A DNA stretch of 32,447 nt, from assembly GCA_902573115.1 (NCBI GenBank), contig CACGIM010000012.1, forward strand, positions 1-32,447, in the 5' to 3' direction. A model generated the notes under the pieces. That model made no database searches. It was given only the letters and a program-made list of their open reading frames with translations, and was not told the origin of the DNA. Shown here piece by piece: positions 1 to 32,447 of the stretch. This DNA comes from an uncultured Candidatus Poseidoniales archaeon. Its GTDB lineage: Archaea > Thermoplasmatota > Poseidoniia > Poseidoniales > Thalassarchaeaceae. Each line of letters begins with the position of its first letter. Position 1 is the first letter of the stretch. Position numbers and translations under genes: made by a program.

Positions 1-461
1 TGGTCATTTTCGTCGAGGCGGTACTCGACTGTGGTAGCACCATACATCTGCGGATACGCCATATATGGTGGATAGTGGGGCCCCGGGGCCAAAACTTTGT
101 CCCCTTCCTCTAGGAACGCAGCGAAGATAACTTGGAGTGCTTCGGTGACTCCATGGGTGATGTATACATCGTCCTTCTTGCAAGCCCATCCTTTGCTGGA
201 TTCGGCATTTGCTATCGCTTGACGCAATTCGGGCAAACCATAAGATGGACCGTAGCCATTGTCTTGTGAGTCAAGAGCTTGCTTGTAGGCGGAAATCATG
301 TGTTCCGGGGTAGGGAGTCCATCATAGGCCAGAGGATCCCCTATATTTAGTCGAATAATCTCGTGCCCATTCTTCTCTAATTCTATAGCTGGTACAACTA
401 CGTCTCTGATTGCATATTCTATTGCAGCGGCTCGTTTAGATACCTCTATTCGCTCCGACAT
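1..461 (-). CDS. Class I/II PLP-dependent aminotransferase, N-terminal part (cut by window edge)
   Basis: The reading frame starts at an ATG (459-461) and is open to the first base of the window, giving about 153 residues of a longer protein. The visible part matches the N-terminal half of fold-type I aminotransferases of the AlaA/AspC kind. An IGDPLAYDGLPTP segment recognises substrate near residues 38-50, a NGYGPSYGLPELRQAIA segment follows, and then THGVTEALQVIFAAFLEEGD, the loop and helix that bind the cofactor phosphate. The PxYPPY-type segment (PHYPPYMAY) comes next. The catalytic lysine would lie beyond the window. Such enzymes move amino groups between amino acids and 2-oxo acids in the cytoplasm; substrate cannot be told from this part (alanine or aspartate are likely). 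It begins 4 bases after the alaS stop codon on the same strand, so the two are probably co-transcribed. Confidence 0.9.
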   Translation of the reverse strand, partial: MSERIEVSKRAAAIEYAIRDVVVPAIELEKNGHEIIRLNIGDPLAYDGLPTPEHMISAYKQALDSQDNGYGPSYGLPELRQAIANAESSKGWACKKDDVYITHGVTEALQVIFAAFLEEGDKVLAPGPHYPPYMAYPQMYGATTVEYRLDEND

Positions 462-465
462 TAAA

Positions 466-3327
466 TCACAATCCGAGCAGAACACGAGCTTCTGCTAATG
501 CCGCTGGTATGCCATCGGGCTTCGATCCGCCCCCTTGTGCCATAGTGGGGCCACCCCCTCCCCCGCCATCGATATGAGCTGAAATTGTATTGAGTATTTC
601 CAATGCATTGTGATTCCGAGCGGCCTCGGTTTCCTCGGTACAGGCAACAATCAGCTTGCCCCCGCCTTCCTTAGTTCCTAGAATTGCTAAAGTTGGGACT
701 GATTTGTCCCTAGTCAGCTCACTGAGCATGGACATCATTGCCTTCATATCTCCAGATATTTCCATTATTGCATATCTAATTCCGTTTACCACTACTGCAC
801 CATCGCCCCCTCCGGTGGTTCGCAACCTAATGATTTCAGCTTCAAGAGATTCTATTTTCTTCTGTTGTGACTTCCACTCTTGGAAGAATCTACTAACTGC
901 AGTTGGGAGGTCATCTGCAGAGACGCCAAGTATCTCACTTGACTCATTCAGAATCCGGTCTTGGTTTCGGGCATGCTCCCTTGATGTCTCCCCTGCCACG
1001 ATTTGCAGACGCTCCACCCCGTCTTGGACTTGACTGGTGCGGATTATGCGTAACTCGCCGATTTCTCCAGTAAGGTCATGATGCGTGCCCCCGCAGGCTT
1101 GGACATCGTGATCGCCGATTTTTACCACTCTGATTTCACTGAATTTAGGAGGTCCACCTTGGTAAAGCTCGAACCCATAGGTCAAATCAGCTTCCGACCT
1201 TGGTAAGAGTGTCTTCTCAATCTTTGCGTTAGAATTTATTATTGAGTTTGCATGGTCTTCTATCAGATCCATTTCTTCTTGACTAATTCTTGAGTGGTGG
1301 GTCAAATCAATTCTTGCATATCTTGCCCCTTTACTGGAGCCTGCCTGCCAAATGTGGGGGCCAAGGAGTTTTCTTGCGCTGCCGCCCACTATGTGGATTG
1401 CAGTATGGTGATCCATCAGTTGTTTTCTTCTAATCCAGTCTACCTCTCCTTTGAGGTTTACTTCATCTATGGGGCCGTCAGTAAGGTGTATTATTACCCC
1501 ATCCTCAATTTTTGTATCAACAACCTTTACCCCCCCAATAGATCCCTGATCACCCAATTGCCCGCCACCTTCTGGATAGAACAAAGTTCGATCTGAAATA
1601 ACGAAATGAGATGGCGGATGGGTGACCTCTGAGGAAAGTCTAAGCTCTTGGAGCTGAGAATGTGATAGTTTGTCACAGAGGATCAGACCAGCTTCAAACT
1701 TGGTTCTGCGCGTATCATCGTAATATTCCCTAATCGTTGGAGAAATTCCTTGAGTCGGGAAAATCCTTTTTTTAGTCTTGGCCTTAGATTCCAATTTTGT
1801 CCTTTCGGCATTTCGTGAAGCCATATCAGCAGCGAAACCTACTCTAACGACCAAATCTTCCCATCCGGCTGCTTTAGCTATTGAGACAACCATCTCCGGG
1901 CTCAATCCCCTCTCTTCGGAGAGTCTGAATAGGGTTTCATCAGGTACTTCGATAGACTCGATTGGCAAGTCCTTGAGAGCAGTACGTACCGCTGACTCTC
2001 CCTTTCTCAGCATCTCGAAGTAGCGTTTTTCCTCAAGTGACAGGATTGATATGACCTCTTCTCTGTTTTGGACGAACTTAGAGAAATCCATGTTTGTATC
2101 CATATGGTGGTTCCCTAGGTCCGCTAGAGAGAGATCGATGCTTAATTCGTCCTTCATTTTACATACTCTTCTGGAAAGCATCCTGACAAGATAGCCAGCC
2201 TTTGAGTTGCTTGGAACTAAACCGTCTCCCAACATATTGCAAATCGCGTGCATATGGTCAGGAATAGCATATATCGACGATAGTGGCTCTGTTAATCGCT
2301 TCAGTTCCGGTACCGAGATGTCAAGACCAGTTTCCCCTATTCGCTCAGATAGTTTGACGTAAAGTGAATCGACATCCGTCCCTACATCGATATTCAGAAT
2401 TCCCGCCAATCTAGAGAGCTCTGCCAGAAGACTATCAACATCTACACTTAGACCCAGTTTGGATAATATTTGATCGAAACCAGAAGCCTTCTTTAGCCAG
2501 TCAATTGATTCGGGGTAAATTGCCTCGTAGATGGTAGGAGTTCCTGCAGCGGCCCAACAAAATCTCTCAAGCCCATAACCAGTATCTATGATCTGCAAAT
2601 CCATTTCCCTGTAATTTACCCCTTTGATTGTGATGTCCCCATGATCGTGCTCTTCGAGATTCATAAATACCAAAGTGGCTAGTTCTAAGCCGCCCACAAT
2701 CACCTCCAGGGCTGGGCCAGCATTCCCCCCACCTGACCAAGGGTTCTCCACATAAGTCAGATCCAAGGGGTCGATCCCGAAAGAGTCAGTGAGCATCTCA
2801 TCACAGTACCGAACGCACTGGTCAATCCAATATACGACATCGTTTTCCTTGGGCCTATTGAAAGCGTGATGTGCCATCATTTCGAAAGTAGAGAGATGTC
2901 TGCCAGACCTACCTACTGCGGCAACATCAGTAAGCCTGATGCAGGGTTGACTTATTCCCAATGGATTAGCAGGGGGAGGCACCAGGCCACCAGTCACGTG
3001 TGGTTGGAAATCAGCAATGCTAGCAATAGTAAGGTGGATATCGTCTCTCCACCTAGCGACTATGGGATATGGATCTATTCTGACGTGTCCTTTGTTCTCA
3101 AAAAAAGTCAAAAATGCCTCCCTCATTGAGTCTTTTAGATCCTTACCTGTATTTTCAAACCCATCAATTATTGGATTACCAATGAATGTGTAGGGATCCT
3201 CGTTAGTGTCCCCGCAGGTGTCTCTTGAGCTATCTCGAGTCCAGAATCTCGCACCAGTTACTCTGCAAATCTTGAGAATATGTCCGGATTCTTCCCAGAA
3301 GGGTATGTCGATCTCCCCGAATCTCAC
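466..3327 (-). CDS. alaS: Alanyl-tRNA synthetase, archaeal type
   Basis: This 953-residue protein charges tRNA(Ala) with alanine and clears mischarged Ser/Gly-tRNA(Ala). The N-terminus is the archaeal form, with an FxTRD...CGD zinc-like segment near residues 28-40 before the class II catalytic core (about 65-260: FLTFFENKGHVRIDPYP, then TFEMMAHHAFNRP). The editing domain (about 570-760) has the metal site HxxxH at H641/H645 and C745/H749 in CGGTH. A DHHA1-type C-terminus follows, with a poly-Gly run near residue 930. The start is GTG at 3325-3327. A TTAAAT box lies about 24 bases upstream, so the transcript may be nearly leaderless, although a GAGGGG is also present. It leads the alaS-aminotransferase pair and is divergent from rtcB. 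Confidence 0.97.
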   Translation of the reverse strand: MRFGEIDIPFWEESGHILKICRVTGARFWTRDSSRDTCGDTNEDPYTFIGNPIIDGFENTGKDLKDSMREAFLTFFENKGHVRIDPYPIVARWRDDIHLTIASIADFQPHVTGGLVPPPANPLGISQPCIRLTDVAAVGRSGRHLSTFEMMAHHAFNRPKENDVVYWIDQCVRYCDEMLTDSFGIDPLDLTYVENPWSGGGNAGPALEVIVGGLELATLVFMNLEEHDHGDITIKGVNYREMDLQIIDTGYGLERFCWAAAGTPTIYEAIYPESIDWLKKASGFDQILSKLGLSVDVDSLLAELSRLAGILNIDVGTDVDSLYVKLSERIGETGLDISVPELKRLTEPLSSIYAIPDHMHAICNMLGDGLVPSNSKAGYLVRMLSRRVCKMKDELSIDLSLADLGNHHMDTNMDFSKFVQNREEVISILSLEEKRYFEMLRKGESAVRTALKDLPIESIEVPDETLFRLSEERGLSPEMVVSIAKAAGWEDLVVRVGFAADMASRNAERTKLESKAKTKKRIFPTQGISPTIREYYDDTRRTKFEAGLILCDKLSHSQLQELRLSSEVTHPPSHFVISDRTLFYPEGGGQLGDQGSIGGVKVVDTKIEDGVIIHLTDGPIDEVNLKGEVDWIRRKQLMDHHTAIHIVGGSARKLLGPHIWQAGSSKGARYARIDLTHHSRISQEEMDLIEDHANSIINSNAKIEKTLLPRSEADLTYGFELYQGGPPKFSEIRVVKIGDHDVQACGGTHHDLTGEIGELRIIRTSQVQDGVERLQIVAGETSREHARNQDRILNESSEILGVSADDLPTAVSRFFQEWKSQQKKIESLEAEIIRLRTTGGGDGAVVVNGIRYAIMEISGDMKAMMSMLSELTRDKSVPTLAILGTKEGGGKLIVACTEETEAARNHNALEILNTISAHIDGGGGGGPTMAQGGGSKPDGIPAALAEARVLLGL

Positions 3328-3347
3328 AAAACCCCTCTAACCCTCCC

Positions 3348-3355
3348 ATTTAATG
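3348..3355 (-). promoter_or_regulatory. TATA-like box of alaS
   Basis: On the minus strand the octamer reads CATTAAAT. Its centre is about 24 bases before the GTG start of alaS, the spacing expected between an archaeal TATA box and the transcription start. This predicts a leaderless or very short-leader mRNA. Assigned by pattern and distance only. Confidence 0.4.
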
Positions 3356-3396
3356 ACTGGTCTTGAAGTCAATGCGAAAAAAACTCCCGGTGTGTT

Positions 3397-3417
3397 GAAA
3401 GGAGGACCTTTCTCCTT
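3397..3417 (+). promoter_or_regulatory. Overlapping inverted repeats before rtcB
   Basis: GAAAGG-AGGA-CCTTTC (3397-3412) is a perfect 6-bp inverted repeat with a 4-base loop. AAGGAG and CTCCTT (3399-3404, 3412-3417) form a second, mutually exclusive one. They hold the only GGAGG near rtcB, which is about 20 bases from the ATG at 3426 and so too far for a normal ribosome site. It may be an operator or an mRNA hairpin; the role is unknown. Confidence 0.4.
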
Positions 3418-3425
3418 GACCCAAT

Positions 3426-4913
3426 ATGGAGGGGTGGAGGCAGTTTCTTGAGCCGGAAGGCGATTCTCGGATGAGAATAAAAAAGCGAGGGCGGATGCTC
3501 GTGGATGCAGTTGTTATTGGTGACAGTAGACACGTTAGCAATTGTGATGAGAAGTCCTTGGAGCAACTGACGAACAGTGCAGCCCTGCCAGGGGCCGTCG
3601 GTGAGGCATGGGGTATGGCTGACTTCCACCGCGGTTATGGTTTTCCAATAGGTGGAGTTGTTGCCACTGACATCGAAAACGGAGGGGTTATTTCACCGGG
3701 TGGCGTAGGCTTCGACATAAACTGCGGAGTCCGTCTTTGCTCGATCGACCTTGGTTTAGAAGATCTAGCACCTCTGACGAGGAAGAAATCGGGTAGTGGG
3801 AGCAAAGAGTTTGGAAATCGACTAAAGGCGAGGATTCCCTCGGGAAATAGGGGCAAGAGTGGAAGAACTCTTACAGAGAAGGAGCTAGATCAGATCTTAT
3901 CAGAGGGAGCCAAAGCAGCTACAGAAATCGGCATAGGCTACGACGAGGATCTGCCTATGATGGAGATGAATGGTGCTCTAGAAGGAGACCCAGATAGCGT
4001 CTCTGGAATCGCAAAAAGAAGGGGTTTGGGGTCCTTAGGATCAATTGGAAGGGGAAACCACTTCCTTGAGATCCAGGTAATAGACGAGATTTTTGATGAA
4101 CACGCAGCAAAGTGCTTTGGCCTTAGCAAGGGGAGGCTAGCAGCGATGATTCACACGGGATCGAGAGGTCTTGGTTACCAAGTCTGCTCTGAACACGTCA
4201 AAAAATTGGAGGGCAAATTCAAACGTTCTGATGGAATTTGGAGATCTGAAGAATTCGGAGTTTCGATACCTGACATACACCTCGCGTCTGCCCCATTCCA
4301 TTCTGATGATGGTCAATCATACTTTCGAGCAATGAGCTCTGCGGCAAACTATGCATTTGCCAACAGAAGTAGTGCGACTCATCAGCTTAGATCTGCGCTT
4401 AAGGATCACATGAGGTCGGAAGTAGACGTAGAGGTGGTTTACGACGTATGCCACAACATAGCTAGAGTTGAGGGGCACGAGATCCATGGAGTCTCGTGTA
4501 ACTGTGTTGTACATAGAAAGGGAGCCACAAGAGCGTTTGGAGGGGACAGTTTAGAGATTAGGGGCAGATTCTCCGGGGTCGGGCAACCCGTACTAGTTCC
4601 CGGAGACATGGGGACTTCCTCCTATGTTATGGCTGGACCAAAGGAAGGGACAAATATGGCATTTGGATCATCTTGCCATGGAGCAGGAAGAGCACTTTCA
4701 AGGACCCAGGCAAGGGAGATGATAGATGGGGCATCTGTCAAGAGGGAGCTGGCAGAAAAAGGAATCTCGATTTATGAGACTCACGAAAAGTACCTCTCGG
4801 AAGAAGCTCCGGCGGCCTACAAGGATATAGATGAGGTTGTCAGACTTACCTCTGAATCCGAGCTGGCGAGACCTGTGGCTAGGCTAAAGCCACTAATCGT
4901 AATCAAAGGTTAG
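3426..4913 (+). CDS. rtcB: RNA-splicing ligase RtcB
   Basis: RtcB joins RNA ends carrying 2',3'-cyclic phosphate (or 3'-phosphate) to 5'-OH ends, using GTP and Mn2+. In Archaea it joins tRNA exons after intron removal. All key residues are visible: D97 and C100 in GFDINCGVRL, H212 in GRGNHFLE, H243 in MIHTGSRGLGYQV, H343 in VYDVCHNIARVE, and H418 in SSCHGAGRALSR, the histidine that takes the GMP. At 495 residues the protein has the usual length and carries no intein, which some archaeal RtcB proteins have. The N-terminus is a little shorter than in Pyrococcus; an in-frame stop just upstream excludes an earlier start. Divergent from alaS, so two tRNA-related genes share this intergenic region. 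Confidence 0.97.
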   Translation: MEGWRQFLEPEGDSRMRIKKRGRMLVDAVVIGDSRHVSNCDEKSLEQLTNSAALPGAVGEAWGMADFHRGYGFPIGGVVATDIENGGVISPGGVGFDINCGVRLCSIDLGLEDLAPLTRKKSGSGSKEFGNRLKARIPSGNRGKSGRTLTEKELDQILSEGAKAATEIGIGYDEDLPMMEMNGALEGDPDSVSGIAKRRGLGSLGSIGRGNHFLEIQVIDEIFDEHAAKCFGLSKGRLAAMIHTGSRGLGYQVCSEHVKKLEGKFKRSDGIWRSEEFGVSIPDIHLASAPFHSDDGQSYFRAMSSAANYAFANRSSATHQLRSALKDHMRSEVDVEVVYDVCHNIARVEGHEIHGVSCNCVVHRKGATRAFGGDSLEIRGRFSGVGQPVLVPGDMGTSSYVMAGPKEGTNMAFGSSCHGAGRALSRTQAREMIDGASVKRELAEKGISIYETHEKYLSEEAPAAYKDIDEVVRLTSESELARPVARLKPLIVIKG

Positions 4914-4915
4914 TT

Positions 4916-5527
4916 CTACTTTGAAGTGAAAACAAGTTGTACATCGTTCAAATCTTCCATCACGAAATCCTCGTACTTGGTGTTGGACTCTCCATCAACA
5001 GTCATGGTGATGTCGAACTCTTCCCAGTCCGAAATGCCATTCGAGTTTACGTCGAATTTCCTGTCCTCGGTAAGGGATGGCGAGTTAGGCCCTTCCCTTG
5101 CCCAGACCTCAAAAAAGGCCCCCAACGGAACGTTCATTTTGGATGGAGTCTCTATGTGTAATCTCGTTGATTGTCCATTTTCACCAGCGTCATGAACGTG
5201 AATCCACCTCATTCCTTCCCTACAGCCAACCTGATCTATGCCTGTGTTAGCTGGTATTGGCATGAATTGCCCGTCAACTGTGACCTTTAGCGATGGATGA
5301 TAGTGTTCAGAAATTCCCACATCACTGTGCTCCAACCCACCCAAACATCCATCCGATACATCCCAATCTGGTTCTGGTTCAAAAATATCTGGGCTATACA
5401 AGGCCACGCCGATGAATGCCACGGTTGAGAAGATTGCGCCCGTCATCATGACTGTCCCACCAGTGCCTAATCCCAGTCCCTCGCCGACTCTGAATAGCCA
5501 CATCTGGCCCTTATCTCCTGCAACCAT
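4916..5527 (-). CDS. Membrane-anchored extracellular protein with conserved His/Glu motifs
   Basis: A 203-residue protein of unknown function. One hydrophobic segment near residues 24-46 (TGGTVMMTGAIFSTVAFIGV) should anchor it, with the rest outside the cell. The exported part carries EHYHPSLKVTVDGQ, IPANTGID, MRWIHVHDAGENG and LHIETP, followed by LGAFFEVWAREG. From memory this HxHP...IPxNxGI...HxHD...HIE series recurs in exported proteins of thaumarchaea and bacteria, and the spaced His and Glu residues suggest a metal site; that role is inference. DVNSNGISDWEEF near residue 165 looks like a calcium loop. The start at 5527 is only 11 bases from the divergent glycosylase start; an internal Met (residue 9, at 5503) is an alternative. 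It converges on rtcB with 2 bases between stops. Confidence 0.75.
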   Translation of the reverse strand: MVAGDKGQMWLFRVGEGLGLGTGGTVMMTGAIFSTVAFIGVALYSPDIFEPEPDWDVSDGCLGGLEHSDVGISEHYHPSLKVTVDGQFMPIPANTGIDQVGCREGMRWIHVHDAGENGQSTRLHIETPSKMNVPLGAFFEVWAREGPNSPSLTEDRKFDVNSNGISDWEEFDITMTVDGESNTKYEDFVMEDLNDVQLVFTSK

Positions 5528-5538
5528 AGACGCCCGAA

Positions 5539-6204
5539 ATGGGCAGTTCTATTGAACTATGGGGGCCGCGGAGCTTTGTGGGCAGGGTACTACTACCGGA
5601 TTACTGGGACGAGGCGAAAGAATTCCTCAAGAAGTCCGATCAAACTCTTTCCGGACTAATTAGCGAATACGAGAATCCCAGTTTGACCTCCAGGGGAGAT
5701 GTATTCCATACCCTAATTAGGTCAATTATCGGGCAACAAATTTCCGCTAAGGCTGCAGACTCCATATGGGCTAGGTTTGAGGAAATGGTTGTAATGATAA
5801 ATCCGGGTTCAATCCTCTCTTGCAGCCATCAACAGCTGAGAGAATGTGGACTCTCGAATAGGAAAGTAGAGTACATACACGGTATTTCCGAAAGATGGGA
5901 GGTTGATTTTGGTTCTATCTCTTGGATAGAAATGGATGATGAGGAGGCCATATCCAAACTTACCACTCTAAGAGGCGTAGGTGTTTGGACTTCCGAGATG
6001 ATTCTAATTTTCTCTCTGCTTCGTAAAGATGTATTCCCCCTAGGAGACATTGGAGTAATTAGGGCAGTAGAAAAACTCTACAATGAGGGTGGCAGAATGG
6101 ACATAACTATGATTGAAGAAATAGCTGAAGCTTGGAGGCCCTACAGGACTGTTGCGACTTGGTATCTCTGGAGATCTATCGACTCTGAGCCAGTAGTGTA
6201 CTAA
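5539..6204 (+). CDS. DNA-3-methyladenine glycosylase, AlkA/HhH-GPD family
   Basis: This 221-residue enzyme removes alkylated purines from DNA in base excision repair. It has the HhH-GPD core: FHTLIRSIIGQQISAKAA near residue 56, typical of the AlkA branch, and the helix-hairpin-helix LRGVGVWTSEMI at about 144-155. FPLGDIGV supplies the catalytic aspartate D170. There is no lysine at the position used by bifunctional glycosylase/lyases, so it should be monofunctional. It is compact and lacks the extra N-terminal domain of E. coli AlkA, as is common in Archaea. Its stop is directly followed, at the next base, by the stop of the small minus-strand gene. Confidence 0.92.
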   Translation: MGSSIELWGPRSFVGRVLLPDYWDEAKEFLKKSDQTLSGLISEYENPSLTSRGDVFHTLIRSIIGQQISAKAADSIWARFEEMVVMINPGSILSCSHQQLRECGLSNRKVEYIHGISERWEVDFGSISWIEMDDEEAISKLTTLRGVGVWTSEMILIFSLLRKDVFPLGDIGVIRAVEKLYNEGGRMDITMIEEIAEAWRPYRTVATWYLWRSIDSEPVVY

Positions 6205-6366
6205 TCACATCGAATAGCCCGTTCTTGGGAGGTTTGGTATGGCTTGGGCGGTACCGGATTGTACTCCATCAGCCTCCTCCATGATAATCGTGAGCAATGT
6301 ATTGACTAAAGCCCTTAGCTCGTCGACTTCCTGCCTCATCTCGTCCAAACTAGAAGAATCTGACAA
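6205..6366 (-). CDS. Small coiled-coil-like protein, TTG start, 53 residues
   Basis: Not a recognised family. The frame starts at TTG (6364-6366) behind a good AGGTGG ribosome site (6376-6381, 9-base spacing). It ends in TGA exactly one base after the glycosylase stop on the other strand. The product begins MSDSSSLDEMRQEVDELRAL and continues as an amphipathic helix (VNTLLTIIMEEAD), then a Pro/Gly-containing tail ending RTGYSM. Charge and heptad pattern suggest a short coiled coil. The frame is closed upstream by TAG, and no ATG or GTG precedes the TTG in frame. A TTTATAG box sits 55 bases before the start. A competing 69-residue plus-strand frame over the same bases lacks any signal. Confidence 0.6.
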   Translation of the reverse strand: MSDSSSLDEMRQEVDELRALVNTLLTIIMEEADGVQSGTAQAIPNLPRTGYSM

Positions 6367-6381
6367 TAGCGCATCCCACCT

Positions 6382-6397
6382 GAGGAATCTCTTCCTC
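6382..6397 (-). promoter_or_regulatory. GNRA-capped hairpin in the leader of the 53-residue gene
   Basis: GAGGAA-GAGA-TTCCTC is a perfect 6-bp stem closed by a GAGA (GNRA) tetraloop on the minus strand, immediately before the AGGTGG ribosome site. The TATA-like TTTATAG at 6421-6427 predicts transcription to start near 6398, so the mRNA would begin with this hairpin. It may stabilise the 5' end or tune translation. Confidence 0.5.
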
Positions 6398-6420
6398 GAT
6401 GTCTCAATCGTGACTTTAGT

Positions 6421-6427
6421 CTATAAA
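6421..6427 (-). promoter_or_regulatory. TATA-like box of the 53-residue gene
   Basis: TTTATAG on the minus strand. The expected start site about 25 bases downstream gives a leader of about 32 bases holding a hairpin and a ribosome site. The surrounding 118 bases (6367-6484) between this gene and the upstream giant gene hold no other feature I can support. Confidence 0.4.
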
Positions 6428-6484
6428 CAAGACAGTCCGATGAAGTGAAAATGCTCTTTTTCTTAGTAATTGGATGGGAAGCCG

Positions 6485-9400
6485 TCAACCTCGATAGTCT
6501 GGATCTGGTACCCACTCGTTAGAGTCAGAATCCCACAGCCAGCCCGGATGCTCATCATCCTCGACTTCGTAATCGTCGTCATAGTACTCTTCTCCGGCTC
6601 CTTTTCTCAAGACGTAAAATGCCCCTCCCATCATCGAAATGACGATTATAGAAGAGCCGATCACCCAGATGGTGATTTCTCCCGAATTGTCATCTTCTCC
6701 GACCGGGGAAACATCGATACCAGAGATCTCCACATTCCTGTAATTACTGTTCTCGAAGTCCCCATCCACCACCAGTACAAGGTAAGGCTGTCCCTCCTTC
6801 CAAGTCTGATACTCGAATTCAGCCTTAACGCTAGAGCTCCCAGGAGGGAGGTAAACCTCAACTGGGCCATTTAATAGGGTTGAGATGGATGGTTGCCAAG
6901 TACCATCCAACTTCTGCTCATACAATCCGACGGTTAGCGTTCCACCATCCTTTCCTGGGTTTTCCCAATATGAGACTATCTTGAGAGTCTCCCCCACTAG
7001 TGGGTTTCTCGTAGGTTCTACCACCTCCCTCGTGTATTGGGCCTCAAACTCAACTATTCTGAGGGTCGGGGATCTTGGGGTATCGGGACCACCTAGTCCC
7101 GAAACTGTGTTTCCTGCCTTGTCTGTAGAGGAAACCCAGAATGCGACCCTGTCCCCCTCCAGTAGATTGAACTCTAATTCGGGAGTAAAATCCAGCATGC
7201 CTTGGTAAACATGCTTCCCATCCTTGCTGGAGATCCAAGGCAGCTCCCCCGATGACTCTGTGCCTACAACATATTCTCCGTTTCTCTGAAACACCCATGA
7301 CACTTCCAAGGGACCGTAATTCATCCCAATCTCTTCCAAAATAGTCACCGTAACCATGACTTCATCCATCGTATCAGTCTCAATCACAGTAAGGGAAGAT
7401 TCTGGGTATTCTTCTACATTGAACAGAGCTGTAGGAGATTTCGTGTCGACCGTTGCTGAGGCTTCCGAGTTCTCCACGGAATGTGACTCTCCGGGAGTAT
7501 TGAACAATGACAGGGTTAAAGCGGTGGTGGGAACTAAGGGTTGAAAGTCAGGTAGGGACATCTCAACGGAAAAATTCCCGTTTTGGAATACTACTGCGGT
7601 TGATTCGTAAATTCCACTGCCATATAACATGGATATTCTCACCGCGAGGCCCTCATCAGCTTCTACTAGTCTCTCTCCAGATCCTTCATGGTAGATCGAT
7701 CCGCTGATGGAGAAAGCATCGCCTTTGCCAAGAAATAGGTCTATGCCCAAGGCGGGAACGATGGGTTCGGTGAGATCCTCAGCAAATATTGGTACTGCGA
7801 TGATTCTGTTGTCTAGCCTCCAAGAAAGAGAGCTGAGCACTTGTGATTCTATCTGCTCGAGCCCATCCTGGACAAGAACCCTAGGCTTGCAGTCAAAGTC
7901 ATCCTCCGTAAATGGCATGTCCCATGACATCCTGAAGCGAACGCTCAATTCCGTTACCGAGTCAGTAATTTTTTGTGTCGAGGAGCCTAAGGGATCAAGC
8001 ATGCTATTATCAGGGGTGGATAGTGATTCAGTGAATGGGTCGTAATGGATTACACCGTACTGGTTAGAGTATCCACAGAGATATATCGTGATATTGTCAA
8101 TTGTTCTGAAGCCATTCGGCTCATCTAGTCTGACCTTGAATGTGTGATTCTTGCCAGGGATCAAGAAATAGTCTATGCTATCCTGTGTTTTTCTGTCTAA
8201 GGAGAATGTAGACCCTCCGCCTGACCCTGTGCCAAGTCCGGCACCAGCAAATTCGACCATTATGTCTTCAGCAACCACAACTGATGCCCATGCGTTCTCC
8301 GCTCCCGGAGAGCCCCCTGATCCTCCGTCTTGGTAGCTAAGTCCTGCCCAGTCGGTACCTTCCAAGTAAAGGTGAATCATCTCATTGTCCAACTGAGATA
8401 CGTCGATACCTTGGAACTGAATTTGTTGTTCACCGGTCAGCCCTTGGCTCAAATCTCTTATCTGGAATTGATATTCATTTTCATCTGCAATGCCATCATC
8501 ATTAGAATCATCGATCCCAGTTCTCCAATATCTAAGAGTTAGTGAATCTCCCCTAGCCTCTGACTCACTTATGGTCACATACGGGGAGAAGGGGACAGTG
8601 GGGGGGATTACCATGCCGTCAACCGGTTGCAGCCCCACTGGAGTCTGAACCTCTATCGGACCTGCTATCGGTGGGCTTCCATCCACTATTATCTCAACTT
8701 GTGTGGTAATACCAGTAGCATCCTCTGCCCCATTAGCTGAAGACGGGCCAACACTGAGCATAATTGGAGTGAGGGACAGATGATCGATTCCAAGCGGGGA
8801 TGAAACTACTCCTTGGAATACCCCTCCTTCACTGGACTGGAGTTGATGAATTGTTCCGGATAAATTCAATCCGACTGAGAAATCGCTAGATGATGGCCTT
8901 TCACCTTCGGAGTCCTGGAATCTAACCGTTCCCGAGACGTGTAGATCACCGCCATCTAGGATTGGGAAAGGATAGAATAATGTGTCTTGGGTGTTCGAGA
9001 TCAATCTTCCATAATCGTCTCTTACCTCAAAGAAGTCTATTTGAAGATCGTTTTCCACGGCATTAACTCCAAAACCGCTCTGTGAATTTGCCGGCCAAAT
9101 AGTCTCTCCAAGGGCATCATTTGCCCTTGCCTCCCACAATATGTAGTCAGTGTCATCCCAACCCCAATTAACGTTGAAAACCCAATGTACCTCAATATCT
9201 GCATAACCATCACTATGAATTGCCTCTGTGACGAAGCTGCCAGAGTAACTTAGTGGTGCGAGGGAGTTCCCGGATGTTTGGGAGAAGGACACTGCCTGGG
9301 ATCCTGCACCCCATAGCCCATCTGCACTGTTTTGAACTCTGAACTCAATTGAGTTCCCGTCTGAGGAGCTTCCAATTAGGGTGATCTCAGCTATTTCCGA

Positions 9401-12400
9401 GTTATCGAATAGGTGGTGATGACTTGTCACTATTTCCACATCTTCTCCGTCCGGATAAAGGGTACTGGGAACAGAGAAGTCCCTGTTTACAAACAGGTAG
9501 TCGAACAAAATAGAGCCATCAATTGAAACTGCACCGTAATCCGAGGTGACCCCAATGGGGATATCGGCTTCTTCGTCTGACTCTTCCGACGGGAGTGAAG
9601 CAATGTAATCGGCTATTGGTCCTCCCAAACCAGAGACGTTCTCAAAGAACTGGTATCCTATTCCAATGGTGGAGATGCGAACATTCTGAGCGGATGTGGA
9701 GGAAATGGAGAGTGGGACTTCGACCCAATTCCTGGCTGTTTGTGAGTCGGTAAGACTTGGGCTGAGAAGACCAATGCCCGATATCTGGGCCATGCTTAGT
9801 GAGGTTATGAAAGGAGAATGTCCAGATCCTCCTGACACAGATGACCCGGCCACAGAAATGGAAACGGGAGCAGTGAAACCAGTGATATCCGGGGAAATTG
9901 AGACAATTCCGGAGTTAATGGATGCAGATTCAGGTATAAGGAATGTAATGGTCTCCGAATTTGTACCATCCAAGCTCAAAGATATGCTTCTGGAACTGGT
10001 ATCGGCTGATGTTATCATAGATTGCCAACCTAGATGCCCGAAACCGGAACCCGAGGAGTCGCTCGCTGGGAATGACCACTCGTCAGACCCATCGTTGAGA
10101 ACGTCGATTTTCGGATCGAGAGCGGGGTTAGAGAATGTTGCTACAACCCTCAAAACATCTATCCAGCCGTTCGTAGGCAGGCTCACCGATAGAGAGTATC
10201 CGATCTCTTGATTGGGGAATTGTATTGTCCCTCCCTTGGAAGCCGTTCCAAGTGAGTTGCCCCACACGTCGTGAGCCGTAATGCTAACTGAGCTCGAAAT
10301 GTTTCCAAGCATCTTTATGCTCTTTATCGGCCTAGATGAGTAAACGAAGTCAGAAGTAATTGTTCCGGTCACAGCAGTTGCGTTGAGGAGACCATTAACC
10401 ACCTCGACTCCGGGGCTAAGGTCCCAGCCGTTGCTACCTGAATCGGCATTTAGGACTCTCTTACCGCCTATGTGAATTCTCTCTATTATGGGTGTCTGCT
10501 CTGGATCATCAGATCCGGCATGGATCTTGAGTCTAACTTTTGGATACTGGGCCGAATCTATTCCAGCAAGGCTGAATGGGAAGGAAATGTTCGAGAATCC
10601 TGGAATTTCAACACCAGTGGTGGCTTCCAATATCGATCCTGTTAACCAGCCTTCTTCATGCATCTTCCCTTCAATATCGATAAAACCATGATTGAATCTG
10701 TCCCCAAGATCAAGGGAAATCAAAGGACTAATCCAATCACCTGGTACACCGTAGTTGGATATCTTTACGCCTGCATTGTCGATGAACCAGCCAGAGTATA
10801 CGACAAAGGAGTCTGACCCAAAGGCGAATTTGAATCTGACCGAGTCACCCTTGTAAGAATCAAGGTTAGCCTCTAAATTTGTCATCCCGCTAGTCGAGGT
10901 TGCTCCTGTCCAAGAGCTACCAGTGCAATGATCCATCGAGAATATTGCCTTGTTTGCGAGGTTATGCCCCGCACTTGAGTAGGCAGTGCTAGAATACCAT
11001 CCTGGATCGAAGTGTTGCCAAGACGCGCCATTAACTGAAATGAATACCGCACCCCCATCCCAAGATGGCTCTGAGCATGACCAGTGGTCAAAGGTAAGGT
11101 ATGATGTTCCATTAAGTGGGATATCGTAAATCGGCGAGAGCAATCGAGCCTCGTTTATACCGGCTTCATAATTGCCTGAGAAGCCGATTCCGTAGGCATA
11201 TGGAAACGAAGAGACATCAGGTGGTCCCGAATTAGTGTTAACCTTGTTCAGAGTGAATCGACACCTATCACTACTACAAGTCCCTGCAGTTGATCTTGAC
11301 CAACCGGGGGCGTCTGATACTCCGGGTGAGGATGCTGTAGAGTCCTCGAACCCTATGGAGTTAGTTTGGCTACCCATAAGTATTGTCCGATGTGCCCAAT
11401 CATCCGGCAATGGAGTCCCCTGGGAGTCATTCATCCCGTAATGAGTAATCGTGTTGGATGAGTCGAAGTTGTCTATGAAAAGAGTGCTTCCATTGTAATC
11501 AACCACCCTTATGTGGTCTATGGCAATCCCCTCCATTGAATCTGCGGGAGAGCTTCCTCCGAAGTTTGTTGATGGGCTTGTATCTACCACTACTCGAAGA
11601 TACACATTGGACTTATCCTGGAATCCGTTGGGTATTTCGAATGAAACACGCCTAAAATCTTTCAAGGTTGTGTCATAATATGTTTGATTATTGTCAGCCG
11701 TATATCCGTTTCCGGGGATAGGGCCTGACCTTGATGAGCAATCGGAAGATGTGCTACTTGTGCTGGAAGATATATCCGCCCATGTGTTCCCATTCAACGA
11801 AATTTCGACACAAGCATTGTCATTGCTAGCCCCTTCCAAGTCCCATTCCAAGTTCATCTCAATTTTTGATGTGGAATTTGTCCCGCTGAGGTCAATAGTC
11901 CGCTGTAACACGCCGTAAGCATTGGGGCTGTAGGTGCAGGAAGACGATGAAGTAGTATAGCATCCGTGATGCCAAACATCCAAATTAACGCCATAATTTG
12001 ATACATCTATGTTGTCTATGAACCATCCAGGCCTTTCATTTGAAGCATTTGGATGGGTCCAGATGAGGAATCTAAATTGTATCTTCTCCGAATCAGAGAT
12101 ACCATCCAACGAGGACAGAGTGAAGTTACTGCTTACCCAGCCACTGTGGGATGGGGATGCGAAAACAGGCACTGGTGAGCTTGCCCCAGTTGGAATTGGT
12201 GCCTCAATAGACATCGTACTAGGATAGCCTCCTTGTGGCTCCATGTAGGTCCAATTGCTCCAATCTCCTTCAGTTCTAAGTCTGTATTCCACCCATGTAC
12301 CATCCCCCTGTCCTGAAGAGGTGCTATCAACGTGGTACCAGTGATCAAAGGTCAGGTAAAATGAGCTTGAATAATCGGCAGAGGGGACATTCATCTCAGG

Positions 12401-13747
12401 AATAATCAGATGACCGAATGTGCCCGCAGGCACAGGGTTGCCCGGCAATGTTCCTGCCGAAACTATTCCCTGTGATGAGGAAGATGGGACCACTCCATGA
12501 GGAAGAGTCTGTTCATCCGCATATGAAGTTCCATTGAGATCCATGAAAGTGGTTGCTTGCCATAGTTTGTGATTGTTGCAAATGAACGTTGTTTCATTTA
12601 TTTCAGAGCTATCTAGGTCCCTGTCCTCGTCCAGATCCAATCCGGACTCAATCTTGTATCCGCCGTGTTGGCAGTTTTCCCCCAGTGCTTCTGTAGTTAC
12701 ATCCACCTCGTAGTCGTAATATCCTCCCAGAGAGGCAGAGATTGCGCCACCATTGCCCCCGGTATCGCTGATTAATATTGTCGGAGCAGATGAGAAATTT
12801 TCACCACCATCTGTAATTTCTGCCGAGTGGATTTTTCCGGTCGAGAAGAGGTTTGCAGTTAGTGAAGCACCGGTCCCATTGGCCGGGAAAACGGCAATTA
12901 TGTCACTCGACTGATAGCCTGATCCGGATTGAACGATGTTGACTGTGAGAATTGAGCCATTGCTGTCCACGGAACCTATCGAAGCGATCGCGCCCTCTCC
13001 ATCACATTGGCACTGAATAGTGATCTCATCATCTGTCCCGTAATTGGAACCACCTGAGTTTACAGTAATACTTTGTATCCCTGAGCTGATTGAGTAAGTG
13101 CCAGCAAATCCAGATCCCCCTCCTCCGCTGGCAGTTAGGTTGCCACCAACATATCCAGTCCCTCGATTGGTAATGTTGAGCGAGGTCACTACGTCTTCGT
13201 TCCCATAAGACTCGCAGAAGTAAAGAGTTTCTTCTATCTCGCCCGTGTCTAATATCTGATCAAAATCGCTATCCATTCCATGCTCGAGAAATATCCCGTA
13301 TGACCCCCCACAGGCCGAAATGTTTGTTGATGTTGATTTCAAAAAGAGTCTTTTCCATCCCGGCGAGTAGGTGTAATCTGAATTCAGGGTTACCTCGATT
13401 TCGCCGACATCGAATGTGCTTACATTTGACCTAGTGCCATCGTCTTTTAGGACCATAGCCCCATCATCATTTATTTCCATGCCCAGCAGGTTGCCGCTTG
13501 TGAAGTCGTCCTCATCCCAAACAATCCCAAAATCCGTTGATGAAGGTAAAGGGGAATTCGACACATGGAGCCATCCATCCAGAATTGTAGAATTTGAGGG
13601 AACTGAGAAACCGTTCACGACAGTGGAGTCCCCTTCGCTATTGATCACGGAGGGTCCTGCCCAACTAGAAACGCCTGCTGAACTTAATGGGGCTGCGATC
13701 ATTAAGAAGACAATTGAGAATGCTAGCCTAGTGCGGCTGCTTGGCAT
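6485..13747 (-). CDS. Giant secreted surface protein with C-terminal membrane anchor (2,420 residues)
   Basis: Residues 5-25 form a signal peptide (LAFSIVFLMIAAPLSSAG). Residues 143-180 and 352-392 are two copies of a C...G...D.D.D..LD..EI..T..(F)C motif, of the kind catalogued as DUF7151-like. Between them, residues 188-342 hold about four units of a Gly-Tyr/Asn-Phe repeat (NRGTGY, SGGSNY, QSGSGY, TDGGENF). Residues 464-586 and 883-1000 look like MAM/jelly-roll modules, each with LTFDHW near the start and GWFIDN near the end, and a related stretch lies at about 614-752. The rest is Thr/Ser/Asp-rich, Ig-like beta sandwich. A single helix (about 2358-2380) anchors the protein, leaving a 40-residue acidic tail with PGWLWDSDSNEWVPDP inside. 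NxS/T sites are many. Role is probably adhesion or particle binding at the cell surface (inference). The ATG at 13745-13747 fits the signal peptide. Confidence 0.9.
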   Translation of the reverse strand: MPSSRTRLAFSIVFLMIAAPLSSAGVSSWAGPSVINSEGDSTVVNGFSVPSNSTILDGWLHVSNSPLPSSTDFGIVWDEDDFTSGNLLGMEINDDGAMVLKDDGTRSNVSTFDVGEIEVTLNSDYTYSPGWKRLFLKSTSTNISACGGSYGIFLEHGMDSDFDQILDTGEIEETLYFCESYGNEDVVTSLNITNRGTGYVGGNLTASGGGGSGFAGTYSISSGIQSITVNSGGSNYGTDDEITIQCQCDGEGAIASIGSVDSNGSILTVNIVQSGSGYQSSDIIAVFPANGTGASLTANLFSTGKIHSAEITDGGENFSSAPTILISDTGGNGGAISASLGGYYDYEVDVTTEALGENCQHGGYKIESGLDLDEDRDLDSSEINETTFICNNHKLWQATTFMDLNGTSYADEQTLPHGVVPSSSSQGIVSAGTLPGNPVPAGTFGHLIIPEMNVPSADYSSSFYLTFDHWYHVDSTSSGQGDGTWVEYRLRTEGDWSNWTYMEPQGGYPSTMSIEAPIPTGASSPVPVFASPSHSGWVSSNFTLSSLDGISDSEKIQFRFLIWTHPNASNERPGWFIDNIDVSNYGVNLDVWHHGCYTTSSSSCTYSPNAYGVLQRTIDLSGTNSTSKIEMNLEWDLEGASNDNACVEISLNGNTWADISSSTSSTSSDCSSRSGPIPGNGYTADNNQTYYDTTLKDFRRVSFEIPNGFQDKSNVYLRVVVDTSPSTNFGGSSPADSMEGIAIDHIRVVDYNGSTLFIDNFDSSNTITHYGMNDSQGTPLPDDWAHRTILMGSQTNSIGFEDSTASSPGVSDAPGWSRSTAGTCSSDRCRFTLNKVNTNSGPPDVSSFPYAYGIGFSGNYEAGINEARLLSPIYDIPLNGTSYLTFDHWSCSEPSWDGGAVFISVNGASWQHFDPGWYSSTAYSSAGHNLANKAIFSMDHCTGSSWTGATSTSGMTNLEANLDSYKGDSVRFKFAFGSDSFVVYSGWFIDNAGVKISNYGVPGDWISPLISLDLGDRFNHGFIDIEGKMHEEGWLTGSILEATTGVEIPGFSNISFPFSLAGIDSAQYPKVRLKIHAGSDDPEQTPIIERIHIGGKRVLNADSGSNGWDLSPGVEVVNGLLNATAVTGTITSDFVYSSRPIKSIKMLGNISSSVSITAHDVWGNSLGTASKGGTIQFPNQEIGYSLSVSLPTNGWIDVLRVVATFSNPALDPKIDVLNDGSDEWSFPASDSSGSGFGHLGWQSMITSADTSSRSISLSLDGTNSETITFLIPESASINSGIVSISPDITGFTAPVSISVAGSSVSGGSGHSPFITSLSMAQISGIGLLSPSLTDSQTARNWVEVPLSISSTSAQNVRISTIGIGYQFFENVSGLGGPIADYIASLPSEESDEEADIPIGVTSDYGAVSIDGSILFDYLFVNRDFSVPSTLYPDGEDVEIVTSHHHLFDNSEIAEITLIGSSSDGNSIEFRVQNSADGLWGAGSQAVSFSQTSGNSLAPLSYSGSFVTEAIHSDGYADIEVHWVFNVNWGWDDTDYILWEARANDALGETIWPANSQSGFGVNAVENDLQIDFFEVRDDYGRLISNTQDTLFYPFPILDGGDLHVSGTVRFQDSEGERPSSSDFSVGLNLSGTIHQLQSSEGGVFQGVVSSPLGIDHLSLTPIMLSVGPSSANGAEDATGITTQVEIIVDGSPPIAGPIEVQTPVGLQPVDGMVIPPTVPFSPYVTISESEARGDSLTLRYWRTGIDDSNDDGIADENEYQFQIRDLSQGLTGEQQIQFQGIDVSQLDNEMIHLYLEGTDWAGLSYQDGGSGGSPGAENAWASVVVAEDIMVEFAGAGLGTGSGGGSTFSLDRKTQDSIDYFLIPGKNHTFKVRLDEPNGFRTIDNITIYLCGYSNQYGVIHYDPFTESLSTPDNSMLDPLGSSTQKITDSVTELSVRFRMSWDMPFTEDDFDCKPRVLVQDGLEQIESQVLSSLSWRLDNRIIAVPIFAEDLTEPIVPALGIDLFLGKGDAFSISGSIYHEGSGERLVEADEGLAVRISMLYGSGIYESTAVVFQNGNFSVEMSLPDFQPLVPTTALTLSLFNTPGESHSVENSEASATVDTKSPTALFNVEEYPESSLTVIETDTMDEVMVTVTILEEIGMNYGPLEVSWVFQRNGEYVVGTESSGELPWISSKDGKHVYQGMLDFTPELEFNLLEGDRVAFWVSSTDKAGNTVSGLGGPDTPRSPTLRIVEFEAQYTREVVEPTRNPLVGETLKIVSYWENPGKDGGTLTVGLYEQKLDGTWQPSISTLLNGPVEVYLPPGSSSVKAEFEYQTWKEGQPYLVLVVDGDFENSNYRNVEISGIDVSPVGEDDNSGEITIWVIGSSIIVISMMGGAFYVLRKGAGEEYYDDDYEVEDDEHPGWLWDSDSNEWVPDPDYRG
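12722..13186 (-). repeat. Gly-Tyr repeat block inside the giant surface protein
   Basis: Residues 188-342 of the 2,420-residue protein. About four units of 35-40 residues, each starting with a short beta strand and a G-x-G/S-Y/F turn (NRGTGY, SGGSNY, QSGSGY, DGGENF) and ending with a GxGA-type strand (SGFAG, EGAIAS, GTGASL, GGAISA). Such units occur in tail and fibre proteins of marine phages. Here they sit between two copies of an otherwise contiguous-looking Asp-rich Cys motif. Confidence 0.6.
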
Positions 13748-13807
13748 GGTTCAGCACGCCATTAATTCAGTTATGAACCAATCTGCTAACATCTCATATT
13801 CTCACTC

Positions 13808-13882
13808 TGGAGCCACTGGGGGGAATTGAACCCCCGACCTTCGCCTTACCAAGGCGACGCTATACCTCTAAGCCACAGTGGC
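13808..13882 (-). tRNA. tRNA-Thr (anticodon GGT)
   Basis: A full cloverleaf on the minus strand: acceptor GCCACTG/CAGTGGC, a D arm with GGT in the loop, anticodon stem TCGCC/GGCGA with loop TTGGTAA (anticodon GGT, reads ACC), and T arm GGGGG-TTCAATT-CCCCC. The discriminator is T, followed by an encoded CCA (13808-13810). The tRNA body without CCA is 72 bases (13811-13882). No intron. A TTAAAC box lies about 30 bases upstream of the 5' end. Confidence 0.96.
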
Positions 13883-13985
13883 GGTGACTCCACGTCTGAA
13901 GTGGTTGGTTTAATCGTGGCGGATTGAATAGGGAAGTTTGAAACATACGTCACTGTGAAAACCACCTAGCGTTTGCGGTGGAATA

Positions 13986-14072
13986 GCCGAGGTCGCATAG
14001 CCCGGTATTGCGCGGGCCTGGAAAGCCCGTGGGATTTTTCCCTCGCGAGTTCAAATCTCGCCCTCGGCGCCA
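13986..14072 (+). tRNA. tRNA-Ser (anticodon GGA)
   Basis: Acceptor GCCGAGG/CCTCGGC, anticodon stem CGGGC/GCCCG with loop CTGGAAA (anticodon GGA, reads TCC), and the long variable arm of class II tRNAs (GGGA-TTTT-TCCC). The T arm is GCGAG-TTCAAAT-CTCGC, the discriminator is G as expected for tRNA-Ser, and CCA is encoded (14070-14072). No intron. Divergent from tRNA-Thr, with 103 bases between them holding nothing else that I can identify. Confidence 0.96.
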
Positions 14073-14113
14073 AAATGCACAAAATACTCTGAATGATGAA
14101 CAGTCGACGAGTG

Positions 14114-14120
14114 TATTATT
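14114..14120 (+). promoter_or_regulatory. TATA-like box of the membrane zinc-ribbon gene
   Basis: TATTATT, centred about 28 bases before the ATG at 14145. This spacing predicts a leaderless transcript, in line with the lack of a ribosome site before that ATG. Assigned by pattern and distance only. Confidence 0.4.
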
Positions 14121-14144
14121 CAATGCCGGTGCTCTCAGGGCCCC

Positions 14145-15296
14145 ATGGAGGACAGGCAAGAGCCTGAATCTGTAGAGTCGGATTCAATGGCTAGACTGAG
14201 CGATTTACCTGTTAGCGGTCGATTTCGTGATATCAATGATCGACTTGCTCCAGTTGACTCGATCATTGCTGAGTTGCGCTACATGGCTTACCTTGTCGGA
14301 AAGTTTTGGGGAAGTAAAGAGGCTACAATGATTCTACTTTGTCTATCTGGCTTAGTTCTAGGCTCTTGGGACATAGGTATTGGCGAGCTATCTAGCGGCG
14401 GAGATTACAACAGGTGGGGACTAATTGGAGGGGAGGATAGTGGAATACTGCATATGGAAGATATGGCACTGATTCTGACTCTACTCTCAGTGATATGCTG
14501 GATAGCTTTCATCTTCCTTTTGTGGACTAGTTACCCAATTATGAGAGAAAATATGACCTACATGGTAATTGGGATGATATTCGTCCAAATGGGGTATATC
14601 AGAGCCCATTCTGAGTATCCTGATTTCCCTACAGGTGCTGGCCTATCGGGGTGGGTTTGGATAATTGTTGTCAATCTAGTTATGCTATTCTTGTCGGTAT
14701 TTGTTGTGAGGAGGGCGGTTGTGGAGACTAGGGACATACATGTTCAACAACGTCACTTCCACCCTGATCCACGGGTTATTGAGAGGGCTTGGAAAGATCA
14801 TAGCCTCGTAGCATGGAGTCTAGCGATAGGAGTGTGGGCGGTTTTCATTAATCTCAGCTTCTGGAGTAGCACCCATGCTGTAGCTCCCAGCCCAGGAGAT
14901 TTGCAATTTAGCAATTTATTGGTTATTTTACACGTACTTACAGGACTGCTTTCATCGGGCCTTCTACTAACAATAATTTGGTTTCCAGATTTTATGCTTG
15001 GTTCAACTGGTGTTCGTATTCAGTCGACGAGGGCCAGAGAAGTTGCTGGAGAGACTATCCAACAAAGGAATAGTGAACAAGGGAGGTGTCCAGTTTGCAA
15101 TCATCAGACATCTGCCATAATGGAATCAACGGGTGGCATAAGTATCCCATGTTCAAAGGAGGGTTGCGTCGGCAAGGGAGCGGCAGGATCAAAGTGCGAG
15201 CTGTGCGAAACAAAAATTCCCTCCAGAATAGTTTGTGTAAACTGTGGTTCAAGCACACCTGTTGGAAGTCACTTCGGAAGGGTTGAGGCTTGGTGA
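14145..15296 (+). CDS. Six-helix membrane protein with C-terminal zinc ribbon
   Basis: A 383-residue protein of no family I recognise. A polar N-terminus of about 55 residues is followed by six hydrophobic segments: TMILLCLSGLVLGSWDIG, ALILTLLSVICWIAFIFLL, MVIGMIFVQMGYI, WVWIIVVNLVMLFLSVFVV, VAWSLAIGVWAVFINLSF and LLVILHVLTGLLSSGLLLTI. The last 70 residues form a soluble zinc-ribbon pair: CPVC with CSKEGC, then CELC with CVNC. Both ends should face the cytoplasm if the six-helix count is right. The TGA stop overlaps the ATG of the protease gene (TGATG at 15294-15298), so the two are translationally coupled. A sensor or scaffold that works with the protease is a reasonable guess, not shown. 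Confidence 0.85.
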   Translation: MEDRQEPESVESDSMARLSDLPVSGRFRDINDRLAPVDSIIAELRYMAYLVGKFWGSKEATMILLCLSGLVLGSWDIGIGELSSGGDYNRWGLIGGEDSGILHMEDMALILTLLSVICWIAFIFLLWTSYPIMRENMTYMVIGMIFVQMGYIRAHSEYPDFPTGAGLSGWVWIIVVNLVMLFLSVFVVRRAVVETRDIHVQQRHFHPDPRVIERAWKDHSLVAWSLAIGVWAVFINLSFWSSTHAVAPSPGDLQFSNLLVILHVLTGLLSSGLLLTIIWFPDFMLGSTGVRIQSTRAREVAGETIQQRNSEQGRCPVCNHQTSAIMESTGGISIPCSKEGCVGKGAAGSKCELCETKIPSRIVCVNCGSSTPVGSHFGRVEAW

Positions 15297-16453
15297 TGGA
15301 AACCAATCCCACAAAGTCTGGCGAGGATCAGAAGTCCGTCATTGAGGGAGGGACTAACCAGAAAGACGCAATTGGGGGCATAATCGCAATAAGTATGTCT
15401 TTGTTACTTGTATTGGCGTCTTCATTGACGGTAATTTATTTCTGGAAGGGTGAGGATAGTTTCATCATTTTAGGGCCCTCTTCCGCATTGTCATCTTGGG
15501 AGTGGGAGTACAGGGAGATAGTGGGAGTCAACAATCAGTCACTAGCAGATCTAGATGGGGCAGGAGTGATCGTGTGCGTAATAGACTCAGGTATTGACAT
15601 GGCTCATCCAGATCTACGCAAGGTGAATCTAATAGGGTGGAGGGACTCAATTAACGGCCTTGAGGAGCCATATGACGACGAAGGTCATGGGACCGCTATG
15701 TCTGGAATAATCGTAGCTGACGGTGGATTGAATGGCTTATCTAAAGGTGTAGATCTGCTGGTGGCCAAGGCGATTGACGAAAATGGAGTAGGTAGTGATG
15801 AAAGTGTTGCCGACTCAGTAGATTGGTGTAATCAGAACGATGCGGATATCATATCAATGAGTCTTGGCGGGAGCCAGAGCTTTGCCTCTGGTATTCTTGC
15901 AACTGACCAGTTAGAGCAATCAGTTAACGAAGCTCTGGATAGCGGCGTCTTCGTGATTGCGTCTGCGGGTAACGACGGCGAAGATGATGATGGGGATGTT
16001 GGTTCACCGGGATCAGTAGAAGATGTAATATGTGTCGGAGGCATAACTAGAACTGGAGATATATGGTCAGGGAGCTCTAAGGGAGACAATGACGGGAGAC
16101 TCTGGCCGAATCCCATTTGGATAAGGGGGGACCCGGACAAGAAACCGGAGATAGTAGCCCCCGGACATGAGGTTCCAGTCATTTTCGCTGGAGGGACGGG
16201 GAGTAATGACTGGTGGGGCTGGTCAAGTGGGACATCGGCCGCTACGGCCTGGGTAACAGGCTCGCTAGCCATTTTGCTGGAGGCAAATCCAGACCTCCAG
16301 AGGGAGAATTCCCAAGCCAGGCAGTCTATTGATGCTGTAAAGATCGCAATATCCGATAACTCCGAAATGAAGGAGGGGCAGAGCGATCATGATGACTACT
16401 ACGGGTATGGGCACTTGAGAGTGGATCTCTTGGTAGGGCATTTCGAGGGCTAG
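15296..16453 (+). CDS. Membrane-anchored subtilisin-like serine protease (S8 family)
   Basis: A 385-residue protein. A hydrophilic N-terminus of about 25 residues is followed by one helix (about 27-50), which should place the catalytic domain outside the cell (type II topology). The triad is complete: D97 in VIDSGID, H131 in DEGHGTAMSG and S314 in SSGTSAATAW, with oxyanion N226 in SAGNDG. There is no evident prodomain; the 45 residues between helix and catalytic core are too short for a standard one. I place the start at the ATG 15296-15298, which overlaps the previous stop by one base; in-frame TTG (15290) and GTG (15293) lie just upstream. Probable role is processing of surface or exported proteins. 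Confidence 0.93.
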   Translation: METNPTKSGEDQKSVIEGGTNQKDAIGGIIAISMSLLLVLASSLTVIYFWKGEDSFIILGPSSALSSWEWEYREIVGVNNQSLADLDGAGVIVCVIDSGIDMAHPDLRKVNLIGWRDSINGLEEPYDDEGHGTAMSGIIVADGGLNGLSKGVDLLVAKAIDENGVGSDESVADSVDWCNQNDADIISMSLGGSQSFASGILATDQLEQSVNEALDSGVFVIASAGNDGEDDDGDVGSPGSVEDVICVGGITRTGDIWSGSSKGDNDGRLWPNPIWIRGDPDKKPEIVAPGHEVPVIFAGGTGSNDWWGWSSGTSAATAWVTGSLAILLEANPDLQRENSQARQSIDAVKIAISDNSEMKEGQSDHDDYYGYGHLRVDLLVGHFEG

Positions 16454-16457
16454 CGTC

Positions 16458-17264
16458 CTATTTGCGCTTGAGGAGCCCGACCAAAGTTCCACCTGATAGT
16501 TCTGCAAATCCTATAGAGTGGCTTGAATTAGCCATTTTTACAAGCTCGATCCATTCATTGAATGATTGAACCTTAGACTGGGCTGGAGTTGGACCTTCAT
16601 CCCCGATGACCCCGACATCTCCCGTGGGAACTGTCGGCTCCAAGACAAGAATTAGTCCACCTGGAGCAATCAACTGGAAAGCGTTCTTGGCGGCCACGAC
16701 CCGTTCTTCTTCCTGTAAATCGATAATTATCAAATCTACAGGCATTGGTAGCAAGGAATCCAATGCCGTTTCTGGAAGAGCTATGTTGGAGGCGAGTGAG
16801 GGGAGTGACTCGGCGATTACTTCCTGCCATTTCCTTGAAATCACCTTGGACCACGAATCTGCCTGATATCGGCGGATTAGTCTATCGATTATCACCCCAA
16901 ACCTACTTCCTGGTTCAATTATTGTGAAGGTCTCAGGTCGGGCGGCGATTTCCGTCTCGCCCTTCTCACCCTCCGCTCTCCAGAGGTCGAAAAGCCACGC
17001 CGAAAGATGGCCTATCCCCCCTCCCAATAAAACTACATTCGTAGGTGACAGCCGTGAGCAAACGTCCCTAATCCTGGTTCTAACTGATTTAGGCAGCAGA
17101 GTAATGTCCATGTGAAGCATCTGCTCTCCAATACTTGCAGCGACCTCAGGTTCATTCTGGCTTCTCGCTTCATCCTGTGAAAGGAGCTTTCGCATAACTT
17201 CTGCCTCTGACATTTGAGGCAATCCCCCACCCAATCCTTCTCGGCTCACGGTTGTGTCTGTCAT
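16458..17264 (-). CDS. Class I SAM-dependent methyltransferase-like protein
   Basis: A 268-residue cytoplasmic protein. After a polar N-terminus of about 70 residues comes a Rossmann-type core: NVVLLGGGIGHLSAWLFDL supplies the Gly-rich SAM loop (motif I), FTIIEPGSRFG the acidic end of strand 2, VDLIIIDLQEEE the strand 4 Asp, and AFQLIAPGGLILVLEP the post-motif strand. The layout is like O-methyltransferases or spermidine-synthase-like enzymes. The substrate is unknown and catalytic activity is not proven by the motifs. It converges on the protease gene with 4 bases between stops and is divergent from the zinc protein at 17324. Confidence 0.7.
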   Translation of the reverse strand: MTDTTVSREGLGGGLPQMSEAEVMRKLLSQDEARSQNEPEVAASIGEQMLHMDITLLPKSVRTRIRDVCSRLSPTNVVLLGGGIGHLSAWLFDLWRAEGEKGETEIAARPETFTIIEPGSRFGVIIDRLIRRYQADSWSKVISRKWQEVIAESLPSLASNIALPETALDSLLPMPVDLIIIDLQEEERVVAAKNAFQLIAPGGLILVLEPTVPTGDVGVIGDEGPTPAQSKVQSFNEWIELVKMANSSHSIGFAELSGGTLVGLLKRK

Positions 17265-17273
17265 GACTTACAC

Positions 17274-17300
17274 TTCAACCATACCACCGGATGGGTTGAA
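17274..17300. promoter_or_regulatory. Inverted repeat in a divergent promoter
   Basis: TTCAACC (17274-17280) and GGTTGAA (17294-17300) are perfect 7-base arms 13 bases apart. They lie in the 59 bases between the divergent methyltransferase and HVO_0476-type zinc protein genes. The spacing of arm centres is 20 bases, about two helical turns, which suits a dimeric regulator. No regulator can be named. Confidence 0.4.
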
Positions 17301-17323
17301 AACGATACTGCAAAGCGAATATC

Positions 17324-17914
17324 ATGGACGAAGTGACCTACGAATGTCCGGAATGCGGGATAGATACCTTTCACGAGATTATCAAGAGGACTGAAAAGGG
17401 AGATGGGGAGGACGTCCTCATTAGGTGCTCTGAGTGCGAGAAAGTCCACACTGTTATGCTCAGGCCACCGAAAATTGTTATTGTAAAAACTACACTGTCT
17501 GATGGTAGAGAAAGTCGAAACGTGGAGATAGAAGTGGACGAGGATGAGGAAATCTCCCGAGGAGACGTCTTCGAACATGGCGGAAATTATTGGACGGTCA
17601 CCAGATTAGATGACCCTTCCTCTCGATCGCAAGAGAGCCTGTTAGCCTCGAATATCCTATCAATGTGGGCGACTAGGTCGGACAAGACTGTGGTTGGTAT
17701 TACCATGACCGATGGAGAATTTAGCGAATCTTCCAAAATAGATTGCGAACCTGAGAAAATCTTCTCATGTGGGTCGATTATTTTTGTTGCTGGGAATAAG
17801 TGGAGAATCAGGGCAATTCACACTGGAAAGGGGAGAACCCTAACAGGTAGCAGGTACGCTCATGAAATTCGTAGAATCTACCTGCATCCCCCGGACAAAA
17901 TTTACGATACTTAG
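17324..17914 (+). CDS. HVO_0476-family zinc-finger protein
   Basis: A 196-residue protein of a family widely kept in Euryarchaeota, named after a Haloferax gene. A zinc ribbon opens the protein: CPECG near residues 8-12 and CSECEKVHTV near residues 35-44. It is followed by beta-rich segments (PPKIVIVKTTLSDGRES, DVFEHGGNYWTVTRL, TGSRYAHEIRRIYLHPP). The function is not established; the zinc ribbon and beta barrel suggest a nucleic-acid or translation link (inference). Its stop is 13 bases from the convergent proline dehydrogenase stop. Confidence 0.85.
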   Translation: MDEVTYECPECGIDTFHEIIKRTEKGDGEDVLIRCSECEKVHTVMLRPPKIVIVKTTLSDGRESRNVEIEVDEDEEISRGDVFEHGGNYWTVTRLDDPSSRSQESLLASNILSMWATRSDKTVVGITMTDGEFSESSKIDCEPEKIFSCGSIIFVAGNKWRIRAIHTGKGRTLTGSRYAHEIRRIYLHPPDKIYDT

Positions 17915-17927
17915 GTCTGGTGCCGGA

Positions 17928-18905
17928 CTATCTTCTATTAGTCCAAGGCATAAGAAGAGACTTTGTTATGTGCACGGCTACATCTGGATTTTCTCTCAGC
18001 CTCCGCATGCCGTACTCGTACCACTTAGTACCATAGGGAATGTAAATCCTAGTTCTATGCCCAATTCTTGAGAGGTTCCTGCGGATATTTCCTCTTACCC
18101 CCAATAGGAACTGGAATTCGTAGCCCGGTCCCTTGCCCCTGTTTCTGGTTACTGGTTGATCATGGCGAGGGTCTGAGATACCCGGCCCTAGACCCCTCAA
18201 CTCGAGGGCTTTTAGGGAATGCTCGATCACAGGACTGTCGTGGGAAGCTATAGCTGTGTATGCACCTGAATCGAGCATTTCGTCTATTGCCCTGTTAGTA
18301 GCATCCACTATGTCCTGGTAACTCGTATATGCTATGTCGGAGGGTTCCAGATATATGCCCTTGCAGATTCTGAAGTCAGTTCCCCTCTCAGTGGCCTTGC
18401 ACACTTTCCGTATATCGTCGATTGTCCTGAACATCCTCCCCTGTAAAACAACTCCAACGTTAGATAAGCCCTTTGAGTGCATGGCGATCGAAGCATCGAT
18501 TGTTGCCTGGGTGGCCCTGTGATCCTCCATATCAAGGCGGACAAATGTATCTGTCTCCGCTGCCTTTCTCACTATCCTCTCAATGTTGGAGTGGGCCTCC
18601 TGCTCGTCTATGAGCAAACCCAATGCTGTTGGCTTGATAGAGATGCTAGCATCAAGACTTCTTTCTGAAATTGCTTCGATTACCCTCTCGTATTCTTCTA
18701 TGAACCAAGAGGATTCTTCCAAGGACTTGATTTCCTCGCCCAAAACGTCAACAGTAAAGCAGGCCCCCTCAGAAGATAGCGATTCCATTACATCGATGGC
18801 CTGTTCAAGGCTTTCTCCGGCCATGTATCTTTTAGCTACCAATCTAATTACAAATCTTGGAGCGAAAGGAAGGAAGGTGACCATTAGTCGCCCGAATAGG
18901 CCCAT
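17928..18905 (-). CDS. Proline dehydrogenase (FAD, monofunctional)
   Basis: It oxidises L-proline to 1-pyrroline-5-carboxylate with FAD and feeds electrons to the respiratory chain, usually at the membrane. The 325-residue length matches single-domain PRODH enzymes. Motifs run in order: ISIKPTALG, FVRLDMEDH, VGVVLQGRMFRT, RICKGIYLEP (the family's K-G-A-Y segment), AIASHD, GPGYEFQFLLGVR and YIPYGTKWYEYGMRRLRENP, which binds proline through the arginine pair. The partner P5C dehydrogenase is not in the window. It lies 32 bases after dtdA on the same strand and is probably co-transcribed with it. Confidence 0.95.
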   Translation of the reverse strand: MGLFGRLMVTFLPFAPRFVIRLVAKRYMAGESLEQAIDVMESLSSEGACFTVDVLGEEIKSLEESSWFIEEYERVIEAISERSLDASISIKPTALGLLIDEQEAHSNIERIVRKAAETDTFVRLDMEDHRATQATIDASIAMHSKGLSNVGVVLQGRMFRTIDDIRKVCKATERGTDFRICKGIYLEPSDIAYTSYQDIVDATNRAIDEMLDSGAYTAIASHDSPVIEHSLKALELRGLGPGISDPRHDQPVTRNRGKGPGYEFQFLLGVRGNIRRNLSRIGHRTRIYIPYGTKWYEYGMRRLRENPDVAVHITKSLLMPWTNRR

Positions 18906-18937
18906 TGCACCTGAGAGAGCATCCAGAGTCTTGACGA

Positions 18938-19873
18938 TTACGGGGGGAGGATTTGCTTACCCCTCATCACAGGAACGCCCAACTCATGGAGGAATTCGAT
19001 CATAGCGCTTCTTTGCCAACCCTTGAATGATTTTCTATCTAAGTGTGCAAAGACCCTTCCTCCTGGAAATGCTTCCTGTGTCGATGCAATGGCTACTGAG
19101 ACAGAGTGCTTCCATACCTCTTCTGGGTCCTCTTCTCCAACCATTTTATCGAATGGAATCGCATAATTCGCTATTAGGTGGCCCACCCAAACATCGGACT
19201 GTGCGATAATTGCCTTGTGCCTGGGTGCATAATGGCCTCCTCCGAAGCCTACCATGACATCTCCTGAGCCCTGCCAAGATCTGGGATTTCCACCATCTAA
19301 TCCAATGCACTCCGAGATGGTCTCTGCCCATACTCTGGCTGCGATTCTGTCCGACCATCTATCTTCAGTAGAGCCTATTTCCACATACAAAGTTGGCTTT
19401 TGCAGGACTGGGCCATGATGTGTGGTCTCCAGTGTGATATCATAATCTGACTCCAGGCCTTTTTCAATGGAGATTCTACTCATTGTTCGGAAAAGATCAC
19501 CAAACATAGTTGAAGGTGGAACTACCTTGCCTGTAATTCCTCCTGATCTAGCGATTTCCCCATGAGGAGTTTCTCCGGGAACTCCGATGGCATGCAATGT
19601 CATAGCAGGTGTTTCCGAAGCAGAGACGTGCCTAGACAGAACGAGGACTTCATCGACTTCTCTGCCTGTTTTTGACTGGTGCTCAGTGTCTATGCCATCT
19701 GCCCAAATATGGAGGTCTTCTATCAATAGAGCCTCAGCAAGTCCGGAATGGTGCCTTGATACCATTCCGTGATTCATGTTCACTTCTTCCCCCCAGCCCT
19801 CCGTATCCATTAATTCGGAGTAGATGTTTAGTGAGGCTGAGTCCATTCTAGAGGCCAGCAGCAAGATGCTCAT
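18938..19873 (-). CDS. dtdA: D-aminoacyl-tRNA deacylase, archaeal/plant type
   Basis: It hydrolyses D-amino acids wrongly attached to tRNA, a zinc-dependent proofreading step in Archaea and plants (GEK1 family). I start it at ATG 19871-19873, giving 311 residues that begin MSILLLASRMDSASLNI, the family's usual opening strand. The frame is open for 43 more residues upstream, but these do not look like the family and run towards the divergent gene. Family motifs: VLSRHVS (about 78-84), TLHAIG, ETTHHGP (149-155, metal/active-site histidines), YVEIGSTE, and GFGGGHYAPRH (about 209-219). AGGAG precedes the start. The protein ends MRGKQILPP. Confidence 0.93.
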   Translation of the reverse strand: MSILLLASRMDSASLNIYSELMDTEGWGEEVNMNHGMVSRHHSGLAEALLIEDLHIWADGIDTEHQSKTGREVDEVLVLSRHVSASETPAMTLHAIGVPGETPHGEIARSGGITGKVVPPSTMFGDLFRTMSRISIEKGLESDYDITLETTHHGPVLQKPTLYVEIGSTEDRWSDRIAARVWAETISECIGLDGGNPRSWQGSGDVMVGFGGGHYAPRHKAIIAQSDVWVGHLIANYAIPFDKMVGEEDPEEVWKHSVSVAIASTQEAFPGGRVFAHLDRKSFKGWQRSAMIEFLHELGVPVMRGKQILPP

Positions 19874-19942
19874 AGCTCCTGATGGTGGTTTATGCTTCAA
19901 GTTTCCCGGCACACTTTCAAATCTGACACCGGTACGGGCACC

Positions 19943-20860
19943 ATGGCGAGAACCCAAGTTGATTTTACACCAACTAGGATTGACTATGGTGGTGAATTTC
20001 ATGTTATCTCAGGAACCCAGGGGGAGGTTTGCATAGTGGGGTCGAATGGATCCAGAATAGGGAGGTCCAGGGCCATACCATTCCCCGCCCCAGCGGTGGA
20101 TGGAGTTGTGCTGGGTAAAAGTTGGATTGGAGTTTGGCTTGATAGGGAATTTCAGACATCGTGCATGGCATCGCTACCTCTAGAAAAGAGGCTAGAAGAC
20201 GGCCCTAGCAGAGATAGCCTTAGATTATCCGTCGAAAAATCAAGAGGGATTAATCCTGCTAATTCAATATGGAGTAGGGAATTAGATTCAGAACCGATGA
20301 AGATTGGAAGTTCGGGCGAAAATGTGGTATTCGCAACATATTCCGGAATCTTCATGATTGACATTAACGCGGATTTGATTTGGGTATCTCCACTACCGAG
20401 TTGGCCCCCCATTTACAACCTTAGGCACTTCGATGCAGTTGCGAGCATCAACGAGTTCCCTTTGGGAATTGCAATTTGGTCTCAAGCGGGAGGAGTTTCC
20501 GTACTAGACCCCAGCAACGGGATTGAGCTACATAATTCCGTTATTAGCCTAAAACACAAGATCTCCAATGTCTACTTTTCAGAAGAAGGAGGTTGGCTAA
20601 TTATTTTGCATGGCAACTCGGTTGCAGAGTTGGCTGATTGGGGGGCTGATCCCAAGATTCACAAGACCTTGGGGCCGGTCATGGAAGCAAAATTTGTGGA
20701 TGGTAGGTGGTTGTGGACAGGTTGGAGGCATGATGGTGAATTAATGAATGGCGAAGTAAAATCTTACCCTCGTGAGGAGATTGGAGTAGGCATTCTTGAT
20801 GGATTTGTTCTGTTGAACAATGGTTGCTGGGACAATTGGGGGCAATCTAGTCTGACTTGA
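19943..20860 (+). CDS. Hypothetical beta-propeller-like protein
   Basis: About 305 residues from the ATG at 19943 ([19 protein letters not shown]). An upstream in-frame ATG at 19892 would add 17 residues, crowding the divergent dtdA start at 19873, so the shorter form is preferred. No family is recognised. Repeated short beta strands with aromatic ends ([97 protein letters not shown]) suggest a cytoplasmic WD40- or PQQ-like propeller. There is no signal peptide. Its 3' end overlaps the convergent rps27ae by 14 bases. Confidence 0.75.
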
Positions 20861-21017
20861 CTGTGTAGCCGCATTTTCCACATACCATTCGATCGCTATG
20901 AACTCCTAAAAATACGCCAGGACCACAAGTTGGGCACTCTATTCCCTTTCTAACTAGCTCACCGTTCTCAACGGAGTATTTCGAATGCTTCGAATTGGGG
21001 TTTGGCCCATCACCCAT
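20847..21017 (-). CDS. rps27ae: Ribosomal protein S27ae (eS31)
   Basis: A 56-residue zinc-binding protein of the small ribosomal subunit. The single zinc ribbon is clear: CPTC at 28-31 and CGKC at 46-49, with [17 protein letters not shown] matching the family, here without any ubiquitin fusion, as usual in Archaea. The ATG at 21015-21017 overlaps the S24e stop by one base (TGATG), showing translational coupling. Last gene of the rpo7 operon. The stop TAG lies at 20847-20849, inside the 3' end of the convergent gene. Confidence 0.95.
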
Positions 21018-21367
21018 CAGGCCTCACCCCCTTCGTCGTTTTCTTCCTGTGCCTCTTCCTCGACCTTGTCTCCCTGTTCTTTCGCAGGAGATTCTTCCCC
21101 TTTGTGACGCTCGATGACATATTCTGGCTCTATAGAAGCGGATTCTTGGGAACCATACACCAGGGCAATTCCAGATGTCCTTGACATTCCAAACCGAGTG
21201 TCTACATCCTTTACGAATACCAGTTTTCTATCCGATCCGGGCTCAGCCTTGGCTGCAGCATCAACCATCTGTGCCCTGGAGGGAGTAGGCTCGTTGGGGT
21301 GGTCCCATTGGAAGTTAAGTTCTACCCTGTTTAGCAGAGGATTCTCTTTTCTATCTATTATTTCCAT
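21017..21367 (-). CDS. rps24e: Ribosomal protein S24e (eS24)
   Basis: A 116-residue small-subunit protein. [20 protein letters not shown] and the later [30 protein letters not shown] (read in two parts) are typical of eS24. The last 28 residues form an acidic Glu-rich tail ([20 protein letters not shown]) not needed for the fold. I prefer ATG 21365-21367 over the in-frame GTG at 21373, because the AGGTAGGTG just upstream serves as ribosome site for the ATG and contains that GTG. It starts 8 bases after spt4. Confidence 0.94.
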
Positions 21368-21375
21368 AATCACAC

Positions 21376-21603
21376 CTACCTAATGTTAACTTTGAGCGCG
21401 TAGCTACCGGGTCTGGAAATCTGAAGCCTCTTTGCAACCTCGGATCTGTCCGGATGCATTACAACCACGAATCCCTGCCAATCGGTGGTAACCGGGGAGT
21501 TTGGGCAATGATTGCACTGAGGTGGATCTGACTTCTTCTCTGGGTCGGGCAGGATCAAATTACATTCGCCACAGGCAAAGGGTTGTCTTACCACCTCAGT
21601 CAT
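21376..21603 (-). CDS. spt4: Transcription elongation factor Spt4 (RpoE2)
   Basis: A 75-residue zinc protein that binds Spt5 (NusG) and raises RNA polymerase processivity. The zinc ribbon has FACGEC near residues 11-16 and CNHC near residues 30-33, and the fold ends in VVVMHPDRSEVAKRLQISRPGSYALKV, typical of Spt4. ATG 21601-21603 overlaps the rpo7 stop by 8 bases; a TTG three codons upstream (21612) is an alternative start. Second gene of the operon. Confidence 0.93.
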   Translation of the reverse strand: MTEVVRQPFACGECNLILPDPEKKSDPPQCNHCPNSPVTTDWQGFVVVMHPDRSEVAKRLQISRPGSYALKVNIR

Positions 21604-22144
21604 CCTCCCCAATCCAATCGAAGGAACCTAATCCATCCATCTTGCAGTTCAGCCCGATCTTACTGGACCTAGGATCGTTGTGGTTTATGGACTTAGAAAC
21701 TATCCTCGACCGTACAAATGATCCCTCCTCAAGATTTCTACCACTCTGAGACCCTTCGATCCTCTTAACTCCGAGATTTACTTGAATGGGCTCGTCCAGT
21801 ATCTGAGATTTGTGAAGTAGGGCCTCCATGGGACCTATCCTGACGAAAGCCCCGTATTCCGAGACTTCGGATACAGCCCCATCAACAACTTCGTTATTGT
21901 CCATGGAGAAAACTAGTGCCTTGAATCTGACGTTTTGATAAATGGCACCATCGCCATGGATTATCTTACCCCTACCTACAGCTTCGTGATCAAAGGTAAG
22001 TAGTGTAAAGTTCTCGTTTTCGTCAAATCTACATTCGAAGGCGTCATGTGCGAGTTCATCTATGTGGTCCTCTAGCCTTCTACCCCTTCTGATGTACTCG
22101 GCGGGTATTCTAATAGTGTCCTCTCTTGTTTCAAGGGTGTACAT
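21596..22144 (-). CDS. rpo7: RNA polymerase subunit Rpo7 (RpoE1)
   Basis: This 182-residue protein forms the RNA polymerase stalk with Rpo4, helping open-complex formation and contacting nascent RNA. The N-terminal RNP-like domain begins MYTLETREDTIRIP. The S1/OB domain occupies about residues 80-180 (VVDGAVSEVSEYGAFVRIGPMEALLHKSQI, then KIGLNCKMDGLGSFDWI). A GGAGG ribosome site (22152-22156) stands 7 bases before the ATG. First gene of rpo7-spt4-rps24e-rps27ae, a standard euryarchaeal order, here without the DUF359 kinase gene often found between spt4 and rps24e. Confidence 0.96.
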   Translation of the reverse strand: MYTLETREDTIRIPAEYIRRGRRLEDHIDELAHDAFECRFDENENFTLLTFDHEAVGRGKIIHGDGAIYQNVRFKALVFSMDNNEVVDGAVSEVSEYGAFVRIGPMEALLHKSQILDEPIQVNLGVKRIEGSQSGRNLEEGSFVRSRIVSKSINHNDPRSSKIGLNCKMDGLGSFDWIGEDD

Positions 22145-22150
22145 CCTTTT

Positions 22151-22240
22151 TCCTCCTGTGCGGACCTATCCGAAGCCGGACGTTAGGGGGGAGTCGCCTC
22201 CCGTCCCTCATCGGCCAAGCCTCTGGAGGAGAGGTCCGTT
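22151..22240 (-). ncRNA. Structured GC-rich 5' leader of the rpo7 operon (candidate cis-regulatory RNA)
   Basis: On the minus strand the leader holds an outer stem CGGACCT (22232-22238)/AGGTCCG (22161-22167). Inside are GGACG (22202-22206)/CGTCC (22178-22182) and a GNRA-capped hairpin GGGAG-GCGA-CTCCC (22189-22202), sharing one G. A second hairpin CCTCT-CCTCC-AGAGG (22220-22234) competes with the outer stem. Its loop region contains TCCTCC (22225-22230), fully complementary to the GGAGGA ribosome site at 22151-22156. The TATA-like CTTATA (22265-22270) predicts a start near 22240, right at the outer stem. All pairings were read by eye; regulation is inference. Confidence 0.5.
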
Positions 22241-22262
22241 CGACTCGGCGACCGACCCCTCC

Positions 22263-22270
22263 TGTATAAG
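22263..22270. promoter_or_regulatory. TATA-like box between rpo7 and the giant surface gene
   Basis: TGTATAAG on the plus strand reads CTTATACA on the minus strand, a usable TATA box both ways. On the minus strand it places the rpo7 start near 22240. On the plus strand it would give a start near 22294 and a leader of about 90 bases for the giant gene at 22384. Direction for the plus gene is uncertain. Confidence 0.4.
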
Positions 22271-22312
22271 CGCAACGGAGTTAGTTTGAGCTTCGGCGTT
22301 AAGGATTGACGC

Positions 22313-22329
22313 TCAGACCGTAGGTCTGA
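22313..22329. promoter_or_regulatory. Perfect palindrome upstream of the second giant gene
   Basis: TCAGACC-GTA-GGTCTGA, 7-base arms with a 3-base centre, 55 bases before the preferred ATG at 22384. TGAGC/GCTCA (about 22287-22291 and 22311-22315) adds a competing outer stem. It could be an operator or an mRNA hairpin. Together with the rpo7 leader it accounts for most of the 239-base gap 22145-22383. Confidence 0.4.
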
Positions 22330-22383
22330 ATGAGGGTTTCGTGCGAATGTTCAAGTGGGCTAGGAATCTCATATTCTATTCTG

Positions 22384-25300
22384 ATGGTAGAGGCAGCTTT
22401 GGGAAGAGGTCTTTTCCGCAAGGTGAAAAGTTTGGTCGCTATTGCGATGTTGATGTCAATGCCCCTAGTGGGAATTTTGAATATTGATGATCTGGAAAAG
22501 GGTTTTCAATCACTTCAAAATAGTGAAATGTCCTCACAGGGAGAATCTTCAGATATTTGGGTCGATGGTGGTCAGCCGTGGCCGCAGTTTGGAAGAACAG
22601 CCTCGAGAATCGCAGAGCCCCCTGCGCATGGACCGGATGGCGGAGCTGGATTTGATGAGCCTCAAAACTCGAGCTCTTACATGTCGATAGTCAAACCATC
22701 TTTGAACTGGGTGTATGGCTCTTATTCAATTGGGACTGACTCTTTAGCAACTCCAATCGCCGATTTGAGCGGCTCGATAGAAGTTGGCCCCGGTGCACAA
22801 GAAAGGTGCGGAGGCAGTTCTTTGTTCTCTGTTCTAGTGCAAACTCAAGATGTATCGGGGTCGGATCACAGCATGCTAAGATTGATCGAAGGGGAGGATT
22901 CTGAACTAGCTTGGCAAGTCGACTTAGGAGCTACAGAGAAGGTTAAAGCTGCACCGGTAATTATCGACATAGATCAAGATGGTAAAACAGAAATCGTAGT
23001 AGCATATGATGCAGGTGGTTCCCTCAATGTTGATGTTTGGTCTCCAAGACTAACTTGTTCGGTTACTGGTTGGTCATACAGTGGCCATTCGGATGAGAAA
23101 CTCTGGAATTGGGTTGATGAGAGCTTGATGATAAGTAGTGATGAGGGACCATACACGAGCGGCATTTTTGGAGGACATAAACCGACAACACAGCCATTAC
23201 TTGCGGACATTGACCTTGATGGGGATGCCGAATTAGTAATTTCTGTTCTTGACGAGATTTCAGAGAATCCAGTTGTACTGGCTTTGCCCCTACAGACAAA
23301 TGGTACGCCAGATGAAATTTGGCAAGTGACTCTCAATAAGGGGAGTCATCCTTCTGATCCTGCGTTTGCACAAGCAGATGAGAATACTGGATACGTGGTT
23401 TTGACGACCATCGAGGCTAACAATGGCGCGATGTGGGCGTGGAAAATTGACTCTTCTTCTGGAAGCTCTGTGTGGCAGGGCGGCCTGTCATTGAACAATC
23501 TAGATGGAGACACAAACGCACCACACATTAGGCTTCCAGGCCCAGTTATAGCAAACCTTGACTCAGACTCGGACCCGGAAATAATTATCACAATACCTAC
23601 TGATGCAGATGGGTCAAACGCTGTTGATGGAGCGGAGTTCAGAGGAATTGAGTTATCTGATGGATCAGAGATTTGGGATTTTGAGGCATCCAATGGCTTC
23701 GCTGATGCCCCTCCTGTCGCAATCGACACTGATGGGGATGGGGAGCATGATCGGGTTTGTTGGGTCACTTGGTGGCAAACCACGACCGATAGACATGGGG
23801 CATCGGGTTGCCATGACGTAGGGGGCTCTGTTCCTAACCAGGAGTGGGTGCAAGATCTAGAACAAAGCAGCGGCAACCCAAATGATGAGATCGCGGTCTC
23901 CGCTCCAACTTGGATGGATATAGACTCCGAGGATGAGCCAGAGCTCCTAGTTGCTTACGGGAGGTCTCTTTGGGCCTTTGATGGATCATCTGGATCACCG
24001 GCCGGAGTGAATTCTGAATGGTCAGATGATTTCGAACTAGACCATAGGGTCTGGTCATCCCCTTCATTGGCCGACATAGATGGAGACGCAACTTTGGACA
24101 TTGTAATTGGAAGCATGGCATTATCAATGGCTATGGCTGATGTCAGGCCTTTAACCGATAACAGGGGAATAGAGTTCAACCCTAGTTCACCCGATCCGGG
24201 GGAACAAGTCACAGTTACTGCATATCTGGAGAATGCTGGTACTTCTCGCACAAATGAGATACTGGATGTCGAGCTATTTGCGAACGGCGAAAAAATCGGA
24301 GGGACTGGGATTTCCTCGCTGGATCCGGTTGAGCCAAGTGGATCGGGATCATTCTCGTCATTCAGCGTCGAGTGGAGCGGAGGCCTTGGTGATCATGAGT
24401 TTGAGCTAAGACTCGATCCGTACAGGAACATATCCCAAACCAGATACGATAATGATTATCAGACTCATAGATTGTCTATAGTACCACCTTACAATGCATC
24501 ATTTGAGATTCCCACAGAACCGTTGAGAATAGACCCGGGAGGTAGTGACTATGCCTCAATTGGAATCCGTTCAACAGGGAGGCTAGCAGGATCTTGGACC
24601 CTCGGTGTCGACGACTCATACCTTCCTGAAGGATGGACTTGGGGCGATCAGACTCCAGGTGGAATTTCAAGTGTACAGATAGGCCCAGGAGAACTTTGGT
24701 CTCCCGTTTTAAGGGTTTATGCACCATCCAATGCTCTTGGTTCGGATACGGGCTATCTTGGTTTGACCCTTACCCATGATGGTGGCGAGTCACAGGTCTC
24801 AGCTAACCTGCCAATAGAAGCCAATCGGACTCGAGGGCTTTCGATTAGGGGGCCAGACGGAACCTCACAGAGTACTGGTTATGGGCTAATTTCAGGAGAA
24901 GCAATGGCTTGGTTATTGATTGAAAATGTGGGCAATGCAGCGGAGGAGCAGATAGCAGTTTCATGGGACAGTACGGAATGGGGGTCTGATCTCAGGATAT
25001 TTGATTCAGAAGGAGAGGAGGTTCCTGCACTCTCTCTTGGACCTGGAGAAGAAAAAGAGGTGACTGCAAGAATACAGGTGCCTTCTGGAGCCAACCTAGG
25101 TGAGAATGTTAGTACCCCACTTAGCATGTGTGTGGGAATGGGCGATGAGCAGGAATGTAGCGATGTTGAGCTAAAATTCGTAGCCTCCGGTTCAGTGGTT
25201 CAACCAAGCCACATTAGATCGGTACCAGCCGATGGACTAACTTGGAGTATACACGTAGACCTACCAGTAGATTCTGGAATATTGAATTGGTCATTGACGG

Positions 25301-26709
25301 AATCTGGGATGATGATGCAGGGTTGGTCATGGGAAGGAACTGACCAAGTGTCGGTTTTGGGAGATGTTGTTTCCATATCTGGATCGCCCGGGTCGAGAGT
25401 TAGCGGAAATCTAAACCTAAACCTCCCAATGGACACTCGCCCAGCCTTCCATTTATTTGAGGATGGATCGGATTCAGAATCTTTCTTCCCACTTTCAATG
25501 TCATTGGAAGTAATGCAGATACATAGAGCAGCGCTAGAGATTAATTCACCGACAACACAGCCATACATAGTCAACGTAGATGAAGAAAGTCTCGTGGTGC
25601 TTAGACTAGAGAATCCGGGCAACGGAGATGACTCATATTCACTTTCTCACGAGGTAATGACAGATGAGAATATAACATCTGATCTGGGAATAGAAGTGCA
25701 TTTTTCGAGCAATCCAGTTATCCTTGGTGCTGGCAGCCTGAGAACCATCCCTTTGGGAGTCACCATTCCCGAGGAAACTCCTGCTAGGGTGCCAATACGA
25801 GTATTATTCACAATGACCTCTGAGGGTAATAGAAGTGTTAGGGACCTTGTGGAAGTGATTTTCGAGGTAAGGCAGGATCATAGATGGCAAATAGACTCAA
25901 GATCTGGGGACAGGGAAATTAACGGTTCTACATATCTGGTCGAACCCGGGGGTTCCGTTGAATTCGTAGTCAATGCAACCAATTTGGGAAACCTGATGGA
26001 CGACATCATGCTTAACGTCGAAGTAGAGGTGACCCTAGAAGGGTCTGATGACTCACAGGAATGGGTAGCAAACGGTAGTACGGCAGAGGGTATTGGCGTA
26101 AACGACTCTGTTTTATTACCGATTTCTGCTTTCACCCCTCAAGACGCATGGAATGGGTCCAGAATGACTGTGATCGTAACTGCAATGGCTAGAGATACGC
26201 ATGTTGAGGAGTTTTCCTTCGATTTGGAGATTACGCACGTGCCGGGATGGGGAGTATCATCTTCCATGGCAGATTTGGAGATTGAACCGGAGGGATCCGA
26301 AGTTTCCCTTGAGATTTTACAGAGGGGCAATTCCCCAACCATACCATATGTTTCGGTATACGTGACCGGGCAAAAGGGGTGGGAGATAAATCAGCCCAAT
26401 CAGCTCGAGGAAGTCCAACCCGGCGAGTCTCTGTCACTAAATCTGAATATTACTCCCCCTGAAACGGCGAAGCATGGTCTGTCTGTGGAGCTACACGTGA
26501 GAGTAAGGGAAGGGGACTCATCTGGATTGACGGAAATCACCCTGCCACTTCGAGTCTCTATTGTTCAAGATTTCACAATGTTAGGAATGGGTCCTTGGGT
26601 GATATCGGAATACGGAGGATTTCCAAATGTTTTACTAGAAAACACTGGTAATGCTCCAAACACGATTATCCTGCAGGTCGTAGGCCTCCCCCCCCGGATG
26701 GGGAGTTAA
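22384..26709 (+). CDS. Giant surface protein with FG-GAP propeller, N-terminal part (frame broken at C8 tract)
   Basis: Start at ATG 22384, chosen because GRGLFRKVK then SLVAIAMLMSMPLVGIL makes a proper signal peptide; an earlier ATG (22330) adds 18 atypical residues. A PQQ-like segment (WPQFGRTASRIAEP, about 67-80) precedes at least six FG-GAP/VCBS-type repeats (about 190-580: IDIDQDGKTEIVVAY, ADIDLDGDAELVIS, ANLDSDSDPEIIIT, IDTDGDGEHDRVCW, MDIDSEDEPELLVAY, ADIDGDATLDIVIG), likely a calcium-binding beta propeller as in integrin alpha chains. A CARDB domain (about 594-702) and a series of Ig-like/NEW3-type domains follow (LPEGWTW, LPPR...). This frame ends at TAA 26707-26709, right after the eight-C run; the next frame continues the same protein. 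Confidence 0.88.
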   Translation: MVEAALGRGLFRKVKSLVAIAMLMSMPLVGILNIDDLEKGFQSLQNSEMSSQGESSDIWVDGGQPWPQFGRTASRIAEPPAHGPDGGAGFDEPQNSSSYMSIVKPSLNWVYGSYSIGTDSLATPIADLSGSIEVGPGAQERCGGSSLFSVLVQTQDVSGSDHSMLRLIEGEDSELAWQVDLGATEKVKAAPVIIDIDQDGKTEIVVAYDAGGSLNVDVWSPRLTCSVTGWSYSGHSDEKLWNWVDESLMISSDEGPYTSGIFGGHKPTTQPLLADIDLDGDAELVISVLDEISENPVVLALPLQTNGTPDEIWQVTLNKGSHPSDPAFAQADENTGYVVLTTIEANNGAMWAWKIDSSSGSSVWQGGLSLNNLDGDTNAPHIRLPGPVIANLDSDSDPEIIITIPTDADGSNAVDGAEFRGIELSDGSEIWDFEASNGFADAPPVAIDTDGDGEHDRVCWVTWWQTTTDRHGASGCHDVGGSVPNQEWVQDLEQSSGNPNDEIAVSAPTWMDIDSEDEPELLVAYGRSLWAFDGSSGSPAGVNSEWSDDFELDHRVWSSPSLADIDGDATLDIVIGSMALSMAMADVRPLTDNRGIEFNPSSPDPGEQVTVTAYLENAGTSRTNEILDVELFANGEKIGGTGISSLDPVEPSGSGSFSSFSVEWSGGLGDHEFELRLDPYRNISQTRYDNDYQTHRLSIVPPYNASFEIPTEPLRIDPGGSDYASIGIRSTGRLAGSWTLGVDDSYLPEGWTWGDQTPGGISSVQIGPGELWSPVLRVYAPSNALGSDTGYLGLTLTHDGGESQVSANLPIEANRTRGLSIRGPDGTSQSTGYGLISGEAMAWLLIENVGNAAEEQIAVSWDSTEWGSDLRIFDSEGEEVPALSLGPGEEKEVTARIQVPSGANLGENVSTPLSMCVGMGDEQECSDVELKFVASGSVVQPSHIRSVPADGLTWSIHVDLPVDSGILNWSLTESGMMMQGWSWEGTDQVSVLGDVVSISGSPGSRVSGNLNLNLPMDTRPAFHLFEDGSDSESFFPLSMSLEVMQIHRAALEINSPTTQPYIVNVDEESLVVLRLENPGNGDDSYSLSHEVMTDENITSDLGIEVHFSSNPVILGAGSLRTIPLGVTIPEETPARVPIRVLFTMTSEGNRSVRDLVEVIFEVRQDHRWQIDSRSGDREINGSTYLVEPGGSVEFVVNATNLGNLMDDIMLNVEVEVTLEGSDDSQEWVANGSTAEGIGVNDSVLLPISAFTPQDAWNGSRMTVIVTAMARDTHVEEFSFDLEITHVPGWGVSSSMADLEIEPEGSEVSLEILQRGNSPTIPYVSVYVTGQKGWEINQPNQLEEVQPGESLSLNLNITPPETAKHGLSVELHVRVREGDSSGLTEITLPLRVSIVQDFTMLGMGPWVISEYGGFPNVLLENTGNAPNTIILQVVGLPPRMGS
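26688..26695 (+). other. Eight-C homopolymer at the frameshift
   Basis: CCCCCCCC at 26688-26695. With eight C the frame reads LPPRMGS and stops. With seven C it reads LPPGWGVKGDSQAVLGVG and runs on without a stop into the downstream frame to 28024. LP.GW.V is a frequent strand in such Ig-like domains, so seven C is the ancestral or functional length. Sequencing error, slippage-based phase variation or true mutation are all possible. Confidence 0.85.
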
Positions 26710-26752
26710 GGGGGACTCTCAAGCAGTTCTAGGGGTTGGGGAAGAAAGGGGG

Positions 26753-28024
26753 GTGCCAATAGAGGTCATACCACCGAGCGACTGGAGTGGGGAGGAGCCA
26801 ACCCTTAGGATTCAAGCAGAAGATTCTAGTGGTAATCTGAAAGAAATTATCCTCAGCACTAATTCTTCAGAGTACTCGTGGGGTTCTTCCCCCTATATCT
26901 TTGTGGAAAGTGGAGATGACGCTTTGATTGACATTCATGGAACAGATGCGACCTCTTCTGTTGTAGATACTTTCAGCGGGCAGCTTGTTTGGACTGAGTC
27001 TGGTTGGCTTTTGCCATCCTCAATTAGCTCCCCTGGTGAGATTTCAGTTGATTTGGCAAGCACCCTAAGGTACAATATGTCTGTGCGCGAGTCTTCATCT
27101 AGGAGTGTAGTTTGCTCCATCCCCGGGAGCTTGGAGAATCTGATTAGCACTTGCTCGATAAGCAATGGGAGCTATGATTTCACCTATCAAGCTCTTCTGA
27201 TAGGTGATGATGGCAATGTTATAGATGCCTTGTTTGGCATGATCGGAGAGAATTCTACAGGGGTGATAAATCTCAGCGCTGAAACATGGAATCCAGAACC
27301 GGGTAAGAGGAGTTTGATCATCAGGGTTCTTGACGATAAGGGAATGTTAGTCGCCGGGGGGTCATCAGAGAGATCTTTCGACATCAGAAGAACTGACTGG
27401 AACGTGGGGATTGGAGAGTTAGAGTTGGTGGGCGAGGGACCTAATCAACGAGTTAACGTACCAACGAAAAGGTTGAATGAGAATCTTCTAGAAGATGCTG
27501 ACTGCATAATTACTATGCGGGCAGGCAGCCATTACTCCGAGCATCTGGTTGACATGACTCAGGCTTTCGTGCCTGCTCCCAAATTCGAACGCCCGGATGT
27601 GGAGGACGAAACGGAATTGGTAGTCACAATTGGGTGCTCCTTCCCCTGGGATCAAGATTCTGACCCAAGTGATGATGAGGCAGTATTGGTACTCAGTGGA
27701 AGAAATTCAATAGAAGACAACATTGATCAGTTTGGGACTGGCCTATTGACGGCAATTCTGGTAGTTGGGCTGTATCTCGGTGTGGCTTGGATAGTCAGGA
27801 ATTATAAGGAACGAGAAATGATGATGGAAATAGCCCAATCCGTAATAGATGAGAAGATCTCGAAGATGGGAGATAAGCACGAAAACGAGGAAAATATTGT
27901 TCCTACGGATAATAATGAAGACGAAGAGGATGATGAATTGGAAATTATAGATGATACCCCTAGTGATGAAGACAGTGATCTAGACGAATATGAGAAGAGG
28001 CTCAGAAGGCTTCTTGACAGGTAG
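26753..28024 (+). CDS. Giant surface protein, C-terminal part with membrane anchor
   Basis: Continuation of the protein that starts at 22384. The frame is open from 26696, directly after the C8 tract; the GTG at 26753 is only the first formal start and lacks a signal peptide. It adds Ig-like beta segments (EPTLRIQAEDSSGN, RSLIIRVLDDKGML, ELVVTIGCSFPW), one membrane helix (about 27743-27800, LLTAILVVGLYLGVAWIV) and a cytoplasmic tail of about 70 residues. The tail is very acidic (NNEDEEDDELEIIDD) and ends with a basic helix EYEKRLRRLLDR. With one C removed the whole protein is 1,879 residues. Confidence 0.85.
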   Translation: MPIEVIPPSDWSGEEPTLRIQAEDSSGNLKEIILSTNSSEYSWGSSPYIFVESGDDALIDIHGTDATSSVVDTFSGQLVWTESGWLLPSSISSPGEISVDLASTLRYNMSVRESSSRSVVCSIPGSLENLISTCSISNGSYDFTYQALLIGDDGNVIDALFGMIGENSTGVINLSAETWNPEPGKRSLIIRVLDDKGMLVAGGSSERSFDIRRTDWNVGIGELELVGEGPNQRVNVPTKRLNENLLEDADCIITMRAGSHYSEHLVDMTQAFVPAPKFERPDVEDETELVVTIGCSFPWDQDSDPSDDEAVLVLSGRNSIEDNIDQFGTGLLTAILVVGLYLGVAWIVRNYKEREMMMEIAQSVIDEKISKMGDKHENEENIVPTDNNEDEEDDELEIIDDTPSDEDSDLDEYEKRLRRLLDR

Positions 28025-28039
28025 CCGGCGGATGTGTGC

Positions 28040-28663
28040 ATGAGGAGTTACATCCCGCCACCCGCATTCCATACATTCGACCCCATAGGGAGAGTTCCCC
28101 CGGACCTCATCGGTGCAATTGAATCATCAATGGAAGGAAGGCACAGTGACTTGATTTCTCTAATTGGAGTACAAAGGGGGCTAGATCTTGAGGAAGGGAA
28201 AGAACCCAGTATAGATCGGCCAAATCTACTCTTTATCTCACTTATACTCTGGCAAGAGGATGGAAGCTCTCCAAGACCCCTAGATGGCGGCCACTCGAAG
28301 GAAAAATTAGGAAGGTTTCCGACGAATGATGGGAACGCGATTGAATATCTCGTGGAAAATACTCGTGAGGAAGCCGGCAATAGTTTTCTTCATAAACTAC
28401 TGACTAAACTGTCTAGGGGGCTCACTGAAGAGTGTCTTGGACTGCCAGGTTTCAGCAAAGGACTAGGGGGTATCGAGCTTCTGGGTTGGTTGGATTCTCA
28501 GGAAGTAAATGACTTGAGGAAAGAAATAGAGAGAGGGAGGTGGACAGTTATGTCGAGCGAACCCCTCGACGGAGGGGTTCAAGATGCTTTCAGGCATCTA
28601 CTAGTTTACTTGAGGGCAGCCGGTAGGAGCAAATGTGGGCTCCTAATGAGGAGGCACTCCTAG
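28040..28663 (+). CDS. Hypothetical cytoplasmic protein, 207 residues
   Basis: Not recognised. It starts at ATG 28040-28042 (GTG at 28034 is an in-frame alternative), 15 bases after the giant surface gene, so the two may be co-transcribed. The N-terminus is Pro-rich (MRSYIPPPAFHTFDPIGRVPP); the rest is mostly helical with SLIGVQRGLDLEEGKE, NLLFISLILWQEDGSS, EEAGNSFLHKLLTKLSRGL and DAFRHLLVYLRAAGRSKCG. No signal peptide, membrane helix or metal motif. The stop TAG shares the palindrome CTAG with the stop of the convergent sulfotransferase-like gene, a 4-base overlap. Confidence 0.7.
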   Translation: MRSYIPPPAFHTFDPIGRVPPDLIGAIESSMEGRHSDLISLIGVQRGLDLEEGKEPSIDRPNLLFISLILWQEDGSSPRPLDGGHSKEKLGRFPTNDGNAIEYLVENTREEAGNSFLHKLLTKLSRGLTEECLGLPGFSKGLGGIELLGWLDSQEVNDLRKEIERGRWTVMSSEPLDGGVQDAFRHLLVYLRAAGRSKCGLLMRRHS

Positions 28664-29394
28664 GTTTTATGGATCAAACCCTTTAGTTTTTCATAGAGGG
28701 GTATTGCCTCATCCAAAACAAGCTCGGTTTCCCTGTCTAGCTCCCCTTCTGGAGGCGAGTAGGATTCGAAACCGGAGCTATTCCACACTGATTCGTACCA
28801 ATACTTTGCCCAAACTCCGTCACATTTCCTTGGCCCAGGATCCCAAGAGAGCATTTTTTCTGAAAAATCAATTCCCAGCAAACGGCAAAGAGAGGATAAA
28901 ACTGATCTTGGATCCTCCAGAACTGACTTAGAATCGATTACAATAGGATTTGAGTTAGAAATGGCATTAACGTACTCAAATATTCTAATTTGTTGTGGTA
29001 GGCCAGTGGCTTCCAGATTAATCGCATTCGTGATTTTCCTCAAGGAAAGGAGTACCTCCCTAGGGTCTCTAATCAGGAAGCAGTTATGGAATCCATCCAT
29101 CCAAGTCAAGTCTGACCAATCAATTACATGATGGCACATATGCTTCTGATACCATATTGATTTCCCCCCGGGTATGGGTCCATTTAGCTCCGAAATGACC
29201 TTTTTTTCATCGTTTTCATACGTTTCAATCACTTTTCTGGCAACCGGGTGTGGGGTTTTAGTCTCAGAGAGAAAGCTTGCGTAAAGGGGCTCATCGGTGA
29301 CGTGACAGTCTTGCCGATTATCAAATGAATACATCATAGCAGTGGAGATGTTACGCGGGCCTGACCACATAGCAATTCTTGTTTCTTGCCCCAT
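28660..29394 (-). CDS. Sulfotransferase-like protein paired with aminotransferase
   Basis: A 244-residue protein with the P-loop fold of PAPS-dependent sulfotransferases. SGPRNISTAM (residues 11-20) matches the 5'-phosphosulfate loop, and FLIRDPREVLLSLR (106-119) the 3'-phosphate segment. DEPLYASF, DGVWAKYWYESVWNSSGF and PLYEKL match the N-terminal half of plant 'branched-chain aminotransferase-like' proteins (Arabidopsis At3g05190 type), where this domain is fused to a class IV aminotransferase. Here the aminotransferase is the gene directly upstream: its TGA (29396-29398) is one base from this ATG (29392-29394), with GAGGGGG as ribosome site. Substrate is unknown, and true sulfotransferase activity is not shown. 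Confidence 0.85.
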   Translation of the reverse strand: MGQETRIAMWSGPRNISTAMMYSFDNRQDCHVTDEPLYASFLSETKTPHPVARKVIETYENDEKKVISELNGPIPGGKSIWYQKHMCHHVIDWSDLTWMDGFHNCFLIRDPREVLLSLRKITNAINLEATGLPQQIRIFEYVNAISNSNPIVIDSKSVLEDPRSVLSSLCRLLGIDFSEKMLSWDPGPRKCDGVWAKYWYESVWNSSGFESYSPPEGELDRETELVLDEAIPLYEKLKGLIHKT

Positions 29395-29395
29395 T

Positions 29396-30295
29396 TCATC
29401 CCCCTCTAACAAGACTCATGTAAAGATCTTGCAACCTCTCGCAAATTGGTCCTCTTGACCCATCATTGATTGGAATTCCGTCGAAAGAAATCACAGGGGT
29501 TAGTCCAGCGAATGTTCCCGTCACAAATGCCTCATCGGCAGTTCTCACATCCTCGAATGAGAAGTTTCCAACATATGTTGGAATTCCATGTGACTCGCAA
29601 ATTTCAAGCACCTTTCTTCTAGTTATTCCATCGAGACAATAATCCCCCGAAGAGGTCCAGACCTGTTCATCTTTCACCATGAAGAAATGTGTCGAGTTGC
29701 ACGTCGAAACATATCCGTTGGGATCCAGCATTAGCCCCTCTTCCCCACCTTTCTCCGCAGCTTGTATGCATGCCGCTATGCAGTTATGCTTCGATAGACT
29801 ATTTATCGTTGGATCCTGAAATTCTCGGCCCCCTCTTCTAACGCTCACAGAAACGAGATCTATTCCTTCAATGGACCTAGTGTGGTTCGCTTTCTTGTAT
29901 TCTGGAATTATTACCATTGTCGGGGGTGAAGAAATGACCCATGGTGCTTGATATGGGGTTGGTTTCAGGCCTCTAGTCAGAATTAGTCTAATATGCACGT
30001 CATCGTACATTTTGTTAGCTTCGATGACCCTCTCTATCTCATTTCTTATTTCATCCCTCGACCTCTGTGGATCGAGTGATATTACTTCAGCACCTCGAAG
30101 CAGTCTATCCAAGTGGTCTTCGATAAAAACTAGTACGCCACGATGCAATCTGAAGGATTCCCATATTCCATCTCCCAATAGGAATCCAGCATCAAAAACC
30201 GATACCTTAGCTTGCTTTCGCGAGAAGATGTCCCCATTAATGGAAATCATCACATTGTCATTTCTTGGGTCTTCATCATATTCGTGCGTGCCCAT
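29396..30295 (-). CDS. Class IV PLP aminotransferase, branched-chain aminotransferase-like
   Basis: A 299-residue fold-type IV enzyme (BCAT/D-amino acid aminotransferase/PabC group). KVSVFDAGFLLGDGIWESFR (about 30-49) is the family's opening motif, K169 in NSLSKHN is the Schiff-base lysine, and EGLMLDPNGYVST follows. Where the family has a glutamate that holds the pyridine nitrogen (SEGxGENLF in IlvE), this protein has T198 in STCNSTHFFMV. The C-terminus has CLDGITRRKVLEI and EAFVTGTFAGLTPV, which bind the cofactor phosphate. The ATG at 30293-30295 overlaps the purC stop by one base (TGATG); Met16 is an alternative start. The modified cofactor site and the sulfotransferase-like partner make an ordinary leucine/valine role uncertain. 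Confidence 0.9.
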   Translation of the reverse strand: MGTHEYDEDPRNDNVMISINGDIFSRKQAKVSVFDAGFLLGDGIWESFRLHRGVLVFIEDHLDRLLRGAEVISLDPQRSRDEIRNEIERVIEANKMYDDVHIRLILTRGLKPTPYQAPWVISSPPTMVIIPEYKKANHTRSIEGIDLVSVSVRRGGREFQDPTINSLSKHNCIAACIQAAEKGGEEGLMLDPNGYVSTCNSTHFFMVKDEQVWTSSGDYCLDGITRRKVLEICESHGIPTYVGNFSFEDVRTADEAFVTGTFAGLTPVISFDGIPINDGSRGPICERLQDLYMSLVRGG

Positions 30296-31206
30296 CAGAG
30301 ACTCTCCCCAGTAAGACGCTCGAACATGCTGGCGTATAGTTCGGCCGTACTGGAGATGATCTCCCCTGGTAGAGCAGGAATAGGCGGTTCATCGGTTCCT
30401 GCCTGTCTAGCTTCGTACAATTCTGAATGATGGCCTGTGTCTATGTAATGCTGCCTGACGGCTTCCTTAGACAACTGAACTATTTCGCCTCGTTCGTAAG
30501 CTTCAGCGTCCCACCATCTGTCTTCGTCCAGTGTACCGAATGAGTCTATCAAAACTGGCTCCCTTCCCGGACCAAGGGCGAACTCTTTTTTTCCATCAAC
30601 ATGGATTAGGCCCCTCTTTGAAGTCTCTCTGTCGATAATTGAATCAACCTCTAGGACAATTGAAAGAATGGAGTCCAACTCTTCTGGATCCAAGTTGGAG
30701 ATCTCAAGTGCCTCCTCCCTCCCTAGGTTCCGGTCAAATTTTTCAAACTTAGTAGAGACCTCCAAGAACGGTTCCGGAAGCTTGACCCCTTCCTTTAATT
30801 CATTATTTGAGCTAAATCCTAAGTCAATTGGTGTAACTTCCCCTCTCTGGTACCTCCTCCACGCAGTTCCCGCCAAATAGTGCCTGCAGATTACCTCTAG
30901 AGGAACAAAGAAGTTCTCCGCATCCTTGGAAATGGCTCCGGGCTCCCTTATTACGTCAAACCTCCTAGCAAGGACTCGATCGGGGGCATTCATCTCCAAA
31001 ACGTGTGTTTTGCAAATCCCTTCATTCTCCACCAGACTGAACCAATGGCAAGATGCCCGGTTCAGAGATTCTCCCTTCCTCGGAATCAGGCTAGGAATAA
31101 TTTGATCAAAAACCGAAATCTGGTCAGTATACCTGAACTCGATGATATCCTCGTCTTCCGTACTCCATACCTGCTTCACCTTTCCACTGTAAAGTAATTC
31201 TCCCAT
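30295..31206 (-). CDS. purC: SAICAR synthetase (phosphoribosylaminoimidazole-succinocarboxamide synthase)
   Basis: It joins CAIR and aspartate using ATP in purine synthesis. I start it at ATG 31204-31206 (303 residues), behind GGGAGGT, since the protein then opens MGELLYSGKVKQVW with the family's GKxK nucleotide loop; earlier in-frame Mets add 19 unrelated residues. Family motifs: DQISVFDQIIPSLIPRKGESLNR (28-50), PLEVICRHYLAGTAWRRY (CAIR/ATP region), STKFEKFDRNL, GLIHVDGKKEFAL and VLIDSFGTLDEDRWW. It is coupled to the downstream aminotransferase by a one-base overlap, though the two have no obvious metabolic link. Confidence 0.95.
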   Translation of the reverse strand: MGELLYSGKVKQVWSTEDEDIIEFRYTDQISVFDQIIPSLIPRKGESLNRASCHWFSLVENEGICKTHVLEMNAPDRVLARRFDVIREPGAISKDAENFFVPLEVICRHYLAGTAWRRYQRGEVTPIDLGFSSNNELKEGVKLPEPFLEVSTKFEKFDRNLGREEALEISNLDPEELDSILSIVLEVDSIIDRETSKRGLIHVDGKKEFALGPGREPVLIDSFGTLDEDRWWDAEAYERGEIVQLSKEAVRQHYIDTGHHSELYEARQAGTDEPPIPALPGEIISSTAELYASMFERLTGESL

Positions 31207-31280
31207 ATGACCTCCCGACTGAAGTTCCAACATCAACATTACCAATGGAAGGCCTCTATCCAAAGAAGCATGTTATTTCG

Positions 31281-32447
31281 TTAGCAGCAACTATCATCGA
31301 TACTTTCCTGAGCGCAAAAGCACGTTTTGGCGGGTAAGATATCGGCTCTAGAGCTTCTATCCAAGAACTTTTGAGATATCTCTGCTAACTCCCCCGTATC
31401 ATCCCCTCTTTCCTCCAAGCATAGCTTGAGGCCTAGCAAGCCCCACATGTTATCCTTCCATAACTCGATGTCGGCACGGTATACCTCCTCGGCCTCATCC
31501 AATTCTCCCTGCTCTAGGAGAAGTGCCCCCAGGATATGGCGAACAGGCTGCATTTGGCCCCATGGCTCATTATATGCTAGATTAAGAGAAAGATCGACCC
31601 CCTTCCTCAGGTGATCGAAAGCGGCAGAGAAATCGGCTTTCTCTCCTCTTTGCTGAGCTAGAAACTGCCTCCTGTACTCAATTTCCCCTTCAAGTATTGC
31701 TGCATTTACTAGTAGTATACAGGGGCCTTCTTCTGGATCTTGGTACATCAGGTTGTTATGCAGCACCCTGCCCTCCAATGCTGGGTTTCTCAGGGCTTCA
31801 AGGAAAAGGGACTGCTCTGCCTCGGCCTCTGGAACCATTCCCTTTGAAGCGTATGCCACACCTCTGGCATAATGTTGGGTGGCGATAGCTGCCGGGAATA
31901 CATCTTTGTCACTATGCAACGGTTCTTTCAATATGTCATCCCACTTTCCGAACCTTATCATCACGTGCCAAGGCATTGTCACGTATGACTCAAGGAAAAT
32001 TGCACCCATAGGTATTATGCCGGCCAGCATGAAGTTGACGCCCGAATCTTCGTCACCGGCTGGAAGTGTATCAACTGCCTTTCTTGCATATTTCAATGCT
32101 GTTTTGTACTGGCCATCGAACATAGCGCACCAAACAACGAAATGATGGTTGTGCATCCGATAAAACTTGTAGAACTGGGACTCGTTTCCACTCTTCTCGA
32201 CATACCTATCATCCGCTTCTACTGCAGCTATGTTACAGTCAATGGCCTCCTTCCACTGTCCCACCCACGCGTCGATATGAGATGGCATGTGCACAAGGTG
32301 GCCACAATCAGGCATTAGATCCCGAAGAACATCGGCTGCCGGGAGGGCCCTTTCTGGAAATGGTGACAACTCGAGGGCATGGCAATACAGGTGGCATAGT
32401 GCAGGATGTTCTTTGGCACCCTCCACGTTCTCAAATGCATCTTCCAT
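31281..32447 (-). CDS. TPR-repeat protein, C-terminal 388 residues (cut by window edge)
   Basis: The frame is open at the window end, so the true N-terminus lies outside. Helical TPR pairs run through it: ALCHLYCHALELSPFPERALPAADVLRDLMP, HNHHFVVWCAMFDGQYKTALKYARKAV, YARGVAYASKGMVPEAEAEQSLFL and LGALLLEQGELDEAEEVYRADIEL (each quoted in parts of the usual 34-residue unit). The HLYCHALE and GHLVHMPSHIDAWVGQW motifs mark a known but uncharacterised TPR family of bacteria and marine archaea. Several His and Cys residues in these motifs could bind a metal or haem (inference). The protein ends in a Cys-rich tail, CFCAQESIDDSCC. No signal peptide can be judged. It lies 74 bases upstream of purC on the same strand. 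Confidence 0.85.
   Translation of the reverse strand: MEDAFENVEGAKEHPALCHLYCHALELSPFPERALPAADVLRDLMPDCGHLVHMPSHIDAWVGQWKEAIDCNIAAVEADDRYVEKSGNESQFYKFYRMHNHHFVVWCAMFDGQYKTALKYARKAVDTLPAGDEDSGVNFMLAGIIPMGAIFLESYVTMPWHVMIRFGKWDDILKEPLHSDKDVFPAAIATQHYARGVAYASKGMVPEAEAEQSLFLEALRNPALEGRVLHNNLMYQDPEEGPCILLVNAAILEGEIEYRRQFLAQQRGEKADFSAAFDHLRKGVDLSLNLAYNEPWGQMQPVRHILGALLLEQGELDEAEEVYRADIELWKDNMWGLLGLKLCLEERGDDTGELAEISQKFLDRSSRADILPAKTCFCAQESIDDSCC

Follow-up and report, generated by a model that had tools for sequence, protein, structure and literature searches.

Does the DNA in front of rpo7 in Poseidoniales encode a regulatory RNA leader, and if so, what would bind it? Poseidoniales, or Marine Group II, are archaea abundant in the surface ocean. 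Our starting point is one window, i.e. the whole 32,447-nucleotide stretch analysed here, from an incomplete assembly (63%), where the initial annotation placed a structured leader before an operon rpo7-spt4-rps24e-rps27ae. The operon itself is borne out: Pfam assigns an S1-domain protein at the position of rpo7, then Spt4, S24e and S27ae (Table 1). The leader gap is bounded by the start of rpo7 on the minus strand and by a divergent surface-protein ORF, listed from 22330 on the plus strand. Read on the minus strand, it contains in order a TATA box, a hairpin of 83 nt, the GGAGG of the ribosome binding site and the ATG of rpo7 at 22144. The TATA-like box is indeed positioned for a start at the outer stem, as first proposed: transcription is predicted to begin about 25-30 nt past the box, at 22244-22239, just before P1. 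The 3' end of 16S rRNA in the window genome, GGATCACCTCCT, includes CCTCC.

Table 1. Features of the rpo7 locus in the window; stem strands are written as RNA.
Feature	Position	Strand	Evidence or pairing
rpo7 (RNA polymerase stalk subunit, S1 domain)	21596..22144	minus	Pfam S1, E 2.9e-9
spt4	21376..21612	minus	Pfam Spt4, E 1.5e-12; TTG at 21612 is the start in the ORF list
rps24e	21017..21373	minus	Pfam Ribosomal_S24e, E 2.1e-21
rps27ae	20847..21017	minus	Pfam Ribosomal_S27, E 4.2e-16
TATA box TTATAC	22269-22264	minus	sequence
rpo7 ribosome binding site GGAGG	22156-22152	minus	sequence; 4 nt 3' of P1 3' strand
Leader element, one long imperfect hairpin	22157..22239	minus	full R1 match, 81.1 bits, E 1.5e-17; fold -41.5 kcal/mol
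P1 5' strand CGGACCU	22238-22232	minus	pairs with AGGUCCG 22167-22161
P1 3' strand AGGUCCG	22167-22161	minus	pairs with CGGACCU 22238-22232
P2 5' strand UCC	22230-22228	minus	pairs with GGA 22171-22169
P2 3' strand GGA	22171-22169	minus	fold
5' bulge UCCA	22227-22224	minus	directly after P2 5' strand
P3 5' strand GAGGCU	22223-22218	minus	pairs with GGCUUC 22177-22172
P3 3' strand GGCUUC	22177-22172	minus	fold
P4 3' side (in ACGUCC)	22183-22178	minus	pairs with GG and CG of GGCCG 22216-22212
P5 apical stem AGGG..GGGAG-GCGA-CUCCC-CCCU	22208-22185	minus	GNRA loop in the window's genus; fold
Conserved core GAGGCNNNGCCGRUGARGGACGG	22223-22201	minus	holds P4 5' strand and unpaired AUG(A)

The neighbourhood of the gap has features of its own. 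The plus-strand ORF (22330-26709) encodes a large surface protein with FG-GAP, CARDB and NPCBM-associated domains; its listed start abuts a palindrome, and a more typical signal peptide (MVEAALGRGLFRKVKSLVAIAMLMSMPLVG) begins at a later ATG. The palindrome, CAGACC-TAC-GGTCTG in the minus-strand reading (22314-22328), lies between the divergent promoters of rpo7 and the surface-protein gene. It is retained next to most leaders of the window's genus and in several other genera of its family, nearly always as one site per genome, and is possibly an operator or a 5' hairpin of the plus-strand gene. In addition, the S24e protein of the window genome carries an acidic C-terminal tail (21017-21120).

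An 88-nt leader from the window folds to -41.5 kcal/mol, with z -2.5 against dinucleotide shuffles. The folding signal is weak when 30-60 nt of extra flank are included (z -1.5), and there is none on the plus strand of the same region (z +0.3). Among the arms quoted in the initial annotation, CGGACCT/AGGTCCG, GGGAG-GCGA-CTCCC (22202-22189) and CCTCT-CCTCC-AGAGG are all present on the minus strand. Both halves of a further stem, GGACG (22207-22203) and CGTCC (22183-22179), are found as well and lie within the hairpin, but they are not paired in the minimum-energy fold of the window sequence.

We collected the rpo7 upstream regions of 130 Poseidoniales genomes from both families of the order and folded 123 distinct leaders, 78 from f1, the window's own family, and 45 from f2, the other one; the data suggest that f1 is Thalassarchaeaceae and f2 Poseidoniaceae. 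All 130 leaders contain the core or variants of it, with a pyrimidine-rich CUCUCC segment on its 5' side. When as many as 2 mismatches are tolerated, the core pattern is found in 43 of 60 Poseidoniales genomes, while a scan for the exact core through 84,980 species returns 105 stretches, of which, among the 80 listed, all but a few are Poseidoniales records. A covariance model, R1, was built from 21 sequences of f1 only, the window sequence among them. It matches 117 of 293 Poseidoniales genomes, a lower bound for carriers of the element because it misses most f2 leaders. Wherever they could be located, the match sites agree with the positions upstream of rpo7, and there is one per genome with a single exception, G147. 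There, two leader copies lie on an N-gapped contig (L176, G147:C66:7013-7465) with interrupted rpo7 starts around the N runs, which is probably an assembly merge of two strains. We looked for a second copy elsewhere in the genome, and this gapped assembly is the sole case with two matches.

Beyond the order, R1 matches only G296 and G331, each with E of about 0.003 per genome, the chance level for some 100 genomes; in G331, the match is on a different contig from that of rpo7. The element is not found in marine group III or in the other Thermoplasmatota examined. In 124 Poseidoniales leaders, a TATA-like box lies 112-146 nt (median 130) upstream of the rpo7 ATG, and the core UGA follows the box by 58-64 nt (10th-90th percentile); marine group III has its TATA box about 30 nt from the start codon. 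All clades that we compared keep the four genes in this order behind the leader, one locus (L012) being cut by a contig end. In Poseidoniales, spt4 and rps24e are adjacent (21017-21376 in the window), whereas in most of the Thermoplasmatota outgroups that allow the comparison the two starts lie about 700 bp apart, room for one more gene, possibly the DUF359 dephospho-CoA kinase known in other archaea. From the absence of the element and the short leader in marine group III, together with the spacing in the outgroups, the leader was probably gained in the ancestor of Poseidoniales.

The fold is shared as well. One long interrupted hairpin emerges both from single-sequence folds and from folds of several genus groups, in the order P1, P2, 5' bulge, P3 with its GAGG (nearly invariant across the order in our alignments), P4, the conserved GRUGA and P5. 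In f1, the GAUGA segment is bulged in most genera. Unconstrained folds of f2 leaders pair GGUGAAG with CUUCAYC, at a position that matches the GAUGA of f1, and 41 of the 45 add a small 5' hairpin with a cUNCGg tetraloop (UUCG or UACG). Mean z values are -2.96 for the 78 distinct f1 leaders and -2.89 for the 45 of f2, against -0.55 and -0.21, respectively, in control DNA taken farther upstream.

The structural alignment used for covariation covers f1. When 64 distinct f1 sequences are aligned to R1, 83.7% of the cells pair and 15 of the 27 pairs show two-sided changes. In total, 100 cells are changed on both sides, compared with 31 +/- 5 after shuffling (none of 500 shuffles reaches this number) and at most 32 with slid partners. 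Two-sided changes occur in all 7 P1 pairs of the model and are most numerous in the P4 columns. As this alignment was fitted to the structure, we added two further tests of covariation. Under an R-scape-like null that takes the tree into account, applied to the same alignment, the top three of 3160 column pairs are structure pairs, though no single pair is significant when all pairs are counted (lowest E about 4, or 0.04 within the structure). The second test needs no alignment: the variable linker shows better pairing with the 3' arm of the same leader than with 3' arms taken from others, at a level that 0 of 5000 permutations reach in f1 (p < 1/5000) and 119 of 5000 in f2 (p 0.024). The outer stem thus covaries among relatives, and the claim of a conserved base-paired leader before rpo7-spt4-rps24e-rps27ae holds up.

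We therefore favour, with a probability of about 0.6, a Poseidoniales-specific structured 5' leader that would bind a protein, most likely one encoded by the operon itself, and so block ribosome entry. The element forms the 5' leader of an operon that includes ribosomal-protein genes, and its structure is kept by compensatory change, as is characteristic of r-leaders.

The two arms of the hairpin evolve differently. Of the 30 invariant columns of alignment A1, 29 belong to the 5' arm, and alignment A4 shows likewise in f2; the 3' arm drifts with G-U changes while the 5' arm stays nearly invariant. This conservation exceeds what pairing requires. It could be explained by direct protein contacts with the 5' strand or by a second role at the level of DNA. 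Taken further, the latter would make the 5' arm an operator or an initial-transcribed sequence, with the hairpin secondary. Near-invariance of a promoter-proximal arm at a fixed distance agrees with such a role; however, the linker changes in length by one nucleotide at a time (3-6 nt) and shows covariation with the 3' arm, P1 and P4 undergo two-sided changes, and the cUNCGg hairpin is kept in f2 as expected for RNA. We consider a purely DNA- or transcription-level element unlikely.

A further idea is an upstream ORF conserved for its peptide. Many f2 leaders have an ATG close to the predicted start; f2 leaders can be read as MT(T/S)VxFSPEAxPVKDG, and SP-E-A-xP-[MV]-[RK]-DG is readable in parts of both families. 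Yet the frame is broken by linkers of 3, 4, 5 and 6 nt and by GAC-to-GAGG distances of 20-23 nt, and in-frame stops interrupt 11 of 78 f1 and 5 of 45 f2 leaders, so that an upstream ORF is hardly credible.

A separate noncoding RNA, for instance an H/ACA or other guide RNA that lies before rpo7 by chance, would likewise be a single-copy, compactly folded element with its own TATA box. The initial annotation had raised this alternative from an ACA after the outer stem. The likeness to H/ACA guide RNAs is real in the window: a long hairpin, internal loops and the ACA. Unlike them, however, the leader has no K-turn and is fixed to one mRNA, its ribosome site follows directly, and in Poseidoniales R1 never matches away from rpo7. 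The ACA is not conserved: no ANA box is maintained after the stem, which continues with CACAGG in the window and with CAUAGG, CGUUGG, UUAAAU and others in relatives. Rfam 15 yields no match near the leader at the gathering threshold, nor up to E 10; novelty is judged here against Rfam, which does not include Ocean-VI, a marine motif from earlier work (PMC2864571). The guide-RNA alternative is thereby abandoned, and an independent noncoding RNA of any kind is highly improbable.

How, then, might the leader act on the ribosome site? The proposal made from the window was a two-state switch, in which the CCTCT hairpin replaces the outer stem and its TCCTCC loop pairs with the GGAGGA ribosome site of rpo7. 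The required sequences are there: TCCTCC, contained in the P2 5' strand and bulge (22230-22224), is fully complementary to GGAGGA, and the CCTCT hairpin and the outer stem do share bases. As a competing state, though, this hairpin has a pair probability of 4e-6 in the window and costs 9 kcal/mol. Across all 123 leaders, the 3' arm is the partner of GAGG with probability 0.76 in both families, versus 0.006 (f1) and 0.06 (f2) for the CCTCT arm, and the CCTCT hairpin is preferred by no f1 leader and by only 3 of f2. It shows no excess of covariation, and loop and ribosome site do not covary; the loop is no more complementary to its own ribosome site than to those of others (p 0.78 and 0.28). A conserved exclusive hairpin with conserved pairing between loop and site is thus not what we find, and a switch of this kind is very unlikely. 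Some occlusion switch is nevertheless possible in f2: for many of its leaders, the predictions pair a 5' element, ACUUC, with the GAGGU of the ribosome site (mean 0.67), to the exclusion of the local UUCG hairpin. Separately, several f2 leaders (L103, L104, L107 and L119) have a hairpin 3' strand that could pair with the rpo7 ribosome site as well; in L107, for example, UCAUCACC is complementary to GGUGAUGA, and core and ribosome site could compete for this strand.

Another way to act would be on the polymerase: the nascent hairpin could be sensed at the RNA exit by the Rpo4/7 or Spt4/5 machinery, leading to attenuation or pausing. Both the stalk subunit Rpo7 and Spt4 are encoded in the operon, and a hairpin formed from about +1 would emerge beside the stalk. 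Still, no terminator-like U run follows the hairpin, and its position abutting the ribosome site is a better fit to translational control, which makes attenuation distinctly unlikely. A related suggestion, that Rpo7 (with Rpo4) or Spt4/5 binds the nascent leader at the exit channel and so sets the amounts of the stalk and of two ribosomal proteins together, is in our estimation unlikely. If true, such sensing would couple archaeal transcription and ribosome supply through feedback.

We now propose a mechanism for the protein-binding leader. Transcription would start just upstream of P1, and the first ~85 nt would fold into the long interrupted hairpin, ending in the window about 4 nt before the Shine-Dalgarno sequence. 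When in excess, an operon protein would bind the conserved 5' arm and the internal loops; once bound, it would block ribosome entry and repress translation. In the predicted f1 fold, the ribosome site is roughly half open, and therefore repression needs a bound factor. The leader probably lets the cell adjust the amounts of the operon proteins in this way.

Among the candidate ligands, we would rank S24e before S27ae. By analogy, these two ribosomal proteins are the default, and Rpo7 and Spt4 are less likely. Gene content does not choose among them, because the four genes never separate in the clades examined; identification of the ligand through loss of an operon gene fails on this same unbroken operon. 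Likeness of an r-leader to the rRNA site of its ligand is common, although not required. Comparison of the leader with 23S and 16S rRNA, by sequence and by covariance model, gives no match above chance: R1 searched against both with filters off returns nothing significant, and, with the exception of one weak match, alignments to 16S do not exceed chance. One segment, GCCGATGARGGNCGNGA, resembles the 5' part of 23S rRNA, but its score equals that of shuffled leaders. A well-defined RNA of 85 nt and four possible ligands make autoregulation amenable to in vitro tests, with no need for a cultured host.

To our knowledge, archaea have few documented cis-acting structured leaders. The one described here is fixed throughout an order that is abundant in the surface ocean and absent from the sister lineages examined, and it precedes an operon that joins components of RNA polymerase and the ribosome.

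One known archaeal system involves L7Ae and the K-turn, a 3-nt bulge flanked by tandem sheared G-A pairs. We inspected the leader for such a motif and rejected it: its 5' strand reads GCC-GAUGA-GGG and its 3' strand CC(C/U)-GGC, and most f1 leaders lack an unpaired G-A across from the bulge. L7Ae reportedly targets the leader of the mRNA that encodes it; both systems are archaeal 5' leaders that presumably repress the translation of a ribosomal-protein gene when bound by a protein, but the L7Ae leader has a K-turn upstream of the L7Ae gene, whereas the bulge of the rpo7 leader has no sheared G-A partner (PMC5539422, PMC6298567). L7Ae is, moreover, absent from the rpo7 operon.

The operon as such is familiar: the archaeal S24e-S27ae-rpoE1 cluster comprises rpoE1 (rpo7), rpoE2 (spt4), S24e and S27ae (PMC10833476). 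Most comparable outgroups have this cluster with the wider spt4-S24e spacing and no leader, Poseidoniales with the two genes adjacent and the leader in front.

The closest parallels are the archaeal r-leaders of S15 in Halobacteria and Methanomicrobia, eL15 in Euryarchaeota and L4 in Archaeoglobi, each interpreted as the binding site of a protein from the operon that it precedes (Eckert and Weinberg 2020, PMC7247131). That study describes no leader for rpo7, spt4, S24e or S27ae, nor any in Poseidoniales. In contrast to its leaders, the rpo7 leader is without detected rRNA mimicry and the first gene behind it encodes an RNA polymerase subunit. Like them, it is a structured, covarying 5' leader of an archaeal ribosomal-protein operon, each confined to one lineage.
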